Source: Pseudaminobacter soli (ex Zhang et al. 2022) (GTDB lineage Bacteria; Pseudomonadota; Alphaproteobacteria; Rhizobiales; Rhizobiaceae). Taken from it: 64,000 nucleotides of DNA. Below are positions 1-64,000 of this stretch, in pieces (positions within the stretch are counted from its first letter, which is position 1; every line of letters begins with the position of its first letter). Location: positions 186,001 through 250,000 of the forward strand of contig NZ_JABVCF010000002.1 in NCBI RefSeq assembly GCF_014595955.1, given 5' to 3'. The translations under genes were made by a program, and so were the position numbers. The notes beneath the pieces are model-generated. The model made no database searches and was not told where the DNA came from. It worked only from the letters and a program-made list of their open reading frames with translations.

Positions 1-524
1 CTCCCGTGATGCTCAAGGACTGCAATCTCGACATCGTGGAACTCGGCCACTCCGAGCGCCGAGAACATTTCGGCGAGACGGATGAGACCGTCGGGCTCAA
101 GACCGAGGCGGCCGTCCGCCACGGGCTGATCCCGCTGATCTGCATCGGCGAGACGCTAGCCGAACGCGAGGCCGGGCGTGCCCGGGAGGTGCTGGAGCGC
201 CAGGTGCGCGGGGCGCTTGGCCGGCTCGCCGGTTCGCAGAAGGATGCGCCGATCCTGCTCGCCTACGAGCCCGTCTGGGCGATCGGCGTCAACGGCATCC
301 CCGCCACCTCGGACTATGCGGATGCGCGGCAGGCCGAGATCATCGAGGTCGCTCAAGACGTTCTCGAACGGCGCATCCCATGCCTCTACGGTGGTTCGGT
401 AAACCCGGACAACTGCGAGGAACTCATCAACTGCCCGCATGTGGACGGGCTGTTCATCGGGCGCTCCGCTTGGAAGGTCGAAGGCTATCTCGACATCCTC
501 GCCAAGTGCTCGGCAAAACTCTGA
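1..524 (+). CDS. lerI: L-erythrulose-1-phosphate isomerase (TpiA-like), 5'-truncated
   Basis: This is the C-terminal two thirds (about 174 residues) of a triosephosphate-isomerase-fold protein. The frame is open to the window edge, so roughly 80 N-terminal residues lie upstream. Visible family motifs are SPVMLKD-like PVMLKD, GHSERR with the catalytic His, AYEPVWAIG with the catalytic Glu, and the phosphate-binding [10 protein letters not shown] second copy of glycolytic tpiA is possible. However, it abuts an RpiB-type isomerase and lies in a cluster with an L-erythrulose-type kinase, a RuBisCO-like protein and a DUF1537 kinase. That context points to LerI, which converts L-erythrulose-1-phosphate to D-erythrulose-4-phosphate in tetritol and apiose catabolism. 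The fold is certain; the substrate is inferred. Confidence 0.8.
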
Positions 525-535
525 AGGAGAAGACC

Positions 536-991
536 ATGAAACTCGCGATTGCTGGAGACAGTGCCGGCGAAGGCTTGGCCAAGGTGCTCGCCGACCACCT
601 GAAGGAAAAGCATGAGGTCGCCGAGGTCTCGCGCACGGACGCCGGTCCGGATGCCTTCTACGCTAACCTGTCGGACCGTGTCGCCAACGAGGTGATGCAG
701 GGCAAATATGACCGCGCCATCCTCGTCTGCGGCACCGGCATCGGCGTCTGCATCGCAGCCAACAAGGTGCCGGGCATCCGCGCCGCGCTGACGCACGACA
801 CCTATTCGGCCGAGCGCGCCGCGCTGTCGAACAACGCGCAGATCATCACCATGGGGTCGCGCGTGATCGGCTCGGAACTCGCCAAGTCGATTGCCGACGC
901 CTTCCTCAAGGAGACTTTTGATCCGCACGGCCGCTCCGCCGGCAACGTCGCTGCCATCGACGAAGTGGATGCAAAGTACACTGCCCGCTGA
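536..991 (+). CDS. derI: D-erythrulose-4-phosphate isomerase (RpiB/LacAB family)
   Basis: A 151-residue RpiB-family sugar-phosphate isomerase. ATG at 536 follows a GAAGGAGA ribosome site 11 bases after lerI stops, so the two are an operon. Key residues seen are the catalytic Cys in the [14 protein letters not shown] motif (residues about 65-78) and the C-terminal [14 protein letters not shown] segment. RpiB itself isomerises ribose-5-phosphate. Homologues paired with a TpiA-like LerI convert D-erythrulose-4-phosphate to D-erythrose-4-phosphate, feeding the pentose phosphate pathway. The pairing here and the downstream erythrulose kinase favour DerI (called EryI in erythritol clusters). A plain ribose-5-phosphate isomerase B cannot be excluded from sequence alone. 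Confidence 0.82.
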
Positions 992-1149
992 ATGAGGCGC
1001 CCGGGCGTGAACATGCGACTGCCCGGCCACCGCATAGCCTCCGGGGAGGCTTCTTGCTTCATAGCCGCCGAGGTTCCACGACACCGGAGCAGCTTGCCCG
1101 GCGACCGCCGGCCCTGTACTTGAATAGGGCCGGTCGTGGGGAGGAGCGG

Positions 1150-2160
1150 ATGAGCCTTACGCAGAAACTCATCAATGACGGCAACGCAGCCGTGGACGAG
1201 ATGCTCGCCGGCGTGATCGCCGCGCACCCCGAACATCTCTGGCGGCCGGACAACGCGCCGCGCGCTGTCATTGCGAAGCACGGGCCACGGCCCGGCAAGG
1301 TCACGCTGGTGGTCGGGGGCGGCTCCGGGCACGAGCCCACTTTCCTCGGCTATGTCGGCAAGGGGCTCGCCGATGCCGCGGCCATCGGCAACGTCTTCGC
1401 CTCTCCACCGCCGCAGCCCGCCGTCGACGCGGCCCTGGCCGCCAATGGCGGCGCCGGCGTGCTGTTCCTGTACGGCAACTACGCCGGCGACGTCATGAAC
1501 TTCGACATGGCCGCCGAACTCCTGGAGATGGAGGGCGTGGAGGCTCGCACCGTGCTGACCACGGACGACATAGCGTCGGCTCCGCGCGACCAGCGCGGCA
1601 AGCGCCGCGGCGTTGCCGGCAATGTCTTCATCTTCAAGGCGGCAGGCGCGGCGGCGGACATGATGCTGCCGCTCGACGAGGTCGAGCGCATCGCCCGCCA
1701 TGCCAATGCCCGCACCTTCACCATGGGCGTCGCACTCTCCTCCTGCTCTTTGCCGCAAACCCGGCGGCCGAGCTTCGACCTGCCGGCCGGCGAGATGGAG
1801 ATCGGCATGGGCATCCACGGCGAGCCCGGCGTCCGGCGCGGCCCCCTGCGCACCGCCAACGAGGTGGCCGACGAGATCATGGACGCCATCCTTGCCGAGA
1901 TGGACGCTCCGCGCGGCGCGCGCGTGGCGGTTCTCGTCAACTCGCTGGGCGCCACGCCGCTGATGGAACTCTACATCCTCAACGCGCGCGTCGCCGAACG
2001 CCTGGCCGCAGCGGGACTTACGGTGCACAAGACGCTGGTCGGCCCCTACTGCACATCGCTCGACATGGCCGGGGCCTCGATTACGATCATGCACCTCGAT
2101 GACGAGTTGCAGAGGATGATCGATCACCCTTGCGACTGCGCGATGTTCCGGCAGGGCTGA
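1150..2160 (+). CDS. lerK: DhaK-type kinase subunit, probable L-erythrulose kinase N-part
   Basis: A 336-residue DhaK domain protein that binds a short ketose covalently and presents it for phosphorylation. Seen in sequence: the VVGGGSGHEPTFLGYVG substrate/phosphate loop near residues 55-70, GNYAGDVMNF, and GMGIHGEPGV, whose His forms the hemiaminal with the ketose in this family. The start at ATG 1150 follows GAGGAGCGG. Its stop overlaps the start of the DhaL gene (TGATG), so the two subunits are translationally coupled. In erythritol/threitol pathways the ATP-dependent DhaKL fusion LerK phosphorylates L-erythrulose; here the protein is split in two. No EIIA-like DhaM was seen, so ATP is the likely donor. 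Dihydroxyacetone is the alternative substrate. Confidence 0.82.
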   Translation: MSLTQKLINDGNAAVDEMLAGVIAAHPEHLWRPDNAPRAVIAKHGPRPGKVTLVVGGGSGHEPTFLGYVGKGLADAAAIGNVFASPPPQPAVDAALAANGGAGVLFLYGNYAGDVMNFDMAAELLEMEGVEARTVLTTDDIASAPRDQRGKRRGVAGNVFIFKAAGAAADMMLPLDEVERIARHANARTFTMGVALSSCSLPQTRRPSFDLPAGEMEIGMGIHGEPGVRRGPLRTANEVADEIMDAILAEMDAPRGARVAVLVNSLGATPLMELYILNARVAERLAAAGLTVHKTLVGPYCTSLDMAGASITIMHLDDELQRMIDHPCDCAMFRQG

Positions 2161-2774
2161 TGATCATGGAGTTTACAGCCGAAGACGCGAAAGGTCTGTT
2201 CGCCGCCTTCGCCGCGCGGATGCAGGCGGAGAGGGACGCGCTTTGTGCCCTCGACGGGGTGATCGGCGACGCCGACCACGGCATCGCGATGGAGCAGGGC
2301 ATGAATGCCGCAGCGGAAGCTGCGAAGACAGTCGAGGCGGGCACGCTCCAGGACGTGTTCAACGCGGCTGCCAAGGCTTTCCTCAATGCGGTGGGCGCAT
2401 CTTCGGGACCGCTCTACGCCACCGCCTTCCTGCGGGCAGGCAAGGCGGCAGGCGCTCGCCCATCGATGACGGCAGGGGAATTGCGGACTGTCATCGTGGC
2501 CATGCGGGACGGCATCGTGCAGCGCGGCAAGGCAGAGCCGGGTCAGAAGACCATGCTCGATGCCTGGGCGCCCGCGGCGCAAGCCGCCGAGGCGGGTGCC
2601 GATGCGGAGGCGATCGCTGCCGCGGCCCGAGATGGAGCCGAAGCGACGCGCCAGATGGTCGCCACGCTCGGCCGTGCAGCGCGTCTCGGCGACAGGTCGC
2701 TCGGCCATCCCGATCCGGGCGCTGTTTCTGCCTCGATGCTGGTCGAGGAAATCTGCCGCGCAATGCGGGGCTGA
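2160..2774 (+). CDS. DhaL-type ATP-binding kinase subunit
   Basis: A 204-residue DhaL domain, the nucleotide-binding partner of the DhaK protein just upstream. The start ATG (2160) shares its A with the upstream stop; an alternative ATG lies two codons later. The N-terminal GDADHGIAMEQGM (about residues 38-50) corresponds to the metal/ADP-binding GDxDHG loop of the family, and GASSGPLYATAFL near residue 80 is the second conserved element. The C-terminal GDRSLGHPDPGA also fits DhaL. Length is normal for a stand-alone DhaL. Together with DhaK it should phosphorylate L-erythrulose or dihydroxyacetone at the primary hydroxyl. It is the last gene of the first operon and is followed by about 700 bases of repeat-rich non-coding DNA. 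Confidence 0.83.
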   Translation: MIMEFTAEDAKGLFAAFAARMQAERDALCALDGVIGDADHGIAMEQGMNAAAEAAKTVEAGTLQDVFNAAAKAFLNAVGASSGPLYATAFLRAGKAAGARPSMTAGELRTVIVAMRDGIVQRGKAEPGQKTMLDAWAPAAQAAEAGADAEAIAAAARDGAEATRQMVATLGRAARLGDRSLGHPDPGAVSASMLVEEICRAMRG

Positions 2775-2808
2775 GCCTGGCGCTGTAGAGGTTCCGCAGG
2801 CGCAACCA

Positions 2809-3307
2809 AAATCCCGTCCTTCGACAGGCTCATGGTTCGACAGGCTCACCATGAGGGATTTCGCGCGCCGGAGCCTCCAAGCATGGACACTCAGTGATCG
2901 AACTGAACGAGGTGCGCGACGCTTCAGTAGCCTCGTGGTGAGCCTGTCGAACCATGGGCGCTTGGCACCTGTTACGCCTTCACCGGTTTACCCCAAGCGC
3001 AAATGCCGTTTGCCAATCCTCCATCTTGATCGCTGCTTCCGATTGCTGGTCACGTCCTGATTGGTGCCGTCCTTATCGTATGGTGAATCCGTCGAACCAT
3101 GAGGTTGTGGGCGAATAGGTAAGAGCAATTGGTGCCAAGCGCCCGTGGTTCGACAGGCTCACCATGAGGGCTACTGAAGCGCTGCGCCCCACTTATCCCT
3201 CCGCCGGCTCAACTCCAGGCGGCGACGCTCCCGGACTTGGCGTCTGCGAAACCCAAATCCCTCATGGTGAACTTGTCGAACCATGAGCCTGTCGAAGGAC
3301 GGGATTT
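2809..3307. repeat. Nested inverted-repeat element (outer and inner arm pairs)
   Basis: The space between dhaL and apnO holds two nested inverted repeats. The outer arms, 2809-2861 and 3255-3307, match in 51 of 53 positions. The inner arms, 2921-2969 and 3131-3180, match with one indel and two mismatches. All arms contain the unit TTCGACAGGCTCAC or its complement, and a further degenerate copy lies near 3079-3104. The whole could fold into a long cruciform, or the transcript into a branched hairpin. I see no credible gene inside. It resembles the intergenic palindromic repeats common in Rhizobiales chromosomes; the two-level symmetry suggests nested insertion or duplication. Confidence 0.85.
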
Positions 3308-3435
3308 GGGTTTTTACCCCCCCCGTGCGCCTTTCTGTGCGGCCAGCTCTGCTGAGATGCACAGCCAACGCCTCACCAAGAGGGGCTAATGGAGCGCGCC
3401 CCCGAGGCCGAATGCCACTTGCGCAACGTTGGTCA

Positions 3436-3448
3436 ACTCATTATACCA
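3436..3448. promoter_or_regulatory. Candidate GntR operator upstream of apnO
   Basis: The 13 bases ACTCATTATACCA at 3436-3448 lie 30 bases before the apnO start. They recur exactly at 10559-10571, between the divergent gntR and oiaX genes. Two identical AT-rich 13-mers in GC-rich DNA in front of two operons of the same pathway suggest a shared operator, most simply for the GntR/FCD protein encoded at 9742-10458. Inferred from repetition and position only. Confidence 0.5.
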
Positions 3449-3478
3449 CCTGACAAGATAACAGGTGCCGGAGAGATC

Positions 3479-4306
3479 ATGTCGACGATCGCGCTGTTCG
3501 GGGCGGGCGGAAAGATGGGGTACCGCCTCGCGGCCAATCTCCGGAACTCGCCCTCTACTGTGAGGCATGTCGAGGTTGGCGAGGCCGGCCGCGCGCGGCT
3601 GAAGGAAAGTTTTGGCATCGACACCGTCGCTCCTGCCGAGGCGCTTGATGGTGCGGACGTGGTGGTTCTCGCCGTTCCTGACACGCACATCGGCAAGGTC
3701 GCCGCCGGCATCGAGAAGGGCCTGAAGCCCGGCACGATGGTGATCGTCCTCGACGCCGCCGCTCCGGCGGCCGGCCATCTGCCGGACCGTCCGGACCTCA
3801 CCTATTTCATCACGCATCCTTGCCATCCGCCGCTCTTCAACGACGAGACGGACATGGCGGCGAAGAAGGACTATTTTGGCGGCATCAAGGCCAAGCAGCA
3901 TATCGTCAGCGCCCTGATGCAAGGTCCGGAGGAGGATTTTGCCAAGGGCGAGGCTATCGCCAGGACGATCTGGGCGCCGGTCATGCGCTCCCACCGCGTC
4001 ACCGTCGAGCAACTCGCGATGCTGGAGCCGGCGCTTGCCGAGACCATGTGCGCCTCGCTGCTGGAGGTCATGCGCGAGGGCGTCGACGAGGTGGTGCGCC
4101 GCGGCGTCGACCGTCAGGCCGCCATGGACTTCCTGCTCGGCCACATCAACGTCCTGGCTTCCGTGATCTTCGAGGAGCGCGAGGGCGCCTTCTCCGACGC
4201 CTGCAACAAGGCGATCGAGTTCGGCAAGCCGGCGCTCATGCGCGATGACTGGAAGCGCATCTTCGAACCTGAGGAGATTGCCGCGAGCATCCGGCGGATC
4301 ACCTGA
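3479..4306 (+). CDS. apnO: D-apionate oxidoisomerase-like NAD-dependent dehydrogenase
   Basis: A 275-residue dehydrogenase that starts at ATG 3479 after GCCGGAGAG. It has an N-terminal Rossmann fold (IALFGAGGKMGYRLAANL, residues 4-21, and DVVVLAVPDTHIG near 60). A helical C-terminal domain of the 6-phosphogluconate-dehydrogenase type follows, and the middle segment FITHPCHPPLFND is notable. ApnO enzymes of the oxidative apiose pathway have this layout and convert D-apionate to 3-oxo-isoapionate with NAD. The neighbours (DUF1537 kinase, RuBisCO-like protein, Gfo/Idh/MocA dehydrogenase, sugar importer) are the expected partners. It is the first gene of the transporter operon and carries the candidate operator upstream. 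The alternative is a generic hydroxyacid dehydrogenase. Confidence 0.72.
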   Translation: MSTIALFGAGGKMGYRLAANLRNSPSTVRHVEVGEAGRARLKESFGIDTVAPAEALDGADVVVLAVPDTHIGKVAAGIEKGLKPGTMVIVLDAAAPAAGHLPDRPDLTYFITHPCHPPLFNDETDMAAKKDYFGGIKAKQHIVSALMQGPEEDFAKGEAIARTIWAPVMRSHRVTVEQLAMLEPALAETMCASLLEVMREGVDEVVRRGVDRQAAMDFLLGHINVLASVIFEEREGAFSDACNKAIEFGKPALMRDDWKRIFEPEEIAASIRRIT

Positions 4307-4325
4307 GGCAGCTTACCAAATCTGA

Positions 4326-5312
<987 letters not shown>

Positions 5313-5346
5313 GCCCCAACGGGCGCCTGGATTAATCTCCCAAGCG

Positions 5347-5375
5347 GCGAGGGACGCGACCAAAGCGTCCCTCGC
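5347..5375 (+). terminator. Intercistronic stem-loop after the binding-protein gene
   Basis: A perfect 11-bp stem (GCGAGGGACGC and its complement, arms 5347-5357 and 5365-5375) with a 7-base loop sits 35 bases after the binding-protein stop. There is no T-run, so full termination is unlikely. Hairpins here commonly stabilise or partially terminate transcripts so that the binding protein is made in excess over the membrane components. Confidence 0.6.
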
Positions 5376-5402
5376 GACCGATTGCGCAGGCGAGAGCACC
5401 TG

Positions 5403-6053
5403 ATGACGAAAAGCCGAAAATGGCCGATCATCGCAGTCCTCGCGATTGCGTTGGGCGGCTGCAAGATCCTGCCTACGCCCGCGGAAGGCGATACTGCCGC
5501 GGCCGGCGGCAAATTCGATCCCGATGCCATGGTCGCGAAGATCTGGGACGCCAAGGTGATCCCCTATCTCGAACAGAAGGCCGGGCCGTTCGCGGAGGTG
5601 GATGCGCTTGCCCGCAGCGACGCCAAGGCGGCGGGCGAGAAGTACGGCAATCCCAACAAGCAGGCGAACTCGCCCTGGACCTACGCAGTTCGCGTGGACG
5701 GCAAGATCGTTGCCGCCAACACCAAATCCCGCGCGGCCTCGATCGACGTCGACGTCGATGTGGATGGCGACGGCAAGGCCGACCTGCGCGCCGAGATCGG
5801 GCCGGCCATGCGCGGAACGGCGCTGCGTGATGTGCTCGACTTCGTCAACTTCAATGAATTCATAAATCAGATCGACTTCGCCCAATACGGCAAGGCCTTC
5901 AACACCTATGCCGACAAGACCGTCCTCTCCAAGCTCCCGCGCGAGAACCTCGAGGGGCACAATGTGAGGCTGCTCGGCGCCTATGTGCCGGCAAACGGCA
6001 GTGATCTGCCGCTGCTGACGCCTGCCAAGGCCGAGATCGGACCTTCGCCATGA
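5403..6053 (+). CDS. DUF2291 family lipoprotein linked to sugar ABC importer
   Basis: A 216-residue predicted lipoprotein. After a short basic start (TKSRKW) comes a hydrophobic stretch ending in the lipobox LGGC at residues 17-20, followed by a Ser/Ala-rich linker and a globular domain. The family (DUF2291) is regularly encoded inside RbsABC-type sugar transporter operons of Rhizobiales; its role is unknown, perhaps assisting the importer at the periplasmic face of the inner membrane. The 3' end overlaps the ATPase start by four bases, so it is co-translated with the transporter. An Asp-rich run (DVDVDVDGDGKAD, about residues 116-128) resembles a calcium-binding loop, an observation not known to be functional. 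Confidence 0.75.
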   Translation: MTKSRKWPIIAVLAIALGGCKILPTPAEGDTAAAGGKFDPDAMVAKIWDAKVIPYLEQKAGPFAEVDALARSDAKAAGEKYGNPNKQANSPWTYAVRVDGKIVAANTKSRAASIDVDVDVDGDGKADLRAEIGPAMRGTALRDVLDFVNFNEFINQIDFAQYGKAFNTYADKTVLSKLPRENLEGHNVRLLGAYVPANGSDLPLLTPAKAEIGPSP

Positions 6054-7603
6054 GCCCGGTGCTGAGCGACGTCGTCCTCAGTCTCGAGGACGTCTCCAAG
6101 GTCTATTCGGGCACGGTGGCGGTGAAGCACGCGACGTTCGATGTGCGGCGCGGCGCCGTCAACGTGCTGGTGGGCGAGAACGGCGCCGGCAAGTCCACAA
6201 TGATGCGGATGTGCGCCGGCGTCGAGAAGCCGACCAGCGGGCGCATCCTGCTCGACGGCGAGGAGGTGACCTTCAACTCCTCCGGCGATGCGGTGGCGCG
6301 CGGCATCGGCATGGTGTTCCAGGAATTGAACCTCTTCGGCAACATGACCGTCGCCGAGAACATCTTTGCCACGCGCGAGATCACCAACGCGCTCGGCCAT
6401 ATCGACCACAAGGAGCAGGAGCGGCGCGCCGGCGAATTCCTCGACCGGCTGCAGGCCGGGATCAAGCCGACGACGATGGTCGAGGACCTGACGATCGGCC
6501 AGCAGCAGCTGGTCGAGATCGCCAAGGCCGTGTCGCTCGACGCCCGCGTGCTGATCATGGACGAGCCGACATCGGCGCTGTCGGCGGCCGAGGTGGAGAT
6601 CCTGTTCAAGGTGATCGCCGACCTAAAGGCCCGCGGCGTGGCGATCGTCTACATCTCGCACCGGCTGGAGGAGCTCATCCGCATCGGCGACTACATCACC
6701 GTGCTTCGCGACGGCCGCATCACCGGCCAGGAGGAGATGAGGAACGTCGACACCCAGTGGATCGTGCGCCAGATGATCGGCTCCGACGCAAAGGATTTTG
6801 CCAAGCCGGACGGCCACGAGCCGGGTGGGGAGGTGTTCCGCGCCGAGGAGATCAGTTTGCCGCGGGCAACGGGCGGGCTCGCCGTCGACCATGTGTCGCT
6901 CTCGCTCAGGGCAGGCGAGATCCTCGGCATCTACGGGCTGATGGGCGCCGGCCGCAGCGAACTCTTCGACTGCATCATGGGGAGGCACGGCCACGCCACC
7001 GGCCGGATCTACATCGAGGGCAGGGAAGTCCGCGAGCGCGATCCGGCGGGGCGGATCCGGCGCGGGCTCGCGCTCATTCCCGAGGATCGCCAGCGCGAAG
7101 GCCTGGTCACCATCCTGTCCGTCGCCTCGAACCTCACATTGGCGAGCCTGCAGAAATTCGCGAAGCTCTTCCACATCAGGGGCTCGCTCGAGCGCGGCGC
7201 CGTGCGCGAGATGGTGAAGGACCTTTCGATCAAGGTCGCCGACCCCGACAACGAGGTGTCGTCGCTCTCCGGCGGCAACCAGCAGAAGGTGGTCATCGGG
7301 AAGGCGCTGCTTACCGGCCCGAAAGTCCTGCTGATGGACGAACCCAGCCGCGGCATCGACGTGGGCGCCAAGGCGGACGTGTTCCGCACCATGCGCAGGC
7401 TTTCGCGGGAGGGGATAGGCATCCTCTTCGCCACGTCCGACCTCGATGAGGTCATGGCGCTGTCGGACCGCATAGCCGTGATGAGCAATGGGAAGCTGAC
7501 CGGACTGTTCGAGCGGGCCGAGGCGACGGAAGCGGCGATCGTCGCCGCGTCGGCCCTGGGGCACGGTCCGGCCAAGGGAACTGGGAGGTCCGCACATGTC
7601 TGA
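6050..7603 (+). CDS. Sugar ABC transporter ATP-binding protein (RbsA type, two ABC domains)
   Basis: A 517-residue duplicated ATPase. The first half carries Walker A GENGAGKST (about residue 44), signature LTIGQQQLVEIAKA and Walker B VLIMDEPTSAL. The second half has the usual degenerate Walker A (GLMGAGRSELF), signature LSGGNQQKVVIGKA and VLLMDEPSRGIDVG. This asymmetric layout is standard for the RbsA/XylG/AraG class, which powers uptake through a homodimer of the adjacent permease. It overlaps DUF2291 upstream by four bases and the permease downstream by eight, so the import genes form one tightly coupled operon. Confidence 0.93.
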   Translation: MSPVLSDVVLSLEDVSKVYSGTVAVKHATFDVRRGAVNVLVGENGAGKSTMMRMCAGVEKPTSGRILLDGEEVTFNSSGDAVARGIGMVFQELNLFGNMTVAENIFATREITNALGHIDHKEQERRAGEFLDRLQAGIKPTTMVEDLTIGQQQLVEIAKAVSLDARVLIMDEPTSALSAAEVEILFKVIADLKARGVAIVYISHRLEELIRIGDYITVLRDGRITGQEEMRNVDTQWIVRQMIGSDAKDFAKPDGHEPGGEVFRAEEISLPRATGGLAVDHVSLSLRAGEILGIYGLMGAGRSELFDCIMGRHGHATGRIYIEGREVRERDPAGRIRRGLALIPEDRQREGLVTILSVASNLTLASLQKFAKLFHIRGSLERGAVREMVKDLSIKVADPDNEVSSLSGGNQQKVVIGKALLTGPKVLLMDEPSRGIDVGAKADVFRTMRRLSREGIGILFATSDLDEVMALSDRIAVMSNGKLTGLFERAEATEAAIVAASALGHGPAKGTGRSAHV

Positions 7604-8657
7604 TGCCACCGTGCAGATGGGGGTGGCGCCCTCGAGCAGCTCCGTGCTTCTGACCCTGATGAAGGCGCGGACCTTCATCGCGCTAATCGCCGTCCTCGTC
7701 TTCTTCTCCCTTGCAGTGCCGAGTTTCCTCTCCACGGCGAACCTGATCCTCATGTCGAAGCACGTCGCGCTCAACGCCTTCCTGGCGATGGGCATGACCT
7801 TTGTCATCATCACTGGCGGCATCGACCTGTCGGTCGGGTCGATCGTCGGGCTATGCGCCATGGTGGCGGGATACCTGGTCCTCAACGGCATCGACCTGCA
7901 GATCGGCTACACCGTCTATTTCAACGTGCCCGAGATCATCCTGATCACACTGCTGGTCGGCATCCTCATTGGGGCGATCAACGGACTGTTGATCACCCGG
8001 CTCAACGTCGCGCCGTTCATAGCAACGTTGGGAACGCTCTATGTGGCGCGCGGCGCTGCGCTGCTCTCATCGGACGGCCGCACCTTCCCGAACCTCGTCG
8101 GCAATCCCGATCTCGGCAATACGGGCTTCGGCCATCTCGGCGCCGGTCGCATTCTCGGCCTTCCGGTCTCGGTGTGGCTGCTCATCGTCGTGGCGCTGGG
8201 GGCGGCCTACCTCTCCAAGTACACGACGCTCGGCCGCCACATCTATGCGGTCGGCGGCAACGAGCGGGCCGCACGGATATCGGGCGTGCGCGTGAACCTG
8301 GTGAAGATGTTCGTCTACATGTTCTCCGGCTTCTGCGCGGCGATCGTCGGGCTGATCATCTCCTCGGAACTGATGGCGTCGCACCCGGCGACGGGCGAGA
8401 CTTTCGAGCTGAATGCGATCGCAGCCGCGGTGCTCGGCGGAACCTCGATGTCGGGCGGGCGCGGCGCGATCGGCGGCACCATCGTCGGCGCATTCGTCAT
8501 CGGCATCCTGTCGGACGGCCTGGTCATGATGGGCGTGAGCTCGTTCTGGCAGATGGTCATCAAGGGGCTGGTCATCATCGTCGCGGTGGTGGTGGACCAG
8601 GCGCAGCGGAAGCTGCAGCAGAGGGTCACGCTGATGCAGATGGCAAAGGCCGGGTGA
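7596..8657 (+). CDS. Sugar ABC transporter permease (RbsC type)
   Basis: A 353-residue inner-membrane permease with about nine to ten hydrophobic segments. It shows the family segment VIITGGIDLSVGSIVGL (about residues 70-86) and, near the C-terminus, AIAAAVLGGTSMSGGRGAIGGT, which contacts the ATPase. The start overlaps the ATPase gene by eight bases. It forms the channel of the importer whose binding protein is at 4371-5312. The N-terminus (residues 1-25) is slightly longer than in RbsC and polar. Substrate is inferred from the pathway genes around it. Confidence 0.92.
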   Translation: MSDATVQMGVAPSSSSVLLTLMKARTFIALIAVLVFFSLAVPSFLSTANLILMSKHVALNAFLAMGMTFVIITGGIDLSVGSIVGLCAMVAGYLVLNGIDLQIGYTVYFNVPEIILITLLVGILIGAINGLLITRLNVAPFIATLGTLYVARGAALLSSDGRTFPNLVGNPDLGNTGFGHLGAGRILGLPVSVWLLIVVALGAAYLSKYTTLGRHIYAVGGNERAARISGVRVNLVKMFVYMFSGFCAAIVGLIISSELMASHPATGETFELNAIAAAVLGGTSMSGGRGAIGGTIVGAFVIGILSDGLVMMGVSSFWQMVIKGLVIIVAVVVDQAQRKLQQRVTLMQMAKAG

Positions 8658-8661
8658 GAGT

Positions 8662-9693
8662 ATGGCAGATATGAAGGCAGGGCTGATCGGCTGCGGCTTC
8701 TTCGCCGTTAACCAGATGCACGCCTGGCAGGACGTGGACGGTGCGTCGGTCGTCGCCATCTGCGATCGCGATCCCGAACGGCTGCGGATCGTCGGCGACC
8801 AGTTCGGGATCGAGCGCCGCTACGCCGATGCGGGCGAGATGCTGGCTTCCGAGAAGCTCGACTTCGTGGACGTGGCGACGACGGTCGGCAGCCATAGGGC
8901 GCTGGTCGAGCTAGCCGCCGCGCACAAGCTGCCGGTGATCTGCCAAAAACCGTTCGCGCCGACTCTCGAGGATGCAAAGGCCATGGTGGAGGCGTGCAAG
9001 GCGGCGGGCGTGCCCCTCATGATCCATGAGAATTTCCGCTGGCAGTCGCCGATCCAGGCGGTGAAGGCGGCGATCGATACCGGCGCGATCGGCACGCCGT
9101 TCTTCGGGCGTATCTCGTTCCGGTCGGCCTATGACGTGTTCTCCGGCCAGCCCTATCTCGCCAAGGGCAAGCGCTTCATCATCGAGGATCTCGGCATCCA
9201 CATCCTCGACATCGCCCGCTTCCTGCTGGGCGACGTGACGACGCTCACCGCCCGCACGCGGCGCGTCAATCCGGCGATCGCCGGCGAGGACGTGGCGACT
9301 ATGCTTCTAGACCATCAATCCGGAGCGACCTCCGTCGTTGACTGCAGCTATGCGACGAAGCTCGCTGTCGAGCCGTTCCCGGAGACGCTTGTGGAGATCG
9401 ACGGCGACAAGGGCACGATCCGCCTGGACCAGGGCTTTCAGCTTACCGTCACCGGGGAGGCGGGCTCAAGCACGACCGATGTTTCGCCTCCGCTGCTTCC
9501 CTGGGCTTCGCGACCCTGGCACAACATCCAGGAGAGCGTCCTGACGATCCAGCAGCACTGGGTCGACTGCCTGCGCAGCGGCCGCGACCCGGACACCTCG
9601 GGCGCCGACAACCTGAAGACTTTTGCGCTGGTCGAGGCGGCCTATCTTGGGGCAGCGAGCGGACAGCCGGTCGCCGTCGCCGATCTCCTTTGA
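8662..9693 (+). CDS. apsD: Gfo/Idh/MocA dehydrogenase, probable D-apiose dehydrogenase
   Basis: A 343-residue NAD(P)-dependent dehydrogenase starting five bases after the permease stop. The Rossmann motif GLIGCGFFAVNQMHAW (residues 7-22) and the VICQKPFAPT segment (EKP-type motif, Lys near residue 95) define the Gfo/Idh/MocA family. IIEDLGIHILDIARFLLGD (about 173-191) supplies the conserved Asp/His pair. In oxidative apiose catabolism the ApsD enzyme of this family oxidises D-apiose to apionolactone, and its clustering with apnO, oiaX and oiaK fits that role. No lactonase (ApnL) gene is visible in the window, so either it lies upstream or the lactone hydrolyses spontaneously. Another sugar could be the true substrate. 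Confidence 0.7.
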   Translation: MADMKAGLIGCGFFAVNQMHAWQDVDGASVVAICDRDPERLRIVGDQFGIERRYADAGEMLASEKLDFVDVATTVGSHRALVELAAAHKLPVICQKPFAPTLEDAKAMVEACKAAGVPLMIHENFRWQSPIQAVKAAIDTGAIGTPFFGRISFRSAYDVFSGQPYLAKGKRFIIEDLGIHILDIARFLLGDVTTLTARTRRVNPAIAGEDVATMLLDHQSGATSVVDCSYATKLAVEPFPETLVEIDGDKGTIRLDQGFQLTVTGEAGSSTTDVSPPLLPWASRPWHNIQESVLTIQQHWVDCLRSGRDPDTSGADNLKTFALVEAAYLGAASGQPVAVADLL

Positions 9694-9741
9694 CGATGTG
9701 AGACTTTCCTTCGACGCACGCCGTCGCGAGCGCTCATAGCG

Positions 9742-10458
9742 TCAGGGTTGGGGTGCAGCGATGGAATAGAGCGCGCGCGACCGCTCGAGGTGCCTGATCA
9801 TCGCCTGCTCGGCGCCCTCGGGATCGTGCGCGGCGATGCGCTCGATGATCTCTTCGTGCTCGGTCAGCGTGAACTTCTCCTTGCCGGTCCAGATCAGCAT
9901 GTCGGTATGATACTCTTTCAGCCAGCCGAGCATCGCCTCGCTGACCGCGACATAGATCGGGTTGCCTGAGATCGTGGCAATTTGCGAGTGGAACCGCATG
10001 TCGGCTGCAATGAAGGCCTCGGCATTGCCGAGGTGACTGCGTTGCTCGTCGAGCGTCGCCCGCAGCTGCGCGACGTCATCCTCGGTAGCCTTCGCCGCCG
10101 CGTCCCGCACCATGCCGCGCTCGAAGAAGATGCGTGCGCTCTTCAGGTGCTCCAGCGAATCCGCCGAGGAGGAAAGCATGATCTTGGCGGCCACGTCGAC
10201 CTGCCGGAAGATCGACTGCGCCGTAAGCTGAAGCACCTTGGCTCGCTCGCCGTGCGAGATCGCCACGAGCCCCATATTGGCCAGCGCCTGCATGGCCTCG
10301 CGGATCGCCGGCCGGCCGACGCCGAAGCGTTCCATCAGTTCGCGCTCGGAAGGCATCTCGTCGCCGGGCTGGAGTTCGCCGCTGACGATCAGGCGCTTGA
10401 GGCGGAGGAAGACTTCGTCGGAAAGCTTGCGTCTTACGATCGGTTCCGAAACGTTCAT
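9742..10458 (-). CDS. GntR-family (FCD domain) transcriptional regulator
   Basis: A 238-residue regulator. Residues 10-75 form the GntR winged helix (LKRLIVSGELQPGDEMPSER, then GVGRPAIREAMQALANMGLV). The C-terminal FCD domain (about 95-230) has the metal-ligand pattern: Asp/His in DMRFHSQIA, His in TEHEEI, and His in MIRHLERS. It is convergent with apsD and divergent from oiaX. The intergenic region holds the 13-mer that also precedes apnO. It most likely represses the apiose/apionate operons and is released by a pathway acid intermediate; this is inference from position. Confidence 0.85.
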   Translation of the reverse strand: MNVSEPIVRRKLSDEVFLRLKRLIVSGELQPGDEMPSERELMERFGVGRPAIREAMQALANMGLVAISHGERAKVLQLTAQSIFRQVDVAAKIMLSSSADSLEHLKSARIFFERGMVRDAAAKATEDDVAQLRATLDEQRSHLGNAEAFIAADMRFHSQIATISGNPIYVAVSEAMLGWLKEYHTDMLIWTGKEKFTLTEHEEIIERIAAHDPEGAEQAMIRHLERSRALYSIAAPQP

Positions 10459-10558
10459 GGCTTGAGACGCCTTGATGGTGAATCGCTGTTGCTCGAACGC
10501 CTAGCACACCTGCGGGCACAAGACTCGCCATACGAGGCGCTACTTGCGTTGCCGGCAT

Positions 10559-10571
10559 ACTCATTATACCA
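10559..10571. promoter_or_regulatory. Candidate GntR operator between gntR and oiaX
   Basis: Second exact copy of ACTCATTATACCA, lying about 100 bases from the gntR start and 55 bases before oiaX. Its position would allow one bound regulator to control both divergent transcripts. See the copy at 3436-3448. Confidence 0.5.
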
Positions 10572-10625
10572 GTTCTCCGGTTTGGGGAAGTATTGCGGCA
10601 CTTCCCGTTCCGAAAGGCGGACAAG

Positions 10626-11879
10626 ATGATCGTGTTTACCTACCGGATCGAGACCGCGGGCAACATCGAGGTCCTTGCCGCGAAGATTGCCAGCGATCAG
10701 TCGACCGGTACCTTCGTCGCCCTGCCAGGAGAGACCGAGGAACTGAAGGCGAGGGCAGCCGCGCGTGTGCTCGACATCCGCACGCTGGGGCCGCTCGATG
10801 TTCCTTCGATCCCCGCGCCCGGCGAGCGAGGCCCGTTCAAGCGCGCCGATGTCGACATCGGCTTCCCGCTCGACGCGATCGCCACCGACTTGTCGGCCCT
10901 CATGACGATCGCGATAGGCGGCACCTACTCCATCAAGGGTCTCACCGGCATTCGCGTGATGGATATGAAGCTGCCGGAGGAGTTCCGGGGCGCTCATCCG
11001 GGTCCGCAGTTCGGTGTCGAGGGCAGCCGCCGACTCACCGGCGTTAAGGGCAGGCCGATCATCGGTACGATCGTGAAGCCCGCGCTCGGCCTCAGGCCGG
11101 AGGAGACCGCGGCGGTCGTGAAGGAGCTTGTCCAGTCCGGCGTAGACTTCATCAAGGACGACGAGAAACTGATGAGCCCGGCCTATTCGCCTCTCGCGGA
11201 GAGGATCAAGGCGATCATGCCAATCATCCTCGACCACGAGCAGAAGACCGGCAAGAAGGTGATGTACGCCTTCGGCATCTCGCATGCCGATCCCGACGAG
11301 ATGATGCGCAACCACGACCTCGTGGCGGAGGCAGGCGGCAATTGCGCCGTCGTCAACATCAACTCCATCGGCTTCGGCGGAATGGCCTTCCTGCGCAAGC
11401 GCTCGCGGCTCGTCATCCATGCCCATCGCAACGGCTGGGACATCCTCACCCGGCACCCCGGTCTCGGCATGGAGTTCAAGGTGTGGCAGCAGTTCTGGCG
11501 GCTGCTCGGCGTCGATCAGTTCCAGATCAACGGCATTCGCGCGAAATACTGGGAGCCGGACGAGTCCTTCGTCGCCTCCTTCAAGGCCATATCGACGCCG
11601 ATCTTCTCCCCCGGTGACTGTGCGCTGCCCGTGGCCTGCTCCGGTCAATGGGGCGGCCAGGCGCCCGAAACCTATCAGCGCACCGGCCGCACGCTCGATC
11701 TCATGTATCTTTGCGGCGGCGGCGTCGTCAGCCATCCCGACGGTCCGGCGGCCGGCGTGCGGGCGGTGCAGCAGGCCTGGGAGGCCGCAGTGCAAGACAT
11801 CCCGCTCGACGAATATGCCAGAACACATCTTGAGCTGCGGCACGCAATCGACAAATTCGCGGAGGGAAAGGCGGCGTGA
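10626..11879 (+). CDS. oiaX: RuBisCO-like protein, probable 3-oxo-isoapionate-4-phosphate decarboxylase
   Basis: A 417-residue RuBisCO large-subunit fold protein. It keeps the carbamylation/metal triad in GVDFIKDDEK (Lys, Asp, Glu), the Lys of GTIVKPALG, the His of HAHRNG and a Lys in the loop-6 position (GIRAKYWEP). By eye it lacks true-RuBisCO residues: the second Lys of KPKLG is Ala, the loop Asn before the KDDE segment is Gly, and HIHSG reads QFQIN. It therefore cannot be a normal carboxylase. Next to a DUF1537 kinase and ApnO-like gene it fits OiaX, which removes CO2 to give L-erythrulose-1-phosphate. The lerI-derI pair supports OiaX over the hydrolytic OiaT. ATG 10626 was chosen; a TTG at 10593 is possible. 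Confidence 0.75.
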   Translation: MIVFTYRIETAGNIEVLAAKIASDQSTGTFVALPGETEELKARAAARVLDIRTLGPLDVPSIPAPGERGPFKRADVDIGFPLDAIATDLSALMTIAIGGTYSIKGLTGIRVMDMKLPEEFRGAHPGPQFGVEGSRRLTGVKGRPIIGTIVKPALGLRPEETAAVVKELVQSGVDFIKDDEKLMSPAYSPLAERIKAIMPIILDHEQKTGKKVMYAFGISHADPDEMMRNHDLVAEAGGNCAVVNINSIGFGGMAFLRKRSRLVIHAHRNGWDILTRHPGLGMEFKVWQQFWRLLGVDQFQINGIRAKYWEPDESFVASFKAISTPIFSPGDCALPVACSGQWGGQAPETYQRTGRTLDLMYLCGGGVVSHPDGPAAGVRAVQQAWEAAVQDIPLDEYARTHLELRHAIDKFAEGKAA

Positions 11880-13216
11880 TCGACATGCAAGACCTGCTGC
11901 TGAGCTACTACGGCGACGACCTGACCGGCTCGACCGACGTCATGGAGGCTTTGTCGCTCGGCGGCGTGTCGACCGTGCTTTTCCTGCGGCAGCCGGACGA
12001 AGAACTGCTGTCGCGTTTCGGCGATTGCCGGGCGGTGGGGCTCGCCGGGACTGCCCGCAGCCAGACGCCGGACTGGATGGACGCGCATCTGTCGCTCGCC
12101 TTTGAATGGCTGAAGGGGCTGGGTGCCGCGCTCTGCCACTATAAGGTCTGCTCCACCTTCGATTCCAGCCCAGCGGTGGGCAGCATCGGACGCGCCATCG
12201 AGATCGGCCGCGGGGTTTTCGGCGATGCGCCGGTGCCCGTCGTGGTCGGTGCGCCGCAGATCAGACGCTACACCGCCTTCGCAAACCTCTTCGCGCGCTA
12301 CCGGGAGCACGTCTACCGGATCGACCGCCACCCCGTGATGTCACGCCATCCCGTGACGCCGATGGACGAGGCCGATCTGCTTCTGCATCTCGGCAAGCAG
12401 ACCGCCCTGAAGTCGGGCCTCGTCGATCTCGCGGCGATTGGAGCCGGCGGGGCTGCGACCGAGGCCGACCGGCTCTCGGGGGAGGGCGCGGCCATCATCT
12501 TGTTCGATGTCGCGAGTGCCGAGACGCAACGATCAGTCGGTGCCGAGATCTGGCGCAGGCGCGCTTCCAGCCCGTTCGTGGTCGGCTCATCGGGGGTGGA
12601 ATATGCGCTGATCAACGCCTGGAAGACGGCCGGCCTTGCGCCCGGGCCGGCGAGCTACGCTGGCGCGGGCGAGGTCGACAGGCTGGCGGTCGTCTCGGGC
12701 AGCGTCTCGCCGACGACGGAACGGCAGATCGCGCATGCTCTGGCGAACGGTTTTGACGGCATCGCGCTCGATCCTCTGGAATTGGTCTGCGAACGCGGCG
12801 ACGTTGCAATGGAAGATGCGATCCGGCTCGGCAACGCCAGCCTGACTGCCGGCCGCAGTGTCATTCTGTACACGGCGATGGGGCCGCAGGCCGACCGCGG
12901 CAGCGAGATCGACGAGAAGCCGGGTGCCCGCCATCTGCTCGGAAGAAGGATAGGGACCATCCTCCAGCGCCTGATTGCCGAGCAGGGCCTGAAGCGCGCC
13001 GTGATTGCCGGCGGGGATACGTCCAGCCATGCGCTCGGCGAACTGGGGGTGGACGCGCTGACAGTGTTGATGCCCCTGCCGCAGACGCCAGGCTCGCCGC
13101 TCTGCACCGCGCACAGCCGCGACGCCCGCGTCGACGGCCTGCAGATTGCGCTGAAAGGCGGCCAGATCGGCCACGACGACTATTTCGAGACCATCCGCCG
13201 AGGCGCGCTCAACTGA
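11876..13216 (+). CDS. oiaK: DUF1537 four-carbon acid sugar kinase family, probable 3-oxo-isoapionate kinase
   Basis: A 446-residue kinase of the four-carbon acid sugar kinase family. The N-terminal motif YYGDDLTGSTDVMEAL (about residues 11-26) binds the sugar acid. The C-terminal VIAGGDTSSHAL (about 380-391) is the family ATP-binding element. GTG 11876 overlaps the oiaX stop (GTGA), with ATG three codons later as an alternative start. Coupling to a RuBisCO-like protein is the pattern of OiaK-OiaX, where OiaK phosphorylates 3-oxo-isoapionate to supply the decarboxylase. DUF1537 kinases also act on erythronate, threonate and 2-oxo-tetronate, but no dehydrogenase/PdxA2-type partner is present here. 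Confidence 0.77.
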   Translation: MIDMQDLLLSYYGDDLTGSTDVMEALSLGGVSTVLFLRQPDEELLSRFGDCRAVGLAGTARSQTPDWMDAHLSLAFEWLKGLGAALCHYKVCSTFDSSPAVGSIGRAIEIGRGVFGDAPVPVVVGAPQIRRYTAFANLFARYREHVYRIDRHPVMSRHPVTPMDEADLLLHLGKQTALKSGLVDLAAIGAGGAATEADRLSGEGAAIILFDVASAETQRSVGAEIWRRRASSPFVVGSSGVEYALINAWKTAGLAPGPASYAGAGEVDRLAVVSGSVSPTTERQIAHALANGFDGIALDPLELVCERGDVAMEDAIRLGNASLTAGRSVILYTAMGPQADRGSEIDEKPGARHLLGRRIGTILQRLIAEQGLKRAVIAGGDTSSHALGELGVDALTVLMPLPQTPGSPLCTAHSRDARVDGLQIALKGGQIGHDDYFETIRRGALN

Positions 13217-13232
13217 ACGGTTTGACCACGAC

Positions 13233-13258
13233 TGGACGCCATTCGATAGCGGCGTCCA
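13233..13258. terminator. Stem-loop between convergent oiaK and ftsK
   Basis: An 8-bp perfect stem (TGGACGCC / GGCGTCCA) with a 10-base loop lies in the 73-base space between two convergent genes. No T-run follows on either strand, so intrinsic termination is only possible, perhaps Rho-assisted. Confidence 0.4.
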
Positions 13259-13289
13259 CTTGTGTCAGGAAGAGGGCGTCTTCTCCGCC

Positions 13290-15959
<2,670 letters not shown>

Positions 15960-16194
15960 GAACCTTTACTCGAGACTCGCCGGTAAGGGGGAGACCGAGC
16001 AATAGGAAGCGAGGGTTAACAGATCCTTCGAGGCGGCTCGTCCGGGTGTCGCAAGTTGGTACACCCTGCGTCAGATGTGGAAAAGGACCGCCGCCGCCCG
16101 GGTAAGTGTTTGTTTGCGCGACGAATTGGGGCCGCGCGGCAGCGCATGAGGCGCGTTTTTTCGGCGCGGAGCACGTAATCCGACGCGCGTTGAA

Positions 16195-17703
16195 TCACTC
16201 CATAATCGAACCAGTAGCTGCCTCCATCCGCGTGACCGGCGGAGGATTCCACTTGCCCGTCAGGGCGTCTGGCTGCGGAGCGTAGAGACGCAACATCACA
16301 TTGAACGGCCCCTTCGGCGCGGGAAGCCAGTTGGCCTCCCTGTCCGTGCCGGGGCTCTCGTTCTGCAAGTAGAGGTCGAGCGAGCCGTCCGCATTTTGCT
16401 TGAGCGGCATCCAACCGCTCAGCGCGAACCGGTTGAGGCTGTTGGGAACCTGAAAGCCCTCCGAGTCGTAGAGCGTGATTGACCAGAAAGCCGAAGCGGG
16501 TGGGGTCTCTCCCTTCTCGAAGTGAATCGCATATTTGTTCGCGCCGTCCAGCGGCTTGCCCGTGTCGTCAGCGAGGTTGAATGGATAGATCGCGTCCTCC
16601 GACAGGTTGGCCCCTAGTCCGAGCTGCGCGATGATGGCCCGCTTGAGATAGTAATTGCCATAGACCCCCATGGTCTCGGTGTTCATCGACCAGCCGTTTG
16701 CCACCCGAGCCAGCGTCGGCATCTTCCATTGCATGAGCGTCCGCGCGCTCTGCGGCGCGGCTTCGAGGGCCTTTCTGGCGACAGGATCGACCTTCTCGAT
16801 GTCGAAGCTCTTGCCGGCCTCGATGCCGATCCGCTTCATGCGTGCAATGATCGGCTCGTCGGTGACATGGGGGCCGGCCATCTTCAGGACTTCGGCCGCA
16901 TAGGCGAAGTACTTGCCGGCCGGCATCGCATCGACCTGCTCCTTGGGCGGCGTCTTCATGTCGATGCTCGGATCGATCTTCACCTCGGGCGCCTTCGGGG
17001 TCTTCCCCCATTCGGACAGGGGCGTGACCTTGTACCCGGCCTGGATCTTGTGGACCGCGTCGTAGTCGGCCGGGCCGTCCGTCTTGGTGCGTCCGATGAT
17101 CCACACGATCGGCGTCGGCGCATCGATGCGCTGCGTCCCGGAGGGCAGCCGGAATTCGTCGAACCGCTCACGCAGGTCAGGCCGCCAGCCGGGCGACGCT
17201 ATCAGGTAGTTGCCCGCTTGCGTTCCCGTGGTGCGCCAGCCCGGCGATGCGAAGACGTCCGTCCACATGTCGAGCATCGGCAGGAGATAGTAGCGGCCAC
17301 CGGTGTCAGGAACCGAGACCACCATCGGTTCCTTGGTGAGGTCGAGGAAGGCCGACGAATACAGCGTATCGAAGTTGTAGCGGACCACGCCCTTGTCATC
17401 GGCGGCCGGATAGGTCGGCACGTTGTTGAACATGTTCATCGGGCCACGGCCCTCGACCTTGCCGGGTTCGAGGTTGGTGAATTGGTTCCGAGTTACGTCC
17501 AAGGTCACCAGCGGATAGAAATAAACGTAGGCGTCGGTGGCGATGTCGCGCGCCTCCGCTTCGCTGATGGCCTGGGCTTGGACAGCGGATGGAAAACCAA
17601 TCCCCGCGGCGGCGATGACCAAAGCCGTTGCGGCAGCTTTGGCGCGCAGCTTCGACGCGCAGCGCCCCGATTGGATCTGTCCCAGGAAGTGCTCGCGATA
17701 CAT
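16195..17703 (-). CDS. Secreted DUF1254/DUF1214 protein
   Basis: A 502-residue exported protein preceded by GAGAGGAAAA. Residues about 20-45 are a signal peptide core ending AVQAQA. The DUF1254 domain follows (ATDAYVYFYPLVTLDVTRNQ onward, about 55-195), then the DUF1214 domain toward the C-terminus (FWSITLYDSEGFQVPNSLNR, about 410-430, and LYLQNESPG). Proteins of this two-domain family are common in the periplasm of Proteobacteria; their biochemical role is not established. No functional neighbour is adjacent: ftsK lies 236 bases downstream on the same strand, and a long spacer lies upstream. Confidence 0.85.
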   Translation of the reverse strand: MYREHFLGQIQSGRCASKLRAKAAATALVIAAAGIGFPSAVQAQAISEAEARDIATDAYVYFYPLVTLDVTRNQFTNLEPGKVEGRGPMNMFNNVPTYPAADDKGVVRYNFDTLYSSAFLDLTKEPMVVSVPDTGGRYYLLPMLDMWTDVFASPGWRTTGTQAGNYLIASPGWRPDLRERFDEFRLPSGTQRIDAPTPIVWIIGRTKTDGPADYDAVHKIQAGYKVTPLSEWGKTPKAPEVKIDPSIDMKTPPKEQVDAMPAGKYFAYAAEVLKMAGPHVTDEPIIARMKRIGIEAGKSFDIEKVDPVARKALEAAPQSARTLMQWKMPTLARVANGWSMNTETMGVYGNYYLKRAIIAQLGLGANLSEDAIYPFNLADDTGKPLDGANKYAIHFEKGETPPASAFWSITLYDSEGFQVPNSLNRFALSGWMPLKQNADGSLDLYLQNESPGTDREANWLPAPKGPFNVMLRLYAPQPDALTGKWNPPPVTRMEAATGSIME

Positions 17704-18292
17704 GGCAGTTTTCCTCTCGTTTTGTCATTCGGGGCATGCTGCGGACCATGTGCGACTGGGGAGCGACGGCAAAACGGGGGCTGTGTACGGTGGACCCGAA
17801 AGCGCCGACTTGCCGGGCAAGCGGCCCGGCAGGTAACGCCCGTCCGTCACTTCAAAACCGAGCTGTTACATTGCCTAGCGAAGTTGCGACCTAGTTCGGG
17901 CACGCCGGCACCGGACTCCAATCTCACATTTGCGCGCACCGTAGCGGCCTGTGGGTGCTACGCCCTTAATTGAAATCAAATCCTGGCGAACTTTATCGCC
18001 ACGCGTATCGTTCGGACCTTCACGATTTGGGGAAGACATGGCTCCCCGCCATAAGCTGTAGCGCCGGAAGAGCAAGTAGCGCGCCGGAGAAGATGAGCTT
18101 GGGCGCAGCTATATCATTGCTGCGCCAATCGATTTCTGCTTCCGAATCCAAGTATTCTTCAAATCACTTCACTCTGCGGAAGGGCTTCCGCAGAAAAAGC
18201 ACCCAACTGCGCCAGCCCATAGGCACGAGCCCGAGGCAGGTATAACCTACAAACGCCCTGGAGGGGTCGGGCGAACCCTACAGGAGCAAGAG
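17704..18292. other. Non-coding spacer, 589 bases
   Basis: No open frame here shows domain motifs, a convincing ribosome site or normal codon use. Base composition is lower in GC than the flanking genes, with AT-rich patches around 17960-18000 and 18140-18180. It should hold the promoters for the divergent DUF1254 gene and the SH3 gene; no consensus was evident. Confidence 0.5.
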
Positions 18293-18634
18293 ATGAACCT
18301 GAAGCAACTCGCCATCCTGACCGCCTTGGCAGGAGCAATCACACCTATAGCGGTCTCCCCTGTGGAAGCGGCTCGAGCGGTCGTCACCAGGAGTACAAAT
18401 GTGCATTCCGGGCCCGGCAGCGACTTTCGCGTCATTGGGCGCGTGCGCGGTGGAGACCGGGTGAACGTGACGCGCTGCGCTTCGTCCCGTCGCTGGTGCC
18501 GTGTTCAATCCCGGCATACTCGCGACGGCTGGGTCCGTTCTCGGTTTCTGGACCGGGTTTCCCGCCGCGGGCCGAATCGACGCGGCGGCATTTGCTTCTT
18601 CGGCGCCCACGGTGAGGTTTGTCTAGGCCGTTAG
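18293..18634 (+). CDS. Small secreted SH3-domain protein
   Basis: A 113-residue protein starting at ATG 18293 after CAGGAGCAAGAG. Residues 1-25 form a signal peptide (hydrophobic stretch, cleavage near VEA). The mature part is a bacterial SH3 fold: ARAVVTRSTNVHSGPGSDFR, then IGRVRGGDRVNVTRC, and CRVQSRHTRDGWVRSRFLD, the usual order of strands ending in the GWV motif. Four cysteines may pair in the periplasm. Such proteins bind cell-wall peptides or scaffold envelope complexes; no specific role can be given. It stands alone, between the 589-base spacer and the GntP gene. Confidence 0.75.
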   Translation: MNLKQLAILTALAGAITPIAVSPVEAARAVVTRSTNVHSGPGSDFRVIGRVRGGDRVNVTRCASSRRWCRVQSRHTRDGWVRSRFLDRVSRRGPNRRGGICFFGAHGEVCLGR

Positions 18635-18718
18635 CCTGATGGCAGATGCCTCTTGGCCAGGCGTTTGCGAATCCGCGGGCACGCAATCTGGGTGCTCGGC
18701 AGCGCAGCGGTGGTGCTC

Positions 18719-20173
18719 TCAGAACGAACCGAACAGCGAGCCGAGGACGATCACCACCGCCAGCGCCAGGAGCGAGTTGACGATTCCGACCATGACGATG
18801 TCGAAATAGCTTTCACGGTGGCTTGAGTCGCACAGGGCGAGCAGGGTCACGACCGCGCCGTTGTGCGGCAGGATGTCGAGCGTGCCGGAGCCGATGACCG
18901 CAACGCGATGCAGCAGGGCGGGATCGATGCCGAGTTGCGAGGCCAGGCTCATGTAGGTCTCGCCGAGGGCGTCCAGCGCGATCGTAAGACCGCCCGAGGC
19001 GGATCCGGTCAGCGCGGCGAGCACGTTCGTTGCCACCGCCAGCGACACGAGCGGCCCGCCTCCGATCGTCAGCACCCAGTCCCGGACCACTGCGAAGGCG
19101 GGGAGGGCGGCGATCACGGCACCGAAGCCGACCAGGCTGGCGATGCTGACCGCCGGGAGCACGGATGCATTGGCGCCCGCGTCCATGCTCTCGCGCAGAG
19201 ACGGCAGGCGGCCGTAGTTGAGGACGACCAGCACCAGGATCGCGGCGGCGAGGGCGACTACGACCGACCACACACCGGCCACCGCCGACAGCGAGGTGCC
19301 GCCCCATCGCTCCTCGGCCAGGAACGAGAAATCGAGACGCGGCAGAACGAGCAGCGACATCAGGAGATTGACCGTGATGACCACGACCAGCGGCAGACCC
19401 GCCTCAAGCGCTGATGGCGCCTTGGAACTGGGCTGGCCGTGCGCGATCTCCGCAGGGTCGAACTCGCGCGCAATGGTCGCCCGCTCTCGCACCATCCCAT
19501 CGCTTGCCACGGCATCGGGAGTGATGGGCGTAGCCCTACCATAGCCCTCACCCGCCCGGCGGGCTGCCGCCTCCGCTCGACCTAGCCACCACAGGCCGAA
19601 CGCAAGTACCACTGCGGCGGCGATGAGACCCAGCCCTGGCGCCGCAAACGGCGTGGTGCCGAAGAAGGGCATGGGGATCGCGTTCTGGATCGCGGGCGTG
19701 CCGGGCAGCGCTGTCATCGTGAAGGTAGAGGTGCCGAGGATGATCGCGGCGGGCATCAGCCGCCGCGGGATGTTCGCGGCGCGGAACAGCGCCTCCGCCA
19801 TCGGAACGAGGACAAAGAAGGCGACGAACAGGGAGACGCCGCCATAGGTCACCAGAGCGCCGGCCAACACCACCGCAAGGATCGCCCGATCTTTGCCGAG
19901 CCGGGCCGTGATGGTCTCAGCGATTACCGTGACTGATCCGCTGTCGTTCATCAGCTTGCCGAACAACGCTCCCAGCAGGAACAGCGGGAAGAACTGCGCT
20001 AGGAAGCGCGCGGCACTGCCCATGAAGGTCTGCGTCCAGCTCGCCAGCAGGGGCTCGCCGGCGAGTGCAGCCGCGACCAGGGCCGCGGCGGGCGCGAGCA
20101 GCAGCACGCTCCAGCCGCGGAAGGCGAGCCAGATGAGGAGGCCGAGGCCGAGCAGGATCCCGAAGAGGCCCAT
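18719..20173 (-). CDS. GntP-family permease, probable hydroxy-acid uptake
   Basis: A 484-residue inner-membrane protein with about twelve hydrophobic spans and the GntP-family layout. Features include the early FFPLFLLGALFGKLMNDSGS (about 60-79), a mid region TSTFTMTALPGTPAIQNAIP (about 150-170), and the C-terminal SGTLDILPHNGAVVTLL. GntP proteins import gluconate, 3-hydroxybutyrate or related hydroxy acids with protons. It starts three bases after the patatin gene ends, so the two are one operon. Patatin plus GntP is a pairing seen around 3-hydroxybutyrate/PHB metabolism, which suggests 3-hydroxybutyrate as substrate; no bdhA gene is visible nearby. Confidence 0.82.
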   Translation of the reverse strand: MGLFGILLGLGLLIWLAFRGWSVLLLAPAAALVAAALAGEPLLASWTQTFMGSAARFLAQFFPLFLLGALFGKLMNDSGSVTVIAETITARLGKDRAILAVVLAGALVTYGGVSLFVAFFVLVPMAEALFRAANIPRRLMPAAIILGTSTFTMTALPGTPAIQNAIPMPFFGTTPFAAPGLGLIAAAVVLAFGLWWLGRAEAAARRAGEGYGRATPITPDAVASDGMVRERATIAREFDPAEIAHGQPSSKAPSALEAGLPLVVVITVNLLMSLLVLPRLDFSFLAEERWGGTSLSAVAGVWSVVVALAAAILVLVVLNYGRLPSLRESMDAGANASVLPAVSIASLVGFGAVIAALPAFAVVRDWVLTIGGGPLVSLAVATNVLAALTGSASGGLTIALDALGETYMSLASQLGIDPALLHRVAVIGSGTLDILPHNGAVVTLLALCDSSHRESYFDIVMVGIVNSLLALAVVIVLGSLFGSF

Positions 20174-20176
20174 GGG

Positions 20177-21223
20177 TTACACACCCTCGAGCAGCCGGTC
20201 GATGTCGAGCGTGGAGCGCGTCCCGATGTTCCGTCCGTCCGTGGCCAGGAAACCCTCCGCGGCCTGGCGTCCCTTGTCCCGTAGCATGGTGAGAAACGCC
20301 CATTCGGCATTGAGCTTCGAGGAATAGCCGAGTTCCACCATCCGATCGCTCGCCACCCGGTGGATGCGCATGCCCGCCCACATGGCGCCCTCGCCGCCGC
20401 CAGGATCGGCCACCCTGCGCAGCAGGGCGATCATGCGCAGTTCCTTGAGCAGCACCGCGTTGAAGGATACCTCATTGAGCCGGTTGACGATGTCGCGTGC
20501 GGCCCGCGGCGTGCCGGAGCGCTCGACCGGGTTGATCTGAACGAGGATCATATCCTTCGACGTGCATTCGCGGACAAGCGGGGTAATGGTGGGATTGCCG
20601 GAATAGCCGCCGTCCCAATAGGGCTCGCCCCCGATCTCGACGGCGTGGAACAGGGTCGGCAGGCAAGCCGAGGCGAGGAGTACGTCAGGCGTGATCTCCC
20701 GGTTGCGGAAGACGCGTCCCTGGCCGGTGCGCACGTTGGTGGCGGTGACGAACAGCTTGATCGGTCCCGCGGCCAGCCGATCGAAATGGATGCTCTCGGC
20801 CAGGATGTCCCGCAGCGGATTGTATCCGCGTGGGTTCAAGTCATAGGGCGAGAAGAGGCGGGCCATCAGGTCCATGGCAATGAAGGCAGGTGAATGATCG
20901 AGCGTCCAGCGGCCGAGCAGGAGGTCGAGCGGACCCCGCCGCAAGGGGCTGAACCGGGCCGCATTCGAGACCTTGCGCCAGAACGCCTCGAGCGTAGCCC
21001 GCGCCCCATCCGCCCCACCCTCGGCATAGCCGTCGGCGAGCACCACGGCATTCATCGCACCGGCCGACGTGCCGGAGATGCCATCGATCCGCAGCCATGG
21101 CTCCTCCAGCAGCCGGTCAAGAACGCCCCAGGTGAAGGCTCCATGTGCACCGCCGCCTTGCAGCGCAAGGTCCACCTGCATGGCATCCTGCTTCGGAGTA
21201 CGCCCGGTGCGAACGTCAGGCAT
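20177..21223 (-). CDS. Patatin-like phospholipase family protein
   Basis: A 348-residue patatin-fold lipid acyl hydrolase. The oxyanion loop LALQGGGAHGAFTWG (about 19-33), nucleophile elbow GTSAGAM (Ser near 51) and catalytic Asp in DGGYSGNP (about 200-207) are all present, so it should be active. No signal peptide is seen; it is probably cytoplasmic. An in-frame ATG 14 codons later (21181), just before the conserved domain, is an equally plausible start. It is the first gene of a two-gene operon with the GntP permease. Substrate may be phospholipid or an intracellular polyester; this cannot be settled from sequence. Confidence 0.87.
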   Translation of the reverse strand: MPDVRTGRTPKQDAMQVDLALQGGGAHGAFTWGVLDRLLEEPWLRIDGISGTSAGAMNAVVLADGYAEGGADGARATLEAFWRKVSNAARFSPLRRGPLDLLLGRWTLDHSPAFIAMDLMARLFSPYDLNPRGYNPLRDILAESIHFDRLAAGPIKLFVTATNVRTGQGRVFRNREITPDVLLASACLPTLFHAVEIGGEPYWDGGYSGNPTITPLVRECTSKDMILVQINPVERSGTPRAARDIVNRLNEVSFNAVLLKELRMIALLRRVADPGGGEGAMWAGMRIHRVASDRMVELGYSSKLNAEWAFLTMLRDKGRQAAEGFLATDGRNIGTRSTLDIDRLLEGV

Positions 21224-22038
21224 GCTTTACCCCAGCGTTGATTCAACTTGGCCCCAGCATGAGCAGGACCGCGCGGATGCGCTGCGAGAAATCGGGTGCA
21301 CCATCAGCGACTGCACGGCTTCGTCGGTTAGGGTCTGCAGTTGCAACTCGTGGAACGGCGTCGGGTCCACTAGCCGCTCCGGTGCGGTCTGCCTGCGGGG
21401 CGACCTCGAAGCTTGGTTTTGACTTGGCCGCCTCGATTCACGCCATCGTAGGCATCGGCTGGTGCTGCTGGCATGACGACACCTCGTCTTCCGCGCAGCG
21501 GCGAGAGGATTTGCGCCCGTGATCAGAGCGAGACAATAATCCTCTTGCCGTCTGTTGCACGTTCCGGCGACAGTTTGACACGCGTACAAGCATCATTCCA
21601 CCGCTGTTCCTGCTGCGATGGAAGCTAAATGACAATTATTGGAAATAGCGCACCGGAGAACATGAAACCGGGAACCATTATGCGATTGTTTCCGCTGCAC
21701 TCTTCTGACGGTTGGCCAACGGAAGCTTCGGACCTGCACGGCTTCCGGTCATAGGCTGGATCGGGCGCCCTCCTCTGAACCATTGAGGGTGCAGTCCAGC
21801 AGAGGATCTGTTTGCCATTCGGCTTCAGCAGATAGGCTATTCGCACTCAGCCGTAAAAAGAATATCCGGCAGGGTAGATGATCGGGAAACACTCCGCTAT
21901 ATTTGTGCCAAATACCTAGTATAGTTAGGTCAGCGGCCGGCTGGTGCGGGCCGTACCCCTCGTAGTCGTGAGAAAAAACGGCCTTCCCATCGCGCTTGTG
22001 CAACTGATTGAGCTGACCGGCCCGCAGAGGGTAGCCAG
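21224..22038. other. Non-coding spacer, 815 bases
   Basis: No supportable gene. Short frames on both strands lack family motifs and shift frame. The right part (about 21600-22000) is clearly lower in GC than the surroundings, like the following gene. A small dyad ACCTA-N7-TAGGT lies at 21914-21930, about 110 bases before the next start, and could be an operator. The rest shows nothing recognisable. Confidence 0.5.
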
Positions 22039-23013
22039 ATGCGCAGAAAATGGACCTTTGGCTTGGTGGCGTTGGTTGCCATCTATTTGGTCGGCGGAAT
22101 CGGCGGACGGCACAACTTCTTCCCTTGGCCTCAGCTTTCCGCGCTGAAGAAGCAGGTCGTCGGGACCGAGGCCGTAGAGGCAAGCCGTTACATCTTCGAA
22201 GACAATGGCCGCCTTGTTGCCGACGAAACGAAAACCGCAGTCGACTGCCCGAAGCAGACCAAGCGAACCGCCGTCTTGCTGGTTCTCGGCCAGTCTAATG
22301 CTTCAAATCACACGGGCCAGCGGAATAGATCGGCATATGGCGCGAGGGTCATCAATTTCTTCGCAAAGCGATGTTTTATCGCGGCTTCGCCGCTTCTCGG
22401 ATCGACGGACGCGAGAGGAGAGTATTGGACGCAGTTGGGAAACTTGCTGATCGCATCGGGAGAGATCGACAACGTCATCATCATATCCCAGGCGTTTTCC
22501 GGCTCGGAGATTGCACGATGGAGCCGAGGCGGCGATCTCAACGGACTTTTGGTTGAGACAGCTAGGCAGCTTCAAGATGTGGGCTATCGCGTGACGGATG
22601 TCCTATGGGTTCAAGGGGAGAGCGACTACGTCAAGGGTACGAGCACGGAAGCCTATCAAGAGGGATTTCGGTCTATGGCTGATACGCTGCGTCAGCAAGG
22701 CATTGACGCTCCTATCTACGTTTCGGTCGCTACGAAGTGCCTCGAGCCGAGCAACGGGGGCTTCAAAACGCATGTTCCGGACAATGCAATTGTGCGTGCT
22801 CAGCAGGCCTTGTCCAGGAGCGGAGATGGCTTCAGGCAGGGCGTGAATACGGACGCACTGCTCGACGACGTCGATCGCTACGACGATTGTCACATAGGTG
22901 GTACGGGCGCGGAGAAAGCGTCGCGGGCCTGGGCTGACCTTCTGCTCACTGATCGCCGGATAGCAAGCTCTACTACGCCAACCACAACAGCGCCCAACGA
23001 CAGCCCACTATGA
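22039..23013 (+). CDS. Membrane-anchored SGNH/sialate O-acetylesterase-like hydrolase
   Basis: A 324-residue protein with an N-terminal signal anchor (WTFGLVALVAIYLVGGIGG, residues 4-22) and a periplasmic esterase domain. The blocks of the carbohydrate-esterase SGNH family are visible. LVLGQSNASNH (about 82-92) holds the nucleophile Ser, VIIISQAFSGSEI the Gly block, VLWVQGESDYVKG (about 192-204) the conserved WxQGExD, and YDDCHIGGTGAEK (about 283-295) the Asp-x-x-His pair. It likely removes acetyl groups from an extracellular or envelope polysaccharide. Codon use and GC are lower than in neighbours, and it is flanked by long spacers, which suggests horizontal acquisition. Confidence 0.72.
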   Translation: MRRKWTFGLVALVAIYLVGGIGGRHNFFPWPQLSALKKQVVGTEAVEASRYIFEDNGRLVADETKTAVDCPKQTKRTAVLLVLGQSNASNHTGQRNRSAYGARVINFFAKRCFIAASPLLGSTDARGEYWTQLGNLLIASGEIDNVIIISQAFSGSEIARWSRGGDLNGLLVETARQLQDVGYRVTDVLWVQGESDYVKGTSTEAYQEGFRSMADTLRQQGIDAPIYVSVATKCLEPSNGGFKTHVPDNAIVRAQQALSRSGDGFRQGVNTDALLDDVDRYDDCHIGGTGAEKASRAWADLLLTDRRIASSTTPTTTAPNDSPL

Positions 23014-23232
23014 ACGCATGACGCGCAACAAAGACCCGTCATGGGGAACGGCTTCTCTCGAGGCGCGCGACCGTTTCGGCAGCCGTCATCCGACGTTTGA
23101 CCATACCGGCTCGCACACCGTCACTTTCGGTGCGTCGCTGCCCTCGAAAAGCAGGGCCTCCTTGGCTCTCACATCATCGCGGTCCGCGGCAGCAAGTCAG
23201 CGCGCCGATCGCCCGAACCCGAAGGCGTGAGC

Positions 23233-23673
23233 TCAGCGATGACAGAGTCCGCTCCACAGAACGGATATCGTGTTGAAGCCGATTGCCACGATGAAGAGGA
23301 TGTTGGCGAAGATGCCCCAGACCGCCATGAACCGCGTGCGTCCTTCGCCGGTTTCGACGACGCCCTGCTCGACGCTGCCCGGCCCGGTGCGCCGGAAGGC
23401 GATATAAGAGACGATGAGCGCCAATACCGCGATGGCCAGCGCGACAAGATTGACGAAGCTGGCCGCGGTGGTGGCCCAATCGGATACCGAAGCTCCTCCA
23501 GATTCCACTTCACCGCCCATGGCGCAGGCGGCGCCGGTAAGGGCACTGATCGCGCAGATCTGCAGGCCCCATGCGGTTGCGCCGCCGGCCAGCACGACCG
23601 CCAGTGCCCAACTGCTCACTCTTTGGCGGTCGGGCGCGGGATGGCCTATGTCGAAGCCGTAGGATTGGGCCAT
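23233..23673 (-). CDS. Small membrane protein at the end of the oxidase operon
   Basis: A 146-residue protein with about three hydrophobic segments (residues about 20-45, 65-88 and 115-138). ATG 23673 lies one base beyond the subunit III stop; a longer frame reading upstream into the subunit III gene is less likely. The family is not recognised. Its place directly after coxC suggests a small accessory or subunit IV-like component of the heme-copper oxidase. Two cysteines flank the end of the first helix (LQICAISALTGAACA). Confidence 0.55.
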   Translation of the reverse strand: MAQSYGFDIGHPAPDRQRVSSWALAVVLAGGATAWGLQICAISALTGAACAMGGEVESGGASVSDWATTAASFVNLVALAIAVLALIVSYIAFRRTGPGSVEQGVVETGEGRTRFMAVWGIFANILFIVAIGFNTISVLWSGLCHR

Positions 23674-23674
23674 T

Positions 23675-24313
23675 CTACCAATCCAGGCGCGGGGTGACGT
23701 AGAAGGTGAAGAAGATCGCCAGCCACACCACATCGACGAAGTGCCAGTAGATGGCGCCTATGTTGACGGGGGCGGAGCGGGTCTCGTCGAAATAGCCGAG
23801 CGCGCTCCACAGCGCGAGTACGGCGAGGATGATGAGCCCGGCCGCGACGTGCGCCATATGCAGGCCCGTCACAATGAAATAGGTCGAGCCATACGAATTG
23901 GAGGACGGCCCGAAGGCCTTGTTCATCCATTCGACATACTGGACGACAAGAAAGCCAACGTCCATTGCAAAGCCGGTGAGCAGCCCGCCGACGAGTTGCA
24001 CACGAGACCCGGGCAGGCCGTTCTCGCCGAACCGGACGGCAACACTGCTCAGTAGCAGGAGCACGGTGTTCGGGCCGGACAGCCTGAAGGACGGAAGGTC
24101 TGGCGGCAGCCAATTGCGGCCGTTTTCGAGGGCCAGGTAATAATAGCTGAACAGCAGGTATACGAAGAGCGAGGCCTCGGTGGCGATCAGGGTCATCATG
24201 CCCCACCAGCCGGAGGCCTTGCGGTCGATGCTGCCGACAGCGAGCCGCTCGATGATCACCCGCTCGTTCAGAGCGCGCGGCTGCATTTGGGTTATCGCTA
24301 CCGTTTCAGCCAT
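23675..24313 (-). CDS. coxC: Cytochrome c oxidase subunit III
   Basis: A 212-residue five-helix subunit III. Characteristic segments are WWGMMTLIATEASLFVYLL (about 36-54, with the conserved Glu) and FIVTGLHMAHVAAGLIIL (about 145-162). The C-terminal YWHFVDVVWLAIFFTFYV (about 189-206) is also typical. It lacks the first two helices of the mitochondrial-type protein, as in many bacterial short forms. The start overlaps the end of coxA by eight bases. It is an integral-membrane partner of the catalytic subunits at 24306-27044. Confidence 0.88.
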   Translation of the reverse strand: MAETVAITQMQPRALNERVIIERLAVGSIDRKASGWWGMMTLIATEASLFVYLLFSYYYLALENGRNWLPPDLPSFRLSGPNTVLLLLSSVAVRFGENGLPGSRVQLVGGLLTGFAMDVGFLVVQYVEWMNKAFGPSSNSYGSTYFIVTGLHMAHVAAGLIILAVLALWSALGYFDETRSAPVNIGAIYWHFVDVVWLAIFFTFYVTPRLDW

Positions 24314-26252
24314 GGACCCCTTCCGCCGTTTGGGCGAGTTCCGCGCTCGGCCACAGCCAGGCGATCAGGCCGACCGGGGTGAGCAAGCCGCCCGCTGCCG
24401 CCAGCCACCACCAGTGAAGGAGCAGCCCGGCGAACCCCAACGTCATGAACACGGTGACCAGGAAAGGCGAAGGGTCGTCGTCCGGCATTTTCAGAATCAG
24501 GTCGGGCTCGGCGTCGATGGCCGTGGTGGCGATGATCTCCTTGCCGTTGTCGAGCACGATTCCGCGATCCAGCGAGGATTCGCCCGTGCCTTCCCGGAGA
24601 CGATTCTCCCAAAGGGGATGGCGGCTTGCGACCACCGGCAGGACTGCGAAATTGTAGGGCGGGGGCGGCGACGAGGTCGCCCATTCGAGGGTTGGCCCGT
24701 CCCAGGGATTGGGCCCGGCGATCCGGCCACGCTGAAGGCTGACAAAGACGTTTACAAACAGCATCAGGAAACCCACCGCGAGGACGAATGTGCCGATGGT
24801 GGTAATCAGGTTCACCGTCCCCCAGCCGGCTTCGATCGGATAGGTGTAGACGCGCCGTGGCATACCGAGCAGGCCCGTCCAGTGCATCGGCAGGAAGGCA
24901 ACGTTGAAACCGATGAAGATGAGCCAGAAGCTCCAGCGGCCGAGTTTCTCATCCAGCATGCGGCCAGACATCTTCGGGAACCACATATAGAGCGCGCCGA
25001 GCACGCCGAACACGTTGATCCCGATCAGCACGTAGTGCAGATGCGCCACCACGAAGTAGGTGTCGTGAAGCTGGAGGTCCGCGGGCATCGATGCGGTCAT
25101 CACCCCGGAGACGCCCCCAACGACGAACATGACGACGAAGGCGGCGAAGAACAGGAAGGCGGTGGTGATCACCGGCGTTCCAGCCAGGATGGTGGCCACC
25201 CAGGCGAAGACCGCGACTGCGCTGGGCACGGTAATGATGAGGGAGGAGCCGCTGAAGACCGACAGCAGCATGTACGGCAGTCCAGTGGCGAACATGTGGT
25301 GGACCCACACGCCGAAGCCGAGCACCATCGTCGTGATCGTGGCGAGCACCACCAGCGTGTAGCCGACCAGCGGCCGCCGACAGAAGATCGGCAGCCCGTC
25401 GGAAACCATGCCCATGGCCGGCAGCACGATCACGTAGACCCAGGGATGCGCAAACATCCAGAACAGGTGCTGCCAAAGAAGTGGCCTCCCGCCTCCCGAG
25501 GCATCGTAGAAGTGCGTGCCGAACTGCCGGTCGAGCCAGAGGAGGAAGAAGGCGAGGCTGACCGCGGGGACGGCGAGCAGGTTGCCCACCGAGATGGTGG
25601 TCGTCCCCCAGACCAGGATCGGGATTCGGTTGAGCGACATGCCAACTGCGCGGGTGCGCGCGACGGTGATCACGAAATTGGCGGCCCCGGCCGTTGTCGA
25701 GATGCCGAGCAGGATCATGCCTAGCGCATAGAAATCCATGTTCGGGCCGGGGTTGAACTCGGGCAGCGAGTAGGGTGGGTAGTTGAACCAGCCGTTGTTG
25801 GGCGCGCTGCCGGTCAGGAAGCTCGAATAGAGGAACAAGCCGGAGGCGAGATAGACCCAGTAGGAGAATGCGTTCAACCGAGGAAAAGCCATGTCGCGCG
25901 AGCCGAGGACCAACGGAAACAGATAGTTCGAGAAGCCCGACAGGATCGGCAGGCCGTAGAGGAAGATCATCGTGATGCCGTGCATCGTGAAGAGTTGGTC
26001 GTAGACCTCGGGCGTGACTAGACGCGTTTCCGGCTGCGCCAACTGGACCCGCATGATCAGCGCCTCGACCCCGCCGACCACCAGGAAGGCGAAGGCGGTC
26101 ACGATGTAGCGGATGCCGATCTGCTTGTGGTCGACGGTCGAGATCCATCCGTACAGGCCGGGCTTGGTTTCCCAGATCCGCTGCAGTCTTTCCGCAAGCC
26201 GATCAGATCGGCGCTCGACTTTCGGCTGTTCCTCGTAGGTGGTTACCGACAC
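24306..26252 (-). CDS. coxA: Heme-copper oxidase subunit I lacking usual proton-channel residues
   Basis: A 648-residue subunit I. All metal ligands are present: TMHGITMIF (heme a His), AHPWVYVIVLP (CuB His and cross-linked Tyr, about residue 270), VWVHHMFATG (two CuB His) and VVAHLHYV (both heme His). The D-channel Asp region SRDMAFPRLN is also kept. By contrast, the Glu of the canonical HPEVY is Trp, and the K-channel Lys of TGIKxFxW is Ala (VPSAVAVFAW, about 340-349). The C-terminus carries a soluble stretch and two more hydrophobic helices (about 590-640). It probably reduces O2 with electrons from cytochrome c via subunit II, but proton pumping is doubtful. Confidence 0.9.
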   Translation of the reverse strand: MSVTTYEEQPKVERRSDRLAERLQRIWETKPGLYGWISTVDHKQIGIRYIVTAFAFLVVGGVEALIMRVQLAQPETRLVTPEVYDQLFTMHGITMIFLYGLPILSGFSNYLFPLVLGSRDMAFPRLNAFSYWVYLASGLFLYSSFLTGSAPNNGWFNYPPYSLPEFNPGPNMDFYALGMILLGISTTAGAANFVITVARTRAVGMSLNRIPILVWGTTTISVGNLLAVPAVSLAFFLLWLDRQFGTHFYDASGGGRPLLWQHLFWMFAHPWVYVIVLPAMGMVSDGLPIFCRRPLVGYTLVVLATITTMVLGFGVWVHHMFATGLPYMLLSVFSGSSLIITVPSAVAVFAWVATILAGTPVITTAFLFFAAFVVMFVVGGVSGVMTASMPADLQLHDTYFVVAHLHYVLIGINVFGVLGALYMWFPKMSGRMLDEKLGRWSFWLIFIGFNVAFLPMHWTGLLGMPRRVYTYPIEAGWGTVNLITTIGTFVLAVGFLMLFVNVFVSLQRGRIAGPNPWDGPTLEWATSSPPPPYNFAVLPVVASRHPLWENRLREGTGESSLDRGIVLDNGKEIIATTAIDAEPDLILKMPDDDPSPFLVTVFMTLGFAGLLLHWWWLAAAGGLLTPVGLIAWLWPSAELAQTAEGVHG

Positions 26253-26261
26253 CTGCCCCTC

Positions 26262-27044
26262 CTATCGGAGCGACTGAAGATAGCTGCGGCCCCCCGCGGG
26301 CCTGAGTTGTCCATCCCACCACGCCTGGAACCTGTCCGGCGGGTCGGCGAACACGCTTAGCGCCATATGGGCGTGCTGCTGGCCGCAATACTCCGCGCAT
26401 TGGCCGCGATAGACGCCCGGCTTGTCGGCCTCGATCCAGGTCTCGTTGATGCGGCCGGGAATGAGGTCCGTCTTTCCGGTCAGCGCGGGAACCCAGAAGG
26501 AGTGGATAACGTCGTTGGAGATCAGACGAACTCGGACGGGTTCGCCTACCGGGATGTGAATCTCGTTGGCCGTTACGAAGATGCGTGACTGGTCTCCCTG
26601 CGGCTCGTAGCGGACGCGCCACCACCATTGGTTGCCGGTGATTTCGATGGTTAAAGGCGGTTCCTTCGGCGGGCGGCCGATCGAGACCATGGAGCTAATC
26701 GTCCAGACGGCGAGCACCGCAAGCGTGATCGTCGTCACGATCAGCCCGGCATAGATCCAGGGCATGGCGTCCCTCTCACCGCGAGAAAGGGGCGGGAGGG
26801 TTCCTTCAAACGAGGCCACCCCGGTGCGGAGCGAGCGCCAGCTGCCGATCAGCACCAGCATTCCGATGATGACCACTACGGAAATGGAGACCGCGGAGAA
26901 ACCCCAGATGAGTTTCGCCATCACCGCGCCGCGCATTCCCTCGCCCTGCAGGGTGTACATGGGATGGCTAGCCCGCTCGACGGCGTCGGCAGCAGATGCC
27001 CCATCGAGTAGAGCTACCGCGGCTACTGCTCTGCGGAGATCCAT
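26262..27044 (-). CDS. coxB: Cytochrome c oxidase subunit II with CuA site
   Basis: A 260-residue subunit II. It has an N-terminal leader-like stretch, two membrane helices (about 45-67 and 98-120), and a periplasmic cupredoxin domain. The CuA ligands are complete: NDVIHSFWVP (His, about 180) and GQCAEYCGQQHAHM (two Cys, Glu, His, Met, about 216-229). There is no fused cytochrome c domain, so a separate cytochrome c donor is needed; none is encoded nearby. It lies nine bases upstream of coxA. The 276 bases before it, up to the membrane-protein gene at 27321, probably contain the oxidase promoter. Confidence 0.9.
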   Translation of the reverse strand: MDLRRAVAAVALLDGASAADAVERASHPMYTLQGEGMRGAVMAKLIWGFSAVSISVVVIIGMLVLIGSWRSLRTGVASFEGTLPPLSRGERDAMPWIYAGLIVTTITLAVLAVWTISSMVSIGRPPKEPPLTIEITGNQWWWRVRYEPQGDQSRIFVTANEIHIPVGEPVRVRLISNDVIHSFWVPALTGKTDLIPGRINETWIEADKPGVYRGQCAEYCGQQHAHMALSVFADPPDRFQAWWDGQLRPAGGRSYLQSLR

Positions 27045-27320
27045 GATGATCCCAATATTCCAACGGGTCCGATGTTCCGGCGTGGAATCTCCCGATCACT
27101 CACTGTTGCAGAGGTTGGGCAGGGACGCCCGGCTTCTTCATCGCACCCTGCCCGGAGCTGAGGTTCAGTATATGTTTACACGGCTCGGCCGTGTCGACGT
27201 ATTCGGCGGGAACTTGTTGGATCGTAAAAGTCGCGCGCGGGCGTTCGGCCGCCCTGGAGAATGCTCAGGAAGACCTGTCTGTCGCCTGTCGAGTTACGAG
27301 CAGGACAGTCTTGTCAGAGA

Positions 27321-28136
27321 TCAGCCACGGCCGCGTTCTAGAAGCATGAGCGCCGCGAGACCGGCCAGCGCCAGCCCGGTGAAGGCCGGCGGCGCCGGGA
27401 TCGGCGGCCCGGCGAGGATGTTCTGCCGCCAGTTGTACCAGCCGCCCATATTGCGGTGGACGCCATAGATGTGGAAGCCGACGCCGGCGATGCCGAGCGC
27501 CGCGGTCGCGGCCAACAGATATCGCGTCTGGGGCCGTGCTTCGCCTTCAATGGCGTCGCGCGCCAAAGACAGCGCCGCGAGCGGCGGCAACGACACCGGC
27601 GCCCACATGAACGGGTTGTGGTAGGCGCCCCGGAAGTGAAGCACACCGGCTTCCCCGACAGTGCCTGCCAGCCCGACCGCGACAATGAGGCCGAGCGGCC
27701 GGCCCGAGGCCACGGACATCGGACCAGGCTGTCCTCCCGAAAGCTCCAGAGCTGCGCTGGTCTCCCCCAGAAGCCCGCCGAGCAGCAGTGCCGCGGGCGC
27801 GCCGAGCGGTGCACCATAGAAGACGTTGCTCCAGTTGAAGCCGCCCAACCGCTTGACTACGTTCCAGAGGTGGAAACCAAGCCCGGCCGCGCCGGTCAGC
27901 ATGGCCGCCATGTACTCGGTCCTGCCGGATGTTGTCTTTCTTCCGATGACTCTTCGGATGCTCGTTGCGAGAGCCGCGCTTGCCGCGGCAAGTGGTGCGA
28001 CCATGAAGGGGTTGCGGAAGGAACCCCTGTAGTGCTCCAGGGCACTATCCGCGAGCACTGCTGCGGCCAGCAGCGCGGTTCCGCCGGCGATCATGCGTGC
28101 TGGGGCATCGCCGCCGTCTAACGGCGCCCGGCCCAT
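27321..28136 (-). CDS. Membrane protein with internal duplication
   Basis: A 271-residue integral-membrane protein with about seven to eight hydrophobic spans; no named family recognised. It is built of two related halves. HYRGSFRNPFMVAPL (about residue 34) recurs as HFRGAYHNPFMWAPV (about 167), GLGFHLWNVVKRLGGFNW (about 84) recurs as GVGFHIYGVHRNMGGWYNW (about 218), and each is followed by a Pro/Ala-rich helix start. The conserved His residues of both halves are candidate metal or heme ligands. It begins one base after the TPP-enzyme stop, so the two are co-translated, and it precedes the oxidase genes. A respiratory role is plausible but unproven. Confidence 0.6.
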   Translation of the reverse strand: MGRAPLDGGDAPARMIAGGTALLAAAVLADSALEHYRGSFRNPFMVAPLAAASAALATSIRRVIGRKTTSGRTEYMAAMLTGAAGLGFHLWNVVKRLGGFNWSNVFYGAPLGAPAALLLGGLLGETSAALELSGGQPGPMSVASGRPLGLIVAVGLAGTVGEAGVLHFRGAYHNPFMWAPVSLPPLAALSLARDAIEGEARPQTRYLLAATAALGIAGVGFHIYGVHRNMGGWYNWRQNILAGPPIPAPPAFTGLALAGLAALMLLERGRG

Positions 28137-28137
28137 C

Positions 28138-29922
28138 TCAGTCGCCCGGCAGGACGCTGCTCAGAACCTGCCGCGCCGTTTCCTTGATGACCGAACCTTC
28201 CTCGGGATCGCGCTTGATCAGCATGGACATGAAGTTCCGCATCTGCTCGAAGCTGATGTGAGGCGGCAGCGGCGGCACCTCCGGATCGGTCTTGACCTCG
28301 AGCACCACCGGCTGGCGGGCGGCAAGCGCCCGGTCCCAGGCAGGCCCGACCTCGTCCGGCTTGTCGACAAAAATGCCCTCGAAGCCGATCATCTCGGCGA
28401 AGCGATGATAAGGCACGTCCGGGATCTGCTGGGTCGCGAGGAATTTCGGATTGCCTTCCATGACCCGCTGCTCCCAGGTGACCTGGTTCAGGTCCTGGTT
28501 GTTGAGCACCATGACGATGAAGCGTGGATCGGACCACTTCTCCCAGTATTTGCGGACAGTGATGAGTTCGGCCATGTTGTTCATCTGCATGGCACCATCA
28601 CCCACCATCGCGATGACCGGGCGGTCCGGGTGGGCGAATTTTGCTGCGATCGCATAGGGCACTGCGGCGCACATCGAGGCGAGCCCGCCCGACAGCGATG
28701 CCATCATCCCCCGCCGTATCTTGAGGTCGCGCGCATACCAGTTGGCGCAGCTGCCCGAATCGCTGGTCAGGATGGCGCCATCGGGCAGGCGCGGGCTGAG
28801 CTCGAAGAAGGGAAGCTGCGGGTTGACGGGGTTCGCCTCGGCATGCGCCCGATCGTCGAGGGTCTGCCACCAGTCCGCCACCCAGCCGGCGATCTCCTCG
28901 CGCCAGTCCATGTCCTGCTTCTGCTCGAGCAAAGGCAGCAAGGCGGTTAGGGTCTCGCGGACGTCGCCCGTGAGGTTGAGCTCCATGGGATAGCGGATCG
29001 AAAGCATGCCCGGATCAATGTCGACCTGAACGCCGCGCGCCTGACCTTCCTTCGGCAGGAACTCGGAATAGGGGAAGCCCGACCCCAGCATGAGCAGTGT
29101 GTCGCAGCCCATCATCATATCGTAGCTCGGTTTTGTGCCGAGCAGGCCGATGGAGCCGGTTACCCATGGCAAATCGTCGGGCAGCACCTGCTTGCCGAGC
29201 AAGGCTTTTGCGGCTCCCGCGCCGAGCCGGTCGGCGACCGCGATCACCTCGTCGCTCGCGTGCCTGGCGCCCGCGCCGACCAGGATGGCCACCTTCTTGC
29301 CGGCGTTTAGGATGTCGGCCGCACGCTGGAGGTCATACGCGCTCGGCATGACGACGGGCGGAGACCAGCCGACGCCCGAGAACACCGCCCCATGCTTGCG
29401 CGGCGGTTCTTCCATCGGCACCTCCTGCATGTCGTTCGGGAAGACGAGCGCCGTCACACGTCGATGGCCTATGGCGATCCTGACTGCGCGATCTACCAGG
29501 TGCCGCACCTGCGCCGGGACGGTCGCAACGCCGATGAAGGAACCGGCGACGTCCTTGAACATCGAGGTTAGATCGAGTTCCTGCTGGTAGTGCGCGCCGA
29601 TCGCCGTGCGGGCTTGCTGGCCCGCGATGGCGAGGACCGGCATGTGGTCCAGCCGCGCATCATAGAGCCCGGTCAGCAGGTGCGAGGCGCCCGGGCCGGA
29701 GGTCGCGATGCATACGCCGAGCTCACCCGTGAACTTGGCGTGCGCCGAGGCCATGAAGGCCGCCATCTCCTCATGCCGCACCTGGACGAATTCGAACTTG
29801 TCTTCGACGCGCTGCAACGCCCCGAGCAGCCCGTTGATGCCATCTCCCGGATACCCGAAGACCCTGCGGACGCCCCATTGATGCAGCCGCTCCCAAAGAA
29901 AATCGCCGACGGTCTGGCTCAT
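28138..29922 (-). CDS. Thiamine-pyrophosphate enzyme, pyruvate oxidase/dehydrogenase-like
   Basis: A 594-residue TPP-dependent enzyme of the acetolactate synthase/pyruvate oxidase family. ATG 29922 follows GGGAG; an upstream in-frame extension has no domain. Seen: GVRRVFGYPGDGINGL (about 17-32), catalytic Glu in VRHEEMAAFMASA (about 50), a central FAD/nucleotide-type domain with AILVGAGA, and the TPP/Mg motif MVGDGAMQMNN (about 430-440). It probably oxidises or decarboxylates pyruvate or a related 2-oxo acid, passing electrons to quinone in PoxB-type enzymes. The lack of an obvious PoxB membrane-binding C-terminus leaves the acceptor open. It is cotranscribed with the duplicated membrane protein and lies beside an oxidase. 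Confidence 0.8.
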   Translation of the reverse strand: MSQTVGDFLWERLHQWGVRRVFGYPGDGINGLLGALQRVEDKFEFVQVRHEEMAAFMASAHAKFTGELGVCIATSGPGASHLLTGLYDARLDHMPVLAIAGQQARTAIGAHYQQELDLTSMFKDVAGSFIGVATVPAQVRHLVDRAVRIAIGHRRVTALVFPNDMQEVPMEEPPRKHGAVFSGVGWSPPVVMPSAYDLQRAADILNAGKKVAILVGAGARHASDEVIAVADRLGAGAAKALLGKQVLPDDLPWVTGSIGLLGTKPSYDMMMGCDTLLMLGSGFPYSEFLPKEGQARGVQVDIDPGMLSIRYPMELNLTGDVRETLTALLPLLEQKQDMDWREEIAGWVADWWQTLDDRAHAEANPVNPQLPFFELSPRLPDGAILTSDSGSCANWYARDLKIRRGMMASLSGGLASMCAAVPYAIAAKFAHPDRPVIAMVGDGAMQMNNMAELITVRKYWEKWSDPRFIVMVLNNQDLNQVTWEQRVMEGNPKFLATQQIPDVPYHRFAEMIGFEGIFVDKPDEVGPAWDRALAARQPVVLEVKTDPEVPPLPPHISFEQMRNFMSMLIKRDPEEGSVIKETARQVLSSVLPGD

Positions 29923-30046
29923 GGCGCATGACTCCCGCTGTAATCGCTTTCCGGGGAGGAACCCCGTGGCGTACGCTGGTTTCCGACATGACCAAAAGTT
30001 GATGCGCGACCGGCCGCCATCTTCCTCGTCTTGTCGGTGCTGAACT

Positions 30047-31408
30047 TCAGTCCTGGAGTGGTACGGCGGGCCCCTTCGCCGCCGCCTTCCGCATCTTCCC
30101 GGCCCGCGATTTCTGGTCTTGCGCCTGCTCGCCTTCGGCCTTGCGCGGTTCAATCACCGGTACCGTCAGGCAGACGCTCTGGGTCGGGAGGACGTCGCGC
30201 CAGTTGGCGATCAACTGCTTGTAGGCCTTGCCCACTGCGCGGATCTTGCGATCGAGGTCGAACAGCCCGCGCGGATTGATGTGATCTTCGCGGAAACATA
30301 ATCCGGAATCCCAGTCGACTTGGTCCGTCAGCGAGTACCAGGTGAAGCCGACGATCGGCACGCCGTCGTTCCGCACGCGCAGCACGTTCGCCCACTCCTT
30401 CCAGAGCCAGTCGACAGCTTCGGTTCCATTAGGACCCTCGTCGAGATTGGTCTCGGTATGCATGACCGGAATGCGGTAGCGATCGTAATATTGCTTTGTG
30501 ATCTCGTTGTATCCGAACACCTCTCCACAGGAGCGGGTGGTGCCATCTTCACTCACGCGGTGCTCGTTGCTGATGTAATAGTCGTTTCCCAGCAGGCAGC
30601 TATGGCGCTCGTGGTTCGTTAAAAAGAAGTGATACTCGTCTCGCGTCATTCCATTGTCGAGAAGGTACTCGTACATCTCGGAATCGACGCGCTTGCCGTA
30701 ATTCAGATCCAGAGACAGGAATCGCATCGAGTTCATGATCTCGGCCGGCTTGATCGCGTCCGGGCTCTCAGCGTGGAAATATTCCGAGGATTCGCTCTGG
30801 ACGAAAATCGCGTCGGGCCGAATCTCCAGGATTGCGCGCATCGCCAGCACGTTCGCTTTGACGATGTGCTTTAGGGCGGTGACGAACGCCCGATCGGTGG
30901 TCAACTGCTCGTTCCAGCAACCATGCTTGGCTGAAAAGGCAGCGCAGATGAACATCTCGTTGACCGGGGTGTAGAGCTGCACCCACGGAAAACGCCGCGC
31001 GAAAGCATCCGCATAGATCCTGAACTGCTCCGCGAAATCAGGGTTCTGGAAGTTGCCGATCCAGTCCGGCACGCCGAAATGACAGAGGTCGACGATCGGC
31101 ACGATGTTTCGCCGTTTCAGTTCCGCCATGGTCTCGTCGGCGAACTCCCACGCAAACTTTCCGGGCCCGATCAGCGTCCGGTAAATCGGCGGGCCGTAGC
31201 GCAGGAAGTGGATGCCCAGTTCCTCGACCAGCTCGAAATCCTCGCGCCAGCGTTCGTAGAAGCCGCAGCTCTCATACTCGTCGATGCGGGTCAGGCCGCC
31301 GTCGATTGTCGGGCAACTGTTCTCGATGCCGGTGCAGAACATGAAGCTGGCGATGACCCGCACTCCTGCTGCGCCAAAAGGCAATTGGATCGCTTGGTCC
31401 CCATCCAT
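30047..31408 (-). CDS. Glycoside hydrolase family 1-like protein
   Basis: A 453-residue TIM-barrel glycosidase of the GH1/clan A type, with no signal peptide. The acid/base Glu is in YTPVNEMF (about residue 145) and the nucleophile Glu in VMHTETNLDEG (about 315). GIHFLRYGPP, VDLCHFGVPDW and IVGFTWYSLTDQVDWD are further barrel signatures. The C-terminal 40 residues are Lys/Ala-rich and probably disordered. It would hydrolyse a beta-linked glucoside or related sugar in the cytoplasm. It lies upstream of the TPP-enzyme gene with a 124-base gap and is divergent from the GMC oxidoreductase operon; a shared pathway is possible but unproven. Confidence 0.78.
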   Translation of the reverse strand: MDGDQAIQLPFGAAGVRVIASFMFCTGIENSCPTIDGGLTRIDEYESCGFYERWREDFELVEELGIHFLRYGPPIYRTLIGPGKFAWEFADETMAELKRRNIVPIVDLCHFGVPDWIGNFQNPDFAEQFRIYADAFARRFPWVQLYTPVNEMFICAAFSAKHGCWNEQLTTDRAFVTALKHIVKANVLAMRAILEIRPDAIFVQSESSEYFHAESPDAIKPAEIMNSMRFLSLDLNYGKRVDSEMYEYLLDNGMTRDEYHFFLTNHERHSCLLGNDYYISNEHRVSEDGTTRSCGEVFGYNEITKQYYDRYRIPVMHTETNLDEGPNGTEAVDWLWKEWANVLRVRNDGVPIVGFTWYSLTDQVDWDSGLCFREDHINPRGLFDLDRKIRAVGKAYKQLIANWRDVLPTQSVCLTVPVIEPRKAEGEQAQDQKSRAGKMRKAAAKGPAVPLQD

Positions 31409-31522
31409 CTAATCGGGTGGGGGCGGCCTTCAAAGAATATCGCGTTGATGTGAACGCCCGGAACTGCGCCCACAGAAGTTGCTTTTGCTTGGACAGGGCC
31501 GGGAGGTTGGCCGCGCAGCCGA

Positions 31523-32200
31523 ATGAACCCGATGCACCTCACTCGCTATGGAAGATCGCTCCGTACCCATCTCCCAAGGGCGCGAAACGGAGACCTGCGG
31601 GGCAACGCCACGGCTGGGGCGTCCTATGCCCGCTACGACGTGCTCGCGAAATGGGACACGCCGTCATTCGACGACCTGACCCGCAGCGTGATCGCCGCCC
31701 GGCTGGAGGAGGTGCCGCCGATATGCTTCCTGTCCCCGGATGAAGTTCGGCTTCTCGACCTCGTCCTGGCGCGCTTGCTGCCGCAGCCCGAGCGGAGCCG
31801 TCCCATTCCGATCACGCCCTGGATCGACGACATGCTGAACCGGAACCAGGGCGAGGGCTACCGGCTCGACGGATTGCCACCGCTGCGGGAGACGTGGCGA
31901 AAAGGTTTGGCAGCGCTGGCCGCGGAGGCTGCTCTTACCGGGCCGGGCGGGTTTTCCGGAATGTCGAAGACAGAGCAGGATCGTCTGCTTCGGAACGTGC
32001 AGCTTGGCGAGGTTCTCGCCGAGTGGCCGGTGCCGGCGGCCCATTTCTTCACGCACGTCCTGCTCAAGACGGCCGCGGACATCTACTATTCTTACCCCGA
32101 TGCATGGAGTGAGATCGGTTTTGGCGGGCCTGCATCGCCGCGTGGTTATGTCCGCCTCGGCTTCGACGAACGGGATTCCTGGGAAGCCAAGCGAGCATGA
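31523..32200 (+). CDS. Gluconate 2-dehydrogenase subunit 3 family protein
   Basis: A 225-residue small subunit of the type that accompanies FAD-containing GMC dehydrogenases. The family core runs from ARYDVLAKWDTPSFDDLTR (about 36-54) through LPQPERSRPIPITPWID (about 92-108) to the C-terminal segment with FGGPASPRGYVRLGFDERD. Classical three-subunit gluconate or sorbitol dehydrogenases carry a Tat signal here; none is visible. The start (ATG 31523) is uncertain because the first 35 residues are not conserved-looking. It overlaps the GMC gene by four bases (ATGA), so the two are made together. Confidence 0.75.
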   Translation: MNPMHLTRYGRSLRTHLPRARNGDLRGNATAGASYARYDVLAKWDTPSFDDLTRSVIAARLEEVPPICFLSPDEVRLLDLVLARLLPQPERSRPIPITPWIDDMLNRNQGEGYRLDGLPPLRETWRKGLAALAAEAALTGPGGFSGMSKTEQDRLLRNVQLGEVLAEWPVPAAHFFTHVLLKTAADIYYSYPDAWSEIGFGGPASPRGYVRLGFDERDSWEAKRA

Positions 32201-33831
32201 CGGCGGAGCTTCCCCGCGCACGCAACGGGCGGGCGCCGGACGTTTTCAGGCGCGACGGCTGGGTGCCGATGCGTTGCCATGCTGACCACGAGACAGTCGA
32301 TTTCGCGATCGTCGGCACGGGTGCCGGCGGAGGCACTCTCGCCGCCCGGCTGGCAGAAGCGGGTTTCTCCGTCGTTGCCTTCGATGCCGGGCCGTTCTGG
32401 CGGCCGCTCGACGAGTTCGCGTCCGACGAGGCCGAACAGCAGAAGCTCTATTGGACGGACGATCGGATCACCGGCGGAGCCGATCCGATCGCGCTCGGCG
32501 GCAACAATTCGGGGCGCGGCGTCGGCGGCTCCACGATCCATTTCAGTATGATTTCGCTGCGGTGGCGGCCAGAGTGGTTCAAGGCTCGTAGCCGGCTCGG
32601 CTACGGCTTCGACTGGCCGATCTCCTATGAAGAGGTGGCACCCTATTACGAGGAAGTCGAAGAGGCACTGAAGGTCTCGGGACCGGTCAACTATCCCTGG
32701 GGCGGCAAGCGCCGACGCTACCCCTATCGCGCACATCCGGTGAATGCGGCGGGACTGGTGCTTGCGCGCGGGGCCGAACGGCTCGGCATTGAATGGTCGT
32801 CGGTGCCCCTGGCCACCGTGTCGGCGCCGCGAGGCAAGTCGCCGCCCTGCGTTTATCGCGGCTTCTGCAATTTCGGCTGTTCGACCAATGCGAAGCAGAG
32901 CGTGCTCGTCGCCTGGATCCCGCGCGCCTTGAGAGCCGGGGCCGAGATACGCGACATGGCGATGGTCGGGCGCATCACCCTGGCGCCGAACGGGCGCGTG
33001 CGCGGGCTCGAATTTCAACGAGAAGGTTCCTGGCACTTCCAGCACGCCCGCAACGTCGTCGTCGCGGGCTACGCGATCGAGACGCCGCGCCTGCTCCTCA
33101 ACTCAGCTTGCCGCCAGTTCCCGCAAGGGCTCGCCAATTCCAGCGGGCTGGTCGGAACGCATCTAATGACGCATTCCGGTCCCGGCGTGTGGGCCACGTT
33201 CGAGGAGGAGGTCCGCTGGTACAAGGGTCCGCCCAACATGGCGGTCACCGAGCACTGGAACTACCACGACGAGGACAAGGACTTTCCGGGCAGCTACGCC
33301 TTCATGAGCCAAGGGCCGCTGCCGCGCGCCTGGGCCCAGATCGTGACCACCAATCGCGGCCTATGGGGCAGTGCGCTCCAACAGGAAATGCGCAAGTACA
33401 ACCATATGGCTGGCCTGGTCCCGGTAGGCGAAACTGAGCCTCGTCCCGAAAACAGGGTGGAACTGGCCGAGGAAGAAGATCAGTACGGTCTTCGGATCCC
33501 CCGTGTGCTGTTCTCCTATTCGGACAATGACCGCCGCCTGATCGAGCATTCGAAACGCACCATGGCGCAGTTTCTCGAGGCGGCGGGCGGGCGCGACCTC
33601 TGGGAGAGCAAGGACACCAGCCATCTGCTGGGAGGATGCCGGATGGGCAGCGATCCGGCGACTTCGGTCGTGAATGCCGACGGCCGCAGTTGGGACGTCC
33701 CGAACCTCTGGATCTGCGACGGTTCCCTGTTTCCGACCTGCGGCGGGGTCAACCCGTCGCTCACCATCCAGGCGCTTGCCTGCCGCATCGCCGACCGGAT
33801 CAAGACTCTAGCCTCACGGGGGGAATTATGA
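32197..33831 (+). CDS. GMC-family FAD oxidoreductase
   Basis: A 544-residue flavin dehydrogenase of the gluconate/glucoside type. The FAD-binding motif VDFAIVGTGAGGGTLAARL is at about 33-51 and NNSGRGVGGSTIHF at about 105-118. A Cys-containing segment YRGFCNFGCSTNAKQS follows at about 222-237. The C-terminal active-site region has HLLGGCRMGSDP (His) and GGVNPSLTIQALA (Asn). It would oxidise a sugar, sugar acid or polyol and pass electrons to a membrane carrier. The companion small subunit is upstream, but no cytochrome c subunit is found; the next gene instead encodes an FMN hydroxy-acid dehydrogenase. Confidence 0.85.
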   Translation: MTAELPRARNGRAPDVFRRDGWVPMRCHADHETVDFAIVGTGAGGGTLAARLAEAGFSVVAFDAGPFWRPLDEFASDEAEQQKLYWTDDRITGGADPIALGGNNSGRGVGGSTIHFSMISLRWRPEWFKARSRLGYGFDWPISYEEVAPYYEEVEEALKVSGPVNYPWGGKRRRYPYRAHPVNAAGLVLARGAERLGIEWSSVPLATVSAPRGKSPPCVYRGFCNFGCSTNAKQSVLVAWIPRALRAGAEIRDMAMVGRITLAPNGRVRGLEFQREGSWHFQHARNVVVAGYAIETPRLLLNSACRQFPQGLANSSGLVGTHLMTHSGPGVWATFEEEVRWYKGPPNMAVTEHWNYHDEDKDFPGSYAFMSQGPLPRAWAQIVTTNRGLWGSALQQEMRKYNHMAGLVPVGETEPRPENRVELAEEEDQYGLRIPRVLFSYSDNDRRLIEHSKRTMAQFLEAAGGRDLWESKDTSHLLGGCRMGSDPATSVVNADGRSWDVPNLWICDGSLFPTCGGVNPSLTIQALACRIADRIKTLASRGEL

Positions 33832-35003
33832 GGAAGCCTCCCGATAGTATCGCCAGCATCGAGGACCTGCGCCGGCGTGCCCATCGCCGCGTGCCAAAAC
33901 CGTTCATGGAATATGTCGAGAACGGCTCATTCGCCGAGTTGACCCTGCACGCCAACCGGGCAGAGCTCGACGCCATAAGGCTGCGCGAGCGCGTGATGTT
34001 TGACGTGTCCAATCGCAAGCTCGGGACGACCATGCTCGGCGAGCCGGTAAAGATGCCGGTTGCGATCGCCCCGACCGGCATGTGCGGCGCCGTCTGGTCG
34101 AACGGCGAGATCCTGTCGTGCCGCGCGGCACAGGCGTTCGGTATTCCGTTCAGCCTGTCGAGCAACGCACTGCTCTCGCTCGAAGATGTCGCCGGGGCGG
34201 TCGACAAGCCCTTCTGGTTCCAGCTCTACATCACACGCGACCGGGGCTTCTCCGAAGAGATGATCAATCGCGCCAGGGCAGCCGGCTGCTCGGCGCTGAT
34301 CCTCACCATGGACCTGCACGTGGAAGGCACGCGCTATCGCGACGTGCACAACGGGCTTGGCATCCCGCCTCGGCTCACACCCTCGAACGTATGGAGCATC
34401 ATTTCGCACCCGGCCTGGGCGATTGCGATGCTACATTCGAAACGATGGAGCTTTGGCAACTATGCCGGCCGCGTGGACCCCTCCCACATCAGGGAAATGG
34501 CTGAGCTGGTGAAGGATCAGCTCGACCCGTCCTATGACCAGAAGACGGTCGAGTGGGTGCGAAAACTCTGGCCGCGCAAGCTCATCCTGAAAGGGATACT
34601 CGATCCGGAAGATGCGAGGCTGGCGATCAATGCCGGCGCGGACGCAGTGCTGGTCTCCAACCATGGCGGGCGGCAACTGGATGGCGCAGGCGCGACGGCC
34701 TCGATCCTGCCCGACATCGTCGAGGCCGTCGGCGACCGCACCGAAGTATTCGCCGACAGCGGCGTGCGTTCCGGGCTCGACGTGCTTAAATTTTTGGGCC
34801 TCGGCGCGCGGGCCTGTTTCATCGGCCGCGCCTATCTCTATGGCCTTGGCGCCTTCGGAGAGGCAGGCGTCACGAAGGCGCTTCAGCTTCTCTATGACGA
34901 GCTCGACACCGCAATGGCGCTGACCGGCATCACCGACGCCTCATCCGTGCCGCGGTCCGTCATCTTGGACGCTGGGAGACGTAAGCGACAGCATCAATCA
35001 TGA
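33828..35003 (+). CDS. FMN-dependent alpha-hydroxy-acid dehydrogenase (LldD/glycolate-oxidase family)
   Basis: A 391-residue FMN enzyme whose ATG (33828) overlaps the GMC stop. Visible family features are MPVAIAPTGMCG (about 82-93), the substrate/FMN region FWFQLYITRDR (about 132-142), LILTMDLHVEGTR (about 159-171), and SNHGGRQLDGA with the catalytic His and Arg (about 278-288). ADSGVRSGLDVLKFLGLGA for FMN phosphate also fits. It oxidises an L-2-hydroxy acid to the 2-oxo acid. As the third gene of the operon it may act on the acid produced by the upstream GMC complex. L-lactate, glycolate or an aldonic-acid derivative are possible substrates. Confidence 0.85.
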   Translation: MRKPPDSIASIEDLRRRAHRRVPKPFMEYVENGSFAELTLHANRAELDAIRLRERVMFDVSNRKLGTTMLGEPVKMPVAIAPTGMCGAVWSNGEILSCRAAQAFGIPFSLSSNALLSLEDVAGAVDKPFWFQLYITRDRGFSEEMINRARAAGCSALILTMDLHVEGTRYRDVHNGLGIPPRLTPSNVWSIISHPAWAIAMLHSKRWSFGNYAGRVDPSHIREMAELVKDQLDPSYDQKTVEWVRKLWPRKLILKGILDPEDARLAINAGADAVLVSNHGGRQLDGAGATASILPDIVEAVGDRTEVFADSGVRSGLDVLKFLGLGARACFIGRAYLYGLGAFGEAGVTKALQLLYDELDTAMALTGITDASSVPRSVILDAGRRKRQHQS

Positions 35004-35405
35004 GAACGTTCTACGATGCAGAGGGTACCAGCGCGCCAGTCACAGTGCACTTCGCCACTATCCATTGAAACTTCAGCCTGACCGATACGGATGTCTCGGT
35101 AGCGACGCTGACATCGGGGCGAAGGCGCGCCGGGTCGAATCCTTTCCGAACGCGCGAAGTGATGACCCAAGAGCGACGTCCGGGAACTCCGCGACGGGCG
35201 ACCGCTTTGCGCCCGATGTCGGTCGTAGAGGGCGCATTTGCCGCTAGCAAAAACCAGACATTGCGTACAGTGAGGCTGTAGGTCAGGTCGCGCCTCTTCT
35301 CGACATTCTCCGTCGAGCCTTTACTGACTCGCATGCCGGTTATATTGTTAGATCGATCCAAAAGAGGACCGATCCAATGAGCGATGGTCGCCGGTGTAGA
35401 GTGGG
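35004..35405. other. Regulatory spacer before lacI-type gene, 402 bases
   Basis: No supportable gene. A minus-strand frame of about 108-136 codons crosses it but has no family motif or convincing ribosome site. The right end carries the operator-like sequence at 35348-35361, and the segment 35330-35405 should contain the promoter of the LacI-type regulator. Confidence 0.5.
35348..35361. promoter_or_regulatory. LacI-family operator upstream of its own gene
   Basis: TTAGATCGATCCAA, 45 bases before the lacI start, matches the perfect palindrome at 36438-36451 at 13 of 14 bases. It likely mediates autoregulation. Confidence 0.65.
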
Positions 35406-36419
35406 ATGAAGCGCCCGACACTTCTCCATGTTGCCCAGAAAGCAGGCGTTTCGAGAGCGACCGCCTCGCTGGTGGTGCGCGGAAGTTCCCTCGTCAGTGC
35501 GGCCACGCGCAAGAGGGTCGAGGCGGCCATGGTCGAACTCGGCTATGTCTACAATCTCGGTGCGGCCGGGATGCGGGCGTCGCGCAGCCGCACCGTCGGC
35601 GTCATCGTTCCTGATCTCACCAATCCGTTCTTCGCGGTGCTTCTGGCCGGCATCGAGGCGGCGCTGGAGACAGCCGGCCTCGCCGTCGTCCTAGCCAATT
35701 CGAATGAGAACGTCGAAAAGCAGAACGGCTTCATCAGGCGCATGCGCGAGCACGGCGTCGATGGCTTGATCGTATGTCCGGCGGAGGGGACCGAAAAGGC
35801 GTTGGTCGAGGACGCCGCGAGATGGGGCATGCCGCTTGTACAGGCGCTCCGCTTCGTCCGGGACACGGTGAGCGACTATGCCGGAACCGATTACCGCGGT
35901 GGCATGCTGGAGGCGACGAACCACCTGATCGCCCTTGGCCACAGGCGCATCGCCTTCATCAACGGGAACCGGGAGCACTCAGGGCGGACTGATCGTTTGG
36001 AGGGCTTCCTGGCGGCGATGGATGGCGGCGGGCTCGAGCCGCTATTTGTGCTCGAACTGCAACTCACCCACCGGGCGGCGCGGGCGGCGGCGCTGGAGAT
36101 CATGCACCGCCCGGATCCACCTACCGCCTTGATCTGCTTTAACGACGTGGTGGGGCTCGGCCTTCATCGGGGCCTTTGTGACCTTGGGGTGGAAATCGGC
36201 CGCGACGTCTCGCTCGTCGGTTTCGACGATGTCGCCGAAGCCGACCTTATCCGCCCGGCGCTCGCATCGGTGGCGACGGAACCTTTCAAGGTCGGCCAGA
36301 GCGCGGCCAGGCTCCTGCTGCGAAGGATCAGCGAGCCCGACGCAGAGTTCCGACACGAAATCGAACCCACCCGTTTCGTGCTGCGCAGGTCGTGCGGACC
36401 CGCGCCCTCCCAAGCTTGA
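35406..36419 (+). CDS. LacI-family transcriptional regulator
   Basis: A 337-residue regulator. Residues 4-50 form the helix-turn-helix and hinge helix (TLLHVAQKAGVSRATASLVV, then TRKRVEAAMVELGYVYN). The periplasmic-binding-like effector domain begins at TVGVIVPDLTNPFFAVLL (about 63-80) and contains GHRRIAFINGNREHSGRTDR and VSLVGFDDVAEADLIRPAL. Operator-like palindromes lie both before this gene and between it and the ABC importer at 36511, so it should repress itself and the importer operon. The effector is probably the transported solute. LacI control of a polar-amino-acid-type importer hints at a sugar-derived or hydroxy-acid substrate. Confidence 0.9.
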   Translation: MKRPTLLHVAQKAGVSRATASLVVRGSSLVSAATRKRVEAAMVELGYVYNLGAAGMRASRSRTVGVIVPDLTNPFFAVLLAGIEAALETAGLAVVLANSNENVEKQNGFIRRMREHGVDGLIVCPAEGTEKALVEDAARWGMPLVQALRFVRDTVSDYAGTDYRGGMLEATNHLIALGHRRIAFINGNREHSGRTDRLEGFLAAMDGGGLEPLFVLELQLTHRAARAAALEIMHRPDPPTALICFNDVVGLGLHRGLCDLGVEIGRDVSLVGFDDVAEADLIRPALASVATEPFKVGQSAARLLLRRISEPDAEFRHEIEPTRFVLRRSCGPAPSQA

Positions 36420-36437
36420 CCTCCGTCCGGTTTTCTC

Positions 36438-36451
36438 TTAGATCGATCTAA
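36438..36451. promoter_or_regulatory. Palindromic operator before the ABC importer operon
   Basis: TTAGATCGATCTAA is a perfect 14-bp palindrome in the 91 bases between lacI and the first permease gene. It has the even-length central CG typical of LacI-family sites and a near-identical partner at 35348-35361. Confidence 0.7.
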
Positions 36452-36510
36452 ACGGGCGGCGGGGGTCGGCTCGCAAGCCACCTTCACGGGCGGCTCGGGA
36501 GGGTCCGAAC

Positions 36511-37182
36511 TTGGGTTACGAGTTCAATTTCGCGCCAGTCTTCGCCAATTTCGACCACTTGCTGGCGGGGACATGGATGACGATCCAACTCTCCTTCGGC
36601 GCCATGCTGCTGGGAACAGTGGTCGCCATTGTCTGCGCCGTCGGCAAGACGGCGGGCCCGGCGCCCCTACGCTGGGCGGTCGACACCTATGTCGAGATCA
36701 TCCGCAATACGCCCTTCCTCATCCAGATATTCTTCATCTTTTTCGCATTGCCTGCGGTCGGCATACGCATGACGCCGAATGTCGCTGCGTTGGTAGCGCT
36801 CACCGTCAACGTCGGCGCCTATGCGACCGAAATCATCCGCGCAGGGATAGAATCGATCCACAGAGGACAGGTGGAAGCCGGCATCGCGCTCGGCCTCAGG
36901 CGCGGCCAGATCTTTCGCTACATCATCATGAAGCCGGCGCTGAGGACGATCTATCCGGCACTGACCAGCCAGTTCATCTATCTGATGCTGACCTCCAGCG
37001 TCGTCTCGGTCATTTCCGCGACCGACCTCGCGGCGGCGGGCAACGACATCCAGTCCCGGACCTTCGCCGCTTTCGAAGTCTACATCGTCATCACTGCGAT
37101 CTATTTCCTCCTGTCGATCGGCTTCTCAGGCCTGTTCGCGCTCGTTCAGCGTCGCGCCTTCAATTATCCGCTGAGCCGGTAG
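36511..37182 (+). CDS. Polar-amino-acid-type ABC transporter permease 1
   Basis: A 223-residue HisMQ-type permease with about five membrane helices. The start is TTG 36511, chosen because GGGAGGG lies eight bases upstream and the protein then begins MGYEFNFAPVF. The coupling-helix region EAGIALGLRRGQIFRYIIMKPAL (about 130-152) and the early VEIIRNTPFLIQIFFIFF (about 62-79) are family hallmarks. It pairs with the second permease ten bases downstream to form a heterodimeric channel. The leaderless-like TTG start may keep expression low. Confidence 0.88.
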   Translation: MGYEFNFAPVFANFDHLLAGTWMTIQLSFGAMLLGTVVAIVCAVGKTAGPAPLRWAVDTYVEIIRNTPFLIQIFFIFFALPAVGIRMTPNVAALVALTVNVGAYATEIIRAGIESIHRGQVEAGIALGLRRGQIFRYIIMKPALRTIYPALTSQFIYLMLTSSVVSVISATDLAAAGNDIQSRTFAAFEVYIVITAIYFLLSIGFSGLFALVQRRAFNYPLSR

Positions 37183-37192
37183 GAGAGGCGCC

Positions 37193-37849
37193 GTGATCCG
37201 TCCCTTCGGCATCAACGAGTTCCTGTTCATCCTTTTCGCTGTCCAGTGGACGCTGGCGCTCTCGGTCGTGGCCTTCACCGGCGGCGCCGTCGGCGGGCTG
37301 TTGATCGCGCTCGCCCGGGTCTCGAAGGTCGCGCCGCTTCGCTATGCGGCGCTCGGCTTCATCCGGCTATTCCAGGGCACGCCGCTGCTGATGCAGCTTT
37401 TCCTCGTCTTCTTCGGCCTGAACATCTTCGGCGTCGGCATTAATCCGTGGCTCGCGGCCGCCATCGCCCTAACCCTGCATGCCAGCGTCTTTCTCGGCGA
37501 GATCTGGCGAGGCTGCATCCAGGCCGTACCGGTTGGCCAGTCGGAAGCCTCCTGGGCGCTCGGACTCCGCTACTACGACCGGATGAAATCCATCGTGTTG
37601 CCGCAGGCCGCCAAGATCGCCGTGGCGCCGACGGTCGGCTTCCTCGTCCAACTTATCAAGGGCACCTCGCTCGCTTCGATCATCGGCTTCGTCGAGATGA
37701 CGCGCGCCGGGCAGATCATCAACAACGCGACCTTTGACCCGTTCACCGTGTTCGGCCTCGTCGCGGCGCTCTATTTCATCCTCTGCTGGCCCTTGTCGAT
37801 CCTGGCCCGTCGGATGGAACGGCGCTTTGCCGTGGCAACGCGGCGCTGA
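37193..37849 (+). CDS. Polar-amino-acid-type ABC transporter permease 2
   Basis: A 218-residue HisMQ-type permease with about five helices. It contains LGFIRLFQGTPLLMQLFLVFFGL (about 54-76) and the EAA coupling loop SEASWALGLRYYDRMKSIVLPQA (about 118-140). GTG 37193 follows GGAGAGGC. It should dimerise with the product of the preceding gene. Both permeases together with the binding protein (37883-38686) and ATPase (38710-39495) make a complete importer. Confidence 0.88.
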   Translation: MIRPFGINEFLFILFAVQWTLALSVVAFTGGAVGGLLIALARVSKVAPLRYAALGFIRLFQGTPLLMQLFLVFFGLNIFGVGINPWLAAAIALTLHASVFLGEIWRGCIQAVPVGQSEASWALGLRYYDRMKSIVLPQAAKIAVAPTVGFLVQLIKGTSLASIIGFVEMTRAGQIINNATFDPFTVFGLVAALYFILCWPLSILARRMERRFAVATRR

Positions 37850-37882
37850 AGCGCCGACCAGATTCAACAAGGAGGGAAAGAC

Positions 37883-38686
37883 ATGAACATCTTCAAAAAG
37901 ACTGCTGCGATCGCAGCCAGCATGGCGCTTCTCGCCGGGCTCGCCCTTTCGGGGGCTTCGGCCCAGACCACAGAGGAGATCAAGGCGCGTGGATCGATCA
38001 ACATCGGCATGCTGGTCGACTTCCCGCCATTCGGCATTATCAACGAGCAGGGCAACCCGGACGGCTATGACGCGGATGTCGCCAAGCTGTTGGCTGAGGA
38101 TCTCGGCGTCACCGCCAACATCGTGCCGGTTACCGGTCCGAACCGCATTCCGTATCTGATTTCCAATCAGGTCGATGTCCTGGTCGCATCACTCGGCATC
38201 ACAGAGGAGCGCGCCAAGCAGGTCGCTTTCTCGCAGCCTTATGCCGGCATCGAAATTTTCGTCGTCGGCGACGTCAACGTCGGGGTCGACGACGCCGCCG
38301 GTCTCTCCGGTAAGAATGTCGGCGTGGCGCGCGCTTCCACGCAGGATACGGCGATTACCGAGATCGCGCCCGACGACGCCAAGATCCAGCGTTTCGATGA
38401 TGACGCGGCCGCGGTCCAGGCGCTAATTTCGGGCCAGGTACCACTGATCGGCGCATCAAACACCGTCATCGCCCAGATCCAGAAAGTTGCGCCGGGCCGC
38501 TTCGAGCCGAAATTCTCGCTACGCCAGCAAAGCCAGGCGATTGCGGCTCGTCCGGGTGCGGACGAGTTCATGGCGTATATCAACGACTTCCTCACCCGCA
38601 AGAAGGAGAGCGGCGAACTGAACGCCATTCATGAGAAATGGCTCGACGCGCCATTGCCCGAATTCGTCGCCAAGACCGCGAAATAG
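37883..38686 (+). CDS. ABC transporter periplasmic binding protein (family 3 type)
   Basis: A 267-residue periplasmic binding protein preceded by AAGGAGGG. Residues 1-28 are a signal peptide (NIFKKT, hydrophobic core, cleavage after ASA). The mature protein has the family 3 order: [20 protein letters not shown] (about 38-57), [15 protein letters not shown], and [17 protein letters not shown] (about 108-124). Lobe 2 begins near [13 protein letters not shown]. The classical amino-acid-binding Arg/Asp pair is not obvious by eye, so a hydroxy or keto acid ligand is possible. The downstream 2-hydroxyacid dehydrogenase supports that idea. Confidence 0.88.
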
Positions 38687-38709
38687 CTTATGCAAAGCGG
38701 GGTTTCGCG

Positions 38710-39495
38710 ATGAACGCCATCTCTGAAGCACATGGCCCGGGCGATGTCGCCCGGGCGGGCATGCCCGCCGTGCAGATGGAAGGCGTCGACAAATGGTACG
38801 ACAAGTTCCACGCGCTCAAGAACATCGATCTCGAGGTGGCGCGCGGCGAAAAGATCGTCATCTGCGGGCCTTCGGGCTCGGGCAAATCAACCTTGATCCG
38901 CTGCATCAACCAGCTTGAATCGGTCCAGAAGGGGCGGATCTTCGTCGACGGGATCGAACTCACGGCCGGGCCGAAAAACGTCGAGCAGGTGCGGCGCGAT
39001 GTCGGCATGGTGTTTCAGCAGTTCAACCTTTTTCCGCATATGACCGTGTTGGAGAACTGCACGCTGGCTCCCGTGAAGGTACGCGGCGCATCGAAAGCCG
39101 AAGCTGAGACGACGGCGCGCAAATATCTCGAACGCGTGCATATTCCCGAACAGGCCGAGAAATACCCTGCCCAATTGTCCGGTGGGCAGCAGCAGCGCGT
39201 CGCCATTGCCCGGGCGCTGTGCATGAACCCCAAGATCATGCTCTTTGACGAGCCGACCTCGGCGCTCGATCCGGAAATGGTCAAGGAGGTGCTGGACACC
39301 ATGATCGACCTCGCCGAGGAAGGTATGACGATGCTCGTCGTCACCCATGAAATGGGCTTTGCCCGGCAGGTCGCCGACCGCGTGATCTTCATGGACAAAG
39401 GCGAGATCGTGGAGACTGGCAATCCGAAAGAGTTCTTCGCCAATCCCAGGCATGAGCGCACCCGCAACTTTCTCGGACAGATTTCCGGGCACTGA
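38710..39495 (+). CDS. ABC transporter ATP-binding protein (GlnQ/HisP type)
   Basis: A 261-residue ATPase. Walker A is GPSGSGKST (about 57-65), Q-loop [12 protein letters not shown], signature [15 protein letters not shown] (about 156-170) and Walker [16 protein letters not shown]. The first 20 residues before [14 protein letters not shown] are an extra N-terminal tail. It energises the importer formed by the two upstream permeases. ATG 38710 lies 23 bases after the binding-protein stop; the gene is followed after 31 bases by the hydroxyacid dehydrogenase. Confidence 0.92.
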
Positions 39496-39526
39496 CCGGT
39501 CGTGCCATTTCGAGGAAGTTCATGAG

Positions 39527-40468
39527 TTGAAACAAGCGATCATTTTGGTCGAGCCGATGCTCGACGAGATTGAGGCGCGCCTCGATGAATCCTATGACGT
39601 CCATCGCCTCGGCCTGGAAAGGGACCGGGCGCGCATCGAGGCGAAGCCGCAGGCGATTCGCGCCGTGGTCACGGGCGGCGGCACAGGGCTTTCGCGCGAA
39701 TGGTTCGACAGGCTTGCCGCGCTCGGGCTCGTGGCGATCAACGGTGTGGGGACGGACAAGGTTGATCTGGAGCTTGCGCGGTCACGTGGCATCCATGTGT
39801 CGACAACGCCCGGCGTTCTCGCCGACGATGTTGCCGATATGGGCATGGCGCTGATCCTTGGCGTGCTGCGGCGCGTCACCGAGGGGGACCGCTTCATGCG
39901 CAGAGGCGATTGGGCTTCTGGCGGGAAGCCGGCGCTGGGCGCGAGTTTGAAGGGCAGGCGGCTCGGCATTCTCGGCCTCGGCCAGATCGGCAGAGCGCTG
40001 GGCCGGCGCGCCGAAACGTTCGGAATGCGCATCAGCTATTGGAATCGTTCCGTCTGCGATGGCCAGGAAGCTTGGAAGAAGTTCGGCTCGCCGGTCGAAC
40101 TTGCCGCCGCCTGCGACGTGCTCGCCGTCTGCGTGGCCGCAACGCCGCAGACGGAAAAGATTGTGGGCCGTGACGTGCTGGCGGCGCTTGGACCGAGCGG
40201 CCTCCTCGTCAATGTCGCGCGCGGCAGCGTTGTAGACGAGGATGCGCTGATCGCGGCTTTGAAGGGCGGTGTAATCGCCGGCGCGGGACTCGATGTCTTC
40301 GTCAACGAGCCAAAAATCCGCTCAGAATTCATGGCGCTCGACAACGTGTTGCTGTCCCCGCATCAGGGCAGCGCCACGGTCGAGACGCGCCGCGCCATGG
40401 GTGAGATTGTGCTCGCGAATCTTGCGGCCTATTTCGCCGGTGCGACGCCGCCCACATCTGTGCCGTGA
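39527..40468 (+). CDS. D-isomer-specific 2-hydroxyacid dehydrogenase
   Basis: A 313-residue NAD(P)-dependent dehydrogenase. I place the start at TTG 39527, eight bases after GAGGAAG; an ATG at 39452 inside the ATPase gene is a less likely alternative. The Rossmann motif LGILGLGQIGRALGRRAETFG (shown here as GLGQIGRALG, about 152-161) and catalytic Arg in VNVARGSVVDEDAL (about 227-240) are present. The catalytic His is in LSPHQGSATVETR (about 283). The family reduces glyoxylate, hydroxypyruvate or other 2-oxo acids, or runs in reverse. Being last in a LacI-controlled import operon, it probably processes the imported acid. Confidence 0.87.
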   Translation: MKQAIILVEPMLDEIEARLDESYDVHRLGLERDRARIEAKPQAIRAVVTGGGTGLSREWFDRLAALGLVAINGVGTDKVDLELARSRGIHVSTTPGVLADDVADMGMALILGVLRRVTEGDRFMRRGDWASGGKPALGASLKGRRLGILGLGQIGRALGRRAETFGMRISYWNRSVCDGQEAWKKFGSPVELAAACDVLAVCVAATPQTEKIVGRDVLAALGPSGLLVNVARGSVVDEDALIAALKGGVIAGAGLDVFVNEPKIRSEFMALDNVLLSPHQGSATVETRRAMGEIVLANLAAYFAGATPPTSVP

Positions 40469-40564
40469 CTAGGCGGCGCAATGATCGTCCGCCAAGCCTT
40501 CTTCGAAGGCGAGATCAACAAAGGCTGCTAAGCGGATTTTTGAGACTTCGTCGAGAGACGGCTG

Positions 40565-40744
40565 ATGCCGATGTGGTGCCGTTTCCCCGGCGCGCGCGAC
40601 GAAGCACCCATGCTGATGTCGCCCCTTTCGATCTCACAGTACCTGCCGCCGAACCAGTCTTTGTTCGACATGGTGATTTTTGACGAGGCCTCGCAGATCA
40701 CAGCCTATCGCGAGGGCTCGCCTCCATGTGGCTGTGCAGGATAG
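40565..40744 (+). pseudogene. Fragment of a superfamily I helicase (DUF4011/DUF3320-type)
   Basis: A 59-codon remnant. PMLMSPLSISQYLPPNQ followed by FDMVIFDEASQIT matches the Walker B region of large UvrD/AAA-type helicases, which are normally well over 1000 residues. Nothing of the rest is visible: upstream (40469-40564) has stops, and after SQIT the match fades into a short out-of-family tail ending in a stop nine bases before the nuclease gene. This is a relic of a deleted helicase gene, possibly a defence or repair gene once adjacent to the following nuclease-ATPase pair. Confidence 0.6.
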
Positions 40745-40753
40745 AAGCGCCAA

Positions 40754-41881
40754 ATGACGTTCCGCTTCATCCACTCCACCGACCTGCATCTTGGCAAGCG
40801 GTTCGGGCAGTTCTCCGGCGACTTGCCAGGGCGACTGCGCGAGGCGCGGCATGCGGTGATCGGCAAGCTCGCCGAGCACGCGCGGCAGAACGAGGCTACG
40901 ACGGTACTGCTGGCCGGCGACACGTTCGACAGCGAGACTCCGGCACCGGAGGTGCGGCGCCAGGCGCTCGCCGAGATGCGTTACCACGCGCCGGTCCGCT
41001 GGATCATCCTCCCCGGCAACCATGACTCGCTGCAGGCAGCGCAACTCTGGTCGACCCTTCGAACCGAGGCGCCGGAAAACGTGACGTTGGCGGTCGAGGC
41101 GCAGCCGGTCGACCTCGCGCCTGGCGTGCAACTCTTGCCTGCCCCATGCACCACGCGCCGGCCCGGCCGCGACCTCACCGAATGGATGGACGGCGCGGCA
41201 ACGCCCGAAGGGTCGGTTCGACTCGGTCTCGCCCATGGCGCGGTCCAGAGCTTCTCCGAGGACGGCCACGGGCTCGACGTCATCGCCCCGGACCGGGCGC
41301 GGCGCGCCGGGCTTTCCTACCTCGCGCTTGGCGACTGGCACGGCGGCGTCGAGATCGATCCGCGTACACGATACAGCGGCACGCCCGAGCCCGATCGCTT
41401 CAAGCACGACCGGCCCGGCGAGGCGCTGCTGGTTTCGCTGGAGGGACCGTCGGCGCTTCCGCAGGTGACGGCGCTGCCGACGGGCAGCTTCGCCTGGCGC
41501 ACGTTGGCGCTCGAACTGCTCGACGGCGAGGATGCCGTTGCGCGAATGGAGGCGATGCTGCCCGAGGCACGGCTCAGGCGGCAGTCGCTGGTCAAAGTCA
41601 TCGCCGGCGGGCGGGCGCGGTTAGAAGGCCGCACGGCGCTTGCGGCCGCGATCGAACATGTCCGGCCCGACTTCGCCTTCCTGCACTTCGACGACGAAGG
41701 TCTCGCCACCGAATGCGAGGCGGAAGACCTCGACGCGGTCGACCGCGCCGGCGCGCTGCGCGAGGCGGCCGATGAGTTGCTCGCCGAGGCCCACGACGCC
41801 GGGCGCTCAGCGCAGGAGCGCGAGATCGCGCGATTGGCGCTGGCCCGGCTCTACGCTTATGCGCAGGCGGTTGGCCAATGA
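40754..41881 (+). CDS. YhaO/SbcD-like metallophosphatase DNA nuclease
   Basis: A 375-residue calcineurin-fold phosphoesterase. The metal-binding motifs appear in order: DLHLGKRF (about 10-17), LLAGDTFDSE (about 54-63), ILPGNHDSL (about 87-95), a His in GLAHGAV (about 160), and the GDWHGG segment (about 197-202). SbcD/Mre11 relatives of this kind cut DNA ends together with an SMC-like ATPase. Here the partner is the gene immediately downstream, whose ATG overlaps this stop. The C-terminal region resembles YhaO rather than SbcD. Its role is DNA repair or end processing in the cytoplasm, inferred from family. Confidence 0.82.
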   Translation: MTFRFIHSTDLHLGKRFGQFSGDLPGRLREARHAVIGKLAEHARQNEATTVLLAGDTFDSETPAPEVRRQALAEMRYHAPVRWIILPGNHDSLQAAQLWSTLRTEAPENVTLAVEAQPVDLAPGVQLLPAPCTTRRPGRDLTEWMDGAATPEGSVRLGLAHGAVQSFSEDGHGLDVIAPDRARRAGLSYLALGDWHGGVEIDPRTRYSGTPEPDRFKHDRPGEALLVSLEGPSALPQVTALPTGSFAWRTLALELLDGEDAVARMEAMLPEARLRRQSLVKVIAGGRARLEGRTALAAAIEHVRPDFAFLHFDDEGLATECEAEDLDAVDRAGALREAADELLAEAHDAGRSAQEREIARLALARLYAYAQAVGQ

Positions 41882-44502
41882 AGATTTCCGCGCTGCGCTT
41901 TTTCAATGTGAAGCGCTTCGCCGGTCGCGGCATCGCGATCGAAGGCATCAGCGAAGGCGTAAACGTGCTCTGCGCCGTCAACGAGTTCGGCAAGTCGACC
42001 AGTTTCGAGGCACTACACGCGCTGTTCTTCCAGCCGCATTCGAGCACCGCCGCCGACGTGCGCAGCCTGCGTCCCTATTCGGGCGGAAATCCGCTGGTCG
42101 AGGCCGACATCGCAACGGAGGCCGGCCGCTTCCGCATCACCAAGCAGTTCTTCGGAGGCCGCTCCGCACGGGTCGTCGATCTCGCAAACGAACGGATCGT
42201 CGCTCAGGCGGACGAAGCGGAGAACTTCATCGCCGGATTGGTGCGGGATGGGACGGCCGGGCCGGCCGGCCTGCTCTGGGTGCGCCAGGGCATCACCGGC
42301 ATCGAGAAGCGCAGCCGGTCCGAGGAAGATAGCGAAAAGCAGGTGCGCGCCAGCCTTCTGGAATCCGTGCAGGGCGAAGTCGAGGCCGTCACCGGCGGCC
42401 GTCGCATGGCCGAAATCATGGCTGCGACCGAGGAGGCACTCGGCCGGCTCGTCACCTCGACCGGCCGACCAAAAGCGGGAGAACGCTTCGCCGCGGCGGT
42501 CGACGAACTGAACCGGCTGGACGCTGACGAGCGGCGGCTCGATAGCGAGGTCATGGCGCTGCGCGGAGCGCTGGACAAGCGAGCATCATCTGCCAAGCGG
42601 CTTGCCGAAATCGATCGCGCTGAGGACCGCGACGAGCGGAGAAAAGAGATCGAGGCCGCGCAGGCGGCCTTCGATGCTGCCAAGAGCCAGGCCGAGGCGT
42701 TGCGTGCCGCGGAAGCGGAACTCAGGCTTGCCCGCGAGCAGCGCGACAGCGCCGACCGCGATCTCAAATCGTTTCGGGATGCGCTCCAGAAGGCGGAAGT
42801 CCTCCGGGGCAGACTTGCCGAGGCCGAGCGCCTGAGCGCGCAGGCGCTCGCCCGACGCGACGCAGCAGCGACGGCGGCTGCAAAGGCATTCGCAGACAGC
42901 GAAGCCGCGGAAACGGAGGAACAGGAAGCACGGGCTCTCCTCGCCCGCCTCGACGCTGCACTGAAGGCGCGCGAAGCCGCCGAGCGGCTGGCGGAACTGC
43001 AGCAGAGGCTGGAAGCGGCCGAGGTTGCACGCAAGGAATTGGAGGAAGGACAGGCCTCGCTCGCCCTGCTGAGGCTTCCCGAAGGCGCCGTGGCAGAGCT
43101 GGAAGCGCTCGATGTCGACATCGCCAAGCTGCGGGCAGTCGCGGAAGCCGGCCGGCCTTCCGTCGCCATCGCCTACGAGCCGCAGGCTCCGGCCGTTCGC
43201 CTCGACGGTACCCCGCTGAAGGATGGCGAACCACGCGGCTACGATGGACACGCGCAACTTTCTATCCCAGGCATAGGTATCGTTACGCTGCGATCGAACC
43301 GCTCGGCCGGGAACGACGACCGGCTAAGGCAAGCCGAGGAGCGCCGCCGCATCCAGCTTGCCTCCATGGGTGTCGAGGATCTTGCCGCCGCGCGCAAGCG
43401 CGAGGTGGAGGCGCAGCGCAAGGAAAGCGATCTGCGAGAACTCAAGGCGCGCCTGTCGTTGCTCGCGCCCGACGGGCTGCCGAAGCTGCGGGAGGAAGCG
43501 GCCGCACGGCGCGAGGCAGCCGGAGATGTTCTGGAACTGAAGGAGGATCCGGCGCAGGTCCGTAAAGCGCACGAGCAGACGGAGGCACGGCGCCAGGCGG
43601 CGCGGCAGGCCACGCGCGAAGCCGAGCCGATCCAGGCGGGCGCCGCCGATGCGGTCGTGGCTGCGCAGATCGCACTTGCCAAGCTCGAGGCCGAGCGGAC
43701 GCAGATGGAGGCCGTCCTCGGGCCGGAGAATACGCGGACCGAGCGAGAACGGCAGTTGGCGGACAGGCTGGCGGGGCTGGATACCCGGCTGGCGGAGCAG
43801 CAGGCTGCCGTCGAAGGCTTTCGGGGCGAGGCCGCCGATCTCGCCTCCGCCGAGGCTACGGTGCGGCGCGTCAAATCTGTCGCGGAAGCGGCGGAGAAGG
43901 AGATCGGCAGATTGCGGGAGGAGATCGCTGGATTGACAGCCGAAATTCGCGCCCGCTCAGAGGATGCGGTCGAGGAGAAGTGGCGCGAGACTGTCGACGC
44001 GCTCACAGCGGCGAAGGCGCGGGCGGCGGCTTATGAGAAGGAGGTCGCGGTGCTGCAGCGGCTCCGCACCGCGCTGGAAACGGCACGCAGCCATGCGCGC
44101 GAAATCTATCTCCTGCCCGTGATGACCGAGCTACGGCCGCTGCTCGGGCTCCTCTTCGAGGACGTGTCGATCACCTTCGACGAGAAGACGCTGCTGCCGC
44201 ACAAGATCATGCGAAACGGCCAGGAGGAAGAGGTAGAGCGACTCAGCGGCGGCATGCGCGAGCAGTTGTCCGTCCTGACGCGGCTGGCGTTTGCGCGGCT
44301 GCTGGCAAAGGACGGGAGGCCGGCGCCGGTGATCCTCGATGATGCGCTGGTCTATTCCGACGACGACCGGATCGAGAAGATGTTCGACGCCCTGCATCGT
44401 CAGGCGCGCGAGCAGCAGATAATCGTGTTCTCCTGTCGGCAGCGGGCCTTCCAGAGGCTGGGGGGAAATGTACTTCAACTGGCAGAGTGGGTCCCAGGCT
44501 GA
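41878..44502 (+). CDS. YhaN/Rad50-like AAA ATPase without zinc hook
   Basis: An 874-residue SMC-type ATPase. Walker A NEFGKST is near residues 35-41, and the C-terminal half has the ABC signature LSGGMREQLSVLTRLAFARL (about 791-810) and Walker B APVILDDALVYSDDDR (about 818-833). Between them lie two long Ala/Glu/Arg-rich coiled-coil regions (about 200-400 and 490-740). They are separated by a small globular segment (about 405-475), not by the CxxC zinc hook of Rad50/SbcC. The only cysteines are near the ATPase ends. It is coupled to the nuclease gene by an ATGA overlap. Together they form a YhaO-YhaN-like DNA-end complex. Confidence 0.82.
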   Translation: MKISALRFFNVKRFAGRGIAIEGISEGVNVLCAVNEFGKSTSFEALHALFFQPHSSTAADVRSLRPYSGGNPLVEADIATEAGRFRITKQFFGGRSARVVDLANERIVAQADEAENFIAGLVRDGTAGPAGLLWVRQGITGIEKRSRSEEDSEKQVRASLLESVQGEVEAVTGGRRMAEIMAATEEALGRLVTSTGRPKAGERFAAAVDELNRLDADERRLDSEVMALRGALDKRASSAKRLAEIDRAEDRDERRKEIEAAQAAFDAAKSQAEALRAAEAELRLAREQRDSADRDLKSFRDALQKAEVLRGRLAEAERLSAQALARRDAAATAAAKAFADSEAAETEEQEARALLARLDAALKAREAAERLAELQQRLEAAEVARKELEEGQASLALLRLPEGAVAELEALDVDIAKLRAVAEAGRPSVAIAYEPQAPAVRLDGTPLKDGEPRGYDGHAQLSIPGIGIVTLRSNRSAGNDDRLRQAEERRRIQLASMGVEDLAAARKREVEAQRKESDLRELKARLSLLAPDGLPKLREEAAARREAAGDVLELKEDPAQVRKAHEQTEARRQAARQATREAEPIQAGAADAVVAAQIALAKLEAERTQMEAVLGPENTRTERERQLADRLAGLDTRLAEQQAAVEGFRGEAADLASAEATVRRVKSVAEAAEKEIGRLREEIAGLTAEIRARSEDAVEEKWRETVDALTAAKARAAAYEKEVAVLQRLRTALETARSHAREIYLLPVMTELRPLLGLLFEDVSITFDEKTLLPHKIMRNGQEEEVERLSGGMREQLSVLTRLAFARLLAKDGRPAPVILDDALVYSDDDRIEKMFDALHRQAREQQIIVFSCRQRAFQRLGGNVLQLAEWVPG

Positions 44503-44750
44503 GCCGATTGCCATACTCGCCAACACTTTCAGCATAGGTGAAGATGGCCCCTGGGTCTGATCACGATGATAGTTTGCCCGCGATGTCATCCGGCAGGGCG
44601 AAGCGAAATTCGAAGCGATTGGCGCGGCGCTGAACGTGTTTCATACGGCCCATCAACTGTCGTCCTTGTAGCACGCGAGTGTAGCAAACGCGAACCCGAA
44701 GCCGCAGTTAACTCAAGGCCTTCAGCAGTTCCAAAGAGTTAGGCTGTAAG

Positions 44751-44827
44751 TGGCGCGCCCGAAAGGATTCGAACCTCTGACCCCCAGATTCGTAGTCTGG
44801 TGCTCTATCCAGCTGAGCTACGGGCGC
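44751..44827 (-). tRNA. tRNA-Arg (anticodon ACG)
   Basis: A 77-base tRNA including an encoded CCA. On the minus strand it begins GCGCCCG, pairing with CGGGCGC at the 3' end, with discriminator G. The D arm (TAGCTCAGCTGGATAGAGCA), anticodon stem CCAGA/TCTGG with loop CTACGAA, and T arm GTTCGAATC are all standard. The anticodon is ACG, whose first A is normally edited to inosine, so it reads CGN arginine codons. No integrase or repeated 3' end was seen nearby. Confidence 0.96.
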
Positions 44828-45029
44828 GCAGTGGCCTCAGAGAGGCCTTCGATGCGCCGGTCGGCAAGACCGGCCGCAAGCGAGACAGTTCCCTAACGAG
44901 GGAGTTTGAGAATTGCAAGCGCCGCAATGCAAAGTTTTTGATGACCAACAGGCAGCGAGCGCAACTCACACTTAGCGGGAAAAACGAGAGAACCGGCCCT
45001 CGGGCTCGGCTGGATTCCCGGAACCCTAC

Positions 45030-46520
45030 TCAAGCCCGCCGCTTCAGGCCGCTGCGTGCGTCGTCCAGCCGCACCGGCTGATCGGGAATGGTGATCGCAA
45101 AGACGGTTCGTCCGCCACGGCTCTCGACCAACTCGAGCGAACCACCATGCGCCCGCACGAGTTCGTAGGCGATTGCCAGCCCCAGCCCGGTGCCGCCGAG
45201 ACGTGCCGAGCCGCGGAATGCGGCGAACAGGTTCTCGCGAGCCTTCTTCGGCAATCCGGGTCCGGTATCGGTGACCAGGATGCGGCTGACGCTGCCCTGC
45301 CGCTCGGCGCCGATGCTGAGGCGGTTGACCGCGGCGGGTTCGCTGTCGGCGGTCATCGCCTGCACCGCGTTGCGCGCCAAATTGGAGAGGATGCGGAACA
45401 GTTGCTCAGGGTCGGCGTCGATCTCGAAGGTTGGGTCGACGGCATTGACGAACTCGACCCCAGTCTCCGGTTCGATGCCGAGCAGGCTCTGCACCTCCTC
45501 GACAACTTGCCAAAGCCGCAGCCGACGCCGTGCGGGCGGCGGTTCCTGGGTGCGGCCGTAGGCGAGCACGCCTTCGGAATAGGAGACGGCGCGGTCGAGC
45601 GCACGCACGAGCCGTGGCGCCATCGCCTGCACGGTGGGATCCTTCACTGTCCTCAGCCTGTCCGACACAAGCTGGGCAGAGGCGAGTATGTTGCGCATGT
45701 CGTGGTTGATCTTGGAGACCGCTAGGCCGAGATCGGCGAGGTGCTTCTGTTCGCCGATGGTGCGCTGCAGGCGCGTCTGCATCTCGGCCAACTCGCGCTC
45801 GGCTACGCCGATCTCGTCGCTGCGGTATTCGGGCGTGATCACCTTGCCGGGGTCGTCGGGATGTCCCGAAAAATCCAGCATGGAGCGGGTCATCGCCCGG
45901 ATCGGGCGGATCATGATGCGGTCGATGGTATAGAAGACGAGGGTCGCGGTGATGAGCGAGATCAGCAGCGACAGCAGCGCGACGGTGCCGGAATAGTCCA
46001 GCATCGCCGTTCGCAGCCGTCTGTCCGGAATGATGATCTCGAATTCCTTGGTGCTGTCGCCGACCTGGCCGTAGACGCGCAGCATGCGATCGCCGCCGTG
46101 GATCAGCGTGTCCAGCGCGTCCGCCATCGCGGAGAGACGCCCTGTATTGCGAACGTCGATGTGCTCGTCCACCTGAGGCGGCATCTCGGAAGCGATGAGC
46201 AACCGCGAAACGCCCTCGTCGCGGACGGCTATGGCCTTGGCGCCGATCGCCATCAGCACCTCGTCCTGCACCTGACGCGGCAGCATCGAGGCATCCTCGG
46301 CGACCAGCACGATCGACAGCGTCGCCGCCGTGTCCAGCCGCTCGCGCAGCCAGTTCAGCCGGAAGTTTGCGATCGAGGGGAGGAAGATGAGGATCTCGGC
46401 GAGAAGCACGAAGCACACGGTGAGCACGAGCAGCTTCGCCGACAGGCCGCGGGTGAGCGGGACGGTCCTGGTGGGAAGGGCCGTTGCCTCACCGATCTCA
46501 CTGCCTGCCCGGTCGCTCAT
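45030..46520 (-). CDS. Membrane sensor histidine kinase
   Basis: A 496-residue sensor kinase. ATG 46520 was chosen because AAGGAG lies ten bases upstream and the first membrane helix (LSAKLLVLTVCFVLLAEILI) then starts near residue 25; a 59-codon upstream extension looks non-coding. A periplasmic domain of about 150 residues is followed by a second helix (about 190-212) and a HAMP segment (RIMIRPIRAMTRSMLDF). The phosphoacceptor helix has VSKINHDMRNILASAQL. The ATPase domain shows DTGPGLPKK and GGTGLGLAIAYELV. No response-regulator gene is adjacent, so it is an orphan kinase; the signal is unknown. Confidence 0.88.
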   Translation of the reverse strand: MSDRAGSEIGEATALPTRTVPLTRGLSAKLLVLTVCFVLLAEILIFLPSIANFRLNWLRERLDTAATLSIVLVAEDASMLPRQVQDEVLMAIGAKAIAVRDEGVSRLLIASEMPPQVDEHIDVRNTGRLSAMADALDTLIHGGDRMLRVYGQVGDSTKEFEIIIPDRRLRTAMLDYSGTVALLSLLISLITATLVFYTIDRIMIRPIRAMTRSMLDFSGHPDDPGKVITPEYRSDEIGVAERELAEMQTRLQRTIGEQKHLADLGLAVSKINHDMRNILASAQLVSDRLRTVKDPTVQAMAPRLVRALDRAVSYSEGVLAYGRTQEPPPARRRLRLWQVVEEVQSLLGIEPETGVEFVNAVDPTFEIDADPEQLFRILSNLARNAVQAMTADSEPAAVNRLSIGAERQGSVSRILVTDTGPGLPKKARENLFAAFRGSARLGGTGLGLAIAYELVRAHGGSLELVESRGGRTVFAITIPDQPVRLDDARSGLKRRA

Positions 46521-46824
46521 GCGGCCGTCGCTCCTTGCCTGCACGCGCAGGCGGTCCGACACGCATTCCCGCGTGCACCGCAGCATGATATTCGACCGCA
46601 GCCGGTTTGCCAATTTGGCCGGAAGGACAGTGTCGGCAAGCGGGGCGGACAGAGGATGCATCGTTCCTGCCCGCCGTTGACTCGCGCTTTCCCTCAACCT
46701 ATAAGCCCGCGCACGCTCGGGCCTGTCGTCCGGCGCACGGTTTTGTGCGTCCCGTTTGCCCGGCCAACGCTCCTGTTACTCGTAACAGAATGAAGAAGGG
46801 CCGCACGCCGCGGTATCAAAATAA

Positions 46825-46959
46825 ATGAAGCGCACCTATCAACCCTCCAAGCTCGTCCGCAAGCGCCGCCATGGTTTTCGCGCACGCATGGCCACCAAGG
46901 GTGGCCGCGGTGTCATCGCCGCGCGTCGCAATCGTGGCCGCAAGCGTCTGTCCGCCTAA
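46825..46959 (+). CDS. rpmH: Ribosomal protein L34
   Basis: A 44-residue, strongly basic protein beginning [20 protein letters not shown] and ending [10 protein letters not shown], the complete and highly conserved L34 sequence of the large ribosomal subunit. It heads the rpmH-rnpA-yidC cluster. The start at ATG 46825 is fixed by the conserved N-terminus. The gene is preceded by about 300 bases shared with the divergent histidine kinase gene. Confidence 0.98.
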
Positions 46960-46972
46960 GCGGACGCCCGCC

Positions 46973-47350
46973 TTGCGGGTTGCGGGCGCCTCGCGCAGCA
47001 CAGCGCCCGCTCGACTCCTCAAGCGGGAAGACTATCTTGCCGTCCGGCGCGGTGAAAAGCGCCGCGGGCGGCTTTTCCTCGTTGAGGTGCTCGATCGTGG
47101 CGACCGGGCGCCTCCGCGCGTCGGCTATACGGTGACGCGCAAAGTCGGCAATGCCGTCGTTCGCAATCGTGTGAGGCGGCGCCTTAAAGAAGCGGTGCGC
47201 GTCCATGCCGCTACTGACATGGCGGCAGGCCACGACTATGTCATCGTCGGGCGCGAGGACGTTCTGACCGCCCCTTTCGCACAGCTGGCCGAAGAATTGG
47301 GCCGCCGCATCCGCGTAAAGCGCCGAGATCCAGGTTCCGATGCAAAATAA
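46973..47350 (+). CDS. rnpA: Ribonuclease P protein component
   Basis: The protein subunit of RNase P, which helps the catalytic RNA remove tRNA 5' leaders. The RNR motif [18 protein letters not shown] is clear, as are the N-terminal [19 protein letters not shown] and [12 protein letters not shown]. There is no ATG between rpmH and the conserved region; TTG 46973, 14 bases after rpmH, is the most economical start (125 residues). A longer form overlapping rpmH from a GTG at 46910 or earlier cannot be excluded. The end overlaps yidC by 11 bases. Confidence 0.92.
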
Positions 47351-49145
47351 CCGCAACTTCCTTATCACCATCGCCCTGTCGGTGGTGATCCTGACGCTCT
47401 GGCAGGTGTTCTACATGAACCCCCGCATCGAGGCGCAGCGCGAGGCCACCCAGATCGAGGCGCAACGTGCCGAGGCCGAGCGCCAGGCGGCACATCCGCA
47501 GGGCGGGCAGCAGTCCGGCGCGCCGCAGGGCGCCGTCCCTGGGGTGCCCGGCACCGATGGTGCAACGGAAGCCAATCGCGAGCGGGCGCTCGCCGCCACC
47601 CAGCGCGTGACAATCGAATCGCCGCGTCTTTCCGGCTCGATCAATCTCACCGGCGCGCGCCTGGACGACCTTCGGCTCAACAACTATCACCTGACCGTCG
47701 ATCCGAACTCGCCGACGATCGAGCTTCTCAATCCGCAGTCACTGCCCAACGGCTATTTCGCCGAGATCGGTTTCGTCGGCGGCGCGGATGCCGGCGCGCT
47801 GCCGAAATCCGATACGGTCTGGACGGTCGAGGGCGGGAATGTGCTCACCCCTGCGACGCCGGTGACGCTCGCCTGGACCAACGAGAAAGGGCTGACCTTC
47901 AGGCGCACCTTCAGCGTCGACGCCGACTACATGTTCACGATCTCGGATACGGTCAGCAATGGCGGCCAGGCACCGATCAGCCTGTCCAATTATGGCCTGG
48001 TCCGGCGCTTCGACAAGCCGTCGACCGCCAGCGTCTACGTGCTGCATGAAGGCCTGATCGGCGTGACTGGGGAGGAAGGTCTTCAGGAGATCAAGTACTC
48101 CAAGATCGAGGACGAGAAGCAGGTCACGCCGGGCAAGTCCACCGACGGCTGGCTCGGCATCACGGACAAGTACTGGGCGGTGACGCTGGTGCCGCCGGGC
48201 AAGCAGCCGTTCCAGCCGCGCTTCGCCTTCTTTGACGACGGCCGCCATCGCTACCAGGCCGACTTCCTGAGCGACGCCTTCACGGTCGCTCCCGGGCAGT
48301 CCGTCACCACCGAGACCATGGTGTTCGCCGGCGCCAAGGAAGTGGCCGTCGTGGACGCCTATGAGAAGGACCGCAACATCAGGCAGTTCGAACTCCTGAT
48401 CGACTGGGGCTGGTTCTACTTCATCACCAAGCCGATGTTCTGGTTGATAGACAACCTGTACAAGTTGCTCGGCAATTTCGGTCTCGCCATCCTCGCCACC
48501 ACCGTGCTGGTCAAGGCGGTCTTCTTCCCGCTCGCCAACAAGTCCTACAAGTCGATGGCGAACATGAAGAAGGTGCAGCCGAAGCTGCTCGAGATCCGCG
48601 AAAAATATGCGGACGACAAGCTGAAGCAGCAGCAGGCGATGATGGAGCTCTACAAAACGGAGAAGATCAATCCGATCGCCGGCTGCTGGCCGGTGCTGAT
48701 CCAGATCCCGGTGTTCTTCGCGCTCTACAAGGTGCTCTACATCACCATCGAGATGCGGCATGCGCCGTTCTTCGGCTGGATCAGGGACCTTGCGGCGCCT
48801 GATCCGACGTCGCTCTTCAACCTCTTCGGCCTGCTGCCGTTCGTGGTTCCGGAGTTCCTGCATATCGGCATCTGGCCGATCATCATGGGCATCACGATGT
48901 TCCTGCAGATGCGGATGAACCCGACGCCGCCGGACCCGACCCAGCAGATGATCTTCAACTGGATGCCGCTGATCTTCACCTTCATGCTGGCCTCGTTCCC
49001 GGCCGGGCTGGTGATCTACTGGGCGTGGAACAACACGCTGTCGATTATCCAGCAGGGCGTCATCATGAAGCGGCAGGGCGCCAAGATCGAGCTGTGGGAC
49101 AATCTGGCCGGCATGTTCAAACGAAAACCAACGCCCGCCGAATAG
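47340..49145 (+). CDS. yidC: Membrane protein insertase YidC
   Basis: A 601-residue inner-membrane insertase of the Gram-negative type. It has an N-terminal signal-anchor helix ([20 protein letters not shown], residues 5-24), a Gln/Ala-rich linker, and a periplasmic beta domain (about 85-360). Five C-terminal helices follow, starting at FLL-like [20 protein letters not shown]. The hydrophilic-groove Arg-containing segment and cytoplasmic hairpin ([21 protein letters not shown], 20 residues of it near 400) are present. It inserts respiratory and other membrane proteins with or without SecYEG. Length and gene order are typical for Rhizobiales. Confidence 0.97.
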
Positions 49146-49313
49146 CGGTTGTCTGCGGAAGGGGAGCGATGCTCCCCTTCATCGCTTCTGGGGGACGAGA
49201 TACCCGGAAGCGATCTCTCTGAAGGCCAGGCGGACCCTGGGGCGGTCTCGGGCGCAAGGAACATGCGAGCGGCCTGCCCATTGTGCGGGTATGCTCTGGA
49301 GGAGGAAGCGGGG

Positions 49314-49952
49314 ATGAGCGGGCCCAATCCGAACATAAAGCACCCGATGCCGATGCATCCGCGCGTCGGTTTCTTGAAGCCGCTGGTCGAGGCCGAGAAC
49401 GTCGAGATCGGCGAGTTCACCTATTACGACGACCCGAACGGTCCGGAGCATTTCGTCGAGAAATGCGTGCTCTACCACTATCCGTTCATAGGGGACCGGC
49501 TGGTGATCGGCCGCTTCTGCGCGCTGGGGCAGGGTGTGCAGTTCATAATGAACGGCGCCAACCACGCAATGTCCGGCTTTTCGACCTACCCGTTCAACAT
49601 TTTCGGCCATGGCTGGGAAGAGGGCTTCGATCCGCAGACCTGGGCACGCGAGGTCCGTGGCGACACGATCGTAGGCCATGATGTCTGGATGGGCATGGAG
49701 ACCCTTGTCATGCCGGGCGTGCGGATCGGCAGTGGCGCGATCACCGCTGCCCGCTCGGTGGTGACGCAGAACGTCCCGCCCTACGCCGTGGTGGCCGGCA
49801 ATCCGGCTCGCGTGGTCAAGACGCGCGTCGATAGCGACACGGTAGCGCGATTGCTATCGATCGCCTGGTGGGATTGGCCGGCGGACAGGATCACGCGAAA
49901 TCTCGATGCGATCAGGGGCGCCGATATATCCGCGCTGGAAAGGGCAGCATGA
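49314..49952 (+). CDS. CatB-related hexapeptide-repeat O-acetyltransferase
   Basis: A 212-residue xenobiotic-type acetyltransferase (Vat/CatB group) with a left-handed beta-helix. ATG 49314 follows GGAGGAAGCGGGG. The active-site His is in [15 protein letters not shown] (about 84). The hexapeptide repeats run through [22 protein letters not shown] (shown in part: [12 protein letters not shown]), and the family ending [13 protein letters not shown] is present. It transfers acetyl from acetyl-CoA to a hydroxyl group; relatives inactivate chloramphenicol or streptogramins, but housekeeping sugar substrates are also common. It overlaps engB by four bases, an arrangement recurrent in Rhizobiales. 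Confidence 0.85.
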
Positions 49953-50605
49953 TCACCGCCGACTTGGAAGCAAACGGAAAGGAACTGTTCGCTCGCCCCT
50001 GGATATTCATCCGCAGCGTACCTTCCATGGAACTGCTGCCGCCCCAGGGGCCGGTCGAGATCGCTTTTGCCGGCCGCTCCAATGTGGGCAAGTCGTCCCT
50101 GATCAATGGGCTGGTCGGCAAGAAGGGGCTCGCCCGCACCTCGAACACGCCGGGGCGAACGCAGGAACTCAACTACTTCGTGCCCGAGGGCTATTCGGGA
50201 GAGGGCGGGGACCTGCCACCGCTCGCTTTGGTCGATATGCCTGGCTACGGCTACGCCAAGGCGCCGAAGACCGAGGTTGAGCGCTGGACCAAGCTGGTGA
50301 TGGACTATCTGCGCGGGCGGGTCACGCTGAAGCGCGTCTATGTGCTGATCGATGCCCGCCACGGCATCAAGAAGGTGGATGAAGAGGTGCTGACCCTGCT
50401 CGACAAGGCAGCGGTGTCCTACCAGATCGTGCTGACCAAGATCGACAAGATCAAGCCCGCGGGCGTCCCGCGGCTGATCGCAGAGACGCTGGAGAAGACG
50501 AAGAAGCGTCCCGCAGCCTTCCCGGAGATCATCGCCACGTCATCGGAAAAGGCGCTCGGGATCGACGATCTGCGCGATGCGATTGCGCTGGTCGCTTCGG
50601 AGTAG
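49949..50605 (+). CDS. engB: Ribosome-biogenesis GTPase EngB/YihA
   Basis: A 218-residue small GTPase. G1 [16 protein letters not shown] (about 35-50), G2 [10 protein letters not shown]3 [10 protein letters not shown] (about 93-102), G4 LTKIDKIK (about 161) and G5 ATSSEKALG are all intact. EngB is needed for 50S subunit assembly and normal division. The start is the ATG overlapping the acetyltransferase stop. A divergent DUF1465 gene lies 73 bases downstream on the other strand. Confidence 0.95.
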
Positions 50606-50678
50606 CCGCCGGAGGCGTCCGGGGCTCGGGACGAGGGTCCCGTCGGCGATGCCGCTAAGACGCCACTTAGCCTGGATT

Positions 50679-51194
50679 TCAGCCCCGCGCGAAAGCCGTG
50701 TTCAGGAGGCTGATCTGGTCGTTAACCGGGTTGCTGCGGTGGGAAGCGATGGCCGTGTGGATGCTGCCGGCACCGTAGATCTCCTCGTCCATCCGCCGGA
50801 CGAGCTTCTGCAGGCTGAGCGAGCGATGGACGAGGGAGAGGAACGCCTCCGGGAGTTCGTCCCAGCCGGCGACACTCTCGGGGGCGGAGGCTGTGTCTAG
50901 CCGCACCTTCGCCTTCTCCACCGCCACCTGGTCACGGGTCATCTCGCCCGAATTGGCGGCGCGCTGCAGGAGCAGCCACGAGGCGATCTGCATGAGCCGG
51001 GTCGTCAGCCGCATCGACTCAGCCGCATAAAGCGTTGCCGCCATGCGCGACAGGCCGCGCGCATCTGCCCGGCCGGGACCGTCGAGATATTCCGCCGCCT
51101 GTTCGACCAGCCTCATCCCCTCATTGTAGAGAGGCTTGAAGGAATCGGAGAAAATCCGGCGTTCGGCCAGTTTGATTGTCTTGCTGCGTTCCAT
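50679..51194 (-). CDS. rcdA: DUF1465 protein, RcdA-like ClpXP adaptor
   Basis: A 171-residue all-helical protein of the DUF1465/RcdA family, with segments FSDSFKPLYNEGMRLVEQAA (about 15-34), TLYAAESMRLTTRLMQIASW and DELPEAFLSLVHRSLSLQ. In Caulobacter RcdA is an adaptor that, with CpdR and PopA, brings the cell-cycle regulator CtrA to the ClpXP protease. A perfect CtrA full box, TTAA-N7-TTAA, lies at 51330-51344, about 136 bases upstream, suggesting a feedback loop in which CtrA controls the gene for its own degradation adaptor. The gene is convergent with engB. Confidence 0.85.
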   Translation of the reverse strand: MERSKTIKLAERRIFSDSFKPLYNEGMRLVEQAAEYLDGPGRADARGLSRMAATLYAAESMRLTTRLMQIASWLLLQRAANSGEMTRDQVAVEKAKVRLDTASAPESVAGWDELPEAFLSLVHRSLSLQKLVRRMDEEIYGAGSIHTAIASHRSNPVNDQISLLNTAFARG

Positions 51195-51329
51195 AGAGCG
51201 TGCCTGTCATCCCCCCGGCGAGAGAATCCCACAAGTGCGATCGCCCCCCTCCGGCACGCCGCCTTGTCGCCGATTCCTTTCCGGCTGGGAAGAAGATGCG
51301 TCGCCGCAGTTCCCGTTGCAAGCGTATGT

Positions 51330-51344
51330 TTAATGAAGGGTTAA
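51330..51344. promoter_or_regulatory. CtrA full box upstream of rcdA
   Basis: TTAATGAAGGGTTAA is an exact TTAA-N7-TTAA CtrA site, 136 bases upstream of rcdA (minus strand). Read on the minus strand it differs at one base from the second box at 51487-51501. Confidence 0.7.
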
Positions 51345-51365
51345 TAGTCGACCGAAGCAGTGGAT

Positions 51366-51393
51366 AAAAAAAGAGCCGCTGGAAAGCGGCTCT
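51366..51393 (-). terminator. Strong intrinsic terminator
   Basis: A 9-bp stem (AGAGCCGCT / AGCGGCTCT) with a GGAA/TTCC tetraloop is followed on the minus strand by seven T. It ends the candidate small RNA and any read-through from the gene at 51498-51947. Confidence 0.88.
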
Positions 51394-51463
51394 CGAGAGT
51401 CTAACAGGGAGGCGTCAAACGAAGTGGCTCCAACCACTCAGTAAGAATCCAGATGTCTGGATG
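51366..51463 (-). ncRNA. Candidate ~100-nt CtrA-controlled small RNA
   Basis: On the minus strand, about 98 bases form three hairpins in order. They are ATCCAG-4-CTGGAT (51447-51462), AGTGG-6-CCACT (51423-51438) and a strong terminator hairpin (51372-51393) ending in seven U. Between hairpins two and three lies an unpaired CCTCCC (complement of 51406-51411), an anti-Shine-Dalgarno-like seed. A perfect CtrA box sits at 51487-51501, with a TTAATT -10-like element near 51469-51474, which would start transcription near 51463. No reading frame is visible. It could instead be the 3' untranslated region of the membrane-protein gene upstream. The exact 5' end is inferred. Confidence 0.6.
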
Positions 51464-51486
51464 CCCCCAATTAACACCCGTAAGGC

Positions 51487-51501
51487 TTAATGCAGGGTTA
51501 A
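51487..51501. promoter_or_regulatory. CtrA full box upstream of candidate small RNA
   Basis: TTAATGCAGGGTTAA is an exact TTAA-N7-TTAA site that overlaps the stop codon of the gene at 51498-51947. It is placed to activate the minus-strand RNA starting about 25 bases downstream. Confidence 0.68.
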
Positions 51502-51947
51502 CGGGCCGGCATATTTTTTAGCGTCGAGGCCACAGGTGTGCCATCCGGATACAGTCCGGCGCTCGAACCGGCCGGTTTGCGAATTGCCGGGATTGCGATG
51601 AAGGCGAACATCAACATGCCCGCATAGAAGCCGAGCGATCCGATGGCGACGACGGGCTCCACCGCCTCGTTTCCGCCGAGCAGGAAAAAGAGCCCGACCA
51701 GGAGCAGGATTCCGCTGACCGTCGTAAGCCAGAAATGAATCGGAGCCAGCCGCGAAGCCCGAGCGGCGGGAACCAGGTGGTAGAAGAACGCGAACACGGC
51801 CGACATCAGCCAGCCCGCAACCATCGTGTGTGCGTGGGTCGGCATCTGACCATGATCATGGGTGATCGACATATGGAGCCCGATCGCCATGCCGCAGAGG
51901 GAGTAGACGATGGCAAGGATGAAGAAATTGCGTGCAACGCCTTGCAT
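51498..51947 (-). CDS. Four-helix membrane protein resembling part of heme-copper oxidase subunit I
   Basis: A 149-residue membrane protein; ATG 51947 follows AGGGGA. Four hydrophobic spans are visible (about 5-27, 40-62, 70-92, 102-122). The first two carry histidines in IGLHMSITHDHGQMPTHAHTMVAGW (in part HMSITHDHGQMPTHAH, about 23-38), reminiscent of the helix II heme-ligand region of cbb3/NO-reductase-type subunit I. It is far too short to be an oxidase. Related small proteins occur in many alphaproteobacteria without an assigned role; heme or metal binding is a reasonable guess. The C-terminal tail is polar and ends in APAR-like residues. Confidence 0.68.
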   Translation of the reverse strand: MQGVARNFFILAIVYSLCGMAIGLHMSITHDHGQMPTHAHTMVAGWLMSAVFAFFYHLVPAARASRLAPIHFWLTTVSGILLLVGLFFLLGGNEAVEPVVAIGSLGFYAGMLMFAFIAIPAIRKPAGSSAGLYPDGTPVASTLKNMPAR

Positions 51948-52151
51948 TGCGAAGTCCCCTTCATGTTTCGATGGCCAGACACGCCGCACCGGACCGTCCG
52001 CGCGGCCTCAACCATGAGGCGGCTTTAGCCGAGGCAGCGTTTCGGGCGCATGTCGCCGGGCGCGTAACAGGAAACGGACGGTTACAGGCCAGAGCCTACC
52101 CGTTGTCGTCTCCGGGAAACTTGGCCACTGGGACGCAAGCCGGGCGCCATC

Positions 52152-52865
52152 TCACGCAACCACCACGATCGGCGTCTTGCCCTTGCCCGAGACGCGGTCG
52201 TAGAGGTCGATCACATCCTGGTTGATCATGCGCACGCAGCCGGAAGAGGCGGCCCTGCCGATGGAGCGCCATTCCGGCGTGCCGTGGATGCGGTAGAGCG
52301 TGTCCACCCCGTCCTTGTAGATGTAGAGCGCCCGCGCCCCCAGCGGGTTGTCCAGCCCACCGGGCTGGCCGGTGCGATACTTGGCGAGTTCAGGCCTGCG
52401 CTCGATCATTTCGGCAGGCGGCGTCCACGTCGGCCACTTCCTTGCATACTGGACCACTGCGCGGCCGGACCAGGCGAAGCCTTCCTTGCCGATGCTGACA
52501 CCGTAGCGGATGGCATCGCCGTTCTCCTGGACGAGATAGAGGTGCCGCTCCTTGAGGTGGACGACGATGGTGCCTGGTTTTTCGCCAGTCGGATCGACCA
52601 CGAGCCGGCGCAGATGCTTCTGCTTCAGTTCCTTCGCGGGAATGGCCGGCAGGGCGACGCCATTGTCGCTCAATGAGGCATACATGAGTTCCGGCCGGCC
52701 GAGATAGCCATAGCTCTCGGCCTCCGACCTCAGATCCGATGTGGCGGGCCGTGCGGGAGGGGAGGTGCTTGGCACTCCAGTGGCGGGCGGGCCACTTGCA
52801 ACGGTGCGGCTGCACCCGCCAAGCGCCAAGGCGCCCAGGCCAACCAGCATGGAGCGCCGGGACAT
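52152..52865 (-). CDS. L,D-transpeptidase (YkuD family) lipoprotein
   Basis: A 237-residue periplasmic L,D-transpeptidase. ATG 52865 gives SRRSMLVGLGALALGGC: a twin-arginine-like start with lipobox LGGC at residues 15-18, so it is probably a Tat-exported lipoprotein. A GTG 20 codons upstream (52925) is an alternative start. The YkuD catalytic block IHGTPEWRSIGRAASSGCVRMI (in part SSGCVRM, about 212-218, with IHGTPE before it) contains the active Cys and His. The enzyme makes 3-3 cross-links in peptidoglycan or attaches proteins to it. In Rhizobiales, which grow at the pole, several such paralogues are usual. Confidence 0.9.
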   Translation of the reverse strand: MSRRSMLVGLGALALGGCSRTVASGPPATGVPSTSPPARPATSDLRSEAESYGYLGRPELMYASLSDNGVALPAIPAKELKQKHLRRLVVDPTGEKPGTIVVHLKERHLYLVQENGDAIRYGVSIGKEGFAWSGRAVVQYARKWPTWTPPAEMIERRPELAKYRTGQPGGLDNPLGARALYIYKDGVDTLYRIHGTPEWRSIGRAASSGCVRMINQDVIDLYDRVSGKGKTPIVVVA

Positions 52866-53401
52866 CGTTTGCCCGCCCAGGGTCGGAGCGGAGTTGTTCA
52901 GGGGGATAAGGGAAGCGTCTGACACGGGCGGGAAGCTACACCAGGAAAGTTTCTGGCGAGACCTCGTTCACGCCCGCTTTTCCAATCTTCATCAATCGTG
53001 GTTTATGAAAAGTGAATGGATTAACCCTTTGTTATAGATCGATTTTCGTGAAAATAGCTGATCCAAAGCGGGTGGTCGTCTTGCTGCCCGTCCGTCAACC
53101 ACAGCTTTGCCTCCCGTTGGTCACAATCTCGTCCGGAGCCGCTCCTAGCTCTCCCGTGCCTTGAGCTAGGGATTCGGCCATGAAGGTTATTAGAAGAGAG
53201 CTTGGATTTTTCGGAACTGTCCTGTTCGCCATCGCCCCACTGCTGGCGGCGAGCCTCGCCCTCGGCCTTCTCGTCACCTGAGGAGGCGGATATGGACCGT
53301 CGTGAACGACCGAGCGGCACGGCTGCTTCGCAGACATCTGGCCCCTTTACATCGCCCCGCTGGCAGGGATTTATCCTTTCCTTTGAGGAAAGGAGACATC
53401 C
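52866..53401. other. Spacer with near-CtrA site and one possible tiny gene
   Basis: The 536 bases between the transpeptidase and the LysE gene hold no standard gene. At 53021-53035 TTAACCCTTTGTTAT matches the CtrA full box except for the last base. It lies 156 bases before the transpeptidase start. A possible 33-codon membrane peptide gene lies at 53180-53281. The remainder shows nothing recognisable. Confidence 0.4.
53180..53281 (+). CDS. Possible 33-residue membrane peptide
   Basis: A short frame encoding a basic start (KVIRREL) followed by one hydrophobic helix of about 22 residues (FFGTVLFAIAPLLAASLALG). An AGGGA lies ten bases before the ATG. The helix-only layout fits bacterial small membrane proteins, but nothing confirms that it is expressed, and chance frames of this size are common. 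Confidence 0.3.
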   Translation: MKVIRRELGFFGTVLFAIAPLLAASLALGLLVT

Positions 53402-54025
53402 ATGTCGTTCGAAGCCTGGGCGGCCTTTGCCGCGGCATCAGCGGTTCTTCTGATCATTCCGGGGCCGACCATTTTGTTGGTCGTCTCCTACGCACTGGGC
53501 CAGGGCTGGCGCACGGCCCTGCCCATGGCCATCGGGGTGGCGCTGGGCGACTTCACGGCTATGACGCTCTCGATGCTGGGCATCGGTGCGCTGCTCGCCG
53601 CCTCGGCCAGCGTCTTCACCATCCTCAAGTGGATCGGCGCGGCCTATCTGGTCTATCTCGGCATAATGCTCTTCCGGGCCGGCGGGACGCTGACAGCCGA
53701 GCCGCGTAGCGATCCCGTATCAGGCGCAAAGATGTTGGCGCATGCCTGGCTGGTCACCGCGCTCAATCCCAAGAGCATCACCTTCTTCGTGGCCTTCCTG
53801 CCGCAGTTCCTCAGCCGCGATGTGGATTTCGTGACCCAGATGGTGGTCTTCGAATCGACCTTCCTCATCCTCGCCTTCGCCAATGCCTTCGGATACGCGC
53901 TGATCGCGGCGCGCGCCCGCGATCTCTTCCGCAGCCCCAGGGCGATTCGCGCATTCAACCGCACCGGCGGCACTCTTCTGGTCGGCGCCGGCATCGCTAC
54001 CGTCGCGGTCCGCTCCGGCAACTGA
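53402..54025 (+). CDS. LysE/RhtB-family amino-acid exporter
   Basis: A 207-residue exporter with about six membrane helices, preceded by GGAAAGGAG. The family start LLIIPGPTILLVVSYALGQG (about 16-35) and the segment FTILKWIGAAYLVYLGIMLF (about 70-89) are characteristic. NPKSITFFVAFLPQFL (about 122-137) is the third hallmark. Such proteins export amino acids such as homoserine, threonine or lysine, or related metabolites. No LysG-type regulator is adjacent. It is followed by 206 bases and then the xylose genes on the same strand. Confidence 0.88.
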   Translation: MSFEAWAAFAAASAVLLIIPGPTILLVVSYALGQGWRTALPMAIGVALGDFTAMTLSMLGIGALLAASASVFTILKWIGAAYLVYLGIMLFRAGGTLTAEPRSDPVSGAKMLAHAWLVTALNPKSITFFVAFLPQFLSRDVDFVTQMVVFESTFLILAFANAFGYALIAARARDLFRSPRAIRAFNRTGGTLLVGAGIATVAVRSGN

Positions 54026-54231
54026 GGCGAGGAGATAATGGCTTCGCGTCCTCCACGGTCGCGTCGCTAGCCCTCGATATTTATAGCGGGATTCGGAAGA
54101 ACTATGGGAGGGGGCGTCCCGGCGGTTTCCATGCCGCCGTTTTTTGCTAGAATCTCCGGCCAGGAAGGACCACGGTCCGGAAGATCATAGACCGCCGGCT
54201 TGGAACCGCGCAGCGCTTGGGAGGACCGGCG

Positions 54232-55683
54232 ATGTATCTCGGAATCGATCTCGGCACGTCCGGCGTCAAGGCGCTGCTGATCGACGACCGGCAGGAGGTC
54301 GTCGGTTCGGCGAGCGGCCACCTGGATGTCTCGCGGCCCCAGCCCGGTTGGTCGGAACAGAAGCCCTCCGACTGGATACGCGCGACCGAAGAGGCCATCG
54401 CCGGCCTGAAAGCAAAGCACGGCTCGCAGTTCGCGGCCATCAAGGGCATCGGCCTGTCGGGCCAGATGCATGGCGCCACTTTGCTGGACGGCAGCGACGA
54501 GGTGCTTCGGCCCTGCATCCTCTGGAATGACACCCGCAGCCATGCCGAAGCGGCGAAGCTCGATGCGGACCCGCGCTTTCGCGAGATCAGCGGCAACATC
54601 GTCTTCCCCGGCTTCACGGCGCCCAAGATCGACTGGGTGCGCAACAACGAGCCAGAGATTTTCGAGCGGCTGCGCAAGGTGCTCCTGCCCAAGGACTATC
54701 TGCGGCTTTGGCTGACCGGCGAGCACATTTCGGAAATGTCCGACTCCGCCGGCACGTCCTGGCTCGACGTCGGCGCGCGCAAATGGTCGGCGGAGCTTCT
54801 TGAAGCGACGCATCTCGATGAATCCCAGATGCCGTCCCTCGTCGAGGGCACTGAGCCCGCGGGCACGTTGCGCGCCGATCTGGCCGCTCGCTGGGGGCTT
54901 TCGGGCAAGGTAGTGGTGGCGGGTGGTGCCGGCGACAATGCCGCGTCGGCCTGCGGCATGGGCACCGTGCGGTCGGGCCAGGCCTTCGTGTCGCTCGGCA
55001 CGTCCGGCGTGCTGTTTGCCGCCAACGCTGCCTATCGGCCCAATCCGCAGAGCGCGGTGCATACCTTCTGCCATGCCCTGCCGAGAGCCTGGCACCAGAT
55101 GGGCGTCATCCTTTCGGCGACCGATTCGCTCAACTGGCTGTCCTCGATCACCGGGAAGAGCGCCGCCGACCTCACGATCCACTTGGGAGAGGGCCTGCGC
55201 AAGCCGACGGGCGTAATCTTCCTCCCGTATCTCTCGGGCGAGCGCACGCCGCATAACGACGCGGTGATCCGCGGCTCGTTCACGGGGCTCGGACACGAAT
55301 CGGATGCTGCGGCGCTTACTCAGGCCGTGCTGGAGGGCGTGGCCTTCGCCTTCCGCGACAGCCTCAATGCGCTGACCGCCGCCGGCACGATGCTGACGCG
55401 CGTGACGGCGGTCGGAGGCGGCTCGCGCTCTCGCTATTGGCTGAAGGCGATCGCGACCGCCTTGGGCCTGCCGGTCGACATCCCGGAAGACGGCGATTTC
55501 GGCGCCGCATTCGGTGCCGCGCGGCTAGGTCTCATCGCTGCCGAAGGGGCCGATCCGCACAAGGCGCTTACCCAGCCGACCACAGCGGAGACGATCGAAC
55601 CGGTCGCCGATTTGACTGCCGCCTACGAGGATGCCTACCGCCGCTACCGCGCGCTTTACCCGGCGATCCGGAGGACGATGTAA
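54232..55683 (+). CDS. xylB: Xylulokinase
   Basis: A 483-residue FGGY-family kinase; ATG 54232 follows GGGAGGACC. The phosphate-binding LGIDLGTSGVKALL (about 3-16), the XylB-specific GLSGQMHGATLL (about 79-90), and WNDTRSHAEA are present. The FGGY signatures include LPYLSGERTPHND (about 330-342) and the ATP-site GGGSRSRYWLKAIA (about 398-411). It phosphorylates D-xylulose to D-xylulose-5-phosphate. xylA follows 63 bases later, so the pair converts imported xylose to a pentose phosphate intermediate. No XylR regulator or xylose transporter is encoded in this window. Confidence 0.95.
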   Translation: MYLGIDLGTSGVKALLIDDRQEVVGSASGHLDVSRPQPGWSEQKPSDWIRATEEAIAGLKAKHGSQFAAIKGIGLSGQMHGATLLDGSDEVLRPCILWNDTRSHAEAAKLDADPRFREISGNIVFPGFTAPKIDWVRNNEPEIFERLRKVLLPKDYLRLWLTGEHISEMSDSAGTSWLDVGARKWSAELLEATHLDESQMPSLVEGTEPAGTLRADLAARWGLSGKVVVAGGAGDNAASACGMGTVRSGQAFVSLGTSGVLFAANAAYRPNPQSAVHTFCHALPRAWHQMGVILSATDSLNWLSSITGKSAADLTIHLGEGLRKPTGVIFLPYLSGERTPHNDAVIRGSFTGLGHESDAAALTQAVLEGVAFAFRDSLNALTAAGTMLTRVTAVGGGSRSRYWLKAIATALGLPVDIPEDGDFGAAFGAARLGLIAAEGADPHKALTQPTTAETIEPVADLTAAYEDAYRRYRALYPAIRRTM

Positions 55684-55746
55684 ACCTGGAGGGGCGGGTT
55701 CCTCGATGCGCGGGATGCTTCAGTCACCTATGGGAGGAGTTTCACC

Positions 55747-57057
55747 GTGAGCACTGGATTCTTCGGCGACATCAAGCCCGTAAAGTATGAGGGACCGGAT
55801 TCCGACAATCCGCCTGCCTATCGCTTCTACAATCCCGACGAGGTGGTGATGGGCAAGCGGATGGAAGACCATCTGCGCTTCTCCGTCGCCTATTGGCATT
55901 CCTTCGCCTGGCCGGGAGGCGATCCGTTTGGCGGGCAGACCTTTGAGCGCCCCTGGTTTGGCGACTCGATGGAGCATGCGCGGCTGAAGGCTGATGTCGC
56001 CTTCGAGATGTTCACGCTGCTCGGCGTGCCGTTCTACTGCTTCCATGATGCGGACGTGCGCCCGGAAGACGCGACGTTCGCCGAGAGCGCGGCGCGGCTC
56101 GACGAGATTGCCGAGGTCTTCGCCGCCAAGCAGCGCGAGACCGGCGTGAAGCTTCTTTGGGGCACGGCCAACCTGTTCTCGCATCGCCGCTTCATGGCCG
56201 GCGCCGCGACCAATCCCGATCCGGATGTCTTCGCCTATGCCGCCGCCACGGTGAAGAAGTGCATCGACGTCACCAAGACGCTGGGCGGGCAGAACTACGT
56301 GCTGTGGGGTGGCCGCGAGGGCTACGAAACGCTCCTCAATACCGATCTTAAGCACGAGCAGGAGCAGGCCGGCCGCTTCTTGTCGATGGTGGTGGACTAC
56401 AAGCACCGGATCGGCTTTGACGGCACGATCCTGATCGAGCCGAAGCCGCAGGAGCCGACCAAGCACCAATACGACTACGACGTCGCGACCGTGTACGGGT
56501 TCCTGAAGAAGTTCGGTCTGGAGAAGGAGGTCAAGGTCAACATCGAGCAAGGCCACGCGATCCTGGCCGGCCACTCCTTCGAACACGAACTGGCGCTCGC
56601 CGCCGCACTCGACATTTTTGGCTCCATCGACATGAACCGCAACGACTACCAGTCCGGCTGGGACACCGACCAGTTCCCCAACAATGTTCCGGAAATGGCG
56701 CTCGCCTACTACCAGGTCCTGCAGGCGGGCGGCTTCACAACGGGCGGCACCAATTTCGACGCCAAGCTCCGCCGGCAGTCGCTCGATCCGCAGGACCTGC
56801 TGATCGCCCATGTCGGCGGCATGGATTGCTGCGCCAGAGGGCTGAAGGCGGCGGCAAAGATGATCGAGGACAAGGCGCTGTCTGGTCCGCTCGAGGAACG
56901 CTATGCCGGCTGGAACTCAGCCGAAGCGCAGGCGATGCTGAAGAGTGAGCGCACGCTGGAGCAGATCGCCGAACGCGTGGTGAAGGAGGGTATCGAGCCG
57001 AAGCCGCGCTCGGGCCGTCAGGAGTATCTGGAGAATATCGTCAACCGGTATGTTTGA
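55747..57057 (+). CDS. xylA: Xylose isomerase
   Basis: A 436-residue class II xylose isomerase (GTG start after GGGAGGAG). Catalytic and metal residues are visible: [11 protein letters not shown]-like [11 protein letters not shown] (His near 100), [16 protein letters not shown] (about 183-198), and [17 protein letters not shown] (metal Glu and Lys, about 231-247). INIEQ-type [18 protein letters not shown] (about 264-281) and [16 protein letters not shown] complete the set. It interconverts D-xylose and D-xylulose in the cytoplasm. Gene order xylB-xylA is common in Rhizobiales. The palindrome at 57105-57145 probably marks the transcript end. Confidence 0.97.
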
Positions 57058-57104
57058 GGCAGAGCTTCGGCTCGCGTACCTTCCCCGAGGCGCTCGTGCA
57101 CAAG

Positions 57105-57145
57105 CCCTCTCACCCGGCCTCGCTTCGCTTGGCCGGGTGAGAGGG
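57105..57145. terminator. Large palindrome after xylA
   Basis: A perfect 15-bp stem (CCCTCTCACCCGGCC at 57105-57119 and its complement at 57131-57145) with an 11-base loop lies between the convergent xylA and DUF3096 genes. There is no clear T-run. It can act as a bidirectional transcript end or mRNA stabiliser, and looks like a dispersed rhizobial palindrome. Confidence 0.6.
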
Positions 57146-57174
57146 GGGCGGACCTAGCTCGGACTGTTCACGCT

Positions 57175-57324
57175 TTACGCAGCTATGTTCGGAAACAGCC
57201 CCAGCAGTCCGACGATGATGAGATAGATCGCCACGATGAAATTGAGCAGCCGCGGCACGATGAGGATCAGGATGCCGGCGATCAGCGAAACGAGCGGCGT
57301 GAGGGCGATGTTGGTGAGGTCCAT
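57175..57324 (-). CDS. DUF3096 small membrane protein
   Basis: A 49-residue hydrophobic protein; ATG 57324 follows GAGAGGAAAA. It begins MDLTNIALTPLVSLIAGILI, continues with ILIVPRLLNFIVAIYLIIVG and ends GLLGLFPNIAA. Two short helices are separated by a Pro-Arg turn, which matches the DUF3096 family of tiny inner-membrane proteins found in many Proteobacteria. Function is unknown. It is too small for many gene finders but has a good ribosome site, normal codon use and a recognisable family pattern. Confidence 0.75.
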   Translation of the reverse strand: MDLTNIALTPLVSLIAGILILIVPRLLNFIVAIYLIIVGLLGLFPNIAA

Positions 57325-57504
57325 GCGTTTTCCTCTCAGCGGGTCAGACCGAGATAGAAGTAGATCGCGGCCGGCTTGTTCCTGACGATGGAATCGTCAT
57401 TCTAGATTCGTCATCGCGGACGAACGTCCACCAGGCGAATTCGCCACCCGTAAGGCCACAGGCGCGTTCCGGAAAAGAATTCCGGCACGCCCTCCCTTGG
57501 CAGA

Positions 57505-58278
57505 TCACGCCGCGTCGCTGATGTAGCGCGCCGTCGGAAGTACCGTCAGGGGCGGCAGTTCGCCACGGGCAGGGCGGGCGAACAGCATCCGCTGCTCCAT
57601 CTTGGTTGACTGGAAGAATGGGTAGCGCTTGAACGACCGTTCCTTGATGGCGTTGACCGAAGCGCGGTAGAGCACGACCGGATAGTTCAGCCCTGGATAG
57701 CTGCGCAGTTCGCCAACCTGCTGGGAGTGGTAGATGCGCTTGTAGAAGCCGACGTGTTCTTCCTTGACCATCGACAGGCAGTAGGGCGCATTGAAGTAGA
57801 TGCAGGCCATACCGGCGAGGCGCAGCGTGAGATAGGGGATCTGAGGATAGATCTTCGACCATTCCGGATCTGCTGCGAAACGGCTGGGATCGATAAACGA
57901 ATCACCGGCCTCGATCATCGGCCTCAGCACGTCGCCGTACACCATCACTGAAGGCGAGATGGGCGTGGTAGAGGTCACGTGATGGAGGCGAAGCGTGCTG
58001 ACTAGCTTACCGTCGATGTAGATTCCGAACTTGTAGCAGTTGGGAACCTCGTCGAAATGGTCATGGATCGCCATTTCGGGAATGTCGGAGACCATGTCCG
58101 ACAGCCGGTAGGACTTGTAGCGCAGGCGGTAAATGTCCTCGAGGTCCTCGCCCTTGTCGCAGCGCCGGTATTCCGTCCTGTCCAGCAACTCGGTGATGCC
58201 CTTGGCAAACTGAGACATTTCGGGCGCAAACGTTCTCGTCTCGCCAGCAGTACTGCTGGCAGCAGTCCTATCCGTCAT
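57505..58278 (-). CDS. FeeM-like N-acyl amino acid synthase (GNAT fold)
   Basis: A 257-residue acyltransferase-fold protein. ATG 58278 was chosen because the first conserved block (LEDIYRLRYKSYRL, about 49-62) follows at normal distance; upstream codons look non-coding. This block plus VSTLRLHHVTS (about 92-102) resemble the N-acyl amino acid synthase FeeM and autoinducer synthases. Such enzymes join a fatty acyl group from acyl-ACP to an amino acid, giving signal or surfactant lipids. No LuxR gene is adjacent. A near-CtrA site (TTTA-N7-TTAA, 58357-58371) lies about 80 bases upstream. Confidence 0.7.
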   Translation of the reverse strand: MTDRTAASSTAGETRTFAPEMSQFAKGITELLDRTEYRRCDKGEDLEDIYRLRYKSYRLSDMVSDIPEMAIHDHFDEVPNCYKFGIYIDGKLVSTLRLHHVTSTTPISPSVMVYGDVLRPMIEAGDSFIDPSRFAADPEWSKIYPQIPYLTLRLAGMACIYFNAPYCLSMVKEEHVGFYKRIYHSQQVGELRSYPGLNYPVVLYRASVNAIKERSFKRYPFFQSTKMEQRMLFARPARGELPPLTVLPTARYISDAA

Positions 58279-58463
58279 GGTGTGGCCTCGTGGTTCCGCA
58301 ATTTGAGGGTGAACCGCACTCGCTGCTCTGTAAAGCGCAAAACTCAATGCGTCAGGTTTACCTTTCGTTAAGGTTAAAATGCGGACGCGAGATTTGTTCC
58401 ACCCAGGCGGGCTGTGCCACTGAATCGCTTCGATGAAAATAAGGTGTGCTGCGGCGCTTACGC

Positions 58464-60818
58464 TCAGGCCTGCGAGCGGCGCTTTGGCTCGCTCTGATCG
58501 CTGACGAATGGCCAAACAGTCGTCGACATGGTCTCGATCCCGGCGGCCGAGAGGGCGGAGCCGAACAGGAAACCCTGCAGCAGGTCAGGCTTCACTTCGC
58601 TGGCAAGGATCTTCAACTGATCGAAGGTCTCGACGCCTTCGACCGTGACCTGCAAGCCGAGTGGCCGCGAGAGATTGACGATGCCCTTGAGCAACTCGAG
58701 CGAGCGGGGGCTGCGGGTCACGTCCAGCAGGAAGCTGCGGTCAATCTTGATCTTGTCCAGCGGCAGCGTGTGAAGGTAGCTCAGGCTAGAATAGCCGGTT
58801 CCGAAGTCGTCGAGCGCAATGCGAACGCCGATCTGGCGCATCTCCTCGATGAAGTTGCGCGTCAGCGCCTTGTCGTCGAGCAGGGCGGTTTCGGTGACTT
58901 CGATCTCCAGGCGATTCGGAGCGAGCTTCGAAGTGGCCAGAGCTTCACGCACGCGCTCGACGATGTCGCGGCTGCGGAAGTCGCGCGCCGAGAGGTTTAC
59001 GGAGACACCGATCGGCTCAGGCCACTTCGCGCACTCGTGGCAGGCGGAATCCAGCATGAATGCGCTGATTTCCGAAATGATCCCCATCTCCTCCGCCAAG
59101 GGAATAAAGATGCCGGGCGAGATCGGGCCGAGGTCGGGGTGGTCCCAGCGGCAGAGCGCCTCGCAGTTGGCGATCTGCATCGTGCTCATGGAGATGATCG
59201 GTTGGTAGACGACGCGCAGCGACCGCGCCTCGATCGCGGCCCTGAGGTCCGCTTTCATAAGCTGACGGTTGCGGAAGGCCGCGTCCATGGCCGTCTCGAA
59301 CAGCCGCCAGTCGTTCCTGCCGAGTTCCTTTGCCTTGTAGAGCGCGAGATCGGCCTTGACGATCATCGCGTCGACATCCGCGTCCTTGATCCTGCAGAGA
59401 ACGGCGCCGCCGCTCAGCTGGACGCGCAGGGCGTGGCCGGCCACGTCCACTTCACCTTGAAGCCCGGCGAAGACGCGATCCATCTGGGCCGTCAGGTGGC
59501 TTTCGTCCTCGATGTGATCGAAGAGGATCATGAACTCGTCGCCGCCAAAGCGGCTGATCTTTACCGTCTCGCTAGCGAATACCGAGAGCTTCTCCGCCAC
59601 GGCATAGATCAGTCCGTCGCCGATGGGATGGCCCAGCGTGTCGTTCACGCTCTTGAAGTCATCGAGGTCGAGCACTGCGATAGCGCAGAGCCGGTCCTTG
59701 TCGCCGCCGGCTAACGCCTCGTTCGCGAGTTCCTGAAAATAGGCGCGGTTCGGCAGGCCGGTAAGGCTGTCATAACGCGCCATCGAGCGGATCTTCTCCT
59801 CGGCCTCTACACGCGCGGTGACGTCCTCGAAGGTGATCACGCCGAGTTCCTGGCTGCCCTCGCGGGCCGAGAACTCATAGTGCTGGCCGTTCGTGAAGGA
59901 AACGAGCACCTTACGGCTACGGCCCTCTCTGAGGGCACGGGTAAGTTGCGCCTCGATGAAATGGAAATCCTTGGCGTCCAGCATGCCGCCCGCCACGCCT
60001 CGCATGAGCAGCGAGCGGATGGAACGGCCGAGGAGATCCTGCGGCGACTTCATGGACATCAGGTGGGCCGCTTCGGCATTGGCTACGACCACCTTGCCAT
60101 CGGGACCCAGCATCACCAGCCCGTGCGACATTGTGTTCAGCGCCCGGTTGAAGCGCTGGGCCAGTCTGTTGGCCTTCTTTTCCTCCGAAAGCGCCGTGAA
60201 CAGCACGTCGCGCACGAGGTCGGCGAAACGCTTGATCGCAAAGAGGAACGGGATCGAGAGCAGCCCGAGCAGGAAGTGGTAGATGTCGCCGCGCAGCATG
60301 AGGCCGAGGGAAATCGGCCAGGTCAGCGTCAGGATGAAGATCATCACCATGCGCGGCGAGCCGTAATTGCGCCCGGAAATGGAGGTCGCGGAGGCGAGCG
60401 TCACGCAGATCGAAGCAATCTCCGCGAAAGGATCATGGGCAAGATAGAGCCCGACGAAACAGAAAAGGCCCAGCGTGAAACCATGCAGGGAGCCGTAGAA
60501 GATGTAGTCATTCTCGCGCTGCCGCGCCTCCGCCCAATCTTTCGGACGCGGCGCATTGCGGTATTTGGCCACATTGGTCAGCCGCAGGACCGCGACGATC
60601 AAGAGTCCGAGTGCGACGTAGAGGTAGAGCGGGTCGGCGGTCTTCCAGTAGCTGAGGAGGACCAGAAAGATCTGGGCCGCGAAGCCAATGCTCAGCGTCA
60701 AGCCGTCGCGGAAAAGGGTTTCCACGAAGGGGATGTAGACATCGACCGAAGTGGTCTCGTTCTTTCGCCTGCCTGGCACGCCGTTATCCCGGCCTTGTTT
60801 CAGCGCACTCTCTGACAC
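58464..60818 (-). CDS. Membrane GGDEF-EAL cyclic-di-GMP protein
   Basis: A 784-residue signalling protein. Residues about 35-205 contain roughly five membrane helices, followed by a short helix and a PAS-like region (FNRALNTMSHGLVMLGPDGK, about 215-234). The GGDEF domain has an intact RFGGDEFMILFD (about 415-426). The EAL domain has CEALCRWDHPDLG (about 550), the DDFGTGYSS loop and DKIKIDRSFL, so phosphodiesterase activity is expected. No RxxD inhibitory site precedes GGDEF by eye. It may both make and degrade cyclic di-GMP, or use GGDEF as a GTP sensor. It lies convergent to nothing and is probably monocistronic. Confidence 0.9.
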   Translation of the reverse strand: MSESALKQGRDNGVPGRRKNETTSVDVYIPFVETLFRDGLTLSIGFAAQIFLVLLSYWKTADPLYLYVALGLLIVAVLRLTNVAKYRNAPRPKDWAEARQRENDYIFYGSLHGFTLGLFCFVGLYLAHDPFAEIASICVTLASATSISGRNYGSPRMVMIFILTLTWPISLGLMLRGDIYHFLLGLLSIPFLFAIKRFADLVRDVLFTALSEEKKANRLAQRFNRALNTMSHGLVMLGPDGKVVVANAEAAHLMSMKSPQDLLGRSIRSLLMRGVAGGMLDAKDFHFIEAQLTRALREGRSRKVLVSFTNGQHYEFSAREGSQELGVITFEDVTARVEAEEKIRSMARYDSLTGLPNRAYFQELANEALAGGDKDRLCAIAVLDLDDFKSVNDTLGHPIGDGLIYAVAEKLSVFASETVKISRFGGDEFMILFDHIEDESHLTAQMDRVFAGLQGEVDVAGHALRVQLSGGAVLCRIKDADVDAMIVKADLALYKAKELGRNDWRLFETAMDAAFRNRQLMKADLRAAIEARSLRVVYQPIISMSTMQIANCEALCRWDHPDLGPISPGIFIPLAEEMGIISEISAFMLDSACHECAKWPEPIGVSVNLSARDFRSRDIVERVREALATSKLAPNRLEIEVTETALLDDKALTRNFIEEMRQIGVRIALDDFGTGYSSLSYLHTLPLDKIKIDRSFLLDVTRSPRSLELLKGIVNLSRPLGLQVTVEGVETFDQLKILASEVKPDLLQGFLFGSALSAAGIETMSTTVWPFVSDQSEPKRRSQA

Positions 60819-60911
60819 ATCCGGCTTAAAAAAAGCTTAGACGGTTTCATGTGAGTGATGCGATTTTAATGGCCCTGCCATGCGCGTAGCTTGAGGCTGC
60901 GCGCACACGGC

Positions 60912-63900
60912 TCATTCCGCGGCCGGCACAAGCCTCTCGGTTTCGGGCTGATGAAGCCGCTGCAAGAGGCGCTGGCGCTCCGCATCGGCCCTGGCGATGC
61001 TCGCCTGTTTGATATGGCCGTAGCCGCGGATCAGTTGCGGAAGCGAAGCCAGCGCGACCGCCGCCTCCAGCCGGCGAGGCTCCAGCAGACTGAGCACGAG
61101 ATCAAGGTCTTCCTCGTAGCGCCGCAGCAGCGCCTGTTCGGCGCGCCGTTCGGCCAAGTAGGAGAAGGGGTCTACGAAGGAGTTGCGCAGGCCCTTCATC
61201 GCCGCCAGCACTCTGAAGCCGGTCATCATCCAGCCGCCGAACCGCGATTTTCGCGGCTCGCCATCGGCGCTGCGCTGCCCGAGGATCGGCGGGGCGAGGT
61301 GGAACTCGAGCCGGTCATAGCCGTCGAATTCCTTGGCAAGTTGCCGCTTGAAGGAGCCGTCGGTGTAGAGCCGGGCGACCTCGTACTCGTCCTTCACCGC
61401 CATCAGCTTGAACAGCCCGCGGGCGACGGCCTCCGTGAGTTCCGTCGACCCCGGCCCGACCTTGTTCTCGGCTTGGCGGACGGCCGCGACCCGATCTGCA
61501 TACCGCTCGGCATAGGCCACGTTCTGGTAGCCAGTCAGAAATGCGACACGTCGGGCGATCACATCGTCGAGTGATTGCGCCTCGATTGAAGCGGGAGCGT
61601 TGCCGGCCGCCTGTACCAGGCGTCGGACATGGTCCGGCTGGTGGGCCGCCCGGCGCCCCCAGTGGAACGCCGCGATGTTCATCGCGACCGCCTCGCCGTT
61701 CAGCGTGATCGCGCGTTCGATCGCTTCGGCCGAGAGCGGCAGGGCGCCGCGCTGATAGCTCACGCCAAGCAGGAACATGTTGGCGCCGATCGAATTGCCG
61801 AACAGCGCGGCCGCGGTGCCGGTGGCATCGAAGAAATGCACCCGCTCCGGCCCGGCTGCACTTCGGATCGCCCGCTTCAGTCGCTCTGTCGGAAGTGAGA
61901 AATCGGCCGACCGCGTGAACTCGCCCGGCATCACTTCGGCGGTATTGGCGATAAAGGTCGTGTGGCCTTCCCGCACGGCGGCAAGGACTTTTCGCGATCC
62001 CGAAACGACCAGATCGCAGCCGAGCACGAGGTCCGCCTTGCCGGCCGCGACGCGGATGGCATGGATCTGCTCTGGCGTCTCGGCGATCCGGACATGGGTG
62101 AACACCGCGCCGCCCTTCTGTGCGAGGCCCGCCATGTCGATGATGCCGCAGCCCTTGCCTTCGAGATGGGCGGCCATGCCGAGGATGGCCCCGATCGTGA
62201 CGACGCCCGTTCCGCCCACGCCGTCGACGATGGCCGACCAGCCGCCCTGGTCAAGCCGGAAAGGGGCGGGCTCGGGGACGTCGGCAAGCGGATTTTCCGA
62301 ACCGGCGAGCCCTTTGGCCCGCTTCAGCTTTGCGCCATGAACCGTCACGAAGGATGGACAGAAGCCGTTGACGCAGGAAAAGTCCTTGTTGCAGCTCGAC
62401 TGGTCGATGCGGCGCTTGCGGCCGAATTCGGTCTCGACCGGCTGGACGGACACGCAGTTCGACTTCACGCCGCAGTCGCCGCAGCCCTCGCACACCAGTT
62501 CGTTGATGATGACGCGCCGGTCCGGATCGGGATATGCGCCGCGCTTTCGCCGGCGCCGCTTCTCGGATGCGCAGGTCTGGTCATAGATCAGCACCGATAC
62601 GCCCTTCACCTCGCGTAGCTCGCGCTGGACGAGATCGAGATCGTCGCGGTGGTGGATCGTGGTGCCGGCGGGGAAGGGGGATGCGTACTTCTCGGGCTCG
62701 TCGCTGACGACCGCGATCCGTTCGATCCCCTCGGCTCGGACCTGCTCGGCGATCGCATGCACCGACAGGCCGCCTTCAACCGGTTGGCCGCCGGTCATGG
62801 CGACGGCGTCGTTGTAGAGGATCTTGAAGGTGATGTTGGCGCCCGATCCCCTGGCGAAGCGCAGCGCCAGGCTGCCGGAGTGATTGTAGGTGCCGTCGCC
62901 GAGGTTCTGGAAGATATGGTCGCGCGTGACGAACGGGGCCTGGCCGACCCACTGAGCGCCTTCGCCGCCCATCTGGGTGAAGCTGTCCGTAGCCCGGTCC
63001 ATCCAGAGCACCATGAAGTGGCAGCCGATGCCGGCCCCCGCGATGGAGCCCTCCGGCACCTTGGTGGAGGTGTTGTGCGGGCAGCCCGAGCAGAAATAGG
63101 GCGTGCGCTGGCCGATGTCCTTGGTGTCGGCAAGCATAGCCTGGAATTGCCTGATCCGGCTCAGCCGAGAAGCAATCTCCTCCGACGCGCCGATCGTGCG
63201 CAGGATGCGCTCGCCGAGCGCTATGGCGATGTCGTTCGGATCGAGGGCTCCACCAGCGGAAAACAGCGAGCCACCGCGCTCGTCGGTCTTGCCGACGATC
63301 AGCGGCCGGTGCGCGGTATTGTAGAGCGCCTCCTTGAGTTGGACCTCGATCAGCGAGCGCTTCTCCTCGACGACGACGACCGTCTCCAGCCCCCTCACGA
63401 AATCCGCGACATGCTGGAGATCTAGGGGCCAGGGTGCTCCGACCTTGAAGAGGCGTATCCCCAGGCGGGCGGCCTCGGCCTCGCCGATCCCGAGTTCATC
63501 GAGTGCCTGCCGCACGTCGAGATAGCTCTTGCCGACCGTGATGATTCCCAGTCGCGGACTTTGGCCGCCCGAATAGACGATGCGGTTGATGCCATTGGCC
63601 CGGATGAAGTCGGAGACTGCGGCGCGCTTGTAGACATGCATGCGCGCTTCCTGGCCGAGCTGGTCCAACTCGCTGCGGATGTTGAGCCCGCCCTGCGGCA
63701 TATCGAACGGAGGAAGGGTGAGGCGCACGCGGTCGAGGGAAGCATCGACCGAGGCTGTCGATTCGATGTTGTCCTTCACGCATTTCAGCGCCGCCCAGGT
63801 GCCGGCAAAGCGCGACAGCGCATAGCCGTAGAGGCCGTAGTCGATCAGTTCCTGGACGCCGGCCGGATGCAGGACCGGGATCATGAAATCGAGGAAGGCA

Positions 63901-64000
63901 AACTCGGTGGCATGGGCGGTGGTCGAGGATTCGGCCATGTGGTCGTCGCCCATCAGCGCGAGCACGCCGCCATGTCTTGAACTGCCCGCCAGATTGGCGT
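60912..64000 (-). CDS. Indolepyruvate ferredoxin oxidoreductase family protein, 5'-truncated
   Basis: About 1029 C-terminal residues of a fused IorA-IorB-type 2-oxo-acid oxidoreductase; the frame is open through the right window edge (SSRHGGVLALMGDDH near the edge), so the start lies outside. It contains a TPP-binding part (CSGCPHNTSTKVPEGSI), a ferredoxin-like cysteine cluster (CEGCGDCGVKSNC followed by CNKDFSCVNGFCPSF), and the gamma-type domain beginning IVDGVGGTGVVTIG. A C-terminal DUF-type extension follows. Such fusions of about 1150 residues are usual in alphaproteobacteria and oxidatively decarboxylate aryl or branched 2-oxo acids to acyl-CoA. Adjacent genes give no further hint. Confidence 0.9.
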   Translation of the reverse strand, partial: ANLAGSSRHGGVLALMGDDHMAESSTTAHATEFAFLDFMIPVLHPAGVQELIDYGLYGYALSRFAGTWAALKCVKDNIESTASVDASLDRVRLTLPPFDMPQGGLNIRSELDQLGQEARMHVYKRAAVSDFIRANGINRIVYSGGQSPRLGIITVGKSYLDVRQALDELGIGEAEAARLGIRLFKVGAPWPLDLQHVADFVRGLETVVVVEEKRSLIEVQLKEALYNTAHRPLIVGKTDERGGSLFSAGGALDPNDIAIALGERILRTIGASEEIASRLSRIRQFQAMLADTKDIGQRTPYFCSGCPHNTSTKVPEGSIAGAGIGCHFMVLWMDRATDSFTQMGGEGAQWVGQAPFVTRDHIFQNLGDGTYNHSGSLALRFARGSGANITFKILYNDAVAMTGGQPVEGGLSVHAIAEQVRAEGIERIAVVSDEPEKYASPFPAGTTIHHRDDLDLVQRELREVKGVSVLIYDQTCASEKRRRRKRGAYPDPDRRVIINELVCEGCGDCGVKSNCVSVQPVETEFGRKRRIDQSSCNKDFSCVNGFCPSFVTVHGAKLKRAKGLAGSENPLADVPEPAPFRLDQGGWSAIVDGVGGTGVVTIGAILGMAAHLEGKGCGIIDMAGLAQKGGAVFTHVRIAETPEQIHAIRVAAGKADLVLGCDLVVSGSRKVLAAVREGHTTFIANTAEVMPGEFTRSADFSLPTERLKRAIRSAAGPERVHFFDATGTAAALFGNSIGANMFLLGVSYQRGALPLSAEAIERAITLNGEAVAMNIAAFHWGRRAAHQPDHVRRLVQAAGNAPASIEAQSLDDVIARRVAFLTGYQNVAYAERYADRVAAVRQAENKVGPGSTELTEAVARGLFKLMAVKDEYEVARLYTDGSFKRQLAKEFDGYDRLEFHLAPPILGQRSADGEPRKSRFGGWMMTGFRVLAAMKGLRNSFVDPFSYLAERRAEQALLRRYEEDLDLVLSLLEPRRLEAAVALASLPQLIRGYGHIKQASIARADAERQRLLQRLHQPETERLVPAAE

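Follow-up and report, generated by a model that had tools for sequence, protein, structure and literature searches.

Which enzyme opens D-apionolactone in an organism whose D-apiose cluster carries no apnL? The question is raised by the first 13 kb of the window (the whole 64,000-nucleotide stretch of Pseudaminobacter soli DNA analysed here), which contains genes of the oxidative D-apiose pathway in its RuBisCO-like branch. The pathway itself is already known, reportedly from work by Carter et al. (2018, Nat Chem Biol 14:696, as cited in PMC6302742) that included the RuBisCO-like protein OiaX, and the cluster has in common with it an importer, OiaX, isomerases of the LerI and DerI types and a regulator of the GntR type, along with candidates for the Gfo/Idh dehydrogenase, ApnO and OiaK.

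Gene content of the cluster

The gene families named in an earlier note on this DNA were confirmed by open frames and profile matches, and the features were placed as follows; the importer ATPase and permease were named from frames and relatives, without a scan of the profile library.

3–524, plus strand: 3′ part of the gene for a LerI-type L-erythrulose-1-phosphate isomerase, TIM family (PF00121); lerI starts 247 bases before the window, the whole gene being L009:17754-18524
536–991, plus strand: DerI-type D-erythrulose-4-phosphate isomerase, RpiB family (NF051858, 254, above the cut-off of 240)
1150–2160, plus strand: DhaK, kinase subunit with dihydroxyacetone or L-erythrulose as candidate substrates (PF02733; below the dhaK1 equivalog cut-off)
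2166–2774, plus strand: DhaL, kinase subunit (TIGR02365, 181, above 138)
3430–3448, no strand: operator-like dyad TGGYATA-N5-TATRCCA, 5′ of apnO (2 mismatches)
3479–4306, plus strand: ApnO-like D-apionate oxidoisomerase, PGDH_C family (PF16896, 237 bits; nearest solved chain 5t57)
4371–5312, plus strand: periplasmic D-apiose-type (RbsB-type) binding protein (87% identity with the R. etli protein matching PDB chains 5ibq and 4ry0)
5403–6053, plus strand: DUF2291 lipoprotein of the importer (PF10054)
6050–7603, plus strand: ABC importer ATPase (reading frame, gene order conserved in relatives, annotation of the R. etli homologue)
7596–8657, plus strand: ABC importer permease (same evidence as the ATPase)
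8662–9693, plus strand: Gfo/Idh/MocA dehydrogenase, candidate D-apiose dehydrogenase ApsD (PF01408; 72% identity with its R. etli cluster counterpart)
9694–9741, no strand: empty apnL slot, where relatives have an apnL of about 1.8 kb (sequence read and compared with ApnL sequences)
9742–10458, minus strand: GntR-family regulator, NanR-like, FCD (NF003011, 355, above 260)
10553–10571, no strand: operator-like dyad, 1 mismatch, within the promoter region of the divergent genes gntR and oiaX
10626–11879, plus strand: OiaX, 3-oxo-isoapionate-4-phosphate decarboxylase, a RuBisCO-like protein (NF042437, 787, above 700; OiaX clade)
11876–13216, plus strand: OiaK-like DUF1537 kinase (PF07005/PF17042; NF042436, 459, below 700)

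A phylogeny of the kind that the earlier note had named as a possible refutation places the 10626–11879 protein among the OiaX proteins, and a second group of RuBisCO-like proteins, also linked to clusters, branches separately. This placement, together with the identity of the ApnO-like protein (74%) and of the binding protein (87%) to their R. etli counterparts, supports the proposed oxidative apiose/apionate route to erythrose-4-phosphate. No NCBIfam equivalog scored above its cut-off for the ApnO-like protein or for the Gfo/Idh protein, which matched its family. The OiaK-like kinase is 63% identical to the R. etli cluster kinase; its low NF042436 score was considered as the mark of a different kinase, a reading that was dropped because the cluster kinases of R. 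etli (473) and Mesorhizobium L015 (462) score equally low. Among 80 fetched named OiaX loci, oiaX, oiaK and gntR are found together in all 80, and the separate counts, made at set identity limits and with some loci truncated at a contig end or at the limit of the 10-kb flank, are 80 for the kinase, 80 for the GntR gene, 79 for Gfo/Idh, 75 for the binding protein and 73 for ApnO. This co-occurrence is far beyond chance. The gene set equals that of the apiose cluster of Rhizobium etli CFN 42, apart from apnL, and the gene order from apnO to oiaK is that of most Mesorhizobium loci.

The 13-kb block had been taken as one unit, which did not hold: LerI, DerI, DhaK and DhaL continue an eryABCD operon lying upstream. 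Outside the window, an importer with DUF2291 is divergent from eryA-eryB-eryC-eryD; lerI and derI, the counterparts of tpiB and rpiB, come next, as described for the R. leguminosarum-type erythritol locus in PMC3599248; EryA–D are 69–89% identical to the R. leguminosarum proteins and have the same gene order, which identifies an erythritol operon. Compared with that locus, no eryR-like gene is found here between eryD and tpiB, dhaK-dhaL come after rpiB, and the apiose cluster adjoins. LerI is 82% identical to TpiB of the R. leguminosarum ery locus versus 73% to LerI of the R. etli apiose cluster, and DerI is 83% identical to the ery-locus RpiB versus 64% to the R. etli apiose-cluster isomerase. 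Since the four genes form the tail of the erythritol operon, erythritol would be a further entry, and apiose and erythritol use may have the last two enzymes, LerI and DerI, in common here. None of the curated models for DhaK and DhaL assigns a substrate. An RpiB homologue on contig C4 was rejected as a second DerI, being only 37% identical.

The missing apnL and a divergent ApnL homologue on another contig

The earlier remark that the route lacks only a visible lactonase was correct. The window shows no trace of apnL, and no relic was detected in it, the slot between the Gfo/Idh and GntR genes included (tblastn, E 0.01). That gap measures 48 bases here, and an ApnL sequence lies between the two genes in 77 of the 79 named loci that could be tested; in a 151-genome family sample, a lactonase gene is found beside Gfo/Idh in 25 of the 26 other OiaX genomes, G038 being the exception. 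The suggestion that apnL might lie upstream of position 1 failed over the 18 kb searched: besides the erythritol operon, these hold an FtsH-like frame (recognised by eye) and a second kinase/dehydrogenase pair, with no ApnL-family match. The lactonase gene is truly missing from the cluster; the R. etli cluster, by comparison, has an ApnL above the curated cut-off (NF049900, 1050, above 750). In strain LCG007 (Rhodobacteraceae), which PMC11747546 reports to grow on D-apiose, the apiose cluster has genes for the same functions as are proposed here (dehydrogenase, oxidoisomerase, 3-oxoisoapionate kinase, decarboxylase and lactonase), but its lactonase is listed inside the cluster.

A search of the whole genome yielded one supported ApnL-family match, on another contig (G000:C6:8208-9986, minus strand). 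The protein shares 42% identity with R. etli ApnL and keeps 100 of 113 near-invariant ApnL positions; its NF049900 score of 643 is below the cut-off of 750 for the ApnL equivalog, and lactonases of this type form a separate clade (SH-aLRT 100). No Pfam model matches either canonical ApnL or the C6 protein. The predicted fold of one Mesorhizobium ApnL is a moderate model (mean pLDDT 71), for which Foldseek returned heparanase-, glucocerebrosidase- and GH30-like glycosidases as nearest structures (best 7pr9, TM 0.41 of the query). Ten D/E/H positions are family-wide; they include E328 and E407 (C6 protein numbering), which may be catalytic, as a hint only. With respect to the 2018 pathway, the window cluster differs in lacking apnL, in having as sole ApnL homologue a divergent protein on another contig, and in drawing its isomerases from an erythritol operon.

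With moderate confidence, we regard this as a working oxidative D-apiose cluster that has lost its own apnL and in which the lactone is opened by the divergent C6 enzyme. The gene anatomy, the families, the lack of apnL, the second lactonase with its clade and the dyads are observed; the take-over, the co-regulation and the substrates throughout are inferred. D-apiose would be imported by the products of 4371–8657 and converted to D-apionolactone by the Gfo/Idh enzyme (8662–9693); the C6 lactonase would yield D-apionate, which ApnO (3479–4306) would turn into 3-oxo-isoapionate. After phosphorylation by OiaK (11876–13216), decarboxylation by OiaX (10626–11879) would give L-erythrulose-1-phosphate. 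LerI and DerI would isomerise this to D-erythrose-4-phosphate and, because their genes belong to the tail of the erythritol operon next to the cluster, would serve both sugars.

Loss of apnL among relatives

The loss counts, which cover 79 of the 80 named genomes, associate a missing or broken apnL with the C6-type lactonase: 6 of 10 genomes with it, against 1 of 69 without (Fisher 5e-6). Both named loci first seen without apnL turned out to have a C6-type lactonase. Against the take-over, 4 of the 10 genomes with the second lactonase retain an intact apnL. The six losing genomes are Mesorhizobium of one clade and show five different lesions. Of the lesions observed, two consist of one frameshift each, seen in one assembly, and one lies in a MAG. 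A tree-corrected paired test (2 same, 0 opposite, 2 undecided, p 0.5) is powerless and uninformative. Five Mesorhizobium genomes carry a third ApnL class (477–499 bits) beside a 46–48% relative of Gfo/Idh, with apnL intact in 5 of 5, and therefore an extra ApnL homologue is not always tied to loss.

Spontaneous hydrolysis of sugar lactones occurs, and D-apionolactone might open in this way, or by an unrelated lactonase, so that apnL would be dispensable and the C6 enzyme irrelevant. This would suit L057, in which apnL is broken and a second ApnL homologue is lacking, although that case is one frameshift in one assembly and the only broken apnL among the 69 genomes without the C6-type lactonase. 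In the 151-genome sample, an ApnL-family gene is present in every one of the 27 genomes with OiaX, and we consider dispensability unlikely. Selection bears on two further explanations. L054 and L059 appear to share one apnL deletion, and their remaining genes are under purifying selection (dN/dS 0.02–0.25 over 12 genes). A decaying cluster with apnL as its first lesion would explain one missing canonical gene, but this constraint, the open frames of the other cluster genes and the OiaX score of 787, rank 4 among the 27 OiaX genomes of the family sample, count against it; it is very improbable. Only slightly less improbable is a cluster that now uses apionate, or another acid made elsewhere, with the lactonase and perhaps the dehydrogenase superfluous. 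This fits the loss of apnL with retention of apnO, oiaK and oiaX, but the Gfo/Idh gene, for which an apionate-only cluster would have no need, and that of the apiose-type binding protein are retained and constrained (dN/dS 0.11 and 0.07, respectively, for L054 versus L059; 0.25 and 0.09 for the window versus G152).

The C6 module and its proposed regulation

The C6 lactonase gene lies in a module, unlinked to the apiose cluster, with a CUT1 importer, a 2-hydroxyacid dehydrogenase, an HpcH/HpaI aldolase and a NanR-like GntR regulator. Modules of this type are whole in four genomes (G000, G152, G038 and G074). The congener G152 shows the same split, an apiose cluster without apnL and a C6-type lactonase elsewhere, and in G038 the module adjoins oiaK-derI-oiaX, in an apiose cluster that also has no apnL. 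G033, G043 and G074, where OiaX (at the limit used) and ApnO were not found, carry the C6-type lactonase and importer too, and the module therefore has a job of its own; completeness is 85% for G152, 88% for G038 and 76% for G043.

The dyad has a chance expectation of 0.07 sites per 64 kb at up to 2 mismatches. Its 14-base core, TACTCATTATACCA, is present in 78 of the 80 named loci; with up to 2 mismatches allowed, only 21 of the 80 have the complete dyad in the 200 bp preceding oiaX. Through this putative operator the GntR regulator probably controls the apnO and oiaX promoters. The C6 module has a perfect copy as well as its own related GntR regulator, which suggests co-regulation with the apiose cluster. 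Against the main reading, the G033 module also has the dyad (one mismatch), and the C6-type stretches fetched from G043, G074 and nine Mesorhizobium show no copy, although several of these stretches end before the promoter.

It is conceivable, if doubtful, that the module forms another, as yet undescribed route, acting on apiose, apionolactone or some similar aldonic lactone that is branched or short, in which the lactonase would open the ring, the dehydrogenase would oxidise the 2-hydroxyl and the aldolase would split the 2-oxo acid into hydroxypyruvate and a small aldehyde. Such a route would need neither phosphorylation nor a RuBisCO-like protein, and would have inducer, operator and lactonase in common with the classical one, so that apnL could be dropped.

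On the take-over reading, a genuine gap in the known pathway is accounted for, C6:8208-9986 being the probable missing lactonase, and the gene-loss pattern in relatives makes this claim testable. The analysis also points to a lactonase-aldolase module that is whole in four genomes. A check of the operon only could score this organism as a non-user of apiose.

Composition and left end of the predicted apiose cluster

All the gene families named in the earlier note were found in the window by open-frame and family profile searches. The plus-strand run contains a TIM-family gene that begins before the window, an RpiB-family gene, dhaK, dhaL and a PGDH_C-family dehydrogenase gene (the ApnO-like one), followed by an RbsB-type importer with a DUF2291 lipoprotein and by a Gfo/Idh/MocA dehydrogenase. 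The GntR-family gene lies on the minus strand, and the genes of the RuBisCO-like protein and the DUF1537 kinase are divergent from it. At 787 bits the RuBisCO-like protein clears the cut-off of the OiaX equivalog (700), and at 254 the RpiB protein clears that of DerI (240). On the OiaK model, with its cut-off of 700, the kinase reaches 459, which is no argument against a kinase of this type, since the cluster kinases of R. etli and Mesorhizobium (L015) score alike, at 473 and 462. The window's binding protein and its R. etli counterpart in the same cluster share 87% identity; the R. etli protein matches a chain of PDB 5ibq, a structure reportedly solved with D-apiose. Positions 2804-3312, between dhaL and apnO, hold a REP-like intergenic element: inverted repeats lie nested in one another, their 58-nt arms are 95% complementary, and related copies exist on contig 49 of the same genome.

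An OiaX scan of genome contigs gave 423 relatives, the best 80 of which (the named loci) come from Mesorhizobium, Rhizobium, one Ochrobactrum and other Rhizobiales. The kinase and GntR genes are present in 80/80 of these best loci, the Gfo/Idh gene in 79, the binding protein in 75 and ApnO in 73. The window cluster is of an already known kind, arranged in R. etli CFN 42 as gntR / oiaX-oiaK-lerI-derI-apnO-importer-gfo/idh-apnL-dhaK-dhaL. This oxidative apiose pathway was reportedly described by Carter et al. in 2018. Their paper is cited in PMC6302742, and a Rhodobacteraceae strain with the same five enzymes is reported, in PMC11747546, to grow on D-apiose. Related clusters with ApnO, ApnL and OiaK (L164, L173-L176) carry a second RuBisCO-like group, perhaps of OiaT type; the L164 protein scores 438 on the OiaX model, below 700. 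The organism may also fix CO2, because contig 23 encodes a genuine RuBisCO large subunit (L099:7571-9025; NF003252, 802 > 438).

Upstream of the window, an importer with DUF2291 is divergent from a gene set whose products are an FGGY kinase, a GlpD-like dehydrogenase, a TIM-barrel epimerase-like protein and a SorC/LsrR-like regulator; the window's own TIM and RpiB genes follow this set immediately. The same order, plus one extra regulator gene, is found in R. leguminosarum (EryA-D identities 69 to 89%), an erythritol locus type according to PMC3599248. LerI and DerI of the window are 82% and 83% identical to the isomerases of that locus, versus 73% and 64% to those of the R. etli apiose cluster. 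Because of these identities and the gene order, they are assigned as the erythritol isomerases, which the apiose route most likely borrows. The 13 kb, read earlier as one block, therefore has a left end (LerI, DerI) that belongs with the erythritol genes. Alphaproteobacterial erythritol use runs via erythrulose phosphates to erythrose-4-phosphate, as outlined in PMC12780249. The two proposed entry points into the isomerases become three, the putative DhaK/DhaL entry among them. Erythritol genes lie inside the fetched stretch in 17 of the 69 full-length loci from the best 80 of 423. Genes for a further FGGY kinase and a further GlpD-like dehydrogenase adjoin the erythritol importer (L009:4401-7903) and perhaps serve a different polyol. 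A fused DhaK-DhaL kinase, 60% identical to the window DhaK, lies in another sugar-uptake cluster on contig 48 (L010:11293-13119).

The missing lactonase and the contig-6 module

In relatives, the Gfo/Idh gene is followed by one of some 615 codons, whose R. etli copy scores 1050 bits on the D-apionate lactonase model against a cut-off of 750. With L092 ending before this slot, 79 of the best 80 of 423 loci were testable; ApnL sequence, intact or broken, follows Gfo/Idh in 77, with an identical 3-base spacing (tblastn coordinates) in 64 of them. None was detected there by tblastn at E 1e-20 in L054 and L059, which retain a short 5' relic of apnL. In the window, 48 bases separate the Gfo/Idh stop from the GntR stop and no apnL trace was found, which bears out the description of the route as lacking only a visible lactonase. 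No ApnL-family match lies in the 18 kb upstream, where a search had been proposed. The genome spans 6.1 Mb in 51 contigs and its listed completeness is 100%; its sole supported ApnL-family protein, encoded on contig 6, falls short of the cut-off of 750 at 643 bits, and a second match at E 0.11 is unsupported.

Of the 113 positions that are near-invariant in the cluster lactonases, the contig-6 protein retains 100, including 35 of the 38 charged or amide ones, which shows that fold and site are kept; this is no guide to substrate, as other classes retain such positions too. Enzymes of its type form one clade (15 rows, SH-aLRT 100) separate from the cluster lactonases. Its gene neighbours encode a CUT1-type sugar importer, a 2-hydroxyacid dehydrogenase, an HpcH/HpaI aldolase and a second NanR-like regulator, enzymes that, we would guess, permit a route from lactone to 2-oxo acid to hydroxypyruvate; all substrates, in cluster and module alike, are inferred. 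The module has a role of its own, because lactonase and importer genes of this type are likewise found in G033, G043 and G074, genomes with neither OiaX nor ApnO. Five Mesorhizobium (L204-L208) carry a third ApnL class (477-499 bits) adjoining a 46-48% Gfo/Idh relative, and their apnL is intact.

The contig-6 enzyme is a candidate replacement for the missing lactonase. Among 151 genomes of the family, OiaX exceeds the cut-off in 27, and at E 1e-50 every one of these has a single ApnL-family match. The lactonase gene adjoins the Gfo/Idh gene in 25 of the 26 others; in the exception, G038, it is missing there and a contig-6-type module stands directly beside oiaK-derI-oiaX-gntR-gfo/idh. In a comparison of four genomes of the genus, G152 resembles the window (apnL missing from the slot, contig-6-type module elsewhere), G080 has a normal apnL, and G151 has a related cluster with a different RuBisCO-like protein (L164).

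Operator-like dyads of the form TGGYATA-N5-TATRCCA were located as follows:

Window 10553, upstream of oiaX, one mismatch
Window 3430, upstream of apnO, two mismatches
L098:17712, contig-6 gntR promoter, perfect copy

Thirty random sequences gave an expectation of 0.07 sites (up to two mismatches) per 64 kb. The 14-base core occurs in 78 of the best 80 of 423 loci. G038 has another perfect copy of the dyad, while the copies of G152 and G033 deviate by one mismatch. The contig-6-type stretches fetched for G043, G074 and nine Mesorhizobium gave no dyad, several of these stretches ending before the promoter is reached. The dyads, with 43% identity between the window GntR protein and the contig-6 regulator, fit shared control of cluster and module. 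Two related regulators with similar sites fit as well, and G033 carries the dyad yet has neither OiaX nor ApnO.

Loss of apnL and constraint on the remaining cluster

The loss survey covered 79 of the 80 named genomes (without L019) from the best 80 of 423; for L077, L080 and L092, whose fetched loci are cut, the state of apnL was read from genome searches. A contig-6-type lactonase is present in ten. In these, apnL is deleted (L054, L059), interrupted by a stop codon (L058), frameshifted (L064, L073), frameshifted with a deletion as well (L068) or intact (L026, L038, L048, L055). L054 and L059 were known only as lacking apnL before the genome search, which found a contig-6-type lactonase in both and no other supported ApnL-family match in either. 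Among the 69 genomes without the contig-6 type, apnL is intact in 68 and frameshifted in L057. Fisher's test gives 5e-6 but treats genomes as independent, which they are not: the six losing genomes with the contig-6 type form a single clade on the oiaX tree, and a paired test on independent branches gave two same, none opposite and two undecided (p 0.5). The difference between the lesions, of which there are five kinds in these six genomes, carries more weight, although two of them amount to a lone frameshift seen in one assembly each and L058 is a MAG. No report of lactonase loss was met in the literature covered, which included few subscription journals, and lactonase terms occurred there only in PMC11747546.

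A single deletion junction appears to be common to L054 and L059, and the greater part of their divergence should therefore be younger than the deletion. For nine genes compared between the window and G152, whose losses may be separate, dN/dS ranges from 0.09 to 0.32. Between L054 and L059 it is 0.02 to 0.25 across twelve genes (ApnO over 120 codons only), low values that speak against decay and suggest that the cluster is still in use after the loss of its lactonase gene.
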